In this document: one piece after another, positions 1-64,000 of the stretch
How positions within the stretch are numbered: the stretch's first letter is position 1
Layout of the letters: every line of letters starts with the position of its first letter
From: Clostridia bacterium
Lineage (GTDB): Bacteria > Bacillota > Clostridia > Christensenellales > Pumilibacteraceae
DNA: 64,000 nt
Direction of reading: 5' to 3'
Assembly: GCA_022793815.1 (NCBI GenBank)
Contig: JAAWDP010000019.1
Span: 62,001-126,000 of the forward strand
Made by a program: the position numbers and the translations under genes
The notes under the pieces: model-generated
The model's input: only the letters and a program-made list of their open reading frames with translations
Databases searched by the model: none
Told to the model about the DNA's origin: nothing

Positions 1-840
1 CTCGCCCATTTCGCAGTCGCCGACGTAACTGAGGTGGGAAATTTTGCAACCGTCGCCGATTACGCTGTTTTTCAATTCCACATAATCGCCTATCCTGCAC
101 TTCTTGCCTATGACGCAGTTCGGGCGAATATAAGCGAACGGACCGACGGTGGTGCTTTCGCCTATGTAACTGCGATAAAGCCTGCTTGCGTCCACGGTTG
201 CGCCGCGCTCTATAACGCAGTCCTCTATCACGTTGCCTTCTTTTATGACGGCGCCGCTTTTTACCACGGTTTTGCCCATGAGTTTATTGCAGCCCATAAT
301 GCGCGCGCCGCTTTCGATGACTACGTCGCTTCCGACAAGAGTGGAGGACGGGTCTTCGAAACAGACGCCGTTTTCCATGTGGTAAGTATTGATACGGTTG
401 CGCATGATATCGGTAATCATGGCGACCTGTTTGAAATCGAATGCGGTGACGAAATCTTCCTCGTCGAAATAGCAGGTGTCTTCTGTGTAAATTTTATCTA
501 TGCGCAGAAGAAACGAAGTTTTGAGCACGTAGCCGCGCGTCATTTTAAGCACGTTTCTGTCGCTTGACGAAAGCTGTTTTACTGCGTCCAGCACGGTTTT
601 TTTCGTGATGAGAGGCGTGTCCGAATACAGCAGTACGGTGTACTCGCGCTCGGGATTCACGACGCGGCGCACGAGAGAAGGGAGCGACACGAAACCGTCG
701 TAAGGGACGGTTGCGGTGTAGCTGTCCGAAAGCGCGGTCTTGACCCATTCGTGACAGGTTTTGCCGAGAATCTCCAAATCCGCGGTATTGCCTAACTGCG
801 GGCAGGACACATTGAGTATTATTCCGCAAATATCTTCCAT
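1..840 (-). CDS. GlmU-like protein, degenerate nucleotidyltransferase plus left-handed beta-helix acetyltransferase (partial)
   Basis: The frame stays open from an ATG at 838-840 to the window edge (280 codons; C-terminus missing). From about residue 165 it shows hexapeptide repeats of a left-handed beta-helix with GlmU-type wording (ATVDASRLYRSYIGEST, VGPFAYIRPN, IGDYVELKNSVIGDG, HLSYVGD), the part that acetylates glucosamine-1-phosphate in UDP-GlcNAc synthesis. The N-terminal half aligns in outline with the uridylyltransferase half (starts GIIL, later VLLYSDTPLI) but lacks the LAAGxGTRM...PK nucleotide-binding signature and is shorter (about 160 versus about 230 residues). It may be acetyltransferase-only or a regulatory paralogue; a true GlmU presumably lies elsewhere. 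The ATG is a few bases after the predicted transcription start (promoter 850-878) and has no ribosome site, so it is probably translated leaderless. Confidence 0.8.
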   Translation of the reverse strand, partial: MEDICGIILNVSCPQLGNTADLEILGKTCHEWVKTALSDSYTATVPYDGFVSLPSLVRRVVNPEREYTVLLYSDTPLITKKTVLDAVKQLSSSDRNVLKMTRGYVLKTSFLLRIDKIYTEDTCYFDEEDFVTAFDFKQVAMITDIMRNRINTYHMENGVCFEDPSSTLVGSDVVIESGARIMGCNKLMGKTVVKSGAVIKEGNVIEDCVIERGATVDASRLYRSYIGESTTVGPFAYIRPNCVIGKKCRIGDYVELKNSVIGDGCKISHLSYVGDCEMGE

Positions 841-849
841 ACGGAATTT

Positions 850-878
850 ATTATAACATTCGCACCGTCCGTTGTCAA
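850..878 (-). promoter_or_regulatory. Sigma-A promoter of the GlmU-like gene
   Basis: On the minus strand TTGACA (873-878), a 17-base spacer and TATAAT (850-855) form a consensus promoter. The predicted start lies about 2-4 bases before the ATG at 840, so the mRNA should be leaderless. Confidence 0.85.
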
Positions 879-917
879 CTTAATACCGTACAAAAAACCG
901 CATAAAAATCGGCTGTC

Positions 918-955
918 AAAAACAAAAACGGTACCTTTCAGAAGAAAGATACCGT
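918..955 (-). terminator. Rho-independent terminator closing the phage-like operon
   Basis: Minus-strand hairpin with 12-base arms (928-939 against 944-955, one G/U-type mismatch) and a four-base loop, followed by a T-rich run (TTTTTGTTTTT). It lies downstream of the holin, the last gene of the module. Confidence 0.88.
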
Positions 956-1013
956 CCCTGCTTTGCGGACTTAAACCGTGCCGCGAACCGCGCGCGGACA
1001 TATCCGTATCGGC

Positions 1014-1283
1014 TTACTTTGCCGACGCGGCGCCGCCGTCCGACGTTTCGCCTTCTACGTCCGTTTCGGTTCCGTCCGAGCCTTCCGTTTCGCCGTCCTC
1101 GCCGCCGCTCTTTCTGCCGCCGTCGCCCGTTATAATGCCGAGCACCACGAGCAGTGTCAGTCCCGCGCTTATAATTTCATTGACGGCGGGAATGTCGAAT
1201 TTGAGTCCGACCGCCTGAGCGAATACGAGCAGCGCGCCGATAAGGCTCATCCAAAAACTTTTACTGCGCAATTTCTCTTTCAC
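1014..1283 (-). CDS. Phage holin, phi-LC3-like
   Basis: 89 residues. A short basic N-terminus (MKEKLRSKSFWMSLIGALL) leads into two hydrophobic segments at about residues 10-28 and 36-52, then an acidic Gly/Glu/Asp tail. This layout and the SKSFWMSLIGA opening match small holins of Firmicutes phages, which form membrane lesions at lysis. It is the last gene before the terminator. No endolysin is adjacent, which is unusual since holin and amidase/lysozyme normally pair. A non-lytic small membrane protein is the alternative. Confidence 0.78.
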   Translation of the reverse strand: MKEKLRSKSFWMSLIGALLVFAQAVGLKFDIPAVNEIISAGLTLLVVLGIITGDGGRKSGGEDGETEGSDGTETDVEGETSDGGAASAK

Positions 1284-1341
1284 AGCTTTGTCCTCCTTTT
1301 CCCTCCCTCCTCTTTTTTCGTTTTATCCCAAAGGAGAAGCG

Positions 1342-2274
1342 TCAGCCCGCATATTTGGTATACAGTTTGTAGTAAAGGTATTCGGACAGGTTTGCTCGGA
1401 AAAACGGGTCGTCCTTTATCAGCCGCGCGGCGTCCGAGCGGTTCATTTTAGACAGCAGTTCGTCCATTTTATTGTAATTGCCTGCGTAAACGCTTTCCTG
1501 CGACGATTTCGAGCCGTCGAGTTCTTGCCGTTTCTTTTCGTTGTCCAGCATTTCGCCGTAAAGCCGCTGTTCGAGTTCCAGCCTGTCACGCTCCTCTTTC
1601 GCGCTCTTTTCTTCCAACGAATTGTTGTATTTGAGCGTGTCCAGCATTGCCGCTTCGTCCTTTGCGCGCAGTTCCTCGACTTTTGCGGCGGTCTTGTTTG
1701 CGAGTTCTTTCATCAGCTCGTCCGTCGCGGTCTGCTTTTTTCCGTCCAGCGACAGCAGCGCGTCGGCTATTTCGTTTATCAGCGCGTCGTAGTTGTTTTT
1801 CGCGGCAAGCAACGTATCGGCTTTGCCTTGCTCCAAATCCGCCGAGCGCGCGACGGCTATCGACGAACGCGCAAGTCCGCGTTTGAGCACGTCGCCGTCC
1901 AGATTCCTTTTCGCCTCGCCGTAGGCGTTTTCTATTTCCGCGAGTTTTCTTTCCGCGTCCGCGTCGGCTTTGCCGCGGCTCTTTTCGAGTTTCTCCTTTT
2001 CCGCTTCCGACTGCGAAGCGATTGCCGCAAGCGCGGCGCGCTCGTACTCGGCGAGCGTGTTTTTCGCCGCGGTTTCAAGCTGTTCGTCGGTCTTAGGCAC
2101 ATACTCCGCCTTTTCGTACTTCGCGGATTCGGGAAGCACGGGTCTTTCCGCTTCGGATTTTGCGCCGCCCTCTATCTCCTCTTTGAGTTTGTCAAGCGAG
2201 CCGTCGGTCGGCTTCTCCTCTTTCGCGCCCGCCGCGTTTTTCCACGCCTGTTTGAGTTCCTTCAAAATATTCAT
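1342..2274 (-). CDS. Coiled-coil virion-associated protein
   Basis: 310 residues, highly charged and rich in Ala, Glu and Lys, predicted almost wholly alpha-helical with long heptad stretches at about 60-270 (for example EREKLEKSRGKADADAERKL). There is no signal peptide or membrane segment. Its place between tail-tip genes and the holin is where short-tailed phages keep internal or ejection proteins, but no family was recognised. It is too short for a tape measure of a long tail. Function unknown. Confidence 0.7.
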   Translation of the reverse strand: MNILKELKQAWKNAAGAKEEKPTDGSLDKLKEEIEGGAKSEAERPVLPESAKYEKAEYVPKTDEQLETAAKNTLAEYERAALAAIASQSEAEKEKLEKSRGKADADAERKLAEIENAYGEAKRNLDGDVLKRGLARSSIAVARSADLEQGKADTLLAAKNNYDALINEIADALLSLDGKKQTATDELMKELANKTAAKVEELRAKDEAAMLDTLKYNNSLEEKSAKEERDRLELEQRLYGEMLDNEKKRQELDGSKSSQESVYAGNYNKMDELLSKMNRSDAARLIKDDPFFRANLSEYLYYKLYTKYAG

Positions 2275-2357
2275 CTTTCACTCCTCTTTCCTGTCTGCGG
2301 CTTTCATACGCTATGCGCTTTGCCGCGCCGTATCTTGCCGTAAGCGTATTTGTACCG

Positions 2358-2600
2358 TTATAAGTAATCACCGTAATAAAGTCCTCCGCCTATTTTTTCT
2401 ATCCGTCCGCTTCGGGTAAGCAGACATTCTTCGCCGAGCGACACCGTACCCTTTTCCGTCACGGCTTTCGTGACGGGGTCTATCTCGGTTTCGCGCACCG
2501 CGCCGCCGCTTTTGACAAGCAGACGGATTTTGCCGTCGGCATACTCCGCATGACAGACGCTGCCGCGCGGAAGTTTCAGCATGCCGCTTTTGAAATTCAT
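2358..2600 (-). CDS. Small phage-module protein, unknown function
   Basis: 80 residues from the ATG at 2598-2600, overlapping the previous gene's stop in an ATGA junction, which fixes the start and implies translational coupling. Predicted beta-rich (HAEYADGKIRLLVKSGGAV) and similar in style to the two larger beta proteins upstream. No family recognised; probably a small tail-tip or decoration component by position. Confidence 0.68.
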   Translation of the reverse strand: MNFKSGMLKLPRGSVCHAEYADGKIRLLVKSGGAVRETEIDPVTKAVTEKGTVSLGEECLLTRSGRIEKIGGGLYYGDYL

Positions 2601-4342
2601 TTTGCCTCCTCCTCTTGCCCGAAAATAACGCTCACCTCGGATTTCACTCCGCTTGCTCCCACATTCGTTACGGGCACGCGGCAGACATAAGTCACGTTTG
2701 CGCGCTTGTATACGGAATCGGACAGTATTACTCCGCCGCTGCCGCCCAGCGGAATATACGACAGATTTCCGCCGCCGTCCAGAGCAAGCACGCAGCCGCC
2801 GATTCTGCAAGCCGAAGTAAAGCGTCCGACGTCGCACGGCATGCCGCGAACGCCGCCGTCGCAATCGGTAAGATACATTTCTCCGCCGTTTAGAAACACC
2901 CCGTCGAACGGTTTTCTTCCCGGTTCGCAGTCCACGTCCACGCCGTCGCCGCTTAAACAGTCCGCAACGTAATTTATCCCCGTATCGTCGGTAAACGATA
3001 TAAGCGGGCCTCTGCCCGACACGCTGCGCGCGCCGTAGTCCGCGTAAACCATATCCAAAAATCCCTCTATGTCTGCGTTGTCGGCGCCGCTTCCGAACAC
3101 TCTTGCGGCAAACGTGCTGCCTGCCGCCGCCAGCCGTCTGCCGTCGGGGCAAAGCAGCACGCCGTCGCCGCCGAGAGCGAAGCTCTCCGTCTGCGCGGCG
3201 GTTTGGTTTTCGACATTATAGACGACCGCCGTTTCTCCGCGTCTTGCTATAAGGGTATACCTGTTTTCGCCCGCCATCGCTATTTCGAACGAATCCGCCT
3301 CCGCCAGTTCGATTTCTCCGTCGCCGCCGCTGCCCGTACGGCGCAGGACGCCGCCGTCGAGCGAGAACAGTTTTTTATCGCGGGTCAGTCTGACGCCGCG
3401 CCCCTTTACGCGGTAAAATCCGAGCACCGAAACTTCTCCGTCCGTCACGCGCAGCAGGCACGCCTCTTCCGAATTGACGACTGCCGCGCACGATGCGTCC
3501 GCGTCCGCAATTATAAACGCGCCCGCACCGAAACAAAGACCGGTTTCGCAGGGGCTGCCTGCGCGGTTTCTGCCGCGCTCGACGCGCCAATCGGTCAGCG
3601 GAGCGGAATCCATGCTTACGGATATAATCTCGGTAAACTCCCTGCCGACCGAAACTCTGCCGACCGCCGCCGCTCTCGTGGAAGCGGTAACGGTTTCGGT
3701 GTTTTTTTCCAGCGGTTTGAATTTGAGTGCGCTTCTGCCGCCGAGCATAAGCGTCATTTCGGGCGCGGCTTTCACCGCAGCCGAGAACGTGACCCTGTCG
3801 GAGCCGAATACGGTTTGCGCTTGTGCGGCGTAGGAAAAGTCGTCGGTGGGATACGGCGCGGCGCACAGCGGCGAACGGTCGTGACCGCCGCACAGCGACG
3901 CTTTTTCCAGCGCGCCTTCGCCGAGCAGCCACTTCGCAAGCGGATTGTCGCCGCGGGTAAGCGCGGCGTTCGTTCGGCTGTAACCGATTCGGATTTCCGC
4001 GCAAACGCTCAGCGGCTCTCCCGCCTTTTTTTCAAACGGTTCTTCCAATGCGAAAACCGCGTCCTCGGTTATACCGTCCGCGCTCAGCGCCACACCCGTA
4101 AGCGTGAAAGAGCCCTCTTTGATAAGCGCGCTGCGCAGTGCGAACATGCGCGCCGCCGGGTCTGTGTTCATGTCGGCAAGCTCGGAATCGACTCGGATTT
4201 CGCCGCCGTCCGTAAAGAGAATGAATTTGTTTGCGTAGCGGCGGCCTCGGACGAGCGCGGCGAATATGCGCGCGGAAGCATTCGGGATTTTTGCCGCATA
4301 CTCCGCTCCGCCGCCCGAAACCGTGATTTTCGCGTCAAGCAT
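2597..4342 (-). CDS. Phage tail/short-tail structural protein, beta-rich
   Basis: 581 residues, largely predicted beta-strand with repeated short-loop units such as EMYLTDCDGGVRG and LALDGGGNLSYIPLGG in the last third, suggesting a propeller or beta-helix fold. There is no signal peptide. It overlaps the preceding 307-residue gene by 8 bases and the next gene by ATGA, so it is part of one tightly coupled operon. Position after the head-completion genes argues for a tail or receptor-contact component. Assignment rests on position and composition. Confidence 0.65.
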   Translation of the reverse strand: MLDAKITVSGGGAEYAAKIPNASARIFAALVRGRRYANKFILFTDGGEIRVDSELADMNTDPAARMFALRSALIKEGSFTLTGVALSADGITEDAVFALEEPFEKKAGEPLSVCAEIRIGYSRTNAALTRGDNPLAKWLLGEGALEKASLCGGHDRSPLCAAPYPTDDFSYAAQAQTVFGSDRVTFSAAVKAAPEMTLMLGGRSALKFKPLEKNTETVTASTRAAAVGRVSVGREFTEIISVSMDSAPLTDWRVERGRNRAGSPCETGLCFGAGAFIIADADASCAAVVNSEEACLLRVTDGEVSVLGFYRVKGRGVRLTRDKKLFSLDGGVLRRTGSGGDGEIELAEADSFEIAMAGENRYTLIARRGETAVVYNVENQTAAQTESFALGGDGVLLCPDGRRLAAAGSTFAARVFGSGADNADIEGFLDMVYADYGARSVSGRGPLISFTDDTGINYVADCLSGDGVDVDCEPGRKPFDGVFLNGGEMYLTDCDGGVRGMPCDVGRFTSACRIGGCVLALDGGGNLSYIPLGGSGGVILSDSVYKRANVTYVCRVPVTNVGASGVKSEVSVIFGQEEEAK

Positions 4343-5258
4343 TTACGATACCTCCGTCGAGTTTTATATTTACAAGCGCGCCGACCGACGCGCCGCGCCG
4401 TTCCTTTATGAGATACATCGCGTCGTCGCTTTCGGCTATCAGCGCAATCGGGTCGCAGTTTTTTACGGCACGGGCTTTTCGTGCGTTCACGTCTGCGCCG
4501 ATTTTTATTGCCGCGCCTTTGACAGCGTGCGGATACGGCGAAGTGAAATATCCGACCTTGCCGTCGGACGCGGATATCACGAAAAGTCTGCCGCCGCGGT
4601 AAGTAACGCTTGCTTTCCCCTCGGCTTTCCCGAGCGGAGAAAAGCGGACGGTATTCAAATCCGTATCGAGTTCGGCGCAGAACAGCATGCCGAATCCGTC
4701 TTTGAACACGAGCGCGAATCCGCCGTCCGCCGCGCAGATGTCGCAGTCGCAGCCGCGCGCGACGCGCTTTTTTTCGGCAAACGAAAATTTAGAGTCCGTC
4801 CGCGTCACGGTGACGAATCCGTCTTCCGCCGCGCACAGCGCATAGATTTCTTCGACGTGCGCTATGCTCATTTTCGCTTCGGGTTCCTCCGTCGCACAGC
4901 CGAGCGGCGCGATTATCTCGAAATCCGCGCAAAGCCCGACACTGCCGCCGTCGGGAATAATATCGACCGTTATGTCGCCCGAGCCCGACACGAAAAACAC
5001 TTTTTCGCCGCTGCCGTCCGCACTCTCCGCCGCCGCTTTCAGTCCGCCCGCGCTGAGAACGATTTGCCCTTTTCCGCGGTATCGAACCTTTACGGTCACT
5101 GCCGAGCCGTCCGCCGCGCCGCGGCGCAGCAGAGTGTGACTGCCCTCCGAAAGCGAGGATATTCTGTACACGCAGGATTCGCTGCCGCGACGGCTTAAAC
5201 CTGCCAGTTTCGCTTCAATCTCGTCGGCGCGCAGGTATGCGAGTTTTCCGTAATCCAT
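4335..5258 (-). CDS. Phage tail-associated structural protein, beta-rich
   Basis: 307 residues with no signal peptide. The second half has beta-hairpin units (GRLFVISASDGKVGYFTS, DDAMYLIKERRGASVG) resembling those of the 453-residue neighbour upstream, consistent with stacked beta-propeller tail-hub proteins. It lies 10 bases downstream of that gene and overlaps the 581-residue gene by 8 bases. Precise role unknown. Confidence 0.63.
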   Translation of the reverse strand: MDYGKLAYLRADEIEAKLAGLSRRGSESCVYRISSLSEGSHTLLRRGAADGSAVTVKVRYRGKGQIVLSAGGLKAAAESADGSGEKVFFVSGSGDITVDIIPDGGSVGLCADFEIIAPLGCATEEPEAKMSIAHVEEIYALCAAEDGFVTVTRTDSKFSFAEKKRVARGCDCDICAADGGFALVFKDGFGMLFCAELDTDLNTVRFSPLGKAEGKASVTYRGGRLFVISASDGKVGYFTSPYPHAVKGAAIKIGADVNARKARAVKNCDPIALIAESDDAMYLIKERRGASVGALVNIKLDGGIVNA

Positions 5259-5268
5259 TTTTTCTCCT

Positions 5269-6630
5269 TTATGTTTTCAGCGCGAACGTGACGCCGCTTA
5301 TGCGCGTACCCGTCCCGCAGGAAGATATTTCCGCGCCTATGCGCCGTCCGCGCATGCCTATCTTTACCGTTTTCATGTTTGCGCCGCCTTTCAGCCTGAA
5401 CGTGCGCGTTCTGCCGTCGCATATTATTTTCAGTTCCATATCGGTTGCGGTGTGCAGGCTTGCGCTTTCCAGCGTTTTCATGCGGTCGGTTTTTCCGATA
5501 CTTCCGAGCGGCACGCGCCACACCTTTTTCGTGGGCGTGCCGAAAGCCGCTCCGCACGGCGCAACGGTTACGGCTCTGCCCTGCGACACGGCAGCGAGAG
5601 TGCCGCAGCCGACAAACGAACTTATCTCGAATCCTTCCGAAATTTCCGCATTGCCGCCGAGCGTATCGTAAACGAGCAGGCGGTCGTTTTTTTCGCCGCC
5701 CGACGAATACGCGAGAAAATATTTGCCGTCCGCCCAGTAGCCGACCGCGCCGTCTTTTTTCGGCGTGATGCTTCCGAGCGATTTGAGAACGGGCGCGGTG
5801 GAAAGTCCGTCGAACACGTTGAGTCCGCCGTCCGAAAGGAATATGACTTTATCGCCGCACACCGCCACGCTGGACGGATAGATTCTGCCTGCCGACACAT
5901 AGAGGTTGGACACGGAAAATTCGCTCTGGTCGGCGTATGCTATCATGCGCGAAATACCGTAGTCGCGGAATATGTAGACGTAGTTCAAAAACGCCACTAC
6001 TTTATTGGATTTTCCGTAACCGTCGGCAAGTTCGACGAAGCCGCCCGAATCGAGCGACTGCGACCAGTTGGTCGGGTCCAAATCGTCGGAAAACCGCACG
6101 CTTGTCACAGCGTCCGCGCTTGTCACGAACAGCCGTTCGTAGTGCAGAGCCATGGACGTTATTTTAGGCGAGGACTCGACCATGCGCGCGGTTTCGCCGT
6201 CGTATACCGCCATGCCGTCGACGGAAGAACAGATGAGCGATACGTCCGTGCCGTAAAGGCGGTAGTCGGCTGCCGACACCGTGCCGCGGGCAGTTATTCC
6301 GTCGAGTATTTCGTCCTTGCCTCCTTTCACGGCGTGGACTCTGCCGCTGCCGTCGCAATACATCGGCGTTACAGTTTCGCCGCCGTCCTCCGTTTTTTTA
6401 TACAGCCAAGCGTATTTCACGTCTGCCGCTCCGCCCAAAAGCGTGCACTCCTCTATGCCCCAGCCGTCGGTCAGCACGCCCTCGCGGATACGGAAATTTT
6501 TGTACTTCGACGCATACGCGGCGTTCACCGCCGACTCGTCGTGAACGAAATCCGCGCCGCCGAGATAGTCGGATATTTCGATGCGCGAGGCGCGTTGTCC
6601 GCTCGGCAAAAGATAAGGATTTTTTCTCAC
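5269..6630 (-). CDS. Putative tail hub / packaged-DNA stabilisation-like protein (P22 gp10-like)
   Basis: 453 residues. The start is GTG at 6628-6630, overlapping the preceding stop (GTGA) and preceded by AGGAGG; the longer upstream frame is a shadow. Residues 130-390 contain propeller-like repeats (YERLFVTSADAVTSVRFSDD, VCGDKVIFLSDGGLNVFDG) and a DPTNW motif reminiscent of phage stabilisation/tail-hub proteins that close the portal after DNA packaging. It follows the portal-capsid-connector order of P22-type phages. The match is by motif and gene order only. Confidence 0.66.
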   Translation of the reverse strand: MRKNPYLLPSGQRASRIEISDYLGGADFVHDESAVNAAYASKYKNFRIREGVLTDGWGIEECTLLGGAADVKYAWLYKKTEDGGETVTPMYCDGSGRVHAVKGGKDEILDGITARGTVSAADYRLYGTDVSLICSSVDGMAVYDGETARMVESSPKITSMALHYERLFVTSADAVTSVRFSDDLDPTNWSQSLDSGGFVELADGYGKSNKVVAFLNYVYIFRDYGISRMIAYADQSEFSVSNLYVSAGRIYPSSVAVCGDKVIFLSDGGLNVFDGLSTAPVLKSLGSITPKKDGAVGYWADGKYFLAYSSGGEKNDRLLVYDTLGGNAEISEGFEISSFVGCGTLAAVSQGRAVTVAPCGAAFGTPTKKVWRVPLGSIGKTDRMKTLESASLHTATDMELKIICDGRTRTFRLKGGANMKTVKIGMRGRRIGAEISSCGTGTRISGVTFALKT

Positions 6631-7181
6631 CCGAGCCACCTCCTGCGCGGCGTTTTTCTGCCGCTGTTGAGGTGCAGCAGCATGCGTTCGAGCGCGTCGC
6701 GGTAACGCTTGTCCCACATCTGCGCGTCCGACGTCTGACCGCTCATCAGAGAGTATTCGGTCGCAGCGCCGTAGGCGAGTACGCGCAAAGGCACAACGGA
6801 GTCCTTCCACGGCATTTCGCCGCCGAGCGCCGTTTGGGGCGGTTTAAACGCATATTTGACTTTGACCGTGCCCGAGCAGCCGAGCTGCAGCGAGTCGTAC
6901 AGCCTTTCGAAAGTCAGATTCGCTCCGCCGCGTTTGACACGCAGTACGGCTATCGGTTCGCGCTCGAAATCCCCGTATTTTATTCTCTTGTCTTCTTTGA
7001 CATCAAAGGTCTGTTCGCTTATGAGCGGCACGTAATCGCGCGCGATTTCGTCCGCCGTATAGCCGACTGCGGCGAGCAGTTTTTCCCTGTCGCTTTCCTC
7101 CAAAATCTTTTCGCCGCTTTCGTTTTCCGAAAACAAGCCGAGCATACGCGCGCACTCGTTTATTACATCTTCCGTCAGCAT
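6627..7181 (-). CDS. Head-completion / head-tail connector protein
   Basis: 184 residues, mostly helical, beginning MLTEDVINECARMLG and ending in a basic RRRW tail. The length, position right after the capsid block and the C-terminal region with EYSLMSGQTSDAQMWDKRY fit connector proteins that attach below the portal (gp4/gp6-like role). It overlaps the upstream 116-residue gene by 7 bases and the downstream gene by GTGA. Family assignment is by position and general resemblance. Confidence 0.68.
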   Translation of the reverse strand: MLTEDVINECARMLGLFSENESGEKILEESDREKLLAAVGYTADEIARDYVPLISEQTFDVKEDKRIKYGDFEREPIAVLRVKRGGANLTFERLYDSLQLGCSGTVKVKYAFKPPQTALGGEMPWKDSVVPLRVLAYGAATEYSLMSGQTSDAQMWDKRYRDALERMLLHLNSGRKTPRRRWLG

Positions 7182-7525
7182 ATTCCCTCCTTTTCATGAG
7201 CCGCGCCGACCCTCGCCGCCGCGCTTTCCATTGCGGCGCTTATCCTCTGCCGCTCCGTTTTTTCCGCTTCCCGTTTCATGTCGGCAAGCAGTTCGTCCGC
7301 GCGTTCGCGCCTTGTCCGTCTTACGAAATCGACGGCGCGTTCGTCCAGCGTTTTATACGGCAGCGTAACGCAGTGCGTGCTGCCTTTCTGCGCCATGCTG
7401 TGCACGCTTAGCGTTCCGCTTTTTCTTTCGCGCAGTACGAAATAGGTTTCGTCTATCTCTTTGAGCCGACGCACGATTGAATATAAATCGCCGCCGACTT
7501 CTTCGTATTTCAATATGTCCGTCAT
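7175..7525 (-). CDS. Conserved small phage protein
   Basis: 116 residues: a compact N-terminal domain (LKEIDETYFVLRERKSGTLSVH, then TLPYKTLDERAVDFVRRTR) and a charged helical tail. Proteins of this wording accompany head genes in clostridial short-tailed phage modules, but no function is established to my knowledge. It is the first gene after the repeat-bearing gap that splits the operon behind the capsid gene. Confidence 0.66.
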   Translation of the reverse strand: MTDILKYEEVGGDLYSIVRRLKEIDETYFVLRERKSGTLSVHSMAQKGSTHCVTLPYKTLDERAVDFVRRTRRERADELLADMKREAEKTERQRISAAMESAAARVGAAHEKEGIC

Positions 7526-7575
7526 TGTTTTTCCTCCCGCCCTCCCTCTTTTTGTTTTGTTGTGTTTTTATAAGG

Positions 7576-7606
7576 TGCAGACCCCTCGACTTCGCTCGGG
7601 GTGACA
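7576..7606. repeat. Dispersed short palindromic repeat, copy 1
   Basis: Contains CCCCTCGACTTCGCTCGGGG, an imperfect palindrome. Related copies are at 14782-14806, 16539-16566, 54321-54349 and 54394-54426, always intergenic. Translations of this kind of repeat (CHPERS, FLDCARND) are familiar spurious peptides in many bacterial genomes. Confidence 0.85.
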
Positions 7607-7651
7607 AATTAAATAGCCGGGGCGACATTTAATAATTTTACGGCGACCGAC

Positions 7652-7770
7652 GGCAGAGAAGCAAGCATTTCGAGGAAAAAAGGTTCTTCGCGACGGGGCA
7701 TGTACACCCCCGTACTTGCCCCCGAGCGAAGGTTCTTTTTGACATAGAAATGCGACGCTTATATGCCTTC
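7652..7770. repeat. Long-hairpin repeat element, copy E1
   Basis: About 119 bases forming one long imperfect palindrome: GGCA...TGCC ends, AAGC..GCATTT against AAATGC..GCTT, then CGC..GGGGCA.GTAC against GTAC.TGCCCC..GCG around a short loop. It shares GGCAGAGAAGC and TGCGACGCTTATATGCCTTC with copies at 7781-7901 and 54466-54585. The stems differ from those copies in paired positions. Together with E2 it fills the 376-base gap between the capsid gene and the next gene; I see no coding capacity there. Confidence 0.88.
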
Positions 7771-7780
7771 GGAATAAGAA

Positions 7781-7901
7781 GGCAGAGAAGCGAGCAGTGC
7801 AAGGCAAGAGGGTTTTTCCCGACGGGGAGCGTACTTTTATGTACGTGACCCGAGGGAAAGTTCCTCTTAACGTAGCAATGCGACGCTTATATGCCTTCGA
7901 C
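7781..7901. repeat. Long-hairpin repeat element, copy E2
   Basis: About 121 bases in tandem behind E1. Stem: AAGAGG/CCTCTT, TTTCCC/GGGAAA and CGTAC/GTACG around a TTTTAT loop. Its right edge is flush with the capsid stop codon (TCA at 7902-7904 on the plus strand). Very similar to the copy at 54466-54585, which is also flush with a stop codon. Confidence 0.9.
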
Positions 7902-9059
7902 TCAGGTGCGTGTTATGCCCGTCAGCTTAGCCTGCCCGTTAGGTCTGTCGCAAATCAAGTCGCAGTATTTGACCAAAGTGGCGGTGTACGTGGGCTTGCC
8001 CTGCGTCTGGCGGAGTATGCGTCCGTTCTCGGTTTCGAGGTAGCGCCAGTCGCACAGACGGTGGAGTTTGAACGACTCGGTGTTGAGCAGATACATGCTG
8101 CCGTCTTCCACGAAACGGTCGTAGACGAGCGGTATGCCGTTATACGACAGGGTTTTGAATCCGCCCTCGAGCTGCATTACATCGATGTTGCGTTTATACT
8201 GCGCCATGTATTCCTGGTAGGCGTATTTCGCGGTTGCCGAGCACGCGATGAAATCGACCTGACTGCCTGCGTTCATTTCGAGGCGGTCTATCGCTTCCTG
8301 CAAGGCTATCTCGTCTATCGCGCCGCCGACGTCTTTCGTGTAGGGTTTGAGGAACGGATAATCCGCCCTTTTGAGCCCGTATATGTCCTTATCCGAAAAC
8401 AGCGCGGCAAGTCCCGTTATCTCCTTGTCCTTGCTGCCCTGCACGTACAGCACGCTTTTGTCCGTGATTGCGGCAGACGGTTCGGACGTGAACGTGATTT
8501 TTTTGCCGTCGCGGTCCACGCTTGCTATGCGCAGCGCGGCGTTCGAAACAGTGCCCGACGGCGTGTAGACGTCCACCACCAGTCCTTCGATAAGATTGTT
8601 TACGCCGTCCACGGGATATTTGCCGTCGCTTGCCGCACCCACGGTGCAGAGCCTGCCGCTGCCATCGCCGTAAAGCATTCTGCCCATGTTGAATTTGGAC
8701 GCGGTGAGCAGTCCTTCCATTTCGGCGTTGAGCAAATCCGTGAACGCGCCGCGCCCGTCTGCGGACGCGCGTATCGCCTTGTCGGAAATTTCAATCTGAC
8801 CGTAAAGATTTTTGAGCGTCGTGACGAACTGAACGTAGTTGTTCGAGTGCGCCTGAGGCAGTGCGCCGTCTTCGTCGCCTGCGCCCACGCCGCCGTTTAT
8901 CCCCCAGCTTGCCGCCTTGCGTATCTCCTTGCCCCACACGTCGCCGGACGTTTGTTCTATCTTGGTGAGCAGCGGATTGACTTTCGTATTGAGAAGTTCC
9001 GTCACCGTTCCCAGATAGACCGATTTCAATGCGTTTTCCGCATTTTGCAATGTTACCAT
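7902..9059 (-). CDS. Phage major capsid protein
   Basis: 385 residues. The N-terminal arm (MVTLQNAENALKSVYLGTV) and the central block with DVWGKEIRKAASWGINGGVG, GQIEISDKAIRAS and EMEGLLTASKFNMGRMLYGDG resemble HK97-fold major capsid proteins of Firmicutes short-tailed phages. It follows the scaffold gene after a 53-base gap, as expected for the scaffold-coat pair of a procapsid. The gene is intact, with no internal stop, despite repeats sitting directly behind its stop codon. Confidence 0.9.
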   Translation of the reverse strand: MVTLQNAENALKSVYLGTVTELLNTKVNPLLTKIEQTSGDVWGKEIRKAASWGINGGVGAGDEDGALPQAHSNNYVQFVTTLKNLYGQIEISDKAIRASADGRGAFTDLLNAEMEGLLTASKFNMGRMLYGDGSGRLCTVGAASDGKYPVDGVNNLIEGLVVDVYTPSGTVSNAALRIASVDRDGKKITFTSEPSAAITDKSVLYVQGSKDKEITGLAALFSDKDIYGLKRADYPFLKPYTKDVGGAIDEIALQEAIDRLEMNAGSQVDFIACSATAKYAYQEYMAQYKRNIDVMQLEGGFKTLSYNGIPLVYDRFVEDGSMYLLNTESFKLHRLCDWRYLETENGRILRQTQGKPTYTATLVKYCDLICDRPNGQAKLTGITRT

Positions 9060-9112
9060 TCGATTATTCTCCTTTTGGTTTTTTCTTTATCCCGACCGCC
9101 CGCCCGTTTGTT

Positions 9113-9487
9113 TCAGCGCGAGCTCAAAAACAGCTCGCACAGTTTTTTCGCTTCTTCGAGCGACTTAGCCCCGAGCGGCGGCGCAAGCGCGCCCGTGCCG
9201 GCAGGCATGGACGGCGAGTGGCGCACAAAACTTTTCAGATAGTCGTCTATCACCGCGCGGCGCACATCGTCGCGGCTAAGCACGTACTCACTGACAAAAT
9301 CGGCGTCGTCGAGAAGCCGCGCCGCGGTCTTTTTGACAAGCGCGAGCGTTTCTACGTCGAGCGACGGTTTTTGCAATTGTGCGTCGTTTTCCGCCGCGGA
9401 CTGCATTTGTCCGACGTTTTGCGCCGGCTGCCGCGTTTTTGCGACGGACGCCGTCCGCGAGTCTGTTTTTCCGACTTTATTCGACAT
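9113..9487 (-). CDS. Phage scaffold-like protein
   Basis: 124 residues, hydrophilic, rich in Gln, Ala and Lys in the first 45 residues, then helical segments (LALVKKTAARLLDDADFVSEYVL) and a C-terminus ending ELFLSSR. Small helical acidic/basic proteins between portal and coat genes are typically scaffolding proteins that shape the procapsid. Its ATG overlaps the end of the portal gene by 11 bases. Sequence identity to a known scaffold was not established. Confidence 0.68.
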   Translation of the reverse strand: MSNKVGKTDSRTASVAKTRQPAQNVGQMQSAAENDAQLQKPSLDVETLALVKKTAARLLDDADFVSEYVLSRDDVRRAVIDDYLKSFVRHSPSMPAGTGALAPPLGAKSLEEAKKLCELFLSSR

Positions 9488-11336
9488 TTTGCGACACCTC
9501 CTTCAAAAAGCGTTTATGCTCGTTTATGTGAGCCAACAGCGCGGCGCGCGCCGCCCGTCCGCGACGGTGGGCGAAATTGGAATCGGTGAGCGCATAACGC
9601 GTGTGACGCGCTATATGCAGTTCGTGATTGTCGAGTTCGCACACCTGCAAGTCTTTGCCGTCCGCGGCGGCGTTCTCCCTGTCCGCGCGCTTGGCGTGAA
9701 CGGCGCGCTCGTCGCTTTGCGATTCCCAGCCGCCGTAGCCCAAAGTGTCGAGCACCTTATAGCGCGTTTCCTCGTCGAGCCGTCCGTCGCCGTCCTGCAA
9801 AAGTCCGCTTTTGAGCAGTTCGAACAGCGTGTTGCGGCGCACGGCGAGCGTGGTGGAAAGCTCGTTTTCCGTATCGAAAACCACGTCGTCGCAGCTTATG
9901 TCGCCGCCGGTAAAAGTCATGAGTTCGACATCGCCGTTTTCGCCGACGAAGCGCGTAAGCCTCGGACGCGAGGCAAACTGCTTGTAAAGCCGCAGTACGT
10001 GCCTCCCTATTTCCCTTGCCGCGCCGCGCACGAGTTCGGCGCTGACGCTTAACCGCGTGTCGTCCTGTTCGATGAGCAATTGAAGCGCGACGCCGCTGGT
10101 GACGCTGCTCGGCACGGAGGATGAACGCATTATTTCCGACACGCCGCTGACGGCGATAAACTCGTTTAAAAGGCGGTCTTCCTCGGCGGCGAAATCGGAC
10201 GGGACGTCGCCGCAGTTCATAAGGCGCGGCGGCTGCGAGCCCTGACGGTAGACTATGATTTTGCCCGGCGAAAGTCCTTCGTCGGCGAGGTTGTCGAGGT
10301 CCACGCTTCCGTCCTCCACCGTGAGCACGCCCATGGCTATACGGTTCAAAAACTCGTGCTTGCGGTTTTTGACGGCATTGTACGCGCGTTGCAGCGGTAT
10401 AAGCCGCTCGACCATGCTCTGACCGAAGAAACAGCCTGCGCGGCGCATACAGTCCTGTTTTACGAAAGGGAAGTCCCTCGCCCCGTCCGCGCCGTTTATG
10501 TAAGGGAGCTCTCCGAAATGCAAAAGTTTTCCGCCGGCAACCGCTTCGAACGTGCCGTTTTCGCGCCCCTCGCTTGCCAGCGTATAGCGTTCGATTACCA
10601 GCGCGCACCCGTCCTTTTTGCCTGCCGCCGTACTCGCGGTCATGTCGCTGCGGTTGATACCGCCGCTTACCGCTCCGAGCGAGGGCAGCAATATATCGAC
10701 CTGCTCCGGCTTCACCTTTACGCCGTAGACGCGCTCGATGTCGGCAACGGGCACGGCGCGCGCATGAATCAGCGAGCGGCAGTCGCCGAGAGAGCCGCAG
10801 TCGGGCGAATCGGGATATATCTCGTAAGGCGGGCAGACCTCTATTTTCACGTCGCCCTCGAACACGGGGCGCGAGTCTATGCTGCCGACTTTTCTGCCGC
10901 CGCAATCGTTCCAAGTTATCTTGTAAAACACGCTTCCCGTGATTTCCGACCACATTGCGCCGTCGCTCAAAACGCCGTCGAGATTGTGTGCGGCATTTGC
11001 GCTGGCGAGTATTTTGCTTGCGGCGGACGCGGTTTTGATGTCGCTGTCGTCGCCCGACGCGGGACGCACGCTCATGACGGGACGCACTCTGCCGAGCTTG
11101 GCAAGACGGGTTTCGACGACCGAGGCTATGTGATTGTAAACCTCGCGCTCCTGCCAGAAATAGTCCTTTTCCTCGTCGGACACCGCGCCGCACGGGTCTA
11201 TGCAGCAGAACTGGTTGCCGAGTACGAAATTCGTATTGAGCCGCCACTGCGCCTCGAATCCGCGGCGAACCTGCCTGCGGCGTTCGTAGTCCGCCGTCAC
11301 GCTTTGCACCACGCCGTCTTCGAAAACTTTATCCAC
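9477..11336 (-). CDS. Phage portal protein
   Basis: 619 residues, the length range of short-tailed phage portals. The N-terminal region has RRRQVRRGFEAQWRLNTNFV and a WQEREVYNHIASVVETRLAKL segment, followed by the wing/stem with FFGQSMVERLIPLQRAYNAVKN and a helical C-terminal crown. The portal dodecamer is the DNA channel and docking site for terminase. It overlaps the zinc-finger gene upstream by 8 bases and the scaffold downstream by 11. No frameshift is visible, so the gene appears maintained. Confidence 0.92.
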   Translation of the reverse strand: MDKVFEDGVVQSVTADYERRRQVRRGFEAQWRLNTNFVLGNQFCCIDPCGAVSDEEKDYFWQEREVYNHIASVVETRLAKLGRVRPVMSVRPASGDDSDIKTASAASKILASANAAHNLDGVLSDGAMWSEITGSVFYKITWNDCGGRKVGSIDSRPVFEGDVKIEVCPPYEIYPDSPDCGSLGDCRSLIHARAVPVADIERVYGVKVKPEQVDILLPSLGAVSGGINRSDMTASTAAGKKDGCALVIERYTLASEGRENGTFEAVAGGKLLHFGELPYINGADGARDFPFVKQDCMRRAGCFFGQSMVERLIPLQRAYNAVKNRKHEFLNRIAMGVLTVEDGSVDLDNLADEGLSPGKIIVYRQGSQPPRLMNCGDVPSDFAAEEDRLLNEFIAVSGVSEIMRSSSVPSSVTSGVALQLLIEQDDTRLSVSAELVRGAAREIGRHVLRLYKQFASRPRLTRFVGENGDVELMTFTGGDISCDDVVFDTENELSTTLAVRRNTLFELLKSGLLQDGDGRLDEETRYKVLDTLGYGGWESQSDERAVHAKRADRENAAADGKDLQVCELDNHELHIARHTRYALTDSNFAHRRGRAARAALLAHINEHKRFLKEVSQNVE

Positions 11337-11544
11337 GTTTGAAATTCTCCTTTTTCTTTGCGGTTTCCACGCTTTTCGGCACGACGCTTCCGCCTATCAG
11401 CGCGTACAGGTCGTTGAGGCACTTTTCGCACACGTGCAGGCGCGAGCCTATGCCTACGCGGTTGAATTTGATTGTTTTCGTCGCGCGATTATTGCACGCG
11501 CCCATTTCGCATTTTATTTTGTACTTCGTGTCTATAAGTTCCAT
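11329..11544 (-). CDS. Small zinc-finger phage protein
   Basis: 71 residues with two Cys pairs (CEMGAC and CEKC) spaced as in a four-Cys zinc ribbon, and a basic C-terminus. It lies between the TerS-like and portal genes and overlaps the portal start by 8 bases. Function unknown; nucleic-acid or protein binding is plausible from the motif. Confidence 0.72.
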   Translation of the reverse strand: MELIDTKYKIKCEMGACNNRATKTIKFNRVGIGSRLHVCEKCLNDLYALIGGSVVPKSVETAKKKENFKRG

Positions 11545-11554
11545 TTTTCCCTCC

Positions 11555-11836
11555 TTACAGTTTCAGTTGTTTTATGAGTTTTCTGCACAGCGACAAAAGC
11601 TCTTCGTCGCTCATCTGCTCCGCCGCGCCGTCCGAGCCGCCGGGTTCCGGCGCAAGCAGAAGTTTTGCCGCCGACACGTCGCCCGCGACTTCCTTTTTGG
11701 TTATGCGACGTTTGACGAGAACGGGAATTCCGCCCTCGCCCTCGGGCGCGTATTCCTCGACGCATTCCTCGGTTTCGTAGCCCAGCGCACGCCTTATCAT
11801 TGCGCGCTCCACCTCTCTTCTTTCGTCTTCGCTCAT
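11555..11836 (-). CDS. Conserved protein next to TerL, possible small terminase subunit
   Basis: 93 residues starting MSEDERREVERAMIRRALGYETEE, with a middle strand region (PVLVKRRITKKEVAGDVSAAKLLL). Its ATG overlaps the TerL stop (ATGA). Proteins with this pattern adjoin large terminase genes in Firmicutes phages and are sometimes labelled small terminase or XtmA-like. The canonical small subunit normally precedes TerL and carries a helix-turn-helix; here it follows TerL and no such motif is clear, so the role is uncertain. Confidence 0.66.
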   Translation of the reverse strand: MSEDERREVERAMIRRALGYETEECVEEYAPEGEGGIPVLVKRRITKKEVAGDVSAAKLLLAPEPGGSDGAAEQMSDEELLSLCRKLIKQLKL

Positions 11837-13275
11837 GCCCTTCTCCCGACAAGCCGCACCAGTCTGTCCTTGAATTTCTTTTGTTCGCTATGCGTTTTCG
11901 GCAGTATTTTGGGCGGCTCGGGACGGCTCATAAGATAGTAGCGCAGTTCGTCCAGCGCGTGGTCGTCCTTTTTGACGGGCGTATCGCCGCTTCCCCAGCG
12001 ATAGGTTTTAAGTTCGCGTATAAGATTTGTACAGCACGGAAAAACGTAAAGTTTGGGCTTGCCGTTTTCGCCGCGCAAATACTGTTTGACGCGCGCAATG
12101 CCCGAGTAAAGCGTTTTGTCCACCTTGGGATTGACCGCCACGCCGAGTTCGGCGAAAAGGTTTGTAACGCTTTTTTCGCTTGCCAACGTCTGCTGGTTAG
12201 CCGCGCTGTCTATGAGCGCGCCGACCCGACCGAAGCCGTCGCGCTTCCAGCCGAGCGCGTCGGATATGCGTTTTATTTCGGCGGCGTGCGAGGCGATGTC
12301 CAGCCCCGAGGCATAATGCTCGGCTACGACGAACACGCTGCCGTCGCCGTCCACCGCATACCAGTGGCACGAGGTGGGATTGTTGAGTCCCGGGTCTATC
12401 GACAGTTTGTCCTGCCACTCGGGCGGCACGTCGAACCCCTCTTTCAGCACGTGTACATTCTCGTCGAACTCGGGATAGACAAGTCCGCTTTTGTCGGCGA
12501 ATTTTCCGTAACGGCGGCTTTGCAGCGACAGTTCGTCGAGGTTTGCCGTGGCGCGCTGTATCTCGTTTTTGTCGAGAAACGGATTGTCCGCCCACTCCAT
12601 GGTTTCGTGCCACACCTCGGCGTCTCCGCTTTTGTTCATGTAAATGCGGTCGTAGACGAATGTCATGCCTTTGAGCGGCGTCATGGTTCCGAACACGTCG
12701 CCCTTGCGGTCGATTACGCGCATACAGCATTCGTCGTAGACGTCCTCGGGCGGTTCTTCGTCGAACCATACGAAGTCGAGCGACGCGCCCTGAAACTTCT
12801 CCCTGCCCATTTCGCAGCTTTTGAAGCACAGCGTGGAAATGCCGCCGAACACGTTTTTTACGGCAATCGTGTCTATTATACCGCTGCGCGGCGACGACGC
12901 TTTGCCGCTTTCCATAACTATGTCCGCGATGCAGTCCTTGCGCAGGTAGTCGAGTATTTTCGCTTGCGCGACTTCGCGCTGTACCTGACGGGTGAGCGAC
13001 ACAGCCCAACCGCGCACGTCGCGGCGGTTTTCGCGGTACGGGTGGTTTCCGCGCAGCATCCAAACGGTTTCCACCGCGCCGCATTCGGTTTTGCCGCTTC
13101 GGTTGCCGCCGAATACCCAGCGGTTGCGCTTGCGGCACTTATGGAAAGCAAGCTGTTTTAAATGCACCTTATCGCCGACATTGTACTTTGCAAGCCTGTC
13201 CGCCTTGCCGCGGCGGAGCAATTCGTCCGCCGCGCGCACAAGCGACAGCATATTTCTGCGCTCCTGCGCGTCCAT
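11833..13275 (-). CDS. Phage terminase large subunit
   Basis: 480 residues from the ATG at 13273-13275, preceded by AGGGGGGAC; the longer open frame upstream overlaps the divergent gene. ATPase domain: Walker A GGNRSGKT (56-63), Walker B LDFVWFDEE (166-174), coupling motif GTMTP (196-200). RNase-H-like nuclease: SIDPG with Asp294, ALIDSA with Asp356, and KKDDHALDE with Asp437/438. All catalytic residues expected for a headful or cos-cutting motor are present. It is the first gene of the minus-strand assembly operon. Confidence 0.95.
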   Translation of the reverse strand: MDAQERRNMLSLVRAADELLRRGKADRLAKYNVGDKVHLKQLAFHKCRKRNRWVFGGNRSGKTECGAVETVWMLRGNHPYRENRRDVRGWAVSLTRQVQREVAQAKILDYLRKDCIADIVMESGKASSPRSGIIDTIAVKNVFGGISTLCFKSCEMGREKFQGASLDFVWFDEEPPEDVYDECCMRVIDRKGDVFGTMTPLKGMTFVYDRIYMNKSGDAEVWHETMEWADNPFLDKNEIQRATANLDELSLQSRRYGKFADKSGLVYPEFDENVHVLKEGFDVPPEWQDKLSIDPGLNNPTSCHWYAVDGDGSVFVVAEHYASGLDIASHAAEIKRISDALGWKRDGFGRVGALIDSAANQQTLASEKSVTNLFAELGVAVNPKVDKTLYSGIARVKQYLRGENGKPKLYVFPCCTNLIRELKTYRWGSGDTPVKKDDHALDELRYYLMSRPEPPKILPKTHSEQKKFKDRLVRLVGRRA

Positions 13276-13310
13276 AAAGTCCCCCCTGTATTTGTATTTT
13301 CGAAACGGTT

Positions 13311-13336
13311 TTCGACACGCTTCGACATTTTGCGAC
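13311..13336 (-). promoter_or_regulatory. Three 10-bp-phased direct repeats upstream of TerL
   Basis: On the minus strand GTCG(C/A)A recurs at exactly 10-base steps (plus-strand T(T/G)CGAC at 13311, 13321 and 13331), about 36-61 bases upstream of the TerL ATG. I see no sigma-A -10/-35 pair for TerL in this 108-base divergent region, so an activator- or alternative-RNAP-dependent late promoter is plausible. The 16-base core at 13321-13336 recurs exactly at 9480-9495. Confidence 0.55.
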
Positions 13337-13369
13337 TTTCCCCTTATTCTACCGAGTGCGGCTCTCGGA

Positions 13370-13375
13370 TATAAT
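13370..13375 (+). promoter_or_regulatory. TATAAT box directly before the SH3-like gene
   Basis: A perfect TATAAT ends 8 bases before the ATG at 13384, leaving room for little or no leader. The -35 region (about 13347-13352, TTCTAC) is poor. Confidence 0.5.
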
Positions 13376-13383
13376 AGTCTATC

Positions 13384-14106
13384 ATGACAAAAGTATTTTC
13401 TCTGTTGATTTGCATGTTTTTCGCCGCCGCGCCGCAGAGCGCGAAATATGCGTGCATGGAAAAAGGCGCGACGCTTTACACGCTTACCGAAAGCGGTTAC
13501 GAACAGACCGCGTTTCTGCCTGCGACCTATTTCGTCACGGTAGTAAAGGACGCGGGCGACGGTTACAGCCTTGTTTCCTATCTCGACGTCGTAGGCTACA
13601 TGAAAAACGACGAATTGAGCGGCGTTGACTTTGTTCCGAAAGTAAAATACGCAAGCGCGCGTTTCACGGTTTCCAACGACTCGCAGCCTGCCAATCTGCG
13701 GCTTAGACCCGGCAAGGATTCGCCCGTGTCGGAAGTTATGCCGAGCGGCGAAAGCGGCACGGCGATAGGCACGATTGAGGGCGACGAACTCATAAGCGGC
13801 GCAGGCGGAAAATGGTATTACGTGCGTTACGAAAGCGGCGGCGAATACCGTTACGGATATGTATACGGCGCGCATGTGAGCGTAGAGGCGTTCGGCGAAA
13901 ATACGTTCGAAGCCGAGCCGTCGCCGCCGTCGCACGTCACGGAAAAACAGGAACCGTCCTACTCGGGACTGTCCCTGCCTTTGCAAACAGTATTGATTGT
14001 GTGTCTTTGCACGCCCGTTACAGTCGGCGCGTTTATGCTGAGACGTAAGCCGAACAAGGCGGCGCGTCCGGAATCCGAGCAGCCGAACCGACAGTATCGC
14101 GGCTGA
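13384..14106 (+). CDS. Secreted or membrane-anchored SH3-like protein
   Basis: 240 residues. Signal peptide at 1-20 (MTKVFSLLICMFFAAAPQSA), a first beta domain with YFVTVVKDAGDGYSLVSYLD, a bacterial-SH3-like segment at about 95-160 (ANLRLRPGKDSPVSEV, then GKWYYVRYESGG and YGYVYGAHV), a Pro/Glu-rich linker and one transmembrane helix near 198-216 with a short basic tail, so the domains face outward. SH3-type domains often bind peptidoglycan. It reads against the phage operon from a shared intergenic region, and its 3' end overlaps the convergent regulator gene by 74 bases. It may be a host gene rather than part of the module. Confidence 0.78.
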   Translation: MTKVFSLLICMFFAAAPQSAKYACMEKGATLYTLTESGYEQTAFLPATYFVTVVKDAGDGYSLVSYLDVVGYMKNDELSGVDFVPKVKYASARFTVSNDSQPANLRLRPGKDSPVSEVMPSGESGTAIGTIEGDELISGAGGKWYYVRYESGGEYRYGYVYGAHVSVEAFGENTFEAEPSPPSHVTEKQEPSYSGLSLPLQTVLIVCLCTPVTVGAFMLRRKPNKAARPESEQPNRQYRG

Positions 14107-14542
14107 ACCGTTTCAGGCGTTTGATACGGTCAAAGACTTTCGCGCACAGCAATATCGTGCCGTATTCTTCTTTCATGCGCTTTGCTCCGAAACCGAACCG
14201 CGCAAACACGCGTACCGCCTTTGCCAGCGCGCGCTTTACGCTGCGGTATACGCGCACCCTGCCGACGCCTGTTTCGGCGGCGATTTCCGCGCAGGACGAA
14301 CGCACATACCGTTTTATCAGCGACATTTCGTCCGCGCTCAAACTTTCTTCCATACGCTTGTACAGCACGCGCAGATTGACGATACGGCGTTTGATATCGT
14401 TGAGTTCCACTATACGCGCGGCAACGTCGGCGGCGCTGTCCTTCATATTAAGCGCCTGACTTTCCGCACGCTTTGTATACATTCGAGCCGCAAGCGGAAG
14501 CTTTGGTTGAAGCGCAACCGCCGTGAGTATCCAATTTTCCAT
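14033..14542 (-). CDS. Sigma-factor/ArpU-like transcriptional regulator
   Basis: 169 residues, helical. A C-terminal sigma-4/ArpU-type helix-turn-helix is visible at about 82-106 (SCAEIAAETGVGRVRVYRSV), preceded by LSADEMSLIKRYV. Such proteins sit just upstream of terminase genes in Firmicutes phages and activate late transcription. The start ATG follows AGGGAGAAG. The last 24 codons overlap the convergent SH3-like gene. It is the only regulator of the module in view and the natural candidate to drive the TerL operon. Confidence 0.75.
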   Translation of the reverse strand: MENWILTAVALQPKLPLAARMYTKRAESQALNMKDSAADVAARIVELNDIKRRIVNLRVLYKRMEESLSADEMSLIKRYVRSSCAEIAAETGVGRVRVYRSVKRALAKAVRVFARFGFGAKRMKEEYGTILLCAKVFDRIKRLKRFSRDTVGSAARIPDAPPCSAYVSA

Positions 14543-14660
14543 AAATATAAACTTCTCCCTTACCTTTTCGCTCTTCTTCGGGCTTTAAGAGTGCGAACGG
14601 TGCAAAATAATAAGTATGAAAGGGCGCAAAGAAACGGGTTCCCATTCCCGTCCGATTACG

Positions 14661-14698
14661 CATATATGATAGCACACAGTAGTTGACAATGTCTGTCA
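14661..14698 (-). promoter_or_regulatory. Promoter and overlapping palindrome of the sigma-like regulator gene
   Basis: Minus strand TTGTCA (14684-14689), a 17-base spacer and TATATG (14661-14666). A palindrome TGACA-GACAT-TGTCA (14684-14698) covers the -35 element, as expected for a repressor operator. The leader to the ATG is about 115 bases. Between here and the icd terminator no gene is evident. Confidence 0.6.
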
Positions 14699-14732
14699 CT
14701 TACTTTTTATTGTTTCGTTTTTTTTCGGAGGA

Positions 14733-14766
14733 AATAAAAAAAGCTCCGCGATTTTACGCAGAGCTT
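14733..14766 (-). terminator. Rho-independent terminator downstream of icd
   Basis: Minus-strand stem AGCTCTGCG/CGCGGAGCT (14741-14766) followed by TTTTTTTATTTCC. Confidence 0.85.
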
Positions 14767-14781
14767 GCTTTTTTATATAGT

Positions 14782-14806
14782 GGAGATTCCTTCGCTTCGG
14801 TCGGGG
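14782..14806. repeat. Dispersed short palindromic repeat, copy 2 (diverged)
   Basis: GGAGATTCCTTCGCTTCGGT followed by CGGGG, a diverged copy of the family at 7576, 16539, 54321 and 54394, located between the icd stop and its terminator. Confidence 0.65.
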
Positions 14807-14841
14807 CGGCAGTCAAAGAAAGGGTCGGAATGAGAATTTAA

Positions 14842-16056
14842 TTAAGAATTAAGAATTTTTCCGAGGTTTTCGGAAATGTGAGAGAGGAAAGAAAATGAAT
14901 CGAGCTTGACGGGAGCGGACGCGCCGCGCCAAAGCGGAATCAAATCGCCCGTAACGAAACCGCTTTCTATCGTAGAAATCACGGCTTTTTCGAGGCTCTC
15001 GGCAAAGTTTTTCAGCGCGGCATTGTTTTCGGTCTGAGCCCGTTTTTTCAGCGCGCCGCTCCACGCGAATATCGTAGCCACCGAGTTTGTGGAAGTGGAT
15101 TCGCCCTTCAAATATTTATAATAGTGGCGCGTGACCGTACCGTGCGCCGCCTCGTATTCATAGCAACCGTCGGGCGAAACAAGCACCGACGTCATCATGG
15201 CAAGCGAGCCGAACGCCGTTGCCACCATGTCGCTCATGACGTCGCCGTCGTAGTTTTTCAGCGCCCAAATAAAGCCGCCTTCGCTTCGTATGACGCGTGC
15301 CACGCTGTCGTCGATAAGCGAATATTCATACTTTATGCCGTGCTTTTCGAAACGCTCTTTATACCCTTGAAACACTTCGTCAAACACGGATTTGAAACGC
15401 GCATCATAGGTTTTGCTTATCGTGTCCTTTGCCGCAAACCACACGTCCTGCCCCACGTCGAGAGCGTAAGAAAAGCACGAACGGGCAAACGATTCTATCG
15501 ATTTGTCGGTGTTGTACATGCCCTGCACTATGCCCGAAGAGGAAAAGCCGAAAATCTCTTTTACGACCTCTCTGCCGTCTTTATACATGATTTTCAGCTC
15601 GGCTTTCGCAGGCGCGTCCACCGCTATTTCGCTTGCCGCATATACGTCGCCGTAAGCATGGCGCGCAACCGTTATGGGCTTTTTCCAGCCGCCCACGTAA
15701 GGCGCAATTGCGCCGACGGCAATAGGTGCGCGGAACACCGTTCCGTCGAGTACGGAGCGAATGGTGCCGTTAGGCGAGCGCCACATATTTGAAAGTTTAT
15801 ATTCTTCCATGCGCCGAGAGTTGGGAGTTATGGTTGCGCACTTGACTCCGACGCCGTATTTTTTTATCGCATTTGCGGCTTTTACGGTGACTTCGTCCTT
15901 TGTGCGTTCGCGCTCCGTAAGCGACAAATCGTAAAAATCGGTATTGAGTTCGAGGTGCGGCAAAAGCAGCGTTTCCTTTATCCTATCCCAAAGCACACGC
16001 GTCATTTCGTCGCCCTGCATTTCGACTATCGGGGTCTTCCATGTTATTTTCGCCAC
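14842..16056 (-). CDS. icd: NADP-dependent isocitrate dehydrogenase
   Basis: 404 residues, the length of the dimeric eukaryotic-type NADP enzyme. It opens with KITWKTPIVEMQGDEMTRVLW and contains CATITPNSRRMEEY, the substrate loop SPNGTIRSVLDGTVFR and the GTVTRHYYKYLKGE region binding NADP phosphate. It converts isocitrate to 2-oxoglutarate, supplying glutamate precursor and NADPH. The start is GTG at 16054-16056 preceded by AAGGAG. It is monocistronic, with its own promoter and terminator. Confidence 0.96.
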   Translation of the reverse strand: MAKITWKTPIVEMQGDEMTRVLWDRIKETLLLPHLELNTDFYDLSLTERERTKDEVTVKAANAIKKYGVGVKCATITPNSRRMEEYKLSNMWRSPNGTIRSVLDGTVFRAPIAVGAIAPYVGGWKKPITVARHAYGDVYAASEIAVDAPAKAELKIMYKDGREVVKEIFGFSSSGIVQGMYNTDKSIESFARSCFSYALDVGQDVWFAAKDTISKTYDARFKSVFDEVFQGYKERFEKHGIKYEYSLIDDSVARVIRSEGGFIWALKNYDGDVMSDMVATAFGSLAMMTSVLVSPDGCYEYEAAHGTVTRHYYKYLKGESTSTNSVATIFAWSGALKKRAQTENNAALKNFAESLEKAVISTIESGFVTGDLIPLWRGASAPVKLDSFSFLSHISENLGKILNS

Positions 16057-16084
16057 TGCCGTTTTCTCCTTAAAAGTTTAGAAA

Positions 16085-16114
16085 ATAATATCACACGTTA
16101 TACGTGTATGTCAA
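16085..16114 (-). promoter_or_regulatory. icd promoter with palindromic operator in the spacer
   Basis: Minus strand TTGACA (16109-16114), an 18-base spacer and TATTAT (16085-16090). The spacer holds the palindrome ACACGT-TAT-ACGTGT (16093-16107), positioned where a bound repressor would block RNA polymerase. The divergent gene at 16164 shares the region. Confidence 0.78.
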
Positions 16115-16163
16115 GCTTTATTGTTTCAAAGCCGTTATACTAAAAATAAGGATGGTGACAAAA

Positions 16164-16526
16164 ATGAAAGAGACAGACAAAATGAATATGGAATGGTTTA
16201 TAACCGAGGTGATTGACGACTTTAAAAATTTGCAAGCCGTTGCCGAACTGTTTTTGGATGTGTTCTTAGAGTTATCGTATAATAATATGGACGAGTGCCA
16301 TGCTTTACAGTATAAACAGTTATGCTCCCTCGCAGATATTATGGGGGCTTATGTTCGCGAGTTCGAATCGAAACTGGGAGCTTTGCATGATTACGAGGAA
16401 CTTGTAAGCAAAACGATTACGGACACGTTTTTCGTTGACGCTACCGCTTTGCCCGTCGAGGGCAGTTGCTGTCTATCCGAAACAAAACCGCCATATTTGA
16501 AAGTATACAGGGAAAAGAAAGATTGA
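16164..16526 (+). CDS. Small hypothetical protein, AT-rich
   Basis: 120 residues from the ATG at 16164 with AAGGATGG upstream; an earlier in-frame start at 16104 lies before this ribosome site and is disfavoured. Predicted mostly helical (MEWFITEVIDDFKNLQAVAE) with no signal peptide or membrane helix. Codon use differs from neighbours (TTA, AAA, ATA and TAT common), suggesting acquisition. It is divergent from icd and convergent with ddl. No family recognised. Confidence 0.6.
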   Translation: MKETDKMNMEWFITEVIDDFKNLQAVAELFLDVFLELSYNNMDECHALQYKQLCSLADIMGAYVREFESKLGALHDYEELVSKTITDTFFVDATALPVEGSCCLSETKPPYLKVYREKKD

Positions 16527-16538
16527 ATTTTCTAAGGT

Positions 16539-16566
16539 GGAGATTCCTCGGCTGCGCTCGGAATAC
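16539..16566. repeat. Dispersed short palindromic repeat, copy 3
   Basis: TGGAGATTCCTCGGCTGCGC followed by TCGGAAT; intergenic between the small AT-rich gene and the end of ddl. Confidence 0.75.
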
Positions 16567-16608
16567 TCGCCTTGCGGCTCGCGAAAGTTCGCTTCGCGCA
16601 TAACTGCG

Positions 16609-17700
16609 TTATTTTTTGACACCGTTTACGGGCGCGGCGGCTTTGAAAGTATAGGTCAAGGCGTCCTTTGCGCGCTTTTCTTCCACCGCTATATCGATTA
16701 GTTTTTGCGTCAGCTGTTTCAGCGAATATTTATGTTCGAAAAGGTAGTACGCGAGCGAGCCGGGGATTGTGTTTATTTCGTTGACATAGACGTCGCCGCC
16801 GCTGACAAGGAAATCGACGCGGGCGACGCCGCTTGCATGGACGGCGCGGAAAGCACGGACGGTCATTTCCTCTATTTTCCGTTTCATGTCCTCGCTTATT
16901 TCGGCAGGCATTTTGCGTTTCATGCCCTCTTTGCCCTTGGAAAGGTATTTGTCTTCGTAGGATAGAAACTCCTTCCACCCCACGGGCTGTTCGGTGAGCG
17001 ACACTACGACTTCGCCGAGCGACGAACCCAGCGCGGCGCAGTTTACTTCCGTGAAATCTTCGAGCGCGTTTTCTATTACCACGCGGTTATCGAACGCGAA
17101 TGCCACGCGCATTTTATCGAAGAGCTCTTCGTAATCGTGCGCGACGCTTATGCCTATACTGCTGCCCAAATTGGCAGGTTTGACTATGAGCGGCAATGAA
17201 AGTTCGGTTTTCAGTTTTTCGGCGAATTTATAATCCTCGCGTTCGAACTCGGGTTTCGTCACGCACACGTATTTCGTGCAAGGCAGTCCTTCCGCCGCGA
17301 ACACGCGTTTCATGACCGATTTATCCATGCCGACCGCGCCCGAAAGCACGCCGCCGCACGTATACGGAATGTCGGTAAATTCCAAAAGTCCCTGCAACGT
17401 GCCGTCTTCGCCGCCTGCGCCGTGGCAGCAGACCACCGCCGCGTCGGCGTTGAAAAGGCGTTTGCCCTTATCCGTGAACACGCCGCGGCTTGACGGGAGA
17501 AAGTGAACCTGTTTTTTGCCCTTTGCCCTGAAATTTTCGTAAGTATGTATATCGTCAAGACCGTCGCCGCACCAGAATTTTCCGCCGCGGTCTATGTAGA
17601 TTGCCTTTGCGCTTTTGCCGAGCGCGTTGAGCGTCATAAGTCCCGTAACCACGGATACGTCGTGTTCGCACGAGCGTCCGCCGAATATCACCGCTATCAT
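16609..17700 (-). CDS. ddl: D-alanine--D-alanine ligase
   Basis: 363 residues. ATP-grasp enzyme that makes the D-Ala-D-Ala dipeptide of peptidoglycan. Visible motifs: IAVIFGGRSCEHDVSVVTG at the N-terminus, the glycine-rich loop KPANLGSSIGIS, and the C-terminal metal-binding ARVDFLV...VNEINTIPG. The residue ending the ligase signature is NTIPGSLAYYLFEH, with Leu-Ala-Tyr in place of the usual Phe/Met-Thr-xx. The start is ATG with GGAGG upstream. It lies downstream of the surface-glycan genes but behind a terminator, so probably transcribed from its own weak promoter (TATAAT near 17732). Confidence 0.94.
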   Translation of the reverse strand: MIAVIFGGRSCEHDVSVVTGLMTLNALGKSAKAIYIDRGGKFWCGDGLDDIHTYENFRAKGKKQVHFLPSSRGVFTDKGKRLFNADAAVVCCHGAGGEDGTLQGLLEFTDIPYTCGGVLSGAVGMDKSVMKRVFAAEGLPCTKYVCVTKPEFEREDYKFAEKLKTELSLPLIVKPANLGSSIGISVAHDYEELFDKMRVAFAFDNRVVIENALEDFTEVNCAALGSSLGEVVVSLTEQPVGWKEFLSYEDKYLSKGKEGMKRKMPAEISEDMKRKIEEMTVRAFRAVHASGVARVDFLVSGGDVYVNEINTIPGSLAYYLFEHKYSLKQLTQKLIDIAVEEKRAKDALTYTFKAAAPVNGVKK

Positions 17701-17763
17701 AAGTTTTTACCTCCGCATGTTTTCTCTATGCATTATATTCTGCGGCGGATTATTGTGACACGT

Positions 17764-17797
17764 AAAAACCGTCCGCAGTCGCGGACGGTTTTTTTCG
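17764..17797 (-). terminator. Terminator downstream of the O-antigen-ligase/GT fusion
   Basis: AAACCGTCCGC (17766-17776) pairs perfectly with GCGGACGGTTT (17781-17791) around AGTC; runs of A and T flank both sides, so it may work bidirectionally. Confidence 0.85.
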
Positions 17798-17804
17798 AGA
17801 AACG

Positions 17805-20519
17805 TCAGAATTTTATGTCGGGATTTTTTACGATGCGCGTCACGTTGCCGTCGGCGTCGGTTTCGAACTTGCGCGTGAGCAGTTCGAACAGATAGTCTGC
17901 TACGGTTTCCGCGCCGTTGCCCGATATGTCTTGCAGCGCATTGTCGCGCATGCGTTCGGCAAGCTCGGGATTGTCCAATATTTCAAAGGCTTTTGCCACG
18001 GCTTTGCGCACGTTATGGCACTTGACCGCACAGCCGACCTGCTCGATATAATAGCGCGCGTTGTCGCGCTCTATCGGCGTGGCGTACATGGTTATTATTA
18101 TGGGAACGCCGAAAAACCGAGGCTCCGCCATACTGCTTGCGCCGCTCTTGCCCATGAACACATCTGCGGCGGCGATATATTTGAGCATGTTGTTCGTAAA
18201 CGAAAGGTTCACGAAATTTATGTTTTCTTTGGCTTTTATCTTTTTGAGCTTTTCGTGGAGTTTGACGTTTTTGCCGCAGACCGCCACCACGTTGAGCCGT
18301 CTGTCGCTTTCGAGCAGGCGTTTTACCGTTCTGCCGAGCCGCCCGGCTCCGTAGCCGCCGTCGGCAAGCGTGATTACGGGACAGTCCTCCCACAGCGAAA
18401 GCTCGCGTTTTAATTTTGTTTTGTCGCGCTCGATACCGAAAGCGGCGTTGCGGATTATGAACGACGACTTTTTGAAAGTCATGCCCTGATAGCGTTTTTC
18501 CGAAAGACGCTGTTCGCTTTGGTTTACGGGCATCAGCGTGATGTCCGCGCCAGAGTTCCAAATAACGTCCACCACCGCGTCGGGACAATACTGCACGTTA
18601 AGCGGATTGCTGTCTATGCGCGCGGCGTAGTATGCGGTTGCCCAGTGCGTGGAGAAAACAAGGTCGGGGTCGAGTTCGGTCATGCGGCGCAGTCCGTCGG
18701 CGTAGGACTCGGGAACAAACACCTGCATGATGTATTTGAGAGAATTGCGCCCGAACACGTTCATTGCGTGCAAAGACAGCGCGCCGTAGCCGCGTATCTT
18801 GTTCTGCATGTTCACGGTGCTGACGAAAAGCTTTTCCAGTCTGCGCATGGATTCGGTGGCATTGTCGCGGTAGTAGCCGAGTTTCACCACTTCGGTCTTG
18901 TCGCCGTATTTTTTTTCGAACATTTCGGCGACGCTTTCCATGGGGATTATATGCCCCATTCCCGCCTCGACCGACGGGAAAATCACGCGCGCCTTGCCTT
19001 CGCCCTTTTTGACGGGCAGATGACTTACGGCGGCGGACTTGACGGGCTTGGGCATGGTGCTCATAGGTTCGAGCACTACGGCGCGCGCCGCCTTCACCTG
19101 CGGCTGCGGCTTTTGCACGGGCGGTTTGGCAGGCTCGCCGTCCGCAGTTATTCTGCCCGTTTTATACAGAAAGTCTTTTTCGGAAAACGCGAGAATAACG
19201 CAGTAGAACATTATCGTATGCGGCGCGCTCATGGCTATATCGAACAGAGAGTTCACAAGCAGGCACAGCACGGCGATACCCGCAAAAAATCTGTCAATCG
19301 ACGGTTTTTTGAAAAATACGACTGCGGTCCGGACGCGGTGGAAAAGGTATGTTCCTATGCCGACTATGCCGCCCGTCGCAATGAAGTGTATCGGCGTATT
19401 ATGCGCCCAGTAAAAACCTCTCAGCGCTTCGCCGAACTTGAACATAAGTCCGGCTCCGAACACGGGCGCGTCCAAAAACGCCTGAAAACCCATTTCCCAA
19501 AGTTCGAATCTGCCGCGGTCGTTGAAACCGTTTTCTATATAGAAATTGAGTACGTTAAGCAGTTTTTCGCGGAAACAGACAATAACGACTATACTGAGCG
19601 CAAGCACGACTACATCGGCAATCCAAAGCAGACGACGGCTGCGCGCGAAGAGACTGACAAAAATAGTGCCGCCGACGTACATCGGGACGGCGACTATGAG
19701 CGAGCCGCGCGAGAAAGTGAATATGACGGCGATAAGCATGAGGCTTGTGCCGAGGAAGTACGGAAGCGAAATTTTTTCGGTATGCGTGAGATAGAACCCG
19801 AACGGCATGGTAAGCATGAATACGAACGCTATCGAGTTGCTGAGTCCCCAGCCGAGCCACACGTAATTTTTTTCGAACGTTTGGCGGAGCTGTTCGTTGG
19901 TTATGTACAGCACGCCGAGTTCCGCGCTTATCAGCATTCCCATAGTGAAGAACACGAAAGCAAGGTAGCGCATGGAAAAACCCTTCTTCCACTTTATAGT
20001 ATGGAAAAAGAGTATGTACGCGCCGTAATACAGCAGTCCGAAGCCTATGCCGAGCGGCAAGTCGAGAAAGCGGTACTCGGGGGAAAACAGTCCGTTTGTG
20101 ACGAACCCGAGCGCGAGCGCGACAAATCCGGAAGTGAGAAACGTGCGCTTTTTGAAGTTGCGGTATTGCTTATAGTATATTATGTGGAATATAAGTGCGG
20201 CAAGCACGAACGCCACGACAACCGCGGCGTTGGCTATGAACGGCACGGAAGTGAGTATACCGGGCTTGGAATCGTAAGCGCCGTTTTTCACGGATACGGA
20301 AAAAAGAATCAGAAACGCACACGGCAGAAACGGCGTCGTGTCCTCTTGCATGACGAGCGTGAAAACCCCGACAAGCGCGATTACCCAAAAAGCCGCATAT
20401 TCGAGTCCGAACACGTGCGACAAAAAGGCGACGAGAGCGACGCACGCGATAAACCACGGCGTGCGCTGAAACGCGCAGACCTTTTCGATTATCGGGTTTT
20501 TTCTTATTCTCTCTAACAC
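17805..20519 (-). CDS. O-antigen ligase/polymerase-like membrane domain fused to a GT28 (UgtP/MurG-like) glycosyltransferase
   Basis: 904 residues from GTG at 20517-20519 (AAGGGAAG upstream), starting after the uppP stop; the longer frame into uppP is rejected. Residues about 15-445 carry roughly twelve hydrophobic segments with Wzy_C/WaaL features: FTFSRGSLIVAVP (267-279), DRGRFELWEMG, and AHNTPIHFIATGG (372-384). A Pro-rich linker (455-508) joins to a GT28 fold: ARVIFPSVEAGMGHIIPM (N-domain, MGDG-synthase/UgtP-like) and LADGGYGAGRLGRTV plus FMGKSGASSMAEPRFFGVP (nucleotide-sugar C-domain). The two activities normally are separate proteins. A role in assembling or attaching a surface glycan or glycolipid is inferred from domains and from the UppP/CapD neighbours. 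Confidence 0.85.
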   Translation of the reverse strand: MLERIRKNPIIEKVCAFQRTPWFIACVALVAFLSHVFGLEYAAFWVIALVGVFTLVMQEDTTPFLPCAFLILFSVSVKNGAYDSKPGILTSVPFIANAAVVVAFVLAALIFHIIYYKQYRNFKKRTFLTSGFVALALGFVTNGLFSPEYRFLDLPLGIGFGLLYYGAYILFFHTIKWKKGFSMRYLAFVFFTMGMLISAELGVLYITNEQLRQTFEKNYVWLGWGLSNSIAFVFMLTMPFGFYLTHTEKISLPYFLGTSLMLIAVIFTFSRGSLIVAVPMYVGGTIFVSLFARSRRLLWIADVVVLALSIVVIVCFREKLLNVLNFYIENGFNDRGRFELWEMGFQAFLDAPVFGAGLMFKFGEALRGFYWAHNTPIHFIATGGIVGIGTYLFHRVRTAVVFFKKPSIDRFFAGIAVLCLLVNSLFDIAMSAPHTIMFYCVILAFSEKDFLYKTGRITADGEPAKPPVQKPQPQVKAARAVVLEPMSTMPKPVKSAAVSHLPVKKGEGKARVIFPSVEAGMGHIIPMESVAEMFEKKYGDKTEVVKLGYYRDNATESMRRLEKLFVSTVNMQNKIRGYGALSLHAMNVFGRNSLKYIMQVFVPESYADGLRRMTELDPDLVFSTHWATAYYAARIDSNPLNVQYCPDAVVDVIWNSGADITLMPVNQSEQRLSEKRYQGMTFKKSSFIIRNAAFGIERDKTKLKRELSLWEDCPVITLADGGYGAGRLGRTVKRLLESDRRLNVVAVCGKNVKLHEKLKKIKAKENINFVNLSFTNNMLKYIAAADVFMGKSGASSMAEPRFFGVPIIITMYATPIERDNARYYIEQVGCAVKCHNVRKAVAKAFEILDNPELAERMRDNALQDISGNGAETVADYLFELLTRKFETDADGNVTRIVKNPDIKF

Positions 20520-20557
20520 CTTTACTTCCCTTGAATCTTTATGGGGTGCGCCGCCGA

Positions 20558-21325
20558 TTATACTTCTAGGAAGAAGAACACGAACGTAAGCACGCTTATT
20601 ACAAACAGATAGAGCGCAAACCACTTATAGTTTGCTTTGGCTATGAGCCGCATCATGACTTTGATAGCCAACAGACCGCTGACAAAAGCGGCAATCATTC
20701 CGACGAGTATGCAATACCACTCGACCGCCAGCCCCTCGCCCACGTCGAACAGGCTGAGCACGACGCCGCCGAGTATGACGGGCAGGCTCATAAAAAAGGA
20801 AAACTTGGCAACTTTTTCACGTTCCGCGCCTGCCGCCGTTCCGCCGAAAATGGTCGAACCGCTCCTCGATATGCCGGGGAACAGCGCGACGCCCTGCATA
20901 AGTCCCATGCCGAGCGCGGTAAGCCAGTTGAACGGCTTGTTGCGGTTGAATTTTTTACCTATGATTTCCGTCACCAACATGAGCACAGCGGTGAACAGAA
21001 AGAAAAAGCAGATATATTTCGCCGTGGAAAAGAACGCTTCCACCTGCGAATTGAACAGAAGTCCGACCACGACCGCGGGAACGGTCGCCAGCGCGAGATA
21101 GCCTATTTGCTTGAACGGGGGCTTGAAAAGCGCAAGCAGTTCTTTGAAAAAGACTATTATAACCGCCGCCGCCGTCGCCGTATGCAGCAGCATATCGAAC
21201 ATGATGTAATTGCCCGATATGCCCATAAGTTCGCGCACAAGCACGAGGTGTCCGCTGCTGGAAACGGGAAGAAACTCCGCAAGTCCCTGTACGAGTCCGA
21301 GAATGAGCGCCTGCCAAATTTTCAT
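20558..21325 (-). CDS. uppP: Undecaprenyl-diphosphatase UppP/BacA
   Basis: 255 residues with several transmembrane segments. Signature motifs GLAEFLPVSSSGHL (14-27) and PGISRSG (near 150) are intact. It dephosphorylates undecaprenyl diphosphate, recycling the carrier for peptidoglycan and surface glycans. It overlaps the upstream dehydratase gene by 4 bases and precedes the ligase-GT fusion by 38 bases, so these three form one operon. Confidence 0.96.
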   Translation of the reverse strand: MKIWQALILGLVQGLAEFLPVSSSGHLVLVRELMGISGNYIMFDMLLHTATAAAVIIVFFKELLALFKPPFKQIGYLALATVPAVVVGLLFNSQVEAFFSTAKYICFFFLFTAVLMLVTEIIGKKFNRNKPFNWLTALGMGLMQGVALFPGISRSGSTIFGGTAAGAEREKVAKFSFFMSLPVILGGVVLSLFDVGEGLAVEWYCILVGMIAAFVSGLLAIKVMMRLIAKANYKWFALYLFVISVLTFVFFFLEV

Positions 21326-23400
21326 TTTTCAGCGCTCCTCGCATCCGCGATAAGTTCTTCTATCCGCAGCGTCGCCTGTCCCCCCCCCGCATCCTCTGCG
21401 CTGTACTGTTCGCGCACACGGGCGGAAACGGGTTTTGCCGTTTGTTTTTCTTTTTCCAGCGCAAGGAGCGCCAACTGTTTTTTTCTGTCCTCTTTGGCTT
21501 TTTCGCGCGTGGCGCCGGGAACGATTTCGAACATAATCTCCTCGGTCTTTTCGGGGTTTTCCCCGACGGCTGCGGCTTCGAGCGAGGCGAGCTGTTTTTT
21601 GAACGCCGCACTCTTTACGTCTTCCATGCGCGTAACGAAAATGCCCTCGTGCGCGGTGGAATCGACCATTTCTTTATCGTAGCGCAGTTCCTCGAAAAGT
21701 TTTTCGCCGGGACGCAGACCCGTGACTTTTATTTTTATGTCCTCTTCGGGTTTGAGTCCGTTTATTCTTATAAGGTCGCATGCGAGGTCGTAGATATACA
21801 CGGGCTCGCCCATATCCAGCACGAAGATTTCGCCGCTGTCGGCAAACGCGCCCGTCTGCAACACAAGGCGCACGGCTTCGGGTATGGTCATGAAATAGCG
21901 TTTGATGTTTCTGTCGGTCAGAGTTATCGGTCCGCCCTCTTTTATCTGCTTTAAGAATATGGGAATGACGCTGCCGTTCGAGCCGAGCACGTTGCCGAAA
22001 CGAACCGCCGCCATTTTCATTTTGCTCTGCTTGCCGTAGCACTGCACGACCATTTCGGCTATGCGTTTGCTTGCGCCCATGACGTTGGCGGGATTGACGG
22101 CTTTATCCGTGGATATGAGCACGAACTTTTCCACGCCCGAGGCTATGGACTGTTCTATGACGTTGAGCGTGCCGAACACGTTGTTTTTGACGGCTTCGGT
22201 CGCGCTTATCTCCATCATGGGGACGTGTTTGTAAGCCGCGGCATGGAACACTATTTCGGGCTTGTACAATTCGAACACTTCTTGTAGTTTTGCTTTCTCG
22301 CGCACGGTACCCATGACAAGCGTATAGCGCGACGTGTCGTACTTCTTGGAAAGTTCCTGATTCAGAAAGAACATGCCGTTTTCGTGCATGTCGAATATAA
22401 TCAGATGTCTGCAACCGAAGTTAAGCGCCTGACGGCAAAGCTCGCTGCCTATGCTGCCCGCTCCGCCCGTGACGCAGACCACCCTGTCCTTTACCGCTAT
22501 ATCGATTAGTTCCTGTTTTACTTTGAACTCCTCTCTGCCGAGCAGTTCTTCTATTTTTATGTCGCGCAGCGAAAGCGTGGAAATCTGCATACCTGCCGCG
22601 TCGGTTATGGCAGGCACGACTTTTATAGGAAGGTGCGCGCACTTGCAGCGCGTGTATATTTCTTTTAACTGGACTTTGGAAATGTTCTGTATGGCTATTA
22701 CGACGACCTGCGCACCCGAGGACTGCGCCACTTTCGCAAGCGCGTCGATGTTGCCCTCGACCTTAACGCCGTAAATCTTCATGCCGAGCTTTTCGGGGGC
22801 GTCGTCGAGCAGGGCTACGGGAGTGTAGCCTTCGTCGGGGTTATTTATGAATCTGTTTATGACAAGCGAACCCGTAAAGCCCGCGCCTATGACTATCGCG
22901 CGTTTCGCTCCGTCGGGATTTTTGATGACCATGCGGTTGCGGATGTGCCGCATATAGTGAAGTATGCCGTAGAAAAAGCGCATTGCGCCCGACAGTATCG
23001 CGCTGAACAGCAGAAAATCGAGTATGAGCGGCACCCATATATCTATATCGAACGCGAAATTCATTATGTGCTTGAACACAAACAGCACGACGAACGCGCA
23101 GATATACGCCATTATGAATTTGAAAAATTCGACGCGCCCCGCATATTTCCAAACCGTGTTGTACGAGTCGAAAAACAGCAGCATGGCAAGCACTACCGCC
23201 ACGCTTATGGCGCCTATCGCAATCTGGTGCGCCTCGTAGCCCGGAGGCATTGGCACTTGGAAGAACATTATGAAATGCGCGGACAGAAAAGCCAGCGATG
23301 TGAACACCACGTCGCCCGCAAACAATATAAGCACGCTGCGGTATCTGCCGCCGCCTGTTTTGAATTTTTCGTCTGCGCTGCCTCGCTTCTTTTTGCTCAT
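21322..23400 (-). CDS. Membrane-bound nucleoside-diphosphate-sugar 4,6-dehydratase, CapD/PglF type
   Basis: 692 residues. Four transmembrane helices in the first 150, a CoA-binding-like Rossmann domain (VIGAGFTGSLVINRF), then an SDR domain: CVTGGAGSIGSELCRQ (NAD binding), FHAAAYKHVPMME, LISTDKAV and the catalytic MGASKR, where SDRs of this group have Tyr-to-Met at the YxxxK position. The family converts UDP-GlcNAc to a 4-keto-6-deoxy sugar for surface polysaccharide. An Ala/Lys-rich C-terminal extension of about 90 residues is longer than usual. First gene of the operon driven by the promoter at 23510-23538. Confidence 0.93.
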   Translation of the reverse strand: MSKKKRGSADEKFKTGGGRYRSVLILFAGDVVFTSLAFLSAHFIMFFQVPMPPGYEAHQIAIGAISVAVVLAMLLFFDSYNTVWKYAGRVEFFKFIMAYICAFVVLFVFKHIMNFAFDIDIWVPLILDFLLFSAILSGAMRFFYGILHYMRHIRNRMVIKNPDGAKRAIVIGAGFTGSLVINRFINNPDEGYTPVALLDDAPEKLGMKIYGVKVEGNIDALAKVAQSSGAQVVVIAIQNISKVQLKEIYTRCKCAHLPIKVVPAITDAAGMQISTLSLRDIKIEELLGREEFKVKQELIDIAVKDRVVCVTGGAGSIGSELCRQALNFGCRHLIIFDMHENGMFFLNQELSKKYDTSRYTLVMGTVREKAKLQEVFELYKPEIVFHAAAYKHVPMMEISATEAVKNNVFGTLNVIEQSIASGVEKFVLISTDKAVNPANVMGASKRIAEMVVQCYGKQSKMKMAAVRFGNVLGSNGSVIPIFLKQIKEGGPITLTDRNIKRYFMTIPEAVRLVLQTGAFADSGEIFVLDMGEPVYIYDLACDLIRINGLKPEEDIKIKVTGLRPGEKLFEELRYDKEMVDSTAHEGIFVTRMEDVKSAAFKKQLASLEAAAVGENPEKTEEIMFEIVPGATREKAKEDRKKQLALLALEKEKQTAKPVSARVREQYSAEDAGGGQATLRIEELIADARSAEK

Positions 23401-23509
23401 TCGTTCGGTTCCTTTCGGCTATGCTCGCTGGAATTACGTCCGCGCAATAAAAGTGCGCCGCAAGTGATTACAGTCCCTTTACGCGCGCACAATAATACAC
23501 ATTATAATT

Positions 23510-23538
23510 ATTATACCCGCTTTTACCGTATAAGTCAA
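23510..23538 (-). promoter_or_regulatory. Sigma-A promoter of the CapD-uppP-fusion operon
   Basis: Minus strand TTGACT (23533-23538), a 17-base spacer and TATAAT (23510-23515). The leader of about 100 bases to the ATG shows no recognised riboswitch. Confidence 0.85.
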
Positions 23539-23591
23539 GAGTATTTCATAAAAAGCGGTTTTTTCTGTCCGAAAGGCGTCCCTGCGCCGCC

Positions 23592-24875
23592 CTATCTGTA
23601 CGACGCGATGAAGCGTTTGAACTCGGCGAGAACGGAATCGACGAGCTCCGCGCGTCCCGATTCCACCATGACGCGCACCTTGGGTTCGGTGCCCGAATAG
23701 CGCGCTATTATGCGTCCCACGCCTTGCAGTCTTTCCGTGTGTTTTTCCACCAGCGCGACGAAATCTTTGTCGTAGACTATCGCGGGCGGCGCAAACTCGG
23801 CAATCGCCTTTTGCGGGCACAGGTCGAGTTTCACGGGCGCGGAAAGTACGCCGTCTTTGCAGAGGGTTTTGAGGAACGTGAGCGCGCTCATTATGCCGTC
23901 GCCCGTCGTCGCATTGGGATAGACGATGTAGTGACCGCTCTGTTCGCCGCCGATGTTGTAACCGTTGCGGAACATCATTTCGCAGATGAATTTGTCGCCG
24001 ACGGACGTGCGCAGCAGTCTGCAACCGTCCTCCGCGAGTTTGTTTTCGAGCGCGAGGTTGCTGAGCACGGTGCCCACCACCACTTTGCCTTTCAATTTCA
24101 TGCCGCGCGTCATATTGTACAGCACGCTGTCGCCGTCGAGTATTTCGCCGTCGAACACCACGGCAAGGCGGTCGGCGTCGCCGTCGAAAGAAAATCCGAC
24201 GCGGCAGTCCGTGCCCTGCATGCTGTGAAGCACGTATTCGGGGTGAAGCGCGCCGCAGCCCGCGTTTATCTTTTCGCCGCGACCCGAACAGTTATCCACT
24301 TCCACGGCGCAACCCACGCGCTCGAACACGGCGCGCGCGACCGAGCCCGACGCTCCGTAGCCGCAGTCCAGCCAGACTTTGACTCCGCCGAAATCGTAGC
24401 CGATGCACTTGACCACGTAGTCGATATACTCTTCTTTCGCGTCCGCGAAAAGACGGGTGCTGCCCTTCACGTCCGCGACTGGCGGCATGTTGTCGATGTA
24501 ATACTCGATACCGCCTTCCTGTTCTTCGCTGAGTTTGACGCCGAAGCCGTCGAATATCTTTATGCCGTTATACTCGGGCGGATTGTGCGATGCGGAAATC
24601 ATTATGCCGCAGACCGCCTCGTGCGCTATCGTCAGATGAGCCACGGCAGGCGTAGGAAGCACTCCCATAAGCACTGCGTTTGCTCCGCCGTCGGTCAGAC
24701 CTTTTACAAGCGCGTTTTCGATGTCGGGACCCGAAATGCGCGTATCCCTGCCGATATAGCAGTCTCCGCCGCCGAAAAACGCGGCTATGCCCCTGCCTGT
24801 TTTGTATGCGAGCGCGGCATCGAGGTTGTCGCCGTATTTGCCGCGTATGCCGTCCGTACCGAAGTATTTGCCCAT
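23592..24875 (-). CDS. glmM: Phosphoglucosamine mutase
   Basis: 427 residues. Active-site phosphoserine loop MISASHNPPEYNG, metal loop FSFDGDADRLAV, sugar-binding GEQSGHYI and phosphate-binding RYSGTEPKVRVMVE are all present. It converts glucosamine-6-phosphate to glucosamine-1-phosphate, the step after GlmS (divergent at 25704). It is slightly shorter than the usual 445-450 residues, but no domain is missing. Confidence 0.96.
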   Translation of the reverse strand: MGKYFGTDGIRGKYGDNLDAALAYKTGRGIAAFFGGGDCYIGRDTRISGPDIENALVKGLTDGGANAVLMGVLPTPAVAHLTIAHEAVCGIMISASHNPPEYNGIKIFDGFGVKLSEEQEGGIEYYIDNMPPVADVKGSTRLFADAKEEYIDYVVKCIGYDFGGVKVWLDCGYGASGSVARAVFERVGCAVEVDNCSGRGEKINAGCGALHPEYVLHSMQGTDCRVGFSFDGDADRLAVVFDGEILDGDSVLYNMTRGMKLKGKVVVGTVLSNLALENKLAEDGCRLLRTSVGDKFICEMMFRNGYNIGGEQSGHYIVYPNATTGDGIMSALTFLKTLCKDGVLSAPVKLDLCPQKAIAEFAPPAIVYDKDFVALVEKHTERLQGVGRIIARYSGTEPKVRVMVESGRAELVDSVLAEFKRFIASYR

Positions 24876-24916
24876 GACTGCTCCCGTAAATGTTTTAATA
24901 TTTTTTTATCAATATC

Positions 24917-24946
24917 ATTGTATACTTTCGCCCTTGATTTTGTCAA
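24917..24946 (-). promoter_or_regulatory. glmM promoter
   Basis: Minus strand TTGACA (24941-24946) with TACAAT (24917-24922) at an 18-base spacer; TATACA two bases upstream is an alternative -10. Confidence 0.75.
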
Positions 24947-25004
24947 GAAAAAGCGAGTGAGTGGCACGTTTTTTTGTTTTCGCTTACTCGCCGAACAAAT
25001 AGTG

Positions 25005-25034
25005 TTGACATGCACGGCTGTCATATATTATAAT
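25005..25034 (+). promoter_or_regulatory. Promoter of the exporter-glmS-phosphomutase operon
   Basis: TTGACA (25005-25010), an 18-base spacer and TATAAT (25029-25034). Only about 30 bases separate it from the first start codon, so there is no room for a glmS ribozyme. Confidence 0.82.
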
Positions 25035-25068
25035 GGTTACGATATAATAGATATAAAGGCAGGTACGC

Positions 25069-25701
25069 GTGAGCGAAATAGCGGATATAATTTTCGAAGC
25101 GCTTTTGAAAGTGTTCAAATACAAGGAAATCGTTGTCGTGCTGATTTCGATATTGCCCATTGTGGAGGCGAGGCTGGCGATTCCCATTGCCATAAGATAC
25201 GGCATGCACCCCGTCACGGGGTGGCTTTTGGCTTTTATCGGCTCGTCGGTAATCGTGCCGTTGCTTTTGCTTGTGCTTATTCCGTTTGTCAAGTGGCTGG
25301 CGAAAACCAGGCTTTTCAAAAAGGTCGGGTCGGCGCTGTACGATAAATTCGAAAAGAAATCCGAAAGCGTGGAGAAAAACGGCTCGGACCTGAAAAAGAT
25401 GCTGGGCGTGTTTACGTTTGTCGCCGTTCCCCTGCCGCTTACGGGCGTATGGACGGGCAGCGCGGTGGCGTCGGTGGTGAAACTCAATCTTCCGAAAGGC
25501 TGTCTTGCCGTCATTGCCGGCAATCTCGTCGCGGGCGGAATAATAACGCTGCTGTGCGCTTTCCTGCCGCAAAAAGCCATAGACTGGGTAATACTCGCGC
25601 TTACGGTGATAGCCGTTGCCGTGCTGTGCGTTCTTATAGTTAAAATAGCCTTGCACAAACCGAAGGAAGCCGATAAGGCAGAGGAAAGCAAAAAGGAGTA
25701 A
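25069..25701 (+). CDS. Small multidrug-export-like membrane protein (Sm_multidrug_ex family)
   Basis: 210 residues with GTG start at 25069. Five to six hydrophobic segments; the signature LPIVEARLAIPIAI near residue 30 and AVPLPLTGVWTGSAVAS near 125 are typical of the COG2426-type family, whose transport function is weakly supported. A lysine-rich cytosolic tail follows. It is two bases upstream of glmS and shares its promoter. Confidence 0.85.
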   Translation: MSEIADIIFEALLKVFKYKEIVVVLISILPIVEARLAIPIAIRYGMHPVTGWLLAFIGSSVIVPLLLLVLIPFVKWLAKTRLFKKVGSALYDKFEKKSESVEKNGSDLKKMLGVFTFVAVPLPLTGVWTGSAVASVVKLNLPKGCLAVIAGNLVAGGIITLLCAFLPQKAIDWVILALTVIAVAVLCVLIVKIALHKPKEADKAEESKKE

Positions 25702-25703
25702 TT

Positions 25704-27536
25704 ATGTGCGGAATAATAGGATATACGGGCAAGCGCCAAGCTGCGCCCATACTGCTTGACGGATTGAAAATGCTGGAATACCGCGGATACGATTCGAGCG
25801 GCATTGCCGTATCGGAAAACGGCGGTATTTCCATGACGAAAGCCAAAGGGCGGCTGGACAATCTCGTGAAACTTACGGACGGCGGCAAGAGCGCGCGCGG
25901 CACGATGGGTATAGGTCACACGCGCTGGGCGACGCACGGCGAACCCAGCGACGTAAACTCGCACCCCCACATAGGCGAGAAAGGCAATTTCGCGCTCGTT
26001 CACAACGGCATTATAGAAAACTATCTCGACATACGCGCCTTCCTTTGTGCGAAGGGATTTACTTTCCGTTCGCAGACCGACACGGAAGCGGTGGTGCAAC
26101 TTTTGGAATATTATTACAAAGGCGACGTAAAAGAGGCTATCGCCAAAACGCTTAACAAGCTGCGCGGCTCGTATGCTTTGGGAATACTGACGCGCTTCGA
26201 CCCCGATACGTTTTATGCGGTGAGAAAGGATTCTCCGCTTGTGATAGGTTTGGGCGACGGCGAAAACTTCATTGCGTCCGACATGCCCGCGGTGCTTAAA
26301 TACACGCACGATTTCATTCTGCCCGAGGACGGCGACATAGCGGTGATTTCGCCGACGAAAGTCGAACTTTTCAACCGAAACGGCGAGACCGTGGAGCACA
26401 AGCCGTTCAAAGTGGACTGGGACGTGGAGAGCGCGGAAAAAGGCGGTTTCCCCCACTTCATGCTGAAAGAAATACACGAACAGCCAAAGGCTTTGGAGCA
26501 AACGCTGCTGCCCCGTTTCGACGGATACTCCGTAAAAAGCGACGGAATCGAATTTTCGAAAGAATATCTCGGCGCGCTGAAAAAGATTTTCATAGTCGCC
26601 TGCGGCTCGTCATACCATGCCGCAATGGTCGGCAAATATTTCATAGAGCGCAACTGCCGCATAAGCACGGAAGTCGACCTTGCGAGCGAATTCCGCTACC
26701 GCAGCCCCGTGCTGGACGAAAACACTCTGACGGTAGTCATAAGCCAAAGCGGCGAAACCGCAGATACGATTGCCGCAATGCGCGACGCGAAAGCGCACTG
26801 CTCGCGCGTACTGGCAATAGTGAATGTAGTCGGTTCTACAATCGCGCGCGAGGCGGACGATGTGCTTTACACGCGCGCCGGGCCGGAAATAGCCGTAGCT
26901 ACCACAAAGGGCTACACGACGCAGGTGGCGACGCTTATGCTGTTGGGACTTTTCATAGCGGACGCGACGAAAAGCATGAGCAAGGCGCTTTACGAAAAAT
27001 ACGTCGACGAATTGAAAGCGCTGCCCGCCGCGGTGCAGAGGGTGCTCGACGAAAACGTGGAAGCGCTGCAAAAGCTTGCCTACGATTATTTTGCGTTTGA
27101 CAAGACTTTCTTTATCGGGCGCGGCATGGACTATGCTTTGGCTCTCGAAGGCGCGCTGAAACTCAAAGAGATATCCTATATCCACGCCGAGAGCTATGCC
27201 GCCGGCGAGCTCAAACACGGAACGATTTCCCTGATAGAAAAAGGCTCGCCCGTCATTGCGTGCGCAACGGGAGAAGAGCTTTTCGAAAAAACTCTTTCCA
27301 ACATAAAAGAAGTGCGCTCGCGCGGGGCAAGCGTTATCGCGCTTGTGAAAGAGGGGCGCGAAAAGACAATGGGCGCGGAGGCGCAGCACGTGGTTTCCCT
27401 GCCTGCCCTCTCCGACGAAATGATGCCGTGCGTCGCGGCGGCGGCACTGCAGCTGTTTGCGTACTACGTGGCGGCGGCGAAGAGCTGCGACATAGACAAA
27501 CCGAGAAATCTCGCAAAAGCGGTCACCGTGGAATAG
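25704..27536 (+). CDS. glmS: Glutamine--fructose-6-phosphate aminotransferase
   Basis: 610 residues. Nucleophile Cys2 in MCGIIGYTG; glutaminase motifs HTRWATHG and HNGIIENY; two SIS domains with ACGSSYHAAM, SQSGETADTI and ATTKGYTTQ; C-terminal KPRNLAKAVTVE. It makes glucosamine-6-phosphate from fructose-6-phosphate and glutamine, the entry to wall amino sugars. It is in an operon with a small exporter and a phosphomutase. No glmS ribozyme is present upstream, so control must differ from that of many Firmicutes. Confidence 0.98.
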   Translation: MCGIIGYTGKRQAAPILLDGLKMLEYRGYDSSGIAVSENGGISMTKAKGRLDNLVKLTDGGKSARGTMGIGHTRWATHGEPSDVNSHPHIGEKGNFALVHNGIIENYLDIRAFLCAKGFTFRSQTDTEAVVQLLEYYYKGDVKEAIAKTLNKLRGSYALGILTRFDPDTFYAVRKDSPLVIGLGDGENFIASDMPAVLKYTHDFILPEDGDIAVISPTKVELFNRNGETVEHKPFKVDWDVESAEKGGFPHFMLKEIHEQPKALEQTLLPRFDGYSVKSDGIEFSKEYLGALKKIFIVACGSSYHAAMVGKYFIERNCRISTEVDLASEFRYRSPVLDENTLTVVISQSGETADTIAAMRDAKAHCSRVLAIVNVVGSTIAREADDVLYTRAGPEIAVATTKGYTTQVATLMLLGLFIADATKSMSKALYEKYVDELKALPAAVQRVLDENVEALQKLAYDYFAFDKTFFIGRGMDYALALEGALKLKEISYIHAESYAAGELKHGTISLIEKGSPVIACATGEELFEKTLSNIKEVRSRGASVIALVKEGREKTMGAEAQHVVSLPALSDEMMPCVAAAALQLFAYYVAAAKSCDIDKPRNLAKAVTVE

Positions 27537-27573
27537 GCGCGGTACAAAAGCGAGGATGAGGAGCAAGAAACTT

Positions 27574-28755
27574 ATGAACAAAAAAATCGCGGTTATACTC
27601 GGGGACGGCATGGCGGATTTGCCCGACGCAAACGGCGACACGCCGATGTCGCTTGCGAGAAAGCCGAGGGCGGACGCGCTTGCAGGAAAATCGGAAATAG
27701 GGCTTGTCAAAAACGTACCCGACGGCATGAAACCCGGCTCGGACACCGCCAATCTGTCCGCCATGGGATATGACCCGAAAGAGTGCTATACGGGGCGTTC
27801 GCCGCTGGAAGCGGTGAGCATGGGCATAGCGCTTTCGGACGGCGACGTGACGTACAGAGCCAATCTCGTGACGCTGGAAAACGGCGTTATGAAGGATTAT
27901 TCCGCAGGCGAAATAGACACTGCGTCGGCGAGGGAAATAATCGATTATCTCGCGCCGCACATTAACCGTGACGGGTTCGAACTGTACGGCGGTATAAGTT
28001 ACCGCCACTGCCTTGTTCGCCGCGGAGCACGCCGCACAGGGGCTTATTTGACGCCTCCGCACGACATAAGCGGACGGAAGGTGCAAGAATATCTGCCGAG
28101 CGACGCGGTTTTGCTGGAAATCATGCTGAAATCGCAAGAGCTTTTAAAGGACTGTCCGATTAACGTAAAAAGGCGCGAGCGCGGCTTGAACGAGGCGACG
28201 TCGCTTTGGTTTTGGGGCGAAGGCACGAAACCGAAATTACAGCCGTTTTACGAGAAGTACGGACTGCGCGGAGCGGTGATTTCCGCGGTTGATTTGCTGA
28301 AAGGCATAGCCGTTTGCGCAGGCATGAAATCGATAGACGTAGAGGGTGCGACGGGCACGCTGACGACGAACTTCGACGGGAAAGCCAAAGCCGCCGTAGA
28401 TGCGCTGGAAAGCGGCTGCGACTATGTATACGTACATCTCGAAGCGCCCGACGAATGCGGACATCAGGGCGACCGCGAAGGAAAGCGGCGTGCGATAGAA
28501 CTCATCGACGAGAAAATTCTGACGCCGATAGACGACTATCTGAAAGCGAGCGGCAATCCTTACACGCTTGTGTTTATGCCCGACCACCCCACTCCGACTT
28601 CGACGCGGACGCACTCGTCCGACCCCGTGCCGTACATGATTTACGACAGCGAACGCACGGTATGCGGCGCGGACGCATTCGACGAAAAGCATGCTGCCGA
28701 AAGCGGCAATTTCATCGAGCACGGTCACACTCTGCTGTCGAAAATAATCGACTGA
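27574..28755 (+). CDS. Cofactor-independent phosphoglycerate mutase-like protein (apgM / proposed homoserine kinase type)
   Basis: 393 residues from the ATG at 27574 (GAGGAG upstream; the ATG at 27556 has no spaced site). Alkaline-phosphatase superfamily metal-site motifs: ILGDGMAD, the active Ser in GSDTANLSAMGYDP, HLEAPDECGHQGD, FMPDHPTPTSTRTHSSDPVP and EHGHTL. The subgroup is known as archaeal-type iPGM, and a clade is proposed to act as alternative homoserine kinase in bacteria lacking ThrB. Which reaction applies cannot be decided from sequence. Confidence 0.88.
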   Translation: MNKKIAVILGDGMADLPDANGDTPMSLARKPRADALAGKSEIGLVKNVPDGMKPGSDTANLSAMGYDPKECYTGRSPLEAVSMGIALSDGDVTYRANLVTLENGVMKDYSAGEIDTASAREIIDYLAPHINRDGFELYGGISYRHCLVRRGARRTGAYLTPPHDISGRKVQEYLPSDAVLLEIMLKSQELLKDCPINVKRRERGLNEATSLWFWGEGTKPKLQPFYEKYGLRGAVISAVDLLKGIAVCAGMKSIDVEGATGTLTTNFDGKAKAAVDALESGCDYVYVHLEAPDECGHQGDREGKRRAIELIDEKILTPIDDYLKASGNPYTLVFMPDHPTPTSTRTHSSDPVPYMIYDSERTVCGADAFDEKHAAESGNFIEHGHTLLSKIID

Positions 28756-28772
28756 AACGAAACATGAACTTT

Positions 28773-28803
28773 AAAACCCCTGTTTAAACAGGGGTTTTGT
28801 TTT
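28773..28803 (+). terminator. Terminator of the glmS operon (possibly bidirectional)
   Basis: A perfect 26-base palindrome (AAAACCCCTGTTT and its complement, 28773-28798) followed by GTTTTT. It also lies behind the convergent ROK kinase gene. Confidence 0.88.
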
Positions 28804-28840
28804 TGATACAAATAAATTTTTTCCGCGCTTAATCCGAGCG

Positions 28841-29788
28841 TTACATCAGCAGCGCCGCCGCGCCTATAATTCCCGCGTCGTTGCCCAAAGACGCGATTTT
28901 AAGTTCTACTTTCGGCGCGCCCTGATATCCGTAATGCATGGCTTTCATGCGGACTTTCAGACGGTTGAGAAGATTGTCGCCCTGCGCGCAGACGCCGCCG
29001 CCGAGCAGTATCGCCTGCGGACGGAATTCGTTGCAGATATTGAGCAGTCCTTCGCTGAGGTACATTACGTAATTATTGACGACGAGTTTCGCCATGGCGT
29101 CGCCCATTTTCTCGGTTTCGAATGCCGTTCTGCCGTCGACCTTGTCTATGTCGCCGCCTACGAAATCCCACATTTTGCTTGAACGGTCGCGCATCATGGC
29201 TTCCTTGGTTTCGCGTATGAGCGCGCTGGCCGACGCATACGCCTCGAAACAGCCGCGTCTGCCGCAGGAGCAGGGTTCGCCGTTTACGCAGATGACCGAG
29301 TGTCCGAGTTCCGCGCCCTTGGACTCGTTGCCCTCGAAAAGTTTGCCGTCGAGCACTATGCCGCCGCCGACGCCCGTGCCGAGCGTTATCATGACGGTAT
29401 CGGTATAGCCTTTGCCCGCGCCGAAAAGCGATTCGCCGAGCGCGGCTACGTTCGCGTCGTTGCAGACCCGAACGGGTTTTTTGACGCGCTTCAATATGAG
29501 TTCGGCTATGGGAACGCTGTACCAGCCGAGATTCGGCGAATAGTCTACGATACCGGCGCCGCTGTTTATCGCGCCCGGACTGCCTATGCCCACGCCTACG
29601 ACCTCGTCCATGCTTATCTTGTTGGTTTTGACGAGATTGAGCACTTCGAAAGCCATATCGAGCGCGACTTCGTCCGCGGGGCGGTCGCTCTTGGTCGGTA
29701 TAGACGACTTGGCAACTATGTTGCCGTTTTTGTCCACAACACCCGTTTTTATGTTGGTTCCCCCCAAATCGATTCCCACGTAATACAT
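28841..29788 (-). CDS. ROK-family glucokinase
   Basis: 315 residues. ATP site GIDLGGTNIKTGVVD, phosphate-2 region ITLGTGVGGGIVLDG, catalytic Asp in VCNDANVAALGE, the sugar-contact ELGHSVI and the ROK zinc motif CSCGRRGCFEAYAS. It phosphorylates glucose or a related hexose. It starts with ATG after AAGGAGATGAGA, 53 bases downstream of the acidic membrane protein, without a clear promoter of its own. The exact sugar is not determinable. Confidence 0.93.
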   Translation of the reverse strand: MYYVGIDLGGTNIKTGVVDKNGNIVAKSSIPTKSDRPADEVALDMAFEVLNLVKTNKISMDEVVGVGIGSPGAINSGAGIVDYSPNLGWYSVPIAELILKRVKKPVRVCNDANVAALGESLFGAGKGYTDTVMITLGTGVGGGIVLDGKLFEGNESKGAELGHSVICVNGEPCSCGRRGCFEAYASASALIRETKEAMMRDRSSKMWDFVGGDIDKVDGRTAFETEKMGDAMAKLVVNNYVMYLSEGLLNICNEFRPQAILLGGGVCAQGDNLLNRLKVRMKAMHYGYQGAPKVELKIASLGNDAGIIGAAALLM

Positions 29789-29841
29789 ATTCTCATCTCC
29801 TTAATACTATTATTTTCAAACGGCAAAGCGCCGCAAAATAT

Positions 29842-30933
29842 TTACTTGATTATTATGGTGTTTATGCTGCTCTGCAAACGCTGTTTTTCGTCGTCGCTTT
29901 TGGATTTCAGATAGTCGCTGAACATGTTGACTACGTTGCGGCGGTTTATGAGCACGTGTCTTTTCGTGACGGGCAGTCCGCCTTCCTGCGGCGTGACGTC
30001 CTTTGCTCCGTCGCTCGGTTTGACCTGACGGACGAGAGTGCGCACCTGCGGCCGCTCGCCGACTTCTTTGAAATCGTCTATTTCCGCAGCCGCCGCCGAC
30101 GTGCGGCGTTTGCCCGTTTCCACCTTCTCGGCATGAGTGAGAGGCTCTTCATCCTCGGACGGCTCTTCCTCGTCGCTTTGCTTTTCTTCCCCTTCCGTAT
30201 CGGTTTCCTTTGTTTCCGTTACGCCGACGCTATGCTCGGGCTCGTCCGACTGCTCGTCCGCGGGTTCGTCAAAAGAATCCGTGTCCGGCTCGGCGTACTG
30301 CTCTGGCATCGGCAAATCCTCTTCCGAGAAAGAAGTTTGGGGTTCTTCGGTCGGAGCTTGGGGTTCTTCGGGCTCGGCGTCCAAACTGTCGACAAGTCCG
30401 GAAATTTCGTCCATTATGCTGCGCACGTCGTCAAGACGGTAGCCGTCGTTTTGCGCGTCGGGTTTTGTCTGCGGCGAAGTTCGGCTTTCGGAAACGTCGG
30501 CATTTTCTTTTTCCGACATGTTTTCGTCACCGCCGACGGGCTGCTTTTCGGCAACCTTTTCTTTGCCGCTCTTTTTTACCGCTCCCGCTATCAGCGACAC
30601 AAGCGACACGGCGGTAAACACCGCGCAGGGTATCCACACCGCGGGATATGTAAACAGCAGTACGAGCAGTCCGATTCCCGGCACGCTCAAACCGAATATT
30701 TCCGCCGAGTCGCCTATGGCGGATATGAATCCGAATTTAAGCCCGACAGTGACAAAACACGCCGAGGCCCCGAACACAAGTCCGATTATACCCAGCGAAA
30801 GACAGGCGGCGCGAAGCGATTTGCTCGGCTTTTTCACAACGAAAACGTCGATAGCCAAAAACAGCCATATCAACGAAAGCGCCGTCATTACAGCCAAAAC
30901 GACTATGTTGTGAGTTATAAGCCATTCCAACAT
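29842..30933 (-). CDS. Membrane protein with long acidic cytosolic domain, unknown function
   Basis: 363 residues from the ATG at 30931-30933. Three hydrophobic segments (about 8-30, 41-65 and 80-115), then a Glu/Asp/Ser/Pro-rich low-complexity stretch (about 130-275) and a basic C-terminus (KRHVLINRRNVVNMFSDYLKS). No catalytic motif recognised. A GTG 18 bases upstream overlaps the -10 box and cannot be in the mRNA, so the ATG at 30933 is probably read from a nearly leaderless transcript. Confidence 0.78.
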   Translation of the reverse strand: MLEWLITHNIVVLAVMTALSLIWLFLAIDVFVVKKPSKSLRAACLSLGIIGLVFGASACFVTVGLKFGFISAIGDSAEIFGLSVPGIGLLVLLFTYPAVWIPCAVFTAVSLVSLIAGAVKKSGKEKVAEKQPVGGDENMSEKENADVSESRTSPQTKPDAQNDGYRLDDVRSIMDEISGLVDSLDAEPEEPQAPTEEPQTSFSEEDLPMPEQYAEPDTDSFDEPADEQSDEPEHSVGVTETKETDTEGEEKQSDEEEPSEDEEPLTHAEKVETGKRRTSAAAAEIDDFKEVGERPQVRTLVRQVKPSDGAKDVTPQEGGLPVTKRHVLINRRNVVNMFSDYLKSKSDDEKQRLQSSINTIIIK

Positions 30934-30942
30934 TATACGATT

Positions 30943-30971
30943 ATTATACACTCAATTTGCCGACGTGTCAA
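30943..30971 (-). promoter_or_regulatory. Sigma-A promoter giving a near-leaderless transcript
   Basis: Minus strand TTGACA (30966-30971), exactly 17 bases, TATAAT (30943-30948). The ATG at 30933 is 9 bases after the -10 box and there is no Shine-Dalgarno sequence. Confidence 0.88.
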
Positions 30972-30999
30972 GACTATGACGCAAATTAAGCGTACAAAT

Positions 31000-33243
31000 T
31001 CACGCGCGGCGGTAAATCCTTCCGCACACGACGGTCATGTCGTCGAGGCGCTGTCCGCCCGTGTTCGCAAGCGCGGCGTCCAACACGGCGCGGGAAAGTT
31101 TTTGGGGGTTGAGCGTGTCGTTTTTTGCAATCAACGCAGCCGCTTCGCCGTCGGCGAACGCGTCCGCAGCCCCGTCGCTCATCATGACTATCATGTCGCC
31201 CTCTTTGAACGCCACGCTTTCGGCAAACGGCGTTATTTCCTCGACGGCTCCGAGCGGCAGAGCCGAACCGCTCAGCGCGGCGACTTCGCCGTCGCGCTTT
31301 ACCAGCGTGGCGGGACACGCGACTTTTATGACGTCGCCGCACGCCGCCGAAAGGTCGAGCACCAAAATATCCATTGCGGCAAAGGTTTCTTCCCTGCTCA
31401 TGGAAAGGAATCTGTTGACAGACGCCAGTATGAAGTCCGAAGAAAATCCCGCTTTGTAATAGTTTTCCACAAGCGACACGGCGCGGACGCTGACGCGTTC
31501 CGCATCCTCGCCGCTGCCCATTCCGTCGGATATTGCCATAACAAAGCCGTCTGCGCCTATGCGCGAAAAGGAATATGTATCTCCGCTTTTGCCCGAACTG
31601 TCCTTGGCAAGCGAGGACACGCCGAACACGACGTCGTATACGGTGTCTGATTTGAACACGGCGTTTTCGTATCCGGCGCTGCCGCCCTCGTCCGCGGACG
31701 ACGATACGAAAAAGAACGGACGCTTGTAAATTTTGGACAGTATTTTCTCCGTCTTTCTTTTGTCGAACGCTTGGCTTTCCACATTGAGCGATACGTTTAT
31801 CATGCCGCCCCTCTCCTTTCTGACCAGCGCGCTTTGACAGTCGCAGCCGCCGAATACGAGTTCTTCTTTGATTTTTCGGGCGCCGTCGAAATCGAAACGG
31901 GCGCGGTCCGTCATGCGCTGCCCGAATGCGCGCATTACGCCTTCCGCGCCGCCGAGCTGTGCACAGACAAGGTCGGCTGCGGCGACACGGGCTTTTGCGA
32001 CCGCTTCGTCGCACTTGTTCTTTTCCACGAACGCATTTGTCTTGGCTATTAGCGCGCCCGCGGAGCGGCACCCGTCGAGTATGCTTTCGGGCAAGCCGCC
32101 GACGCTTGTATGACCGTCTTCGAGAGCGCGCTCCACAAGCGAGCGCATGACGTCTAAACCGCTTACGTTGCAGCCACCGCGGTAAGGGCACGCGGCGCAC
32201 ACCTCGTCAAGCAGTCTTTGGGCATAGTGCTGCGTATCGGGCGCGCCTGCGGAAACAAGCGCGGTTATCCTGCTCATCTGACCGAATATTTCCGCGGCGC
32301 AGTTTATCTCTCCGCCCGTTCCGACGCGTTCGCGCTCCATAAGCCGAAGCAGCGCGCGTTCGTGAGCGGCGGAGCGTTTTTCCGAAGAAAAGCGCATTAT
32401 TTTTTTCGTCGGAACGGCGGCGTAAAGCGCGCAGCCGATAAACGCGGAAAGCACGTCGAACAAATCCGCTCCGCCGAAAAGGCACAGCGCCGCAGTGAAT
32501 GCGAGCAGATAGCCTGCCGCCGCAAGAGTGCGATGTCCGCCTATGAATATCGCGGCTATCAGCGCGGCGCACGCGCTCACAGCCGCGCCCGACGGCGAAA
32601 AGTCGCCGAGCGATATGCCTATGCCGACACAAAGAGCAACGGCAAACCCCGCGCCCAATCCGCCCGTCTTCATTACGAAAAGGGTCGCCGCCGCGCCCAG
32701 CGCGTAAACAAACGTAAACGCTCCGCCGATTTCGGCGTTGGCCGCGAGCGCGACCGAACCGAGCATACAGCACATTGCCGCGCGCGTCAGTTCGGTTATC
32801 GGCGTTCCTTTCCTAAAAAACGGTTTTACCGCAGTAATGTACACTACGGCGAGTATCAGTGAAAACAGCGTGCCGACAATGAGCGAAAGCGGCGTTATTA
32901 CCTTTATGACGGCGGCATAAATAAAGCCGCAGTTTCCCACGGCTCCGCTAAGCAGAACCGACCAAAGCGGAGGTTTTGTTTTGATTGCGGCGGTAACGGC
33001 TTTGAGTGTGACGGCGCATACGCATACCGCGGCATATCCCCATACCTGCGCGGGCGCGGTGCAGAACGCGGCGTTTGTGACGAGGTACACGGGCGCGGTG
33101 AGCCATACGGGAACGTCGAACATCAAAAGCGCCGAAAACAGACCCGTACCGAAAGGGCGCATATTATATATTTCGGCGAGCGAAAGCGCCGCAAGCAATG
33201 TTGCGGCGGCTAAGGAAAATACGATTTTTTTGGGTTTGAGCAT
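31000..33243 (-). CDS. spoIIE: Stage II sporulation protein E, PP2C phosphatase
   Basis: 747 residues. The N-terminal ~275 carry about ten hydrophobic segments; a central Cys-containing regulatory region (CAACPYRGGC, 349-358) follows; the C-terminal PP2C domain holds ISDGMGSGEDA (571-581), AAMDI (622-626) and MMSDGAADA (687-695). SpoIIE dephosphorylates SpoIIAA to release sigma-F in the forespore. A -10-like TATAAT is seen near 33274. Its presence supports a spore-forming lineage, although later sporulation genes are not in view. Confidence 0.95.
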   Translation of the reverse strand: MLKPKKIVFSLAAATLLAALSLAEIYNMRPFGTGLFSALLMFDVPVWLTAPVYLVTNAAFCTAPAQVWGYAAVCVCAVTLKAVTAAIKTKPPLWSVLLSGAVGNCGFIYAAVIKVITPLSLIVGTLFSLILAVVYITAVKPFFRKGTPITELTRAAMCCMLGSVALAANAEIGGAFTFVYALGAAATLFVMKTGGLGAGFAVALCVGIGISLGDFSPSGAAVSACAALIAAIFIGGHRTLAAAGYLLAFTAALCLFGGADLFDVLSAFIGCALYAAVPTKKIMRFSSEKRSAAHERALLRLMERERVGTGGEINCAAEIFGQMSRITALVSAGAPDTQHYAQRLLDEVCAACPYRGGCNVSGLDVMRSLVERALEDGHTSVGGLPESILDGCRSAGALIAKTNAFVEKNKCDEAVAKARVAAADLVCAQLGGAEGVMRAFGQRMTDRARFDFDGARKIKEELVFGGCDCQSALVRKERGGMINVSLNVESQAFDKRKTEKILSKIYKRPFFFVSSSADEGGSAGYENAVFKSDTVYDVVFGVSSLAKDSSGKSGDTYSFSRIGADGFVMAISDGMGSGEDAERVSVRAVSLVENYYKAGFSSDFILASVNRFLSMSREETFAAMDILVLDLSAACGDVIKVACPATLVKRDGEVAALSGSALPLGAVEEITPFAESVAFKEGDMIVMMSDGAADAFADGEAAALIAKNDTLNPQKLSRAVLDAALANTGGQRLDDMTVVCGRIYRRA

Positions 33244-33322
33244 ATAAATTTCCTGCCTTTATACGCAGGGTATTATATCACCCCGAGCATGCGGCGGAAA
33301 CGGTTAATGTCGGCGTTTTTGT

Positions 33323-35269
33323 CTATTTCTGTCGTTTGTACGCCGCTGCCGCGCTTATGCGCGCGTCGGGCGAAAGAAAGTAAAGCGAACCGGGCTTTGC
33401 CTTGGTGCGGAAGGTTTTTGCAGAAAGAGCGGCAAGCGTTTTGTCCGCCCTGCCGACATCCTGCCGATTGGGCATGAAATCCACTCCCTCCGGCGAAAAT
33501 CTTTCCGAAACCGACTCGCCGTCTTCAAACGACTTTTCGCCGTCTGCCGTCATAACGGCGGTGAGTCTTACTCCGCCTATTTCGGCGGTAAACGTGTATT
33601 CTCCGCTGCGAACGACGAATGCGTTTTTTTGAGTATCGAAAACTTCGAGCGCGGTGCGGTTGCAGCGCAGACGGTATGTTTTTTTCTCGGCGCAGACAAA
33701 CGTCCTGCCGAACGCGGCTATGCGCGTATCGCCGCTCCCGTAAGACGAATAGACCACGACGCTTTTTTCGCACTCGGTTTCGCCGCGGACATCGAAAGAA
33801 AATTCGATATCCGCGCCGTCTTTCGCTACGGTGAAATTATCCGCCTCTGCTTCGTAAAGCGACAAGCCGTATCCCGCTTTGAAATCCGCGCCCTCGCTTA
33901 CGCTGCCGACGCCGCGGCAGGAAATATCGGTTCTTTCGCCCGTGTAGCAGTCGCGTGCGGCGTAAGGCGCGAAGGGATAGTTTTTTTCGCTTTGCGCCCA
34001 GCGGCAGCACAGGCGTCCCGTGAAGTCGTCCTTGCCGGTCAAAAGGGCGGCAAGCGCCGCAGGGTCGGATATGACATCCGTCGGCACGTATACAAACGCG
34101 TCGGCTTTGGACAGGCACGGGATTTCGAAGTAATGCGCGGCGGCGGCAACCACGACGATTTTCGACGTTTTCGACAGTCTTTCGACAAATTCCGACAATG
34201 CGGCGGGATTCGAGGTGTCTGCGTTTTCCGCCGCAATCACGACGGTTTTGCATTCGCCCGCCGCTTTTGCCGTTTTATCCGCGCTTTTTTCGGGGCGGCG
34301 CAAATCGGGTCTTATTGCGATATGTCTGCCGCATGTGATTTTCGCGCCGACGACTGCCGTATCGGAAGGCGTAAGCGGAAGAACGCCGTCGTTCTTCATG
34401 AGCACCGCACTTTCCGACGCGAGCCGATTGTATGCGCATTCCGCTTCCGCGGCGGTTATAGCGGGCGGCGTGAAATTCTTGATTCTTTTATAACACTCGG
34501 CGGCGGCAAGCACGTTTCTTTCGACGCAGCGGTCGAGTTTCTTTTCGTATAAAAGTCCGCTTTCAACGGCGTTTTTAAGACGCGTACCGCTTTCGGGCGG
34601 CGGCAAAATACCGAGGCACGCTCCCGAAGAAACTTCCTCGGCTTTGTCGGACGTACTGCATGCGCGGGTAAAGACAAGCGCATCGAAACCGTCGGTGACA
34701 AGGGAAACGAACTCTCTGTTTTCGCCCGCGGGAACACCGTTCAGTCTGCCCGAGGGAAGCGCGAGCGCACCGAGCGCGTCTTTGTTTTTGAGATACGGAT
34801 AGAGATAAATTTCCGACGCGGTTCTCTTGTCGATATATCGGTCGAATCCGTTCACTCCGAGCACGTCGATGCCCACGGGCGGCAAATCGCAGGCGGCGGC
34901 GTACTCGCCTGCCAGCGCGGAGCTCAGATTGGGTTCGTCGGAAAACGCGCGGCACGCCTCGGGCGCATAGGGGTTTCTTATGACTCCGAGCGCGACTTCG
35001 CCGCCGTAGCTCTCCCCCGAAATATATGCGTCGCGGCAGCGCATGCGCGCGAACGTGCGGACAAGCGAAGAATCGAAAGTATGCGCAAGCGCAAAAAAGG
35101 GCACGCATTTACCCGAATAAAGCGCGTCCTCTTCTTTCGGCAGTTTGAGCGCGGGCACTTTCAGCCTCGGCAAAGCCACCGTGCAGCCTTTTGCGTCAGC
35201 ACTCGTAAGCGCGACTTTTTCGTCGAGCGTCATGAGCGCGACTACCGTTTTCACTCTCTCCTTATCCAC
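33323..35269 (-). CDS. Glycoside hydrolase family 3-like protein, catalytic site degenerate
   Basis: 648 residues, GTG start with GGAGGTACG. The order matches GH3: MTLDEKVALTS, ALGVIRNPYAPEACRAFSDEP (family NIxRxPxxGRxxEyxsEDP region), KRTASEIYLYPY, then a second alpha/beta domain starting SAVLMKNDGVLPL and a fibronectin-like tail. The Lys-His substrate motif is replaced by GIDVLGVNGFDRY and the nucleophile loop (FxGxVxSD) by SLVTDGFDALVFTRACS, so the usual nucleophile Asp is not evident. Cytosolic, with no signal peptide. Likely a pseudo-enzyme or altered activity. Confidence 0.8.
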   Translation of the reverse strand: MDKERVKTVVALMTLDEKVALTSADAKGCTVALPRLKVPALKLPKEEDALYSGKCVPFFALAHTFDSSLVRTFARMRCRDAYISGESYGGEVALGVIRNPYAPEACRAFSDEPNLSSALAGEYAAACDLPPVGIDVLGVNGFDRYIDKRTASEIYLYPYLKNKDALGALALPSGRLNGVPAGENREFVSLVTDGFDALVFTRACSTSDKAEEVSSGACLGILPPPESGTRLKNAVESGLLYEKKLDRCVERNVLAAAECYKRIKNFTPPAITAAEAECAYNRLASESAVLMKNDGVLPLTPSDTAVVGAKITCGRHIAIRPDLRRPEKSADKTAKAAGECKTVVIAAENADTSNPAALSEFVERLSKTSKIVVVAAAAHYFEIPCLSKADAFVYVPTDVISDPAALAALLTGKDDFTGRLCCRWAQSEKNYPFAPYAARDCYTGERTDISCRGVGSVSEGADFKAGYGLSLYEAEADNFTVAKDGADIEFSFDVRGETECEKSVVVYSSYGSGDTRIAAFGRTFVCAEKKTYRLRCNRTALEVFDTQKNAFVVRSGEYTFTAEIGGVRLTAVMTADGEKSFEDGESVSERFSPEGVDFMPNRQDVGRADKTLAALSAKTFRTKAKPGSLYFLSPDARISAAAAYKRQK

Positions 35270-35291
35270 CGTACCTCCCTTTTTACGCGTC

Positions 35292-36056
35292 CTATGCCTT
35301 ACTGCGGCGCGGACGGATTTCGAGCAGCTGCATGCCGTAAGACGTGCGGCGGTATATCTGCAATCTGTCCTCGTATTCGTAAATATATATATTCTTATCG
35401 GTGCGGCTGCGGAACACGAGGGGTCGGCTTTTGTCGTCGTTTATCGCGTCCAGCTTTCTTCTCGCCGCGCTTTCGTAGTCGTAACCGCCGTATCCGCCGC
35501 GCCTTTCTTCGTCGAAATATTTTCGCCTGAGTTCCTGTTCGTCCTCGTAACTGCGCACGGGCGCGGACTCGCCGCCGCCCTGCGGCTCGGCGCTCTGCTG
35601 ACGGGAAACGGCGCTGTTCGGCTCGGTATATGCAAGCGGCACGTTCATGCTGCCGACCGCCATTGCTTCGCGCGCGGCGTCCTGCTTTGCCGCTTTTTCG
35701 GTTTCGCGCACGTTCTCTTTCGCGGCGTTTTTACGCCGTTTCTTTTCGAGTTTTTCGGCAAGCTTTTCCTCGCGTCTGCGCTCGCGTTCGCCGCGGCGGA
35801 CAACCTGTTCGCGTTCGCGCTTTGCCTTGTCGATATAATAAGAAATCACTATTCCGGCGACTTCGCTTATTACCAGTCCTATGAAAAACACGTGAAGCAC
35901 GCTGTTGAGCGCGGTGGCGGTGAATGCGCACCACAGCAAAAACACAAGCGCAAAAAGGCAGGGCGCCCAAAGTCCCAATGCGAAAAGCAGCCACGCGGCA
36001 AGCTTGACCGCGGCTCCGAGCAGCATTTTGAGAAATCTTATAAGCGCGTTTACCAC
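35292..36056 (-). CDS. Membrane protein with charged coiled-coil domain, unknown function
   Basis: 254 residues, GTG start one base after the serS stop. Two hydrophobic segments at about 9-48 and 52-74, then a Lys/Arg/Glu coiled coil (75-130), a Gln/Gly/Ser linker with GGYGGYDYE, and a basic C-terminal beta segment (KNIYIYEYEDRLQIYRR). No family recognised. Co-transcribed with serS by spacing. Confidence 0.7.
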   Translation of the reverse strand: MVNALIRFLKMLLGAAVKLAAWLLFALGLWAPCLFALVFLLWCAFTATALNSVLHVFFIGLVISEVAGIVISYYIDKAKREREQVVRRGERERRREEKLAEKLEKKRRKNAAKENVRETEKAAKQDAAREAMAVGSMNVPLAYTEPNSAVSRQQSAEPQGGGESAPVRSYEDEQELRRKYFDEERRGGYGGYDYESAARRKLDAINDDKSRPLVFRSRTDKNIYIYEYEDRLQIYRRTSYGMQLLEIRPRRSKA

Positions 36057-36057
36057 T

Positions 36058-37326
36058 TTATCCGCCTATGCGCGTAGTTCCGCACATATAGGGTACGAGC
36101 GCTTCGGGAACGGTAACGGTGCCGTCGGCGTTCTGATAGTTTTCGAGTATTGCCGCGGTGGTTCTGCCGACCGCAAGACCGCTGCCGTTGAGCGTATGCA
36201 CAAGTTCGGTCTTACCGTCCGCGCGGCGGTATTTTATGTTCATTCTGCGCGCCTGGTAGTCGGTATAATTGGAACACGAAGAAATTTCCACATAGCGGTT
36301 GTAACTGGGCATCCATACTTCGATGTCGTATGTTTTCGCCGCGGAAAAGCCCAAATCGCCGCTGCACAAAAGCACGACGCGGTAAGGAATTTTAAGCGCT
36401 TTGAGTATGCTTTCCGCCTGAGCGGTAAGTTCCTCGTGCTCTTTTTCCGAATCCTCGGGCTTTGTGAACTTAACGAGTTCGACCTTGTTGAATTGGTGCT
36501 GGCGGATAAGTCCGCGTGTATCTCTGCCGGCGCTTCCCGCCTCGCCGCGGAAACATGCGGTATATGCGCAATACTTCACGGGCAGCACGTTTTCGCCGAG
36601 AATTTCGCCGCGGTGCAGATTGGTGACGGGCACTTCCGCCGTGGGCACGAGGAAATAGTCCGTATTCTTGACCGCGAACGCATCCTCCTCGAATTTGGGA
36701 AGCTGTCCCGTTCCCGTCATGGAATCGCGGTTGACCATGAACGGCGGAAAGATTTCGGTGTAGCCCGCTTTGCCGTGCATGTCCAGCATGAAATTGAATA
36801 TCGCGCGTTCCAGTCTTGCGCCGTCGCCGCGGTATACGGTAAAACGCGCACCCGTTATTTTCGCGGCGGTTGCCGGGTCGAGTATGCCGAGATTGTCGCC
36901 TATCTCCCAGTGCGGTTTGGGCGTGAAATCGAATTTCGTAGGCTCCATAAACCGACGCTGTTCTACGTTGTCCGAATCGTCTTTGCCGAGCGGCACGCTT
37001 ACGTCGGGCAGATTGGGTATGTTGAGCAATGCGTTTTTCAGGTCGGATTCGACAAGCGAAAGTTTTTCGTCGAGCGCTTTCAGTTCCGCGGAATCCGCCT
37101 TTACTCTGGCTATGGTTGCGGACGCGTCGCCGCCGCTCTTTTTAAGTTTTGCGACTTCTTCCGACGCGCGGTTGCGGTCGGCTTTCATTGCCTCGGTTTT
37201 CTTGATGAGCTCTTTGCGCGCGGAGTAAAGCGAACCGACGACGTCGACGTCGTAACTGCCGCTTCGCGTCTTGATTGCGCTCTTTACCTTATCGAGGTTT
37301 TCCGCTACGTATTTCATGTCAAGCAT
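36058..37326 (-). CDS. serS: Serine--tRNA ligase
   Basis: 422 residues. N-terminal antiparallel coiled-coil tRNA-binding arm (residues about 30-100), class II motif 2 [21 protein letters not shown] and motif 3 ending [16 protein letters not shown]. Charges tRNA-Ser. Upstream is a standard sigma-A promoter and only about 60 bases of leader, too short for a T-box. Confidence 0.97.
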
Positions 37327-37389
37327 AATTACACACTCCCTTGCCCGTCCGTATCCGACGGCGTTTTATACGTTTGTTTCGTTGTGTAT

Positions 37390-37418
37390 ATTATACAGCG
37401 GCTTTATGAAAAAATCAA
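37390..37418 (-). promoter_or_regulatory. serS promoter
   Basis: Minus strand TTGATT (37413-37418), 17 bases, TATAAT (37390-37395); the -35 overlaps the stop codon of the flippase gene. Confidence 0.78.
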
Positions 37419-39040
37419 GCGTCTTGTCCGTCTTTTTTATCGCCTGCGAGCGCGCCCATGTCCTCTTTCGAAATCCCTTTAAACGCCAGAACTACGGCGG
37501 CATAAGCGGCAAAGCACAAAACAAGCGACACTATGACGGCGACAAACGCGCCCGTAAAAGGCGCAAGCGCAAAGTAGGATAATTTCCCCATTACCGCCTG
37601 AGCGGCGAGAGCGGGCAACGCGCTGCGGAAAAACACGCCGTATTTCGGCTTGATTTTAATACACTTTCTCACGGCGAAAAGGTCCAAAAAACACGTCAGC
37701 GCAAAGCACGCCACGGTTGACGTCGCCGCGCCGTAAATGCCCATTACGCGTATCAGTACTATTGTCAAAACGGCTTTCACCGCCGCGCCGATTATGAGAT
37801 TGAGCGCGGGTTTGTGCGCTTTGTCGAAGCCTTGCAACACGGCTGTCGCAGGTTGCAGAAGGCTCATGAAAAGCACGGAAAGCGCGCTTATCGCGAGCAG
37901 TATGCCGCCCGTGCCGAGCAGTTCGGGCGACATGGTTTTTCTGTATAATATGCCGAGTATTTCGTCGGAAAACAGCATGAACGCAAGCGCGCACGGAGCG
38001 GCGGCGAGCAGCGACATTCGGAAAAACTTCTCGCTTGTATCCGCGGCGCGGTCGCGGTTTTTCACAAGCCGGCTTATCTTCGGAAGCAGCATTACGGCAA
38101 GCGATGCCGTGACTACGGCAGGCATGTTGACGAGCGAACCGACGGGTCCGTTCAAAAGACCGAACAGCGCGGTTGCGCCCGCGACGCTCTCGCCGCCGAG
38201 CGTAAGCAGATTTATTACGAGTATGCTGTCTATCACGGCGGATATGGGCAGAACAAGCGAGCCCAGCGTAATGGGCAGAGCCGTGGCGTACACGTTTTTG
38301 AGCAGCGATTTGTACGGCACGCGCGTACTACGCGCCGCGGTAAAATCGGCGGCGTGCTCGGTTGCGTACTTGCCTATCTTAATGACGGTGCGTTTTTTAT
38401 AGGCGGCGTAGTCGAACGCATAGCGCACGGCAAGATATGCCGCGGCGACGACTTCGCTTGCGGTTACGCCGAGCAGCGCACCGAATGCCGCGTACTCCAC
38501 GCCGTATTTCATAAAGCGGTAACAGAGAAAAAGTCCGACTGCGGTTTTGGTAAGCTGTTCTATTATCTGGCTGACGCCGCTGGGAAGCATGTCGAGTTTG
38601 CCTTGGAAATAGCCGCGCAGACACGATATGACGGCAACCACGGTGACGGCAGGCGCGATGCCTATATAAGCGGTTGCCGCCGCCGCATTGCCTTGAAGCG
38701 AGGCTATTTTGCCGCGCAGAAATATCAGCAGAAGCGTGGCGCAAAGCCCCGCAAGCGTAAGAGTCAGCGCCGATACGCGCAACGTCCTGCGCGCGTTTTC
38801 GCCGTCGCCGACCGCGGCAAACGAGGAAACCGTTTTGCTTATCGCGCTGGGAAGTCCGCCTGCGGAAACCGACAGCAGCACGCTGTACAGCGGAAACACC
38901 ATTTGATACAGACCTATTCCCTCCGCGCCCATTATATTCGTGAGCGGTATGCGGTACAGCGCACCCACGCCTTTTGCTATCAGACACAGCAGCGCGAAAA
39001 ACGCTCCGCCGTGCAAAAAAGCTTTCATTTTCCCCTTCAT
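37415..39040 (-). CDS. SpoVB/MurJ-like lipid-linked oligosaccharide flippase
   Basis: 541 residues with about 14 hydrophobic segments of the MOP superfamily. The start MKAFLHGGAFFALLCLIAKGVGALYRIPLTNIMGAEG and VFPLYSVLLSVSAGGLPSAISK are typical of SpoVB/YtgP proteins, which flip lipid II or polysaccharide precursors and in Bacillus support spore cortex synthesis. Paralogues are common, so vegetative and sporulation roles cannot be separated here. No neighbour is in obvious operon with it. Confidence 0.9.
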   Translation of the reverse strand: MKGKMKAFLHGGAFFALLCLIAKGVGALYRIPLTNIMGAEGIGLYQMVFPLYSVLLSVSAGGLPSAISKTVSSFAAVGDGENARRTLRVSALTLTLAGLCATLLLIFLRGKIASLQGNAAAATAYIGIAPAVTVVAVISCLRGYFQGKLDMLPSGVSQIIEQLTKTAVGLFLCYRFMKYGVEYAAFGALLGVTASEVVAAAYLAVRYAFDYAAYKKRTVIKIGKYATEHAADFTAARSTRVPYKSLLKNVYATALPITLGSLVLPISAVIDSILVINLLTLGGESVAGATALFGLLNGPVGSLVNMPAVVTASLAVMLLPKISRLVKNRDRAADTSEKFFRMSLLAAAPCALAFMLFSDEILGILYRKTMSPELLGTGGILLAISALSVLFMSLLQPATAVLQGFDKAHKPALNLIIGAAVKAVLTIVLIRVMGIYGAATSTVACFALTCFLDLFAVRKCIKIKPKYGVFFRSALPALAAQAVMGKLSYFALAPFTGAFVAVIVSLVLCFAAYAAVVLAFKGISKEDMGALAGDKKDGQDA

Positions 39041-39133
39041 GCAGATAGTATGCGTTTAAACAAAAGGTATTAATCCTTTGATGCAGCGGCAGTTTTTACC
39101 CGCAGGCGCGCGGAAACACTATCCGAATAAGAA

Positions 39134-39159
39134 AATACGCTTTCGAACGAAAGCGTATT
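39134..39159 (-). terminator. Terminator downstream of the yfbR-like gene
   Basis: AATACGCTTTCG and its complement form an 11-12 base-pair stem with a short loop, followed on the minus strand by TTCTTATT. Confidence 0.8.
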
Positions 39160-39178
39160 TCGTAAAGTTTTACTATAT

Positions 39179-39772
39179 TCAAACCCGACCCTTCTCGGAA
39201 AGAATTTCGTCCAGAGTGAGTCCGAACGCGGGCAGCATGTTTTCGAGGAAGTATTCCGCGCTTTTCAGATTACTGTCTTTCAAATCTTCGAGCGTGGTTT
39301 CGTAAGCGGCGGCAAATTCCGCATTGCCGGCTTTTTTCTCCTCTATGCATTTTATGAGCGCCGCCAGCTTATCCGCGGCTTTGATTATCATGCGCTCGCT
39401 TTCCGTTCTGTTTTGCACCACATAAGGCGTGAGCGCGTCTTTGAGTATATCGGGCAATGTGTCCGCGATACGGCGCTCGGTGAGCTTTTCTATCTCCTTA
39501 TACGCCGCGGTGATACGTTCGCTGCCGTACTTTACGGGCGTAGGCAAATCGCCCGTGATGCTTTCCGCCGTTTCGTGATACAGCGCTTTGAGCGCGATTT
39601 CCTTTGCGTCGTAACCGCTGCCGGTAAGCGAATTTTCGATGAGCGCAAGCGCATGAGCCAGCATTGCCGTCATCGCGCTGTGTTCGAGTACGTTCTCTCT
39701 GCGCGTGCCGTGCATGAGCCCCCAGCGGTCGATATATTTGAGTCTGTTCAGTATGGCGAAGAAACCGCTCAT
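39179..39772 (-). CDS. HD-domain 5'-deoxynucleotidase, YfbR-like
   Basis: 197 residues from the ATG at 39770-39772, which overlaps the transketolase stop as ATGA. It matches YfbR nucleotidases that hydrolyse deoxynucleoside 5'-monophosphates: RWGLMHGTRRENVLEHSAM with His31, YHETAESITGDLPTPVKY with His66, and a later AADKLAALI Asp. The HD pair is His66-Glu67 instead of His-Asp, an unusual metal-ligand change. Coupling to transketolase links it to pentose/nucleotide balance by context only. Confidence 0.87.
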   Translation of the reverse strand: MSGFFAILNRLKYIDRWGLMHGTRRENVLEHSAMTAMLAHALALIENSLTGSGYDAKEIALKALYHETAESITGDLPTPVKYGSERITAAYKEIEKLTERRIADTLPDILKDALTPYVVQNRTESERMIIKAADKLAALIKCIEEKKAGNAEFAAAYETTLEDLKDSNLKSAEYFLENMLPAFGLTLDEILSEKGRV

Positions 39773-41754
39773 TTGCAGGCTCTCACGCTTTTGACTGCGG
39801 CTTTGACCACGTTTTCCGCGGTGAAACCGTAAATTTCGAACAGTTTGTTTGCGGGCGCGCTGCTTCCGAAACCGTCCATACAGACGTATCCTCCGTCCAG
39901 TCCCACATATTTGCCCCAAGGCATGGAAGAACCTGCCTCGACTGCAACTCGCGCGCGCACGGCGCTCGGCAATACGCTTTCGCGGTATTTTGCGGTTTGC
40001 GACTCGAACAGTTCCATACAGGGCATGGAAACGACGCGGGCGTCTATTTTCGCGGCTTTAAGCTGCTCTCTCGCCGCCATTGCCAGCGAAACCTCGCTGC
40101 CCGTTGCGATGAGAATGACGTCGGGGACTTCGCTTTCGCTGTCGGCGAAGATATATCCGCCTTTGAGCGGGTCGGCGTCGGCGCCGACTTCGAAATATTC
40201 GAGGTTCTGACGCGAACAGACTATTGCGGTGGGACCCTTGCCGGTAAGCGCGCTTATGTACGCAGCCTTTGTTTCGCGACTGTCGCAGGGACGGAATACC
40301 TTTATGTTCGGCGTGCAACGCAACGATGCCAGCTGTTCGACGGGCTGATGAGTTGGACCGTCCTCGCCCACGCCTATCGAGTCATGAGTGAGTATGTACG
40401 TTACGGGAAGATTCATTATAGCGCTCATACGCATGGCGTTCTTCATGTAATCGGTGAATACGAAGAACGTGGAGCAGAACACGTTGAATCCGCCGTGAAG
40501 CGCGATGCCGTTGCAGATTGCCGCCATGGAATGTTCGCGGACGCCGAAATGTATGTTGCGCCCCGTTCTGTTTTCCGCGCAGAAGTCGCCTTTGTCTTTG
40601 AGCGCGGTTTTGTTCGACGGCGCAAGGTCTGCGCTTCCGCCTATGAGGCTTTCGCACGCATCGGCTATCTGATTCAATATCGTGCCGCTGTACGAACGCG
40701 AAGCGTCAACCTTATCGGTGGTCTTTATAATGTTTTCGAGCTGCTCGGCGCTTATCGCCTTGCCCTTTATCTCTGCGTTGAACTTCTCGAAATCCTCGGG
40801 ATATTTCGCCTTGTACGCTTTGGCTATGCGGTTCCATTCGGATTCGTTTTTGTTGAGCGAATCCACTACGCCCGCCATGAATTTATTTACTTCCGCGGGG
40901 ACTTCGAACGGTTTGCCTTTGATACCGAGGTTCTTTTTAAGTGCTTCTATACCGTCTTTGCCGAGCGGTGCGCCGTGGCTGTCGGCGCTGCCCGCCTTGG
41001 GCGAGCCGAAACCTATCGTAGTGCGTACGACTATGAGCGAAGGTTTTTGTTTCTCGTCCTTGGCAAGTCTTATCGCGGCTTTCACGGAGTCGATATCCTC
41101 GCCGTCGTTCACTCTTATAACCTGCCAGCCCTGAGCCTCGTGTCTGCGCGCCACGTCCTCGGTGAACGCTATGGAAGTATTGCCTTCTATGGATATGTCG
41201 TTGCTGTCGTAAAGCACGATGAGTTTGCCGAGTTTAAGCGTTCCCGCAAGCGAAGCGGCTTCGGACTCGATACCTTCCATCATGCAGCCGTCGCCGCAAA
41301 GCGCATAAGTATAGTGGTCGACAAGCGGCAAATCTTCTTTATTGTATTTCGCGGCGAGCATGCTTTCGGCAATTGCGAAACCCACGGCGTTAGCCACGCC
41401 CTGCCCGAGCGGACCCGTGGACGTTTCCACGCCGGGAGTGCGCTCTATCTCGGGATGACCCGGGGTGCGCGAATAGAGCTGTCTGAACTGCATCAAATCC
41501 TCTTTCGTGATTCCGTAACCGAACAGATGAAGCAGACCGTACAAAAGAGCCGAGCCGTGACCCGCGCTGAGAACGAATCTGTCGCGGTTGAAAAAGTCGG
41601 GGTTTTTCGGACAGTGGTTCATGGTTTCGAACAGCGCGTAAGCCATGGGAGCCGCGCCGAGCGCGATACCGGGGTGTCCGCTGTTTGCCTGTTGAACCGT
41701 TTCGGCGGCGAGCACTCTGAGCGTAGATATTGCCTGCGTTTGTACCTTATCCAT
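39769..41754 (-). CDS. tkt: Transketolase
   Basis: 661 residues, full length. Thiamine-diphosphate motif GDGCMMEGIESEA to NDISIEGNT, substrate residues in HDSIGVGEDGPTHQPVEQLASLR, and HSMAAICNGIALHGG. Transfers two-carbon ketol units in the pentose-phosphate pathway. It lies 37 bases downstream of the phosphohexomutase and overlaps the nucleotidase downstream, so the three probably form one transcript. Confidence 0.97.
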   Translation of the reverse strand: MDKVQTQAISTLRVLAAETVQQANSGHPGIALGAAPMAYALFETMNHCPKNPDFFNRDRFVLSAGHGSALLYGLLHLFGYGITKEDLMQFRQLYSRTPGHPEIERTPGVETSTGPLGQGVANAVGFAIAESMLAAKYNKEDLPLVDHYTYALCGDGCMMEGIESEAASLAGTLKLGKLIVLYDSNDISIEGNTSIAFTEDVARRHEAQGWQVIRVNDGEDIDSVKAAIRLAKDEKQKPSLIVVRTTIGFGSPKAGSADSHGAPLGKDGIEALKKNLGIKGKPFEVPAEVNKFMAGVVDSLNKNESEWNRIAKAYKAKYPEDFEKFNAEIKGKAISAEQLENIIKTTDKVDASRSYSGTILNQIADACESLIGGSADLAPSNKTALKDKGDFCAENRTGRNIHFGVREHSMAAICNGIALHGGFNVFCSTFFVFTDYMKNAMRMSAIMNLPVTYILTHDSIGVGEDGPTHQPVEQLASLRCTPNIKVFRPCDSRETKAAYISALTGKGPTAIVCSRQNLEYFEVGADADPLKGGYIFADSESEVPDVILIATGSEVSLAMAAREQLKAAKIDARVVSMPCMELFESQTAKYRESVLPSAVRARVAVEAGSSMPWGKYVGLDGGYVCMDGFGSSAPANKLFEIYGFTAENVVKAAVKSVRACK

Positions 41755-41791
41755 TATTACATCTCCTGAAAATTATTTTCGTTTTATTGTC

Positions 41792-43294
41792 TTATATATT
41801 GTTTGCCGCCGCTTCGAGCGATGCGCAGTCGAGCACGGAAAACTGACCGAAAAACGCATATAAAAATCCCGCTATCTTTTTAACGCCGCCGAACTCGTTA
41901 GATTCGATGTTTATGACGGCAACGGGGTCGTGGACGCTGGTGCGCGCGAGGAAAAATCCGTTTGCGAATTTCATGTCCGCTCTCACGCCCTCCGCGCTGT
42001 CCTTATGCAGAAAACATCTGCCGCTTTTTTCCAACTCGCAGCAAACGCTTTCGAGCTGGGCGAGTATCTGAGCGGATACGGGGCGGAAATCGTCGGTCTT
42101 TATCGCAAGTCGAATCTCCGCGCTTTCCGCAGGTTCTTCGAGGTCGCTTATGAGGTCGGTCAGATTTTTGCCTTCCTCTTTCATCATTGCGGCTTTGAGC
42201 GCAAGACGGAGCGAAAGATATGCGCCGTCGTCGAGAAAATAGTTCTCTTTCAGCGCCGCGTGTCCGCTGGTTTCGATTGCCGCGGGAACGTCGCGTCCGA
42301 GCGCCTGCAACCGCAGCGCTTCGTTTATGACATTGCGGTAACCGCGTTTAAAGCGTCTGTGCACGCCGCCGTGCTCGGTTATGAACTTGCCCAGTCCCGC
42401 ACTCGTTACGCTGTCGGTTACTATCGTGCCGCCGCTTTTTTCCTCCAAAAGTATCGCGCTTACGAGGGCAATGAGGCGGTTGCGGTTTATCTCCCTGCCG
42501 CTTGCGTCGGCAATTGCCGCACGGTCTACGTCGGCGTCGAATATTATACCGAGGTCACTGCCGCTGCGAACTACTCCGTCGGTAAGAAATTTCATTGCCG
42601 CCGCGCTTTCGGGATTGGGAACGTGTCCCGAAAAATTGCCGTCGGGCTGTAAATACTGCGACGGCGAAGTGTCCGCTCCGAGCGGAGCAAGCACGCGCTC
42701 GGCGAAAAATCCGCCTGCACCGCCGCCCGCATCGACGGTTATTTTCATGTTTTCCAAAGGATATTCCCTGCCCGAAAGAGAGCGCGCCTTGCTCACGAGA
42801 AAATCGCAGTAAAGCGCCATATAGTCTTTGCGGTTCACCTTGCACGCAGAGCCGACCGCCGCTTTCCCCTCTGCCGCATAGGCGATTATTCTGTCGAGGT
42901 CGCCCGAATCTATTCCGCCGCTTTTCGTAAAAAATTTGAGTCCGTTGCGGTCGCTCGGGTGGTGGGACGCGGTTATCATGACCGAACCGTCGCAGTCGGT
43001 TTCTTCGAATACGGTCATCATGAACATGGAAGGCGTGGAACAAAGCCCGGCAGCGAAAACTTCGCAGCCCGCTTTTTTCAGAGCGTTTTCCGCCGCAAGC
43101 GCAATCCTCTCTCCGCTGAGCCTGCTGTCGCGACCGAGCGCGATTTTGAGCATACCCCCTTTCCCCGTTTTTTCTTTAAGAAAGTATGCGAACGCGCCGA
43201 CCGCCGCTTCCACGGCTTCGTCCGTGAGCACGTTGTTTTCTCCGAGCGCGATACCTCTTAAATCCGTTCCGCTTTTCAGTGCGCTTATATCCAT
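41792..43294 (-). CDS. Phosphohexomutase (phosphomannomutase/phosphoglucomutase)
   Basis: 500 residues of the alpha-D-phosphohexomutase superfamily: phosphoserine loop MITASHHPSDRNG, metal loop IIFDADVDRAAI, and sugar loop ETSGHAAL. The His-His form of the serine loop and the length fit the bacterial PMM/PGM group, which supplies hexose-1-phosphates for glycans. Specificity between glucose and mannose is not clear. A strong promoter lies 48-76 bases upstream. Confidence 0.92.
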   Translation of the reverse strand: MDISALKSGTDLRGIALGENNVLTDEAVEAAVGAFAYFLKEKTGKGGMLKIALGRDSRLSGERIALAAENALKKAGCEVFAAGLCSTPSMFMMTVFEETDCDGSVMITASHHPSDRNGLKFFTKSGGIDSGDLDRIIAYAAEGKAAVGSACKVNRKDYMALYCDFLVSKARSLSGREYPLENMKITVDAGGGAGGFFAERVLAPLGADTSPSQYLQPDGNFSGHVPNPESAAAMKFLTDGVVRSGSDLGIIFDADVDRAAIADASGREINRNRLIALVSAILLEEKSGGTIVTDSVTSAGLGKFITEHGGVHRRFKRGYRNVINEALRLQALGRDVPAAIETSGHAALKENYFLDDGAYLSLRLALKAAMMKEEGKNLTDLISDLEEPAESAEIRLAIKTDDFRPVSAQILAQLESVCCELEKSGRCFLHKDSAEGVRADMKFANGFFLARTSVHDPVAVINIESNEFGGVKKIAGFLYAFFGQFSVLDCASLEAAANNI

Positions 43295-43341
43295 TTGACT
43301 CTCCGCTATCCGTGTCGGGATAAAATTTTTCCTACCGTTTT

Positions 43342-43370
43342 ATTATATCATTATAAAAAAAATTTGTAAA
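43342..43370 (-). promoter_or_regulatory. Promoter of the phosphohexomutase-tkt-nucleotidase operon
   Basis: Minus strand TTTACA (43365-43370), 17 bases, TATAAT (43342-43347), in an A/T-rich context. Confidence 0.85.
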
Positions 43371-43473
43371 GAAAAATATGCGGTCAAAATACGTACAATT
43401 ATGTTATTGCGGTATGAAACGGGTGCGGCGCGTCGATAATACGTGCAAATAAAAAAATCGGAGGTCACGGAGT

Positions 43474-44172
43474 ATGTCGGTAAATTACTGCGTGGGAAAT
43501 ATAGGAATCAAACGGCGTTTTTTCAACGAAAAAAAAGAGGGCGCTATTGTCGCGGACTGCGACGACTCGCTGGGATGGTTTTCGCTGTCGGGCGAGCTGT
43601 ACTGCATTGTCGCGCCGCCGCCGTTCGCAAACATGAGCGTCAAAAGTTTCATACGCTATAAGCGCGCGCTGCTCGGCGCCGGCAGAGCCATGAGCGACGC
43701 GGAAATAAAGTACGTACTCGGTCAAGTCGGTCTTAAAGTGCGACTCTCCCGCAAAGTCGGCTCGCTGAGCGCGGTGCTTTTCAGACACCTCACTCTCGCC
43801 GCAAAATGGAATCCGACCGTGGGTTCGGTTTACGTGAATCTCGACGCGCTGTCGGGCGGAGCGCTCAACCGCCGCCGAGTGAAAGCCTTATGTTCCGCGC
43901 TGGAAGAAAAGTTCGAGGTTTACGTTGCCGTGTCCGACAGCAGACTGATTCCGAAAAACGCGCGGATACTGGACTTTTCCGCAGAGAAAACCGAGCAGAT
44001 AAAAAAACCGCGTCCGCAGAAAAGCGTGGCGGTTTCCAAAAAGTTTTTACAGGAATTTTTGAAGCGCAGACCTTATTTTTCCAAGTTCGTCAAAGACGCC
44101 AAAAAGCCCGTGCGCATTTTCGACGGAAAGACATTCAAGCGATCCGCTCGCACGTCCCCGCCCGCACGGTAA
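43474..44172 (+). CDS. ABC-ATPase-like protein lacking the Walker A motif
   Basis: 232 residues with a good ribosome site (CGGAGG). Residues about 35-160 follow ABC ATPases from the Q-loop onward: YCIVAPPPFANMSVKSFIRY, then VLGQVGLKVRLSRKVGSLSAV, LAAKWNPTVGSVYVNLDALSGG and VYVAVSDSRLIPK. There is no GxxGxGKS, no LSGGQ proper and no Walker B DE, so ATP hydrolysis is unlikely. A basic tail follows (about 170-232). The gene runs convergently into recF and overlaps it by 38 bases. The fold assignment is tentative. Confidence 0.62.
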   Translation: MSVNYCVGNIGIKRRFFNEKKEGAIVADCDDSLGWFSLSGELYCIVAPPPFANMSVKSFIRYKRALLGAGRAMSDAEIKYVLGQVGLKVRLSRKVGSLSAVLFRHLTLAAKWNPTVGSVYVNLDALSGGALNRRRVKALCSALEEKFEVYVAVSDSRLIPKNARILDFSAEKTEQIKKPRPQKSVAVSKKFLQEFLKRRPYFSKFVKDAKKPVRIFDGKTFKRSARTSPPAR

Positions 44173-45223
44173 AACGGCGCACGTTTTCGCCGTCCGACAG
44201 TTCGTCCAGTTCGGTGCAGGTTATTACCGTCTGATAGCCTTTTATCACTTCGAGCAGTCTTTTTCTGCGCACGGCGTCGAGTTCGCTCATAACGTCGTCG
44301 AGAAGCAGCACGGGACGCTCGCCCGTGTATGCCGTCATGAGTTCGAGCAGCGCAAGCCTGAGCGTGAGCGCAGCGGTTCTCTGCTGACCCTGCGAGCCGT
44401 ATGTGCGTATGTCCGCGCCGCCACCCTCTATTTTCAAATCGTCCTTATGCGGTCCGCTGTGCGTAAAACCCGTGCGCAAATCGGCATCCCTGCTTTCGCG
44501 CAGACTTTTCATAAGATTTTCTTGGATTTGTTCGACGCCGTACCCGTCCGCACCTTCGTAAACGAGAGCGAAATCCTCCGCTCCGTCCGTCAAAAAGGCA
44601 TGGACTTTTTTTGCGTCGGGCAGCAGTTTTTCCACGAAACCGCGGCGCGACTTGACTATGCCGGCTCCCTCGGCGGCAAGCTGCATGTCCCATACGTCGA
44701 GCGCGGTCTTATCGAGCCTCGGATTTTTCAGCAGGCGGTTGCGCTGGGCAAGAACCTTGTTGTAGCGGTTTAATCGGTAAAAATAGTTTTTGGAAAGCTG
44801 GCAGAGCGCAATGTCCAAAAAGCGGCGGCGCTCGCTCGGGGACTCTTTTACCGTTTTGATTTCTTCGGGCGAAAACAGCACGCAAAGCAGCATACCCATG
44901 AGTTCTCCGAGCCGAGTGAGAGGCATTCCGTTTACCGACACGCATTTGTTCGATGTTTTGCCGAGCACCGTTTCCACCCTGTCCTCGCCGTATTTTTTTT
45001 CTATGTCCACGGCGACGAACGCGCGTTCGCAGTCCCAGCGAATAAGCTCTCGGTCGCGCGGCGTGCGCATGCTTTTGCCGACGCTTGCCAGATAAAGCGC
45101 TTCGAGCAGGTTGGTTTTGCCCTGCGCGTTTCTGCCCTCGAACACGTTGATTCCCTCTCCGAGTTCCACCGCCGCGTCGCGCCAGTTTCTGAAATCTTTA
45201 AGCTGTACTTTTTTTATAATCAT
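44135..45223 (-). CDS. recF: DNA replication and repair protein RecF
   Basis: 362 residues. Walker A FEGRNAQGKTNLLEALY, signature region TYGSQGQQRTAALTLRLAL and Walker B PVLLLDDVMSELD. RecF with RecO/RecR loads RecA at gaps. Usually recF follows dnaN near the origin, but here it is four bases behind a large surface protein gene and neither dnaA nor dnaN is in the window, so it appears relocated. Confidence 0.95.
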   Translation of the reverse strand: MIIKKVQLKDFRNWRDAAVELGEGINVFEGRNAQGKTNLLEALYLASVGKSMRTPRDRELIRWDCERAFVAVDIEKKYGEDRVETVLGKTSNKCVSVNGMPLTRLGELMGMLLCVLFSPEEIKTVKESPSERRRFLDIALCQLSKNYFYRLNRYNKVLAQRNRLLKNPRLDKTALDVWDMQLAAEGAGIVKSRRGFVEKLLPDAKKVHAFLTDGAEDFALVYEGADGYGVEQIQENLMKSLRESRDADLRTGFTHSGPHKDDLKIEGGGADIRTYGSQGQQRTAALTLRLALLELMTAYTGERPVLLLDDVMSELDAVRRKRLLEVIKGYQTVITCTELDELSDGENVRRFTVRAGTCERIA

Positions 45224-45227
45224 ATTA

Positions 45228-48200
45228 TTATGCGGCTGTAACGTCGAACTTGGTTTTTATCGAGCCGACCGCACCCGCGGTTTCGCTGTCGACAAACGTC
45301 GCGCTTTCGTATTCGCCGAGCACATCGAGCGAGTCTTCGAGCACGCTGTTCATGCTTTCCGCATCGAGTTTAGTCATTGCGAACAGCACTTTCTGAGCCG
45401 CCGACGAAAGGTTGTTTATGCGCATTGCGTTTGTTTTGTCACTCATGTCGATGTAGACGGTGACATACATTTCCGCGGGCATAAACGCGCTTACAAGGTT
45501 GCTTTCCCCTGCGCTCGTAAGGCGCGCGAAGTCTACGCTTACGACCAATCTGATATAATCGTGAGCGGAGTTTGCGCTAACCCCCATTGCCGCGAGTTCT
45601 TCGTAATATCCGGCTGCTTTCGCGTTGCCGCGGTTAATAATCGTGAGCTCTTTGAGTACGGCGTTTTTGTCCGCGAACCGCTCGTAAAGATAGCCGGCGA
45701 AACGGTTATCCGCCATTTGCCCCTCGAAACCGTCTGCCCCGACGGAGTAATTTTCGAACGACGCCTCTATCCCCTCGCTCGTGGAAAAATCGACGGGTAC
45801 CGCCGCATTGCCGACAATGTCGCTTTCGTCGAAATTGTTTGCGCCGTCGCCCTTGTACAGCCCCTGCACGGCGGCTTTGACGTTGGCTATGACTTCGGCT
45901 TCATTGCTTCCGAAGTCGGGGTTCTGCGTATCCAGCCCCGTTGCTTTTGCGAGGAAGGAATAGAAATCCGTTATGAGAATTCCGCCGTCGGTAAACTCGA
46001 AACCGTCGCCGCCGAGCGAAGATTTCATGGTTTCGAAACTGTCGTATATAATCCTGCCGAGGTCCTTTTCCATTGCGGCGATGTCGAGAGAGCCGCCGCC
46101 GAGATGAGCAATCATCTTATTCAGAGTTTCCAGCTGCGCGCCGTTCATTTCGTTTACGGTAATGTCGGTCGCATAATAAGAGTTTCCTTCCGAGTCCGTA
46201 AGCGGCGTATCGAGTCGGCACAGAGCGACAACGTATATCTTCCGCACGGGAATGACGGACGCCATATCGCCGCCGAGAGCGTCGGTGAGTTTGAGTTCGA
46301 TTGCGAGTTTGACGAAGTAGCCGTCGCCGTCGCGTCCTATCTTAATGCCCTTAATGCCGGCGCTCGAACCGAAGGACTCACCGTTCATTTTTTCGGCGAA
46401 CACGTGCGCGAGTTCGGCGTCGGTTATCTTGGGACGGAGCTCGCTCGCATCGCGGCCGTCGGATTTGAGCCGCTGCAAATCGAAGTTGGCTCCGTCGAAG
46501 TTCGCGAAATCCACCACGGAGAATATGTCGTCGAACGTGTTTACGGGCGTATTTGCCGTTATATAATATTTGTCCTTTATTTCAGCCATGAACGAGTCGT
46601 AATTCTGCGCCGCCTCGTCTATGCCGAGCGTATTTTGCAGATAGTCCTGTTCGTCGCTTGTCGTGAGCGAAGAAAGCACGTTTCTTATTTCGCCGCCGCT
46701 TACGACTTTGTCTCCGCCGTCGGTTTTAAACAGCAAGTCGCTCATTATTTCGAATACGTCGGGCAAAATCATTTTGGACTGTGTAAGGCGCAGTCCGCCG
46801 AGCATTTCGTACATACGGGCGAGCATTTCGCGCAGAGGCGCGGCTATTTTTGCGGCTATTTCGTCGACGTCGAGCGCGCCTGCCACTCTGCCTATGACTT
46901 CGAGCATGCGCTGTGTTTTTTCGGCGGTGGAATCGTTATAGCGTATCTCCGTCTTTACGTATTCGTTTTCGAGCGAGCCGCGCGTTACGTCAACATTGAC
47001 GGAAAGCATGATTTTATCCGGAACAAACGCGGACACAACCGAGCCGAGCGGATTGCCTTCGAGCGAGGAAAGCAGTCCGTTCATCGACGCGCTTACTCCG
47101 AGTTCGATAAACTGTCTGCCGTCCTTTTCGCGCAGAATCACCTGCTGCACCTGCAAACCGTATGCCGCGGCGTCGAAATCGCCGAGCACGCTTGTCAGCG
47201 TTTCGGAAATAATCGCGCCCATCATGCGGTCGTTTACGTTCACCACGATGTCCGCGGCGTCCTTGCCGAGCAAATCTTTCATTCTCTCGCCGTCGATAAG
47301 CTTCATCAGTTCGACTTTCTTGTCGCTTGTGCCTATGCCGAAGAGCGCCATGAAATCCGAAAATTCTATATCGTCGTCGGTGCCGCTTATGCCGTCCTCG
47401 CCATCGAGGTCGATAAGATATTTTTCCGATAATTCGTTCAAAAACGCCTGTTTGTAATCGACGAGGTTATCCTTATCCAAACGCGCGGGCGCATAAACGG
47501 TTTTGTATTCGGGGTTGTAGCCCTCTTCGCCCTCTTCGGCTTTATATTGGTCGTTGTGCGTGGAACCGGAATCAATCGCGTTTTCGTAATCGGTAGTCAG
47601 CATTCCCGACAGCGTGCCGAGGATGTCGCTGCCCGTAAGCGGCTGCTGTCCCTGCTCGGGCGGCAGCGCTATGCTTGCTATCGTTTCGAACGGGTCGACT
47701 TTAAGTACGCCCTCGCCCGTACTGCCGAGGTCGGCGTATCCGATGTACTGCTCGACAAACGGGCGGACTTTCTCGGCGACGAGCGCGTCCAGTTTCGATT
47801 TGATGCTTTCGCCTGCGCCGCCGGCAAAATTCATTATTCCGTCGGCAAGGGCAAACGCTTTATCCGCTTTTTCTTCGTTATCGATGCGGTTGATTCTTAT
47901 GCCTGTTTCTATCGCCGCATCCAGTCCCGTTTCCAGCGTAATATACACGTCGTTCGGGATAATGAGTTTTACGGCAAAATGCGCCGCGCCCGCGCCGTAC
48001 TTTTCGAGTACGGGTTTGACCGCGCCTGCGAGGTCTATTTTAACGGTGAAAGCCAGCGTGGAAACTTCTTTCATTTCCTTGCCGATTTCGCCGTTTTCGT
48101 CGGTTACGTTTACGTCGGCAAGCTTTTTGCCGAATATTATCTGTTTAAGCGATACGTACCGTGAAACGTCGTCTATGCCGTACTGACCGAGCATGGAGGA

Positions 48201-48881
48201 AATATTCTCGTTATCGGCAAGTATTTTTCCGAGCAGAGCGTCGGCAAACGCCGCAAGTCCCCTGTCTTTGATATTCAGCAAATACTGCTCGTGACGGCTT
48301 TCGTCGTAATTTTTCAAAGCCGTCAAATCCACGTTTTCCGGGGTGAACAGCGCGGCAATGTATTTCATAATCGCATCGCTTTCCCCTTCGCCCGATTCTC
48401 CGTCGTCCGATACGGGGGGCTCGTCGGTGTCCGACGCGGTTTGCTTTGCCGAAGAACTGCTTTCGCCGCCGATAAGTTCGTATATCGTATCGACGCTTAT
48501 ATCCGCATTCTCATTGAGGAACACGGCTTTTTTCAAGTCGCCGTAGAAAGCTTCGAGGTCGCTTTCGGTATAGCCGTTTGTGACGATTTTGCTTTCCTTA
48601 GGCGAGTACAGACCGCCTATTACGGAAAAACATTCGGAAAGAGACATGTCGAAATTGGCTCTGGTGAATCTGTCGCCGAGATACCAGCCCGCGCCCGCAC
48701 CCGCAATCAGAATTACGGCAAGAGTGACGGCAAACGTGATAAGACAGCTGCAACAACAGCTCTTCTTTTTTTTCTTTCCGTGTTTTCCGCTTTTGTCATT
48801 TTTCGGCGAATCGGTTCTACCCTGCTCTCTGCGGGTTTTTCTCGATTCTTTTTCGTCAAGCAAGACACGTCTTTCGCCCAT
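45228..48881 (-). CDS. Large membrane-anchored protein with four related modules, unknown function
   Basis: 1217 residues from the ATG at 48879-48881 (GGAGGTAACT upstream). A basic N-terminal cytosolic stretch (KHGKKKKKSCCCSC) with four cysteines abuts one transmembrane helix (about 45-68), leaving over 1100 residues outside. The outer part repeats a module whose core is a beta strand pair: TVKIDLAG..IIPNDVYITLE (about 279-318), ELGVSASM..FVPDKIMLSVNVD (about 593-632), KLAIELKL..VIPVRKIYVVAL (about 857-887) and RLVVSVDF..FMPAEMYVTVYIDM (about 1111-1147). Each core is preceded by a helical DDI/LxxLG region. Acidic, calcium-loop-like GDEDGISGTDDD occurs near 495. No family recognised; extracytoplasmic role inferred. 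Confidence 0.85.
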   Translation of the reverse strand: MGERRVLLDEKESRKTRREQGRTDSPKNDKSGKHGKKKKKSCCCSCLITFAVTLAVILIAGAGAGWYLGDRFTRANFDMSLSECFSVIGGLYSPKESKIVTNGYTESDLEAFYGDLKKAVFLNENADISVDTIYELIGGESSSSAKQTASDTDEPPVSDDGESGEGESDAIMKYIAALFTPENVDLTALKNYDESRHEQYLLNIKDRGLAAFADALLGKILADNENISSMLGQYGIDDVSRYVSLKQIIFGKKLADVNVTDENGEIGKEMKEVSTLAFTVKIDLAGAVKPVLEKYGAGAAHFAVKLIIPNDVYITLETGLDAAIETGIRINRIDNEEKADKAFALADGIMNFAGGAGESIKSKLDALVAEKVRPFVEQYIGYADLGSTGEGVLKVDPFETIASIALPPEQGQQPLTGSDILGTLSGMLTTDYENAIDSGSTHNDQYKAEEGEEGYNPEYKTVYAPARLDKDNLVDYKQAFLNELSEKYLIDLDGEDGISGTDDDIEFSDFMALFGIGTSDKKVELMKLIDGERMKDLLGKDAADIVVNVNDRMMGAIISETLTSVLGDFDAAAYGLQVQQVILREKDGRQFIELGVSASMNGLLSSLEGNPLGSVVSAFVPDKIMLSVNVDVTRGSLENEYVKTEIRYNDSTAEKTQRMLEVIGRVAGALDVDEIAAKIAAPLREMLARMYEMLGGLRLTQSKMILPDVFEIMSDLLFKTDGGDKVVSGGEIRNVLSSLTTSDEQDYLQNTLGIDEAAQNYDSFMAEIKDKYYITANTPVNTFDDIFSVVDFANFDGANFDLQRLKSDGRDASELRPKITDAELAHVFAEKMNGESFGSSAGIKGIKIGRDGDGYFVKLAIELKLTDALGGDMASVIPVRKIYVVALCRLDTPLTDSEGNSYYATDITVNEMNGAQLETLNKMIAHLGGGSLDIAAMEKDLGRIIYDSFETMKSSLGGDGFEFTDGGILITDFYSFLAKATGLDTQNPDFGSNEAEVIANVKAAVQGLYKGDGANNFDESDIVGNAAVPVDFSTSEGIEASFENYSVGADGFEGQMADNRFAGYLYERFADKNAVLKELTIINRGNAKAAGYYEELAAMGVSANSAHDYIRLVVSVDFARLTSAGESNLVSAFMPAEMYVTVYIDMSDKTNAMRINNLSSAAQKVLFAMTKLDAESMNSVLEDSLDVLGEYESATFVDSETAGAVGSIKTKFDVTAA

Positions 48882-48925
48882 AGTTACCTCCACGCTTATA
48901 GAAAGCGACAGTTCTTTCACAATAT

Positions 48926-48954
48926 ATTTTACAAGGAAAATGCACAAATGTCAA
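48926..48954 (-). promoter_or_regulatory. Promoter of the large four-module protein (and recF)
   Basis: Minus strand TTGACA (48949-48954), 17 bases, TAAAAT (48926-48931), in the gap behind the ligD stop. Confidence 0.85.
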
Positions 48955-48986
48955 CATCAGCGGCGAATCGTAATACAATTCTAATC

Positions 48987-50810
48987 TTATTCTAATGTTC
49001 CGCCATGCGGGGTTATTCCCTGTTTTACCGAAAAAAACTCCGCCCACGGGTCGCGTTTGCCGAGCGCCGCGAGCGCCTGCTTCATCCCGACGGAATCGGG
49101 CGCGGCGTTTGCGATATCCGACCAATCCACGGGCGCGGACACGGGCAGGGCTTTGCGCGCGCGAAGAGAGTACGGCGCAACAAACGTCGCTCCGCGTCCT
49201 ACGCGCAGAAAGTCGATGAACAGCCGACCTTTCCTCTCGCTCTTGCGAATGTTCGACGTGTATTTTTTCGGGTATTTTTCCGACAGATACTGCGCCACTT
49301 TTCGGCTGAATCCGCTTGCAAAGTCATACGGCGCCGCAGGGGAAAGCGGTACGAGAATATGATAGCCCTTGCCGCCGCTGGTCTTGACAAAAGATTTCAG
49401 TCCCAGCGTATCCAGCGTTTCTTTCAAATCCAGCGCACCCTCGACCGCGCGCCCGAAAGGCAGACCCTCGTCGGGGTCGAGGTCGAACGCAAGCATGTCC
49501 GCCACGTCCGCGTTTTCCGCCCGTCCGCACGGAATGTGGAATTCGACGCTGCCGTACTGCACCTGGTTCACAAGCGAAAAAACATCGCTTACGGCGATAT
49601 ACTTTTCGTCCTTGTTCTTCGGAGTGATGCCCTCTTCTTTTTCGGCTGACGGGTGTTTTTTGAAAAAAATTTCGCCGCCGACCTGTCGGCATCTTATTAC
49701 CGCGAGCGCGCGCCGAGAAAGAAAAGGAAGTATTTTTCCGGACACCGCGGCGTAGTAATTTGCTATGTCGGACTTACTGGCGCCCATATCCTTTTCTATG
49801 ATTCTGTCGGGATTGGTGAGCGTTTTTTTCACGTATGCGGCGACGGCTTGCATGCCGCCTTTTCCGTCCGCCGCCGAGGCGGAAAACGGCGCATGCGCTT
49901 CGCGGAGAAGCACGTCTTTTGCCGCCTTGTCGGTGCGCAGGCCTTTATACGACGGCTGTCTTAGCCTGTGCGACGGCGTTATTTCGGCATATTCCACTTC
50001 GGCGGCGAAGTTTCCGCACACAAACGTGACTTTTTCGCCTTTCGGCGACGGAAGATTTTCGCATGCGGGTTTATCGCAGATATGTCCTGCGAAAACGCGC
50101 GCGAGCCGCTCTCTTTCCCTGTCGTCTATGCCGCTGCCTACCTTGCCGACGTACACGTATTTTTCGCCGTCGAATGCGGCGAGATAAAGATTGCGTATGC
50201 CTGTTTCGCGCTGTTTTTCGCCGTAGGCGACCACCGAAAATTCGCGGCGCTTGCGGCACTTGACTTTGACCCAGTTTTCGTTATGACCCGATTCGTAAGG
50301 CGAATCGAGGCGTTTTGCGACAATGCCTTCGATACCCTTTTCGGCGGCTGCCGACATGACTTCCATGCCGTTTTTCGCTTCGAATCCGCGGCTTTCAATC
50401 AGCGGCGGTTCGGCTTTTTTCAATACCTTTGACAGAATTTCGCGCCGCTCGTTCAAAGGCTTCCGCCTTAAATCGACGCCGTTTTTTTCGAGAATATCGA
50501 ATGCGGCGAAACACAGACGGCTGCCGTCCGACAGCCGTGAAAAGTCAGTCACGCCGTCGTTTCCGAACGCGGCTATCTCTCCGTCGAGAACTACTTTTTC
50601 GGATATTCCGCATTTTTCCAAGCCGCTTTTCAAAGCCGCGAACCGCCTGCCGAGGTCGCCGCCGCCGCGGCTTTCGATTTTTACGTCTTTGCCGCAAAAA
50701 CTCACCGACGCGCGATAGCCGTCGTACTTTATCTCGTACATCCACTCGCCGCCCTCGGGCAGTCTGTCGGCATTCACGGGAAACTGGAATCTTTCTTTTT
50801 GTGCTTTCAT
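48987..50810 (-). CDS. ligD: LigD-type ATP-dependent DNA ligase with polymerase domain
   Basis: 607 residues from ATG at 50808-50810; a GTG 18 bases upstream is possible and neither has a good ribosome site. N-terminal ligase: EIKYDGYRA with AMP-Lys28, ESRGGGDL, VLDGEIAAF, GIVAKRLDSPYESGHNENWVK. C-terminal AEP/primase-like polymerase: AFDLDPDEGLPF, SFVKTSGGKGYHILVPL and FIDFLRVGRGATFVAPYSLRAR. This Lig-Pol order without the phosphoesterase domain is the Bacillus arrangement. It repairs double-strand breaks with Ku, which is not in the window. A terminator lies just in front of the start. Confidence 0.94.
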   Translation of the reverse strand: MKAQKERFQFPVNADRLPEGGEWMYEIKYDGYRASVSFCGKDVKIESRGGGDLGRRFAALKSGLEKCGISEKVVLDGEIAAFGNDGVTDFSRLSDGSRLCFAAFDILEKNGVDLRRKPLNERREILSKVLKKAEPPLIESRGFEAKNGMEVMSAAAEKGIEGIVAKRLDSPYESGHNENWVKVKCRKRREFSVVAYGEKQRETGIRNLYLAAFDGEKYVYVGKVGSGIDDRERERLARVFAGHICDKPACENLPSPKGEKVTFVCGNFAAEVEYAEITPSHRLRQPSYKGLRTDKAAKDVLLREAHAPFSASAADGKGGMQAVAAYVKKTLTNPDRIIEKDMGASKSDIANYYAAVSGKILPFLSRRALAVIRCRQVGGEIFFKKHPSAEKEEGITPKNKDEKYIAVSDVFSLVNQVQYGSVEFHIPCGRAENADVADMLAFDLDPDEGLPFGRAVEGALDLKETLDTLGLKSFVKTSGGKGYHILVPLSPAAPYDFASGFSRKVAQYLSEKYPKKYTSNIRKSERKGRLFIDFLRVGRGATFVAPYSLRARKALPVSAPVDWSDIANAAPDSVGMKQALAALGKRDPWAEFFSVKQGITPHGGTLE

Positions 50811-50836
50811 GGCGTAAATTATCGACACTCGCTCAT

Positions 50837-50865
50837 AAAAAAATTCCGACCGTTAAAAGTCGGAA
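50837..50865 (-). terminator. Terminator between the AAA ATPase gene and ligD
   Basis: Minus-strand stem TTCCGAC/GTCGGAA (50859-50865 with 50844-50850) followed by seven T residues ending at 50837, only 9-27 bases before the ligD start. Confidence 0.8.
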
Positions 50866-50892
50866 AGTTTTTCGGTGTCGTGTTTTACGCGC

Positions 50893-51939
50893 CTAAACCG
50901 CGCGTTCGAGCACCAGTCTTTGAAGCTCCGCGTTTATGTCGAGCGGTTCGGTCAAAAGTCCCGCGTCGCGTTCGGCAAGCAGATTCTTTATTTCTTCGGC
51001 TATCCAATTAAGGTCGCGCCCCGAAAATCCGCGCGAATTTTCCGCAGCCCGTTCCAAATCGAGCGCGGCGAAATCCCGAGCGCTTATCTTGCCGCGCAGT
51101 TTTAGCTCCATGAGCTTTTGACGTTCTGGCTCGGACGGAAGCGGCACGTTTATGCTGTTGCGGAAACGCGACAGCACCGCGGGGTCGATATTTTCTTTGA
51201 GGTTGGTGGACGCGAGTATGACCAGCGAGGAATTGTCCGTATCGAATCCGTCCATCTGGCGTATGAGCGTCGGCACGGCTTCGTCGGCGGTCTTGCTGTC
51301 GCCGCCGCGTCTGCCCGCTATCGCGTCGAACTCGTCGAGAAACAGCACTGCGGGGCAGCCGTTCTTTTTTATGAGAGCGCGGGCGGACGCAAACATTTTG
51401 TCTATGTTTTTGCCCGTCTTGCCGATATAACTGTCCACCAGCGAATTGGTGTCCACGGGAATGAACGGCACCGCCAGCATATTTGCGGCGGCTTTCGCAA
51501 ACGTGGTCTTGCCCGTGCCCGGCGGACCTTCCAGCAGAATGTTGCCGCCCGGACGCAGTTTATATTTCTTGTAGACTTCGGGATTTTTAAGCGGATTTAT
51601 AAGTATTCTTTTAAGCGACTGTTTTGCGCTTTCCAGCCCTATTATATCGTCGAAAGTTATTTTTTCGTTGGGCGCCGCGGAAGAGGAAACACCGTTTTCC
51701 GCCGATACCGCGCTTTGCTCGCTGCCGAGCTCTTCCACGGCGTCGATAAGGCGGCGCACACGTTTTAAGTGCGCCTTTTTCTGTTCGCCCTCGCTGATGT
51801 CCGCAAGACGTTTGAGCGATTCGGCGGCTTTGAGCAGGTTTTTCCGCGCCTCGATTATATCGCCGCGCTCCCTTGCCGCCATGCCTACGGACATGTATTT
51901 ATCGAAACTGTCGTACAGATAAGCTCTCGATTGGGACAT
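50893..51939 (-). CDS. AAA+ ATPase with MIT-like N-terminal helical bundle (Vps4/katanin-like layout)
   Basis: 348 residues. N-terminal three-helix region (about 5-70: YLYDSFDKYMSVGMAARERG, EARKNLLKAAESLKRLAD, KKAHLKRVRRLIDAVEEL) looks like a MIT or TPR-type bundle. The AAA domain has Walker A GPPGTGKTT (138-146), pore-loop SYIGKTG, Walker B AVLFLDEFDAIAG (197-209), sensor ASTN and arginine fingers in LSRFR (256-260), with a C-terminal Vps4-like helical lid. This order resembles meiotic-clade AAA proteins. Substrate unknown; last gene before a terminator in a pfl-galK-fabZ run. Confidence 0.85.
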   Translation of the reverse strand: MSQSRAYLYDSFDKYMSVGMAARERGDIIEARKNLLKAAESLKRLADISEGEQKKAHLKRVRRLIDAVEELGSEQSAVSAENGVSSSAAPNEKITFDDIIGLESAKQSLKRILINPLKNPEVYKKYKLRPGGNILLEGPPGTGKTTFAKAAANMLAVPFIPVDTNSLVDSYIGKTGKNIDKMFASARALIKKNGCPAVLFLDEFDAIAGRRGGDSKTADEAVPTLIRQMDGFDTDNSSLVILASTNLKENIDPAVLSRFRNSINVPLPSEPERQKLMELKLRGKISARDFAALDLERAAENSRGFSGRDLNWIAEEIKNLLAERDAGLLTEPLDINAELQRLVLERAV

Positions 51940-51975
51940 TTTTCACTCCTTCCTATACCGAAAATAAACTCCCTA

Positions 51976-52395
51976 TTACTGAGGTATAAGCGCAAACGAA
52001 AACTCGGTGGATGCGCACAGTTCGCCGTTTACGCGCGCTTCGCCCTTGCAGAAATGGAACGGTCCCTTGCTCTTTTCGACGACGACCTTGGTGACTATCG
52101 TCTCGCCCGGTACGACGGGGCGTTTGAACTTCGCATTGTTGAGTCCCGTAAGCAAAGTGCGGCACTTGGGTTTGTCCTTGAAAATCACGCATGCGGTCTG
52201 AGCCATCATTTCGCAGAGAATGACTCCCGGCACTATGGGCTGCCCCGGGAAATGTCCGTTGACGAAGTATTCGTCGCCCTTTACGAGATAGGTCCCCATC
52301 GCTTCGCCCGACTCGGTAAGCTCCACCGTTTCTATGAGCAGCATGGGCGGACGGTGCGGCAGGAGCTCCATGATTTGTTGTTTGTCCAGTTTCAT
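51976..52395 (-). CDS. fabZ: 3-hydroxyacyl-[acyl-carrier-protein] dehydratase FabZ
   Basis: 139 residues. LLPHRPPMLLI at the N-terminus, catalytic His in GHFPGQPIVPGVILCEMMAQ and the paired Glu/Gln region are intact. Dehydrates 3-hydroxyacyl-ACP in type II fatty-acid synthesis. It stands alone, away from other fab genes, between galK and the AAA ATPase. Confidence 0.96.
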   Translation of the reverse strand: MKLDKQQIMELLPHRPPMLLIETVELTESGEAMGTYLVKGDEYFVNGHFPGQPIVPGVILCEMMAQTACVIFKDKPKCRTLLTGLNNAKFKRPVVPGETIVTKVVVEKSKGPFHFCKGEARVNGELCASTEFSFALIPQ

Positions 52396-52420
52396 TTTTT
52401 AGACTCCTTTAAGTAAGATT

Positions 52421-53587
52421 TCAACGGACTTCTATTCCGTCGGATATTCGTGTTTCGTAAAACGTAGGTCGGTACCCCACTGCGGCTTCGTATTTTTCGC
52501 ATACGTAATTTTCGAAAGCAGCCGTCTTGTCTTTTTCGACAAGAGAAACCGCAGAACCGCCGAATCCGCCGCCCGTCATGCGCGAACCCAGACAGCCCTC
52601 GAACGAACGCGCGGCGTCGGTAAGCGCGTCGAGCTCTCTGCCCGTAACCTCGTAGAGGTCGCGAAGAGAATAGTGCGACTCGTTCATCAGTCTGCCGAGT
52701 TTTGCTATATCTCCTGCTTTCATTGCCTTTACGGCGGCTTTTACGCGCGCGCATTCCTCTACTACGTGACGCGCTCTGTCGAGCACTTTGCCGTCGAGCA
52801 GATGTTTTACCGTTTCGAAACGCTCTGTCGTGACATCGGCAAGACAGGCGATTTCGGGCAGGGCTTTTTTCAAAACCGCAAACGCGCTTTCACACTCGGC
52901 GCGGCGTTCGTTGTACTTGCTTTGAACCAGCGAATGCGGTTTATTGCTGTTGGCTATTACAAGCACGCAGTCTTTCAGGTCCACGGGAACGTACTCGTAC
53001 TTTAACGTGTCGCAGTTCAAAAGCACCGCATGGTCTTTTTTGCCCATTGCCGACGCAAACTGGTCGAGTATGCCGCAAGCCACCCCGCAATACTCGTTTT
53101 CGGCACGGCGCGACATTACGGCAAGCTCTTCTTTTTTTGCGGTTTTGCCGCCGTTTTCAGCCGAGAACGTAGCAAGCGTAAGCGCGGTTGCAACCTCTAT
53201 CGCCGCGCTTGACGACAGTCCCGAGCCGAACGGAACGGTGCAGTCGTAAAGCAAGTCGCAGCCGCAAATCTTATAGCCCTCTTGCTGCAATATGTACGCT
53301 ACGCCGGCTTGATAGTTGCCCCATTTCAGCGCTCTGTAACTGTCGAGTTTGCCGATTTCGAGTTCGGCGGTTAGGTCCGTTGTAGTGGCGGCAAGGCGGA
53401 TTCTGCCGTCCGAGCGCAGACGCGCCGCCACGGTGCATTTAAGGTCGAGCGCCGCCGGAAGCACCGTTCCTCCGCAATAATCGACGTGCTCGCCTATCAG
53501 ATTGACTCTGCCGGCAGCGGAAAACAGTCTTACCTGTCCTTCCCCGTATAAATCGCAGAATTTCCGTTTGAGTTCGCTTTCCATCAT
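52421..53587 (-). CDS. galK: Galactokinase
   Basis: 388 residues, GHMP kinase. Signature GRVNLIGEHVDYCGG (26-40), ATP loop PFGSGLSSSAAIEVATAL, and C-terminal GSRMTGGGFGGSAVSLV. Converts galactose to galactose-1-phosphate in the Leloir pathway. galT and galE are not in the window. One base behind the pflA stop, hence probably in the same transcript; the GH2 protein upstream is beta-galactosidase-like. Confidence 0.96.
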   Translation of the reverse strand: MMESELKRKFCDLYGEGQVRLFSAAGRVNLIGEHVDYCGGTVLPAALDLKCTVAARLRSDGRIRLAATTTDLTAELEIGKLDSYRALKWGNYQAGVAYILQQEGYKICGCDLLYDCTVPFGSGLSSSAAIEVATALTLATFSAENGGKTAKKEELAVMSRRAENEYCGVACGILDQFASAMGKKDHAVLLNCDTLKYEYVPVDLKDCVLVIANSNKPHSLVQSKYNERRAECESAFAVLKKALPEIACLADVTTERFETVKHLLDGKVLDRARHVVEECARVKAAVKAMKAGDIAKLGRLMNESHYSLRDLYEVTGRELDALTDAARSFEGCLGSRMTGGGFGGSAVSLVEKDKTAAFENYVCEKYEAAVGYRPTFYETRISDGIEVR

Positions 53588-53588
53588 T

Positions 53589-54296
53589 TCATTCTCCTTT
53601 CGAATACTTCGAAAATATTTCGTTGCATTTTTTCATGAGCGCGTCGTCTGCGGCGGGCACGCCTTTCAGAGGATAGTCGAGACCGAGTTTTTCCCACTTG
53701 GCAATGCCCATGGTATGGTAGGGCAGCAACTCGACTTTTTCCGCGCCGACCGACAGCTGCGCGAGATTTTTCAGGTTTTCTTCGCCGTCGGTTATGCCGG
53801 GGACTATTACCTGCCGCACCCAAAACGGTATGCGGTTTTTTTTGAGATATGCCAGCGTCTTAAACGTATTGTCCGCGCCGTGCATACAAAGATTTTCGAA
53901 CGCCGCCGCGTCGGTATGTTTGATATCGAGTATCACCAGAGAACAGGCTTTGAGTATTTCCTCGTCGTACACGCTGCCCGAAGTATCGAGCGCGGTATGA
54001 ATGCGGCGGCGTTTCAGACTTTTCAGAATTTCGAGCGCAAACCTACGCTGCATGGCAGGCTCGCCGCCCGAGAGAGTAACCCCGTTTGTAAACGCGCGGT
54101 CTTTCAAACAGCGGTCTACGACTTCTTTTGCGCTCATTCTTGCGCCGCCGCCGACAGCCGCGTCGGGGTTGTGGCAGTATTTGCAGCGCATGGGACAGCC
54201 CGACAGAAACACCACCGTTCTCAGTCCCGGTCCGTCGTGCGCCCCTACGGGCTCTATCGAATGTACGCAGCCGTAAATATCGTTTTCTTTGTTCAT
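53589..54296 (-). CDS. pflA: Pyruvate formate-lyase activating enzyme
   Basis: 235 residues. Radical SAM cluster CPMRCKYCHNPD (CxxxCxxC), GGEPAMQ SAM-binding segment and DIKHTD. It installs the glycyl radical on PflB. It follows pflB after a 289-base gap that holds repeats. The N-terminal sequence YGCVHSIEPVGAHDGPGLRTVVFLSG contains the usual DGPGLR motif. Confidence 0.96.
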   Translation of the reverse strand: MNKENDIYGCVHSIEPVGAHDGPGLRTVVFLSGCPMRCKYCHNPDAAVGGGARMSAKEVVDRCLKDRAFTNGVTLSGGEPAMQRRFALEILKSLKRRRIHTALDTSGSVYDEEILKACSLVILDIKHTDAAAFENLCMHGADNTFKTLAYLKKNRIPFWVRQVIVPGITDGEENLKNLAQLSVGAEKVELLPYHTMGIAKWEKLGLDYPLKGVPAADDALMKKCNEIFSKYSKGE

Positions 54297-54320
54297 AGCG
54301 GTTTGATAAAGTTTTTTTAA

Positions 54321-54349
54321 GGCTCAGACCCCTCGACTGCGCTCGGGGA
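54321..54349. repeat. Dispersed short palindromic repeat, copy 4
   Basis: CAGACCCCTCGACTGCGCTC followed by GGGG; nearly identical to copy 1 at 7576. Both are followed by the same 16 bases TACGGCGACCGACGGC (7639-7654 and 54354-54369). Confidence 0.85.
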
Positions 54350-54365
54350 GTTGTACGGCGACCGA

Positions 54366-54457
54366 CGGCGGATAAACGAGCAGAATTTTCTGAGGATGAG
54401 ATTCCTCGACTGCGCTCGGAATGACAGAAAAGTAAATGCGAAGCCTATACGCCGTAG
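54366..54457. repeat. Mosaic repeat: outer arms of the long-hairpin element around a short palindromic repeat
   Basis: The arms (CGGCGGATAAACGAGCAGA on the left, AAATGCGAAGCCTATACGCCG on the right, with CGGCG/CGCCG pairing) resemble the ends of E1-E3, but the centre is copy 5 of the short repeat (54394-54426, GATTCCTCGACTGCGCTCGG). Confidence 0.65.
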
Positions 54458-54465
54458 GAAAAGAA

Positions 54466-54585
54466 GGCAGAGAAGCAAGCAGTGCAAGGCAAGAGGGCTT
54501 TCCCGACGGGGAGCGTACTTTTCTGTACGTGACCCGAGGGAAAGTTCCTCTTAACGCCGCAATGCGACGCTTATATGCCTTCGAC
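54466..54585. repeat. Long-hairpin repeat element, copy E3
   Basis: About 120 bases, nearly identical to E2 at 7781-7901. Flush with the pflB stop codon (TTA at 54586-54588 on the plus strand). With copies 4 and 5 and the mosaic it fills the pflB-pflA gap, where I see no gene. Confidence 0.9.
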
Positions 54586-56811
54586 TTAGGTGGTTTCGAA
54601 GAATGTGCGCTTCAATACCTCTTCCCTGTGCTTTCTGCTGAGCACGCCGAAACGGACGGCATAGCCCGAAACGCGAATGGTGAGGTTGGGATATTTTTCG
54701 GGATGTTCGTGCGCGTCGTAAAGCATGCTTTTGTCGTAGACGTTGACGTTGAGGTGATGTCCGCCCTTTTTGAAATAGCCGTCTATAAGGCTGACGAGGT
54801 TTTCTTTCTGTGTGTCCAAATCCTTGCCGAGCATACCGGGCACCATGCCGAACGTATTGGAAATACCGTCGCGGCAAGCGGCATAGGAGAGTTTGGACAC
54901 CGACGAAAGCGAGGCTATCGCGCCGCTGTGTTCGCGGTTGTGGAGCGGATTCGCGCCCGGCGCAAACGGTTCGCCCGCTTTCCTGCCGCACGGCGTCGCG
55001 CCCGTCTTTTTGCCGTAAACGACGTTGGACGTTATGGTGAGCAGCGACAGCGTGTGTTTTGCGCCGCGGTAGGTCTTGGTCTTTTTGAGCATTTTGGAAA
55101 ACTCTTTGACAACGAATGCGGCTATCGAATCCACACGGTCGTCGTCGTTGCCGTACTTGGGATAGTCGCCCTCGGTCTTATAATCGACTATAAGACCCGT
55201 TTCGTCCGTAACGGGCGTGACGGACGCGTATTTTATCGCGGAAAGCGAATCCGCAACCACGCTTATACCCGCCGCACCGAAAGCCATAAGACGTTCGACA
55301 TGCGTATCGTGCAATGCCATTTCGAGTTTCTCGTAGGCGTATTTGTCGTGCATGTAATGAATTATATTCATCGTGTTGACATAGGTGTGCGACAGCCATT
55401 TCAGGTATTCGAGATAGCGCGCGAGCACTTTGTCGTAGTCGAGTCTGCCCTCGTTCATCGGCAGGCTTTTCGGTCCTATCTGCACGCCGCTCACTTCGTC
55501 CCTGCCGCCGTTTATCGAAAGCAGCAGAAGTTTGGCGAGGTTGCACCGAGCGCCGAAAAACTGCATTTGCTTGCCTATTTTCATGGCGGACACACAGCAT
55601 GCGATACCGTAATCGTCGCCGTAAACGGGGCGCATTATGTCGTCGTTTTCATACTGTATGGACGAGGTTTGCGCGGACACTTTCGCGCAGTATTTTTTCC
55701 ACGGCGCAGGCAGATTTTTGGACCACAGCACCGTGAGATTGGGTTCGGGCGACGAACCGAGCGTATACAGCGTATGCAGAAAACGGAACGAGTTTTTCGT
55801 CACCAGCGGACGCTTGTCCTTGCCTATACCGCCGACGGACTCGGTAACCCAGGTAGGGTCGCCTGCGAAAAGTTCGTTGTATTCGGGCGTGCGCAGCTGC
55901 TTTCCGAGGCGCAGTTTCATGACAAGCTGGTCAATCAATTCCTGTGCGCCGCGCTCCGTCAAAACGCCTTCTTCGATGTCGCGTTCGATATAGATATCGA
56001 GGAACGTGCTTATTCTGCCTATGCTCATTGCCGCACCGTTCTGTTCTTTGATTGCGCCGAGATAGCCGTAGTACGTCCACTGCACCGCCTCGCGCGCATT
56101 TGCCGCGGGCTTTGTGATGTCGTCGCCGTATTCCGCCGCCATTTTGGCAAGCTTGCCCAAAAAATCCATTTGTCGGAACACGTCTTCGCGCAGTCTTATC
56201 ACTTCGTCGCTCATGTCGAGCGCGCCGAGAGCGTCAAAGTCTTCCTTTTTCTTTTGGGTCAAAAAATCCGTTCCGTACAGCGCGACACGGCGGTAATCGC
56301 CGATTATACGTCCTCTGCCGTATGCGTCGGGCAGTCCCGTGAGTATTCCGTATTTGCGCAGCATGCGCATTTCGTCATTGTACACTCTGAACACGCCGTC
56401 GTTATGAGTAGTCTTGTATTCGAAATTGGCTTTGATTCTTTCGCCGAGTTCGTAGCCGTAAGCCTCGCATGCCTGTTTCGCCATGCGCATGCCGCCGAAC
56501 GGATTTACAGTACGTTTGAGCGGCGCGTCGGTCTGCAAACCGAAAATGATTTCCCTGTCCTTATCTATATAGCCGGGAGCGTAGGACAAAAGCGACGAAA
56601 CGTGCTCGGTATCCACGTCGAGCACCCCGCCCTTTTCGCGTTCGAGTTTGAAAAGCTCTTCGATTTTGCCGTTTAAATATTTCGTGTTCTCGGAAGCCTC
56701 CGACAGAAAGCTCTCGTCGCCCGTATACGGCGTATAGTTAAGTTGAATAAAATCTCGGACGTCTATTTCTTTCGTCCAGTTGCCTTCCTTAAAGTTCTTC
56801 CACTCGTTCAT
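54586..56811 (-). CDS. pflB: Formate C-acetyltransferase (pyruvate formate-lyase)
   Basis: 741 residues from the ATG at 56809-56811 (GGAGGTTATTC upstream). Active-site Cys405-Cys406 in [12 protein letters not shown] and the glycyl-radical Gly716 in RVSGYAVRF are present. It cleaves pyruvate with CoA to acetyl-CoA and formate under anaerobiosis; activated by PflA encoded downstream. It overlaps the GH2 gene by 23 bases. Confidence 0.97.
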
Positions 56812-59152
56812 GAATAACCTCCAAATCAATAGACACTTCTTTATAGCGCGAGGACACCGTTACGCGGGCATGTCCGTCGTAGGGCGTGGTTGCGAGAAAG
56901 AATCCCACGGCGCCGCCGCGCAGCGACAGCATGTTTTCTCCGATTAGACGCAGTTCCCCTTCCACGCTTATATTTACCGGCGAGAAATCGTAATCGAGAA
57001 TGTTCCCCGCTCCGTCGGTGCTCTGTACGGTGACAAGCACGGTTTCGTAACTCGCCGACGGGCGTATCACGGTTTCGCTTGCCGACAGTTTCAGACCGTA
57101 GCACTCGTCGGATGTGATACGGCGCTCGACGGCGACTGCGCCGTCGATTATGCCCTCGGCGGAAAATACCGCGGGCGCGTAAGCGTATTTGTGCACAAGT
57201 TTGCGGAACTGCGCCGTTTTGAGCCTGAGCACTTTTCTCAAAATGAATGCCGCGATTTTTTCGAAAAGGGTCAAATTGAACAACCCTTCTCTCTTTTTCA
57301 CCTTACCGACTATATATTTGAATATCTTTGCCGTGCGCGCTCCCATTTTCTCCTCGTCCGCAGCCAAAAAGCCGATAAAATCGGTTATTTCCACGGGCGG
57401 ATGCGGAAGATGTTTGTATTTGTTCTTCGACGGGAAATACTCGCCGACAAGCTTGCCGTCGCGGTAAAGTTTCACGCTGTCGCAGTTTGTGAATATTCTA
57501 AGCGTTCCGTCGAATTCGTCGGGCGCGAGCGAAGACGAAGGCTGCAAGAAGGGCTTGTCCTTGCCTTTGAGGCTCATGTATGCGTAAGCCGCGGTCTTGG
57601 GCACACGGTATGCGTCGGTAACGCCGTAATACATCACGCCGTCGCCGCTTCCGTCAATGCTGCCGAAATCCGCAAAGCTCATGCCTGCCGCGCCGCTCAC
57701 GTTCTTGTTCGCAAACGCCTCGTCGATAACGCGGAGATGACGCAGAGCCTGTTCCGTTCTGCGCGCCTCGCCGTCGCAACGCTTTGTCGGAAACAGTCTG
57801 CCCGTGTGTTCGGAAACGAAATACGGAACGAAGAGCCGACATGTTTTTTTAAGGCGGGACAGTCCGCCGCTTTTTTTGTAATCGTTATAGGCGAACACGT
57901 CCTCGTAAAGGCGGCTGCCCATGAAGTTGCGCGAACCCATCGTGGCGCGCGTCGGGTCGTTTTCGTGCGCAGCTTTGCACGTCTTGAAATAGAGTTCGTC
58001 GCAGTCGGGCGAGTTGTTTACTCTTACGCCCCAGGCGATGACGGACGGACTGTTGCGGTAGCTTTTTACCGTATCTTCCACGGTCTTGACAAGCGCGGTT
58101 TTCCACGCAGAGCCGCCGATGTAGCCGTTGCCCGATATGCCGCTGACGACAAGCAGACCTATGCTGTCGCATTCATCGATAAAACTCTTATCCGCAAGTC
58201 CGAGCGTGCGCACGACGTTGCAGCCGAGTTCCTTTATTTTCCGCGCGTCGAAGCGTTGCAGCGATTCGGTCGCCGCTCTGCCCACCACGGGGAAACAGTC
58301 CTGACGGTTGAGCCCTATGAGTTTCAGACGGGTCCCGTTCAAGTAGAATCCGTCGCGTTTGAATTCCGCTTTTCTGAAACCGAAACGGGTGCGCGAAACG
58401 TCGAGTATTTCGTCGCCGTATTTTAAGGTTACGACTGCGTCGTAAAGCACGGGATTTTCCGTACTCCAAAGCGAAACGCCGCTTAAAACACCTTTAAGCG
58501 TGACCTCACGGCTCAAAACGGTTTTACTCGGCAAACGCCCCGCTATCGCTCCGTCGGCGTCGAAGATGTCGCACCAAAGCGTTGCTTCGGGATAGAAATC
58601 GCCGAGCGTGACGTCGATTTCGGTTTCCACTCCGCCCTCTTCGAACTTGGTGGTTTTGACGAAAGTGTCGGCGATTTCCGCGCCGTCGACCACCGAAAGC
58701 CACACGCGGCGGTGAATGCCGCCGTAAGCGGGAACGGGTCCGAGTCCTATCGAAAGCGGCACGTCGCGTTTTATCACGCTGTCCACTTTTACTACGACGC
58801 AGTTTTGAAAACCCGCTTTGAGCGGAGCGGTAACGTCCACGGTAAACGGCGAATCGCCCTTATGCGACGTTACGAAAACTCCGTTTATATATATCTCGGC
58901 ATACGAGCTTATTCCGTCGAATTTCAGTTCGAGCCGACTTCCGCTGTACTTCTCGTCGAGCGCGATTATTCGCATATAAGTGTAGACCGCTCCGCGCGGT
59001 TCGCGGCGCGAATAACTTACGGGCGACGGCGCGGCATTATGCGGAATGGATACGGGATAAAAGTTTTCGAATTCGTAGCGCGCGTCGAGCATGCTCCTCG
59101 AAAAACCATCGCAAAACAGCCAGCCGTCGTTTAACGGTATAAGTCTTTTCAT
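56789..59152 (-). CDS. Glycoside hydrolase family 2-like protein lacking the acid/base glutamate
   Basis: 787 residues, no signal peptide. N-terminal jelly roll ([12 protein letters not shown] to [12 protein letters not shown]), immunoglobulin-like domain, TIM barrel from about 270 ([13 protein letters not shown]), then C-terminal domains. The nucleophile Glu448 is kept ([16 protein letters not shown]), but the acid/base loop normally WGVRxNES reads WGVRVNNS (374-381), with Asn380 for Glu. It resembles beta-galactosidase-type GH2 enzymes. The substitution predicts strongly reduced hydrolysis or a binding role. It overlaps the P-type ATPase gene by 4 bases and pflB by 23. Confidence 0.9.
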
Positions 59153-61938
59153 ACGTTCACCCCGCTCTTTGCCGCCTGCTCCTTAGCCGCGGCGCGCTGT
59201 GCTTTGTGTTTTTCGGCGTCTTCCTGCGTGAGCGCAAACACGCCCGCGCGGCTGAGTATATTCATGAATATCGTTATTATGAAATAGGACACAAGTACCG
59301 CCGTAAGCACAAACAGCAGACACGTGAGCGGAATGTTGACAAGCCCGAACATGGACGGCAGTACGAATATCGCCGTGATTATCAGCGCGGCGCTGCCTAT
59401 CGAAACGACGATACGGTATGCGTCGAACGGTTCGCACAGTTTGTTAAGCATCATCCAGCCGGTAAACGTGACGCCGAGCACCATCATGGTTACGACGTGC
59501 GACTGAGTTATTTCTATTATGACGGCAACTCCCTCTTCGCCCGTTGTCGCAACCTGCGGAACGAATTTTTGAAACAGCACCATGCTCATGACGGTAACGA
59601 CGAGCGCAATACCGCCGGGGACGCAGCGCGCAAGCACGTTGGCGATAAATCTGCCGTGTATACGGTTTTTATTTGTCTGCATGGCGAGGAAGAACGAAGG
59701 TATGCCTATGACGAATACTTCGAGCAGCATAAGGTTCTTCGGCTGGAACGGATATTCCATACCCGATGTGAACGACAGCACAAGATAGATTATCGCGAGC
59801 ATTATGGACATAAACGTCTTCATCAAAAACAGCGAACTGGATTTTTGTATGTTGTTTATGACGCGCCTGCCCTCCTGCACCACGCTGGGCATGGACGTGA
59901 AATTGTTGTCGAGAAGCACAAGGTGGCTTACCTTTCTTGCGGCTTCCGCGCCCGACGCCATGGCAACCGAACAGTCGGATTCGCGCATGGCGAGTATGTC
60001 GTTTACGCCGTCGCCCGTCATTGCCACGGTATGCCCCTGCGCTTTTATCGATTTTACGAGTATGCTCTTTTGCGAGGGCGTGACTCTGCCGAATACAGTA
60101 TACTTGTTTGCCGCCTCGACGACTTCCTGGTCGGAAAGTCCGTCGAGCGAAATGTAAAGTTCCGCGTTTTCCACGCCGACGCGCTTTGCTACTTCGGAAA
60201 CGGTTATGGGGTTGTCGCCGCTTATTACGCGCACCGCCACGTCGTTGTCTTTAAACCACTGAATGGTTTTGACCGCGTCCTCGCGTATGTGGTCTTCGAT
60301 GACTATAAGGCACACCGGGCGGCGGATTGCGGGCAGCTTTTCGCCCTGCATTTCCGCAGGCGAATGAGCAAGCACCAGCACGCGATAGCCGTTTGCCGCA
60401 TTCTCCGCTATCATCTTCTCTATTCTGACGCCCATGTCTTTGAGCACGAACTCGGGTGCGCCGAGCATGTATGTGCCCGCGCCCTCGAACGTGACCGCCG
60501 AAAGTTTTCTCTGCGACGAAAACGGCATTACTTTAAGAGGTTTGAGCGCCTGACTGTAACCGAACTTATTCGCAAGCGCCATTGCCGTTTGGTTGTTATC
60601 CTCGGTTGCGGTTAAAATCGAACCTATTATGTCGCCCGTGGAATAATCGCTGCCGCCGCCTTTGAGTTCTATTATATTGTTTACCTGCATGCTTCCGTCG
60701 GTTATCGTGCCCGTTTTATCGAGGCACAGTACGTCGACGCGCGCAAGCATTTCTATGCAGTACAGGTCCTGCACCAGCGTTTTGCGTTTGGCAAGCCTTA
60801 TGACGCTCATTGCAAGCGCGATTGACGTAAGCAGGAACATGCCTGCCGGAATCATGCCTATAACCATGCCCGCGATGTTGGGTATCGCCCCTGCCCAGTC
60901 GCCGCCGTTGTTCATAAGCGCTTTGACAAGCATTACCGTGGTTATCGGAACGATAAAGAACGACACCGCGTAAATTATGGCTTTTATGGAGCGAAAAAGC
61001 TCGCTCTTGGGTTTTTTATAGCGTTTGGCATAGGACGTAAGCGTCTGCACGTAACATGCGCCGCCCACCTTATCGACACGCGCGTAGCACGCGCCGCTGG
61101 ACACGAAACTGCCTGCGTAAAGCTCTCCGCCCACGGCTTTTTTCATGGGAACGGATTCGCCCGTCAGCATGGACTCGTTGACTTCGCACTCGCCCTTGAC
61201 GACTATCGCGTCCGCGCAGATTTGCTTGCCTGTTTCGAGATAGATTATATCGTCGAGCACGACTTCGTCGACGGGTATCGGCTGTTTTTCGCCGCCGCGC
61301 ACGACAATCGCGCTCGGCGCGTTCATTATACTGAGTTTGTCTACGGCGCGCTTGGAACGTATCTCCTGAAATATGCCTATGATTATATTAGCCGTTATTA
61401 TTATGAGGAAAAACAGATTGTCGAATCCCGCGCCTACCGCGATAAGCGCGCCCGCCACGGTAAACGTGAGCAGGTTGAAAAACGTAAATATATTCGAAAA
61501 GAATATACTGCGGTAAGTTTTGCCGCTACGCTTGGGCGGAATGTTGACAAAACCGTCTTCGCCGCGCTTTTGCAGCTGCTCGGCATTAAGACCGCTTTCG
61601 GGCGACGGATTGAACCGCTGCGCCGTGCTTATATCCGACGCGACTATTTTCTTGCGCTTCGTCTTTAACAGGGTACGGCTTTTTTTCGTGCGCTCTTTGG
61701 ACAGCATACTGCCGTCTATCGTGACGGATTTGGAAATCTGCGTCACGCTCTCTGCCGCTTTGTCTTCCGCATCGTCGTCGAACACACTGCTGTCTATTAC
61801 GGGCGGCGCGGATTCAATGACGGAAAGCGGGTCTACGACGGTGTTTTTGACGCCGCTGTCGTTAGTGTCTTTGGTCACTAATCTCGGCTTTCTGCGAGCG
61901 GGCGCAGCCGCCTTTTTGGTAGTATTCTTTTTTTCCAT
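59149..61938 (-). CDS. P-type cation-transporting ATPase, CtpE-like
   Basis: 929 residues from the ATG at 61936-61938 (GGAGCGAGT upstream). A hydrophilic Lys/Ser-rich N-terminal extension of about 105 residues precedes the core. Actuator TGES (259-262), M4 motif MIPAGM (362-367), phosphorylation site DKTGT with Asp407, GDNPITV, and MTGDGVNDILAM hinge; about ten membrane segments. Closest in wording to CtpE-type calcium ATPases. The M4 Glu of the PEGL ion-site motif is Ala here. First gene of the run through GH2 and pflB. Confidence 0.92.
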   Translation of the reverse strand: MEKKNTTKKAAAPARRKPRLVTKDTNDSGVKNTVVDPLSVIESAPPVIDSSVFDDDAEDKAAESVTQISKSVTIDGSMLSKERTKKSRTLLKTKRKKIVASDISTAQRFNPSPESGLNAEQLQKRGEDGFVNIPPKRSGKTYRSIFFSNIFTFFNLLTFTVAGALIAVGAGFDNLFFLIIITANIIIGIFQEIRSKRAVDKLSIMNAPSAIVVRGGEKQPIPVDEVVLDDIIYLETGKQICADAIVVKGECEVNESMLTGESVPMKKAVGGELYAGSFVSSGACYARVDKVGGACYVQTLTSYAKRYKKPKSELFRSIKAIIYAVSFFIVPITTVMLVKALMNNGGDWAGAIPNIAGMVIGMIPAGMFLLTSIALAMSVIRLAKRKTLVQDLYCIEMLARVDVLCLDKTGTITDGSMQVNNIIELKGGGSDYSTGDIIGSILTATEDNNQTAMALANKFGYSQALKPLKVMPFSSQRKLSAVTFEGAGTYMLGAPEFVLKDMGVRIEKMIAENAANGYRVLVLAHSPAEMQGEKLPAIRRPVCLIVIEDHIREDAVKTIQWFKDNDVAVRVISGDNPITVSEVAKRVGVENAELYISLDGLSDQEVVEAANKYTVFGRVTPSQKSILVKSIKAQGHTVAMTGDGVNDILAMRESDCSVAMASGAEAARKVSHLVLLDNNFTSMPSVVQEGRRVINNIQKSSSLFLMKTFMSIMLAIIYLVLSFTSGMEYPFQPKNLMLLEVFVIGIPSFFLAMQTNKNRIHGRFIANVLARCVPGGIALVVTVMSMVLFQKFVPQVATTGEEGVAVIIEITQSHVVTMMVLGVTFTGWMMLNKLCEPFDAYRIVVSIGSAALIITAIFVLPSMFGLVNIPLTCLLFVLTAVLVSYFIITIFMNILSRAGVFALTQEDAEKHKAQRAAAKEQAAKSGVNV

Positions 61939-61992
61939 ACTCGCTCCGTTTGCGTTACTTGCGTCGGTCGAAAAAGAACCTCCGCCGCATAG

Positions 61993-62021
61993 AGTATACC
62001 ACATAAAAAAAACTATGTCAA
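61993..62021 (-). promoter_or_regulatory. Promoter of the P-type ATPase-GH2-pflB run
   Basis: Minus strand TTGACA (62016-62021), 17 bases, TATACT (61993-61998). Confidence 0.86.
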
Positions 62022-62042
62022 TTTAATGGGCGCAGAGAAAAG

Positions 62043-62087
62043 AAAAGTCGCCTTCGCGACGGAAATATCCGTGCGAAAGCGACTTTT
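62043..62087 (-). terminator. Terminator downstream of the lipoprotein gene
   Basis: A long stem pairing AAAAGTCGCCTTCGC (62043-62057) with GCGAAAGCGACTTTT (62073-62087), extended internally by GGAAATATCC; T-rich on the minus-strand exit. Confidence 0.83.
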
Positions 62088-62129
62088 TCGATAACCTGCC
62101 TGTTTAGGAGGTTCGGGGAGGGGCTTTGA

Positions 62130-63725
62130 TTATTTTCTCTTTGCGGTGCCGTCTTCGTCGTTGAGCGTGAACGTCTTATAGAATACGACGCCGTTGAAAG
62201 AGTTGGGGTTGCCGTCACCTGTAACGCCGAACCAGTACGTTCCGCCGCTGTCGGTGGACGATGTGCAGCTGCTTACCGTAAGCGTCGTGCCTCTGAGTTC
62301 GTAGCCGCACAGCCAGAATACGAAGTTACCGTCGTCCACTCTTTCCATTGCGATAACCATTTGGTTTTCGCTTATAAGGTAGAAGTGGTAATTCGTTGCC
62401 TGGAACCATTCGTTACCGTAAATACGGTCGGTGCCGTGATAGGATTTGAGTCCTTCGTATTCGACGGGTTTCAATGTTTTGTTTGCGCCGATTTCGAATA
62501 TCGGAGTCATACCCTTATAGGTTTCGTTTTCGATACCCCACAGTACGAGGTAGGTCGGCTTATTTTTATCTCCGCTTTCGTAAGCGCCGCTTGCCGCACA
62601 GAAGCAGTCGAACGTCGTGCCGTCGATTGTAACACTCGCTTCGGAAGCCGACGTACGCGAAATCTTCACGTCTTTGACTTCCTTGCCCACTTTCGCGGTG
62701 CCGGTGTAGTCGATGCCTTTGACATTGACTTTATAGGAAGCCTCCGCTCCGCCGTAAGCGACTTTGACGTCGAACTCGCCCGCCTTCGTCGCGCTGCCCG
62801 TTATCTTGCAGTTTTCCAAATCGATGTCCGCCTCGGAATCGTCGTCGTATTTTGCGCTGACTTTAAGTCCCGTGGTGGAAATCTTATCGCCGAGGTTATA
62901 TTCCTTTTCAACGTCGTCGGTGGTGAGTTTAAGCTCGACTACTTTCTTGACGTAAACATTGAACGTGCCTTCGGCTTTTTCGAAAATAACCTTGACGGGA
63001 ATATCCTTACCGGGTTCGGAGAAGTCGTTTTCGAACGTGCAGCGCGCGGTACGGATTTTGACCTTGCTGCCGTCCTCTTTGACCGCATACACCACTATGT
63101 CGTTTGTGTTAAGCGCTTCGCCGGGAACATAGGAGGTCTTGGCTTTGTCGGTGTTTATTTCCAGACCGGTCGTCTTTTTGTAGTTTCTGCCGTAGATGAG
63201 CGTGGTACGTGCCGAACCCCAGATATCGCGCGTGACATTGGACTGCCAGTCATAGTCGCCGCCGTCGAATTTGGTGGCAACCGACTGACGGGTGTATTTT
63301 TCCGCGCCTATCGAGACCCATTGAATGGTGAGGCACTCGTCGCCGTACTCGTCGATGTTGAACCAGTATCCGTAAAGCGGATTGCTGCTCGTAGCGCCGC
63401 CGACGTTGGTCGCGCGGACGCTGCCGTCGTTATACAGATAGGCATCGAAATAGGTCGGATCGACCATGTCCTGATAACCTTCGGTATACGAACCTTCGAA
63501 CTCGTAAGCCACGCCTACTTTGTCGCGTTTTTCTTCCCACGAATGCAACGTCATGGCGTTGAAATCCGCAGGCGTCCATTCTCTGAACACGTTGTTTTCC
63601 TGCGTGTACGTTATGCGCTCGTCTTTGGGCGGCTCTTTACTTTCGCCGCAACCCACAAGTGCGAACGTGCAGGCGGCGATTGCCGCGACGCACAGACACA
63701 GAAGAAGTTTCTTAAACGTTTTCAT
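62130..63725 (-). CDS. Secreted lipoprotein with bacterial Ig-like (Big_3-type) domains
   Basis: 531 residues from the ATG at 63723-63725 (AAGGAGGATTAT upstream). Lipoprotein signal peptide with lipobox ALVGC at about Cys27. A first domain (about 40-170, Trp/Tyr/Asp rich), then two Ig-like repeats of the Big_3/MucBP style: LEINTDKAKTSYVPGEALN and LKLTTDDVEKEYNLGDKIS, and a C-terminal beta domain with Trp/Tyr pairs. Probably a cell-surface binding protein, perhaps for carbohydrate; ligand unknown. Isolated by a terminator. Confidence 0.85.
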   Translation of the reverse strand: MKTFKKLLLCLCVAAIAACTFALVGCGESKEPPKDERITYTQENNVFREWTPADFNAMTLHSWEEKRDKVGVAYEFEGSYTEGYQDMVDPTYFDAYLYNDGSVRATNVGGATSSNPLYGYWFNIDEYGDECLTIQWVSIGAEKYTRQSVATKFDGGDYDWQSNVTRDIWGSARTTLIYGRNYKKTTGLEINTDKAKTSYVPGEALNTNDIVVYAVKEDGSKVKIRTARCTFENDFSEPGKDIPVKVIFEKAEGTFNVYVKKVVELKLTTDDVEKEYNLGDKISTTGLKVSAKYDDDSEADIDLENCKITGSATKAGEFDVKVAYGGAEASYKVNVKGIDYTGTAKVGKEVKDVKISRTSASEASVTIDGTTFDCFCAASGAYESGDKNKPTYLVLWGIENETYKGMTPIFEIGANKTLKPVEYEGLKSYHGTDRIYGNEWFQATNYHFYLISENQMVIAMERVDDGNFVFWLCGYELRGTTLTVSSCTSSTDSGGTYWFGVTGDGNPNSFNGVVFYKTFTLNDEDGTAKRK

Positions 63726-63735
63726 ATAATCCTCC

Positions 63736-64000
63736 TTATATCTTTTCACTGTCATTTTTGGTTTGTGCAAAAAATCCGGAAGCGATACATACGCCGACTA
63801 CGACGAATGCGGCTATCAAGTAAAACATGCACATTCCGAAGCTGCCGCCCTGATAGTGGACGCCGTTTGCCTGGTCGGCAATTGCGGGAGCGATAAGGTT
63901 GATTATCACTCCGAGCGACGCCGTATAAAGGGCAAGCGGTACGATGTGAGCAAACCGGACGGGTACGAACGTGAACACTATTTGAGCAGCGAATCCCGCA
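63736..64000 (-). CDS. C-terminal part of a multi-pass membrane protein (partial)
   Basis: The frame is open through the right edge (AGFAAQIVFTFVPVRF precedes the first internal Met). At least 88 residues with two to three hydrophobic segments (VPLALYTASLGVIINLI and CMFYLIAAFVVVGVCIA) and a short polar C-terminus. It ends 10 bases upstream of the lipoprotein start, so the two are probably cotranscribed. Family not identifiable from the fragment. Confidence 0.72.
   Translation of the reverse strand, partial: AGFAAQIVFTFVPVRFAHIVPLALYTASLGVIINLIAPAIADQANGVHYQGGSFGMCMFYLIAAFVVVGVCIASGFFAQTKNDSEKI

Follow-up and report, generated by a model that had tools for sequence, protein, structure and literature searches.

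An ERIC-related DNA hairpin, probably mobile, behind stop codons in a Clostridia genome and in distant bacteria

The hairpins repeated in the window, the 64,000-nucleotide stretch analysed here (C11:62001-126000 of the organism's own 1.71 Mb genome, G000), probably represent a non-autonomous mobile DNA element some 120 bp long. We read it as a homologue of ERIC, part of a superfamily that reaches across many phyla of bacteria, with a preference for gene ends; its mechanism of movement is one that we infer. The hairpins have structure and motifs in common with ERIC and form multi-copy families in distant genomes. Their pairing is kept at the level of DNA, filled sites have empty orthologous counterparts, and placement at stop codons is one-way. 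An earlier note on this DNA had described a repeated hairpin with compensatory stem changes; that the family is akin to ERIC, extends over phyla and sits at stop codons lay beyond its reach.

The hairpin copies and their compensated stems

Three copies of an imperfect hairpin of about 120 bases had been reported in the window, and all three are real, with coordinates correct within 3 nt (Table 1). Each forms a single long hairpin, with RNA z from -8.7 to -8.9 on the + strand and 0 dinucleotide shuffles folding as well; under DNA parameters, unit 1 reaches -35.5 kcal/mol (z -8.4) on the + strand and -28.7 on the - strand. The list of three missed a decayed fourth unit, whose centre is occupied by a second dispersed repeat (GTCATTCCGAGCG...). 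In sense orientation a unit reads GAAGGCATATAAGCGTCGCATT...GGTCACGTAC-N6-GTACGCTCCC...GCACTGCTCGCTTCTCTGCCTTC, and the window copies end in GAAGGC...GCCTTC or GCCGTC. Units stand single or in tandem, with spacers of 5-7 nt. Outer and middle stems vary from copy to copy with complementarity kept; what is conserved is the tip, together with a few of the internal loops. The paired stem swaps described between copies (GGGGCA.GTAC/GTAC.TGCCCC versus GGG.GCGTAC/GTACGT.CCC, and GCATTT/AAATGC versus GCAGTGC/GCAATGC) are present in the sequence, except that GCAGTGC/GCAATGC retains one mismatch.

Table 1. Hairpin units and neighbouring genes in the window; coordinates of units 1 and 2 and of the pfl hairpin are those of covariance model R2
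Feature	Coordinates	Strand	Evidence and remarks
ERIC-like hairpin unit 1	7778..7898	-	R2 109.9 bits, E 7.1e-30; fold z -8.9
ERIC-like hairpin unit 2	7649..7770	-	R2 68.5 bits, E 2.8e-17; fold z -8.7; tandem with unit 1, 7-nt spacer
ERIC-like hairpin behind pfl	54463..54582	-	R2 110.5 bits; fold z -8.9
Decayed fourth unit, tandem with pfl hairpin	54364..54456	-	R1 25.3 bits, E 0.005; weak fold z -1.6
Phage major capsid protein, host gene upstream of units 1/2	7902..9059	-	NF033394 271.7 bits; phrog_14242; stop TGA 3 nt before hairpin
Pyruvate formate-lyase (pfl), host gene upstream	54586..56829	-	TIGR01255 1132.9 bits; stop TAA 3 nt before hairpin
Pyruvate formate-lyase activating enzyme, gene downstream of pfl hairpin	53589..54296	-	TIGR02493

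The second dispersed repeat, of GTCATTCCGAGCG...CGAGGAATCTC type, occurs at 7563-7602, 14768-14807, 16525-16564, 54310-54349 and 54383-54422, often downstream of hairpins and once within the decayed unit. The capsid gene belongs to a Podovirus-like head module on the - strand (5269-13986) together with genes for an internal virion protein-like product (5269-6810), a portal (9477-11336) and a terminase large subunit (11833-13986), and its ortholog in the sister species G001 also has a hairpin behind its stop.

About 25 copies occur in G000 and 69 in G001, with at least one in 20 of the 41 genomes searched (the own genome and relatives). Among 12 G000 copies, 19 of 35 pairs changed on both sides and 94.5% of cells were paired; none of 500 shuffles was as high, and slid controls gave 37-50%. 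Across phyla, a 66-copy alignment had 32 of 35 pairs changed on both sides and 89.8% of cells paired (slid controls 36-52%), including all 7 outer pairs, so that outer stems vary freely among copies. The proposal of a multi-copy family with compensatory stem changes therefore holds: collecting the genomic copies yielded further members, and no shuffle reached the observed covariation.

Kinship with ERIC and spread over phyla

The enterobacterial repetitive intergenic consensus (ERIC, also IRU or RU-1) has been placed in Enterobacteriaceae and Vibrionaceae (PMC10969869). Like the window elements, it is a single long imperfect hairpin of about 120-127 nt in dispersed intergenic copies, with a central GTCAC-stem-GCTCC tip and GCGTTG...CGCCTTGC motifs; the hairpin tip resembles the ERIC centre reversed, as read from the consensus printed in PMC2759123. 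Model R2, trained on 66 copies from which Enterobacterales were left out, recovers E. coli ERIC at two loci, ybhJ/ybhI and pgk/fbaA (E 3.7e-8 and 6e-7; the tool itself warns that such values are approximate). It also recovers the Citrobacter and Serratia copies that had been kept out of training, and a scan of the Serratia genome gives 55 copies, which makes the hairpins relatives of ERIC. E. coli ERIC was found only by this broader model and not by the narrower R1. Differences from ERIC concern the ends, the stems and the orientation. The window copies, whose ends were read directly, have neither the TATA-type termini nor the terminal 5' TA given for ERIC and show no clear TA target duplication, and are therefore relatives of ERIC rather than ERIC proper. 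Outer stems of ERIC-like hairpins are genome-specific, and the strong one-way orientation behind stop codons is weak in Serratia ERIC. Searching full-text literature for the core-motif letters returned, among the matches listed, unrelated papers only.

The Rfam family RF02818 (V_AS5, a Vibrio antisense RNA) gives a full-length match below threshold to E. coli ERIC (46.9 bits against a gathering value of 96) and to Serratia ERIC, whereas the window elements match no Rfam family at gathering. The ERIC copies L179:559-682 and L103:4281-4405 are such full-length matches below gathering. From these alignments, V_AS5 may itself be an ERIC copy.

Among GTDB species genomes, at least 118 contigs contain the tip pattern; the matches listed come from Clostridia, Bacilli, Coriobacteriales, Desulfovibrio, Porphyromonas, Pseudomonas, Sulfurospirillum, Seleniivibrio, Verrucomicrobia, Lentisphaerae, Myxococcales, Alphaproteobacteria and others. 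R1 recovers full-length hairpins around most of these loci; since the tip pattern was the criterion for choosing them, tip conservation there holds by construction, and the remaining structure is independent of that choice. Whole-genome counts, made with no tip preselection, are 91 in Desulfovibrio A2, 57 in Nitratidesulfovibrio, 65 in Porphyromonas somerae, 46 in Seleniivibrio, 26 in Pseudomonas tumuqii, 21 in a Verrucomicrobia MAG and at least 150 in a deltaproteobacterial MAG. Presence is patchy: of 298 further genomes sampled from the phylum, 30 match at 1e-6, which indicates that the model is selective. Plasmid and phage collections contained no similar DNA for the two queries used. Several copies in distant bacteria have a 16S rRNA or tRNA gene as neighbour. 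Directly beside L069:2437-2556 there is a 16S match; the neighbours of L129:76-193, L124:836-952, L112:1147-1259 and L131:4255-4336 were judged by eye from the flanks.

Stop codons and DNA-level pairing

Outside Serratia, a sense stop lies no more than 12 nt from the 5' end in 28 of 53 copies, against an antisense stop at the 3' end in 0 of 53; an earlier, partly overlapping sample gave 19/40 versus 0/40. The bias is weak in Serratia (9 sense versus 2 antisense within 12 nt). Open reading frames came from a simple script that may include spurious ones, on both strands alike. In most clusters of G000 and G001 the stop of the upstream gene either is supplied by the element, at -2 or -12, or falls a few nt before it, and copies with a larger gap sometimes lie behind a terminator U-tract (L191, L196, L206). 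Compact operons with little other neutral space may add to the pattern. A replication-strand bias, considered because strand was uniform per contig, was dropped, as Desulfovibrio contigs carry both strands and the direction of the upstream gene explains the orientation better.

Sense placement directly behind stop codons, together with strong folds and covariation, is what a structured RNA of the 3' UTR would show if selection on the transcript kept it for stability, processing or termination. ERIC is reported to alter mRNA stability in Yersinia (PMC2229807), and the weakly matching V_AS5 is an ERIC-like antisense RNA in Rfam. The types of pair argue otherwise. Across the 66 copies, paired columns hold 44 G-U and 47 A-C cells (binomial p 0.83), with no G-U excess; 81 copies of G000 and G001 give 73 versus 70, and a third set, outside Serratia, 40 versus 50. 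The control of 48 tRNAs from the same loci has 66 G-U versus 0 A-C, a generous control in that ARAGORN, which defined the stems, tolerates G-U but not A-C. Since G-U is no commoner than A-C in the hairpins, their sense-strand pairing is not selected as RNA. Sense-strand mismatches are mainly pyrimidine-pyrimidine (168 versus 11, summed counts), equivalent to purine-purine on the opposite, non-coding strand, which folds better as DNA. Several copies sit just past intrinsic terminators, outside the transcript, and presence at orthologous genes is patchy. A structured RNA is thus an unlikely explanation, and the functional RNA suggested by the earlier note did not find support.

Filled and empty sites and the candidate movers

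At the pfl site, G000 carries a 300-nt insert that is absent from G001, where the flanking matches lie 26 nt apart. Relatives G002, G005, G010 and G019 have hairpins of their own at this site, R2 confirming those of G000 and G005 only and the other three being recognised by folds, two of them with a similar tip; congeners G001, G021, G024, G071 and G077 have none. Ten G001 insertions were checked in G000, where nine sites are empty and one holds a remnant, and at the sites examined the insertion falls no more than about 12 nt from the native stop. The direction of change, gain versus loss, is read from outgroups at pfl only, and no clear target-site duplication was found at the copies. The suggestion of a mobilised hairpin DNA of MITE type finds support. 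A MITE of a DDE transposase would be expected to share conserved terminal inverted repeats with a full-length IS; in these copies the outer stems vary freely, and the search for a parent element covered the Y1 family. Eight Desulfovibrio A2 sites were compared with Nitratidesulfovibrio, and at six of them both flanks match there and enclose a gap as large as the element or larger, so the copies at these sites appear to be retained and the sites are not empty; on these alignments many copies are old, and their movement may lie in the past.

One aligned Desulfovibrio/Nitratidesulfovibrio pair combines compensated stem changes with block replacement of both arms. Such replacement would be expected if the hairpins were passive long quasi-palindromes in which template-switch correction and inter-copy recombination maintain the match between the arms, and whose distribution reflects ordinary duplication and purifying selection. 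Intrastrand template switching could keep the arms complementary without selection, and low G-U is equally expected under correction at the DNA level. Arm correction would, however, erase the conserved internal loops, and passive palindromes fit poorly with motifs common to distant phyla and with orientation-specific placement at stops; this account is judged quite improbable.

If the hairpin is instead a mobile DNA element, its mover has to be sought. The earlier note had named a REPIN as one possibility, an element whose single-stranded DNA hairpins would be moved by a Y1 tyrosine transposase (RAYT). REP/REPIN elements are likewise long multi-copy DNA hairpins near or overlapping stop codons, and REPs are reported to provide neighbouring ORFs with stop codons (PMC3733652). 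Genomes with elements have Y1 matches somewhat more often (12/20) than genomes without (6/21). G000 has an intact 261-aa ORF resembling a REP-associated tyrosine transposase (L340:730-1515, on G000:C20; NF047646 37 bits, cut-off 80), with no ERIC-like copy nearby. Against a REPIN, the GTAG or CGTC tag of a REP foot is absent from the junction sequences of the copies, and the tip is conserved instead of the ends. The TnpA-REP type transposase that was looked for shows no association with the hairpins: no copy lies within the stretches around the two Y1 genes of G000, and a Pfam search of the 41 genomes gave no Y1 match in G001, with its 69 copies, or in G005, G021 and G038, where a divergent RAYT could fall below the cut-off. 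The REPIN reading therefore lacks support, and movement by a RAYT has a low probability.

Integron attC sites are imperfect hairpins of similar length that lie directly behind stop codons in sense orientation, as these hairpins do. The present copies follow dispersed chromosomal genes rather than forming cassette arrays, and the attC core sites RYYYAAC/GTTRRRY were seen at neither end when the termini were read by eye. No mobilising enzyme was identified among the Y1/RAYT candidates examined.

For the mobile ERIC-like element that we favour, the following route may be envisaged. The element would move as DNA, the strand opposite the coding strand of the upstream gene (the + strand of the window) probably folding as a single-stranded hairpin. 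An enzyme supplied in trans would recognise the tip (GGGAGC-GTAC-loop-GTAC-GTGACC) and the internal purine-purine mismatches, and the new copy would land at a gene's 3' end, where the element edge would often supply the stop codon, as TGA or as TAA 12 nt in. Should the hairpin also act on mRNA from the 3' UTR, as Yersinia ERIC is reported to do, that effect would be secondary.

A broader reading, offered tentatively, is that mobile DNA hairpins which insert one-way at stop codons, moved by an enzyme recognising the hairpin tip, form a bacteria-wide superfamily, with ERIC as its enterobacterial branch. ERIC became known in 1990-91, and no enzyme responsible for its movement is named in the literature cited. 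Should the superfamily be real, co-occurrence would allow its origin, mover and effects on genes to be studied in many phyla, and placement at stop codons together with the empty sites of a sister species gives a direct handle on target choice. The finding also bears on ERIC-PCR typing, which is widely applied outside enterobacteria, and on the annotation of repeats in gut Clostridia. The decades-old ERIC puzzle of gut bacteria may thus be a bacteria-wide one.
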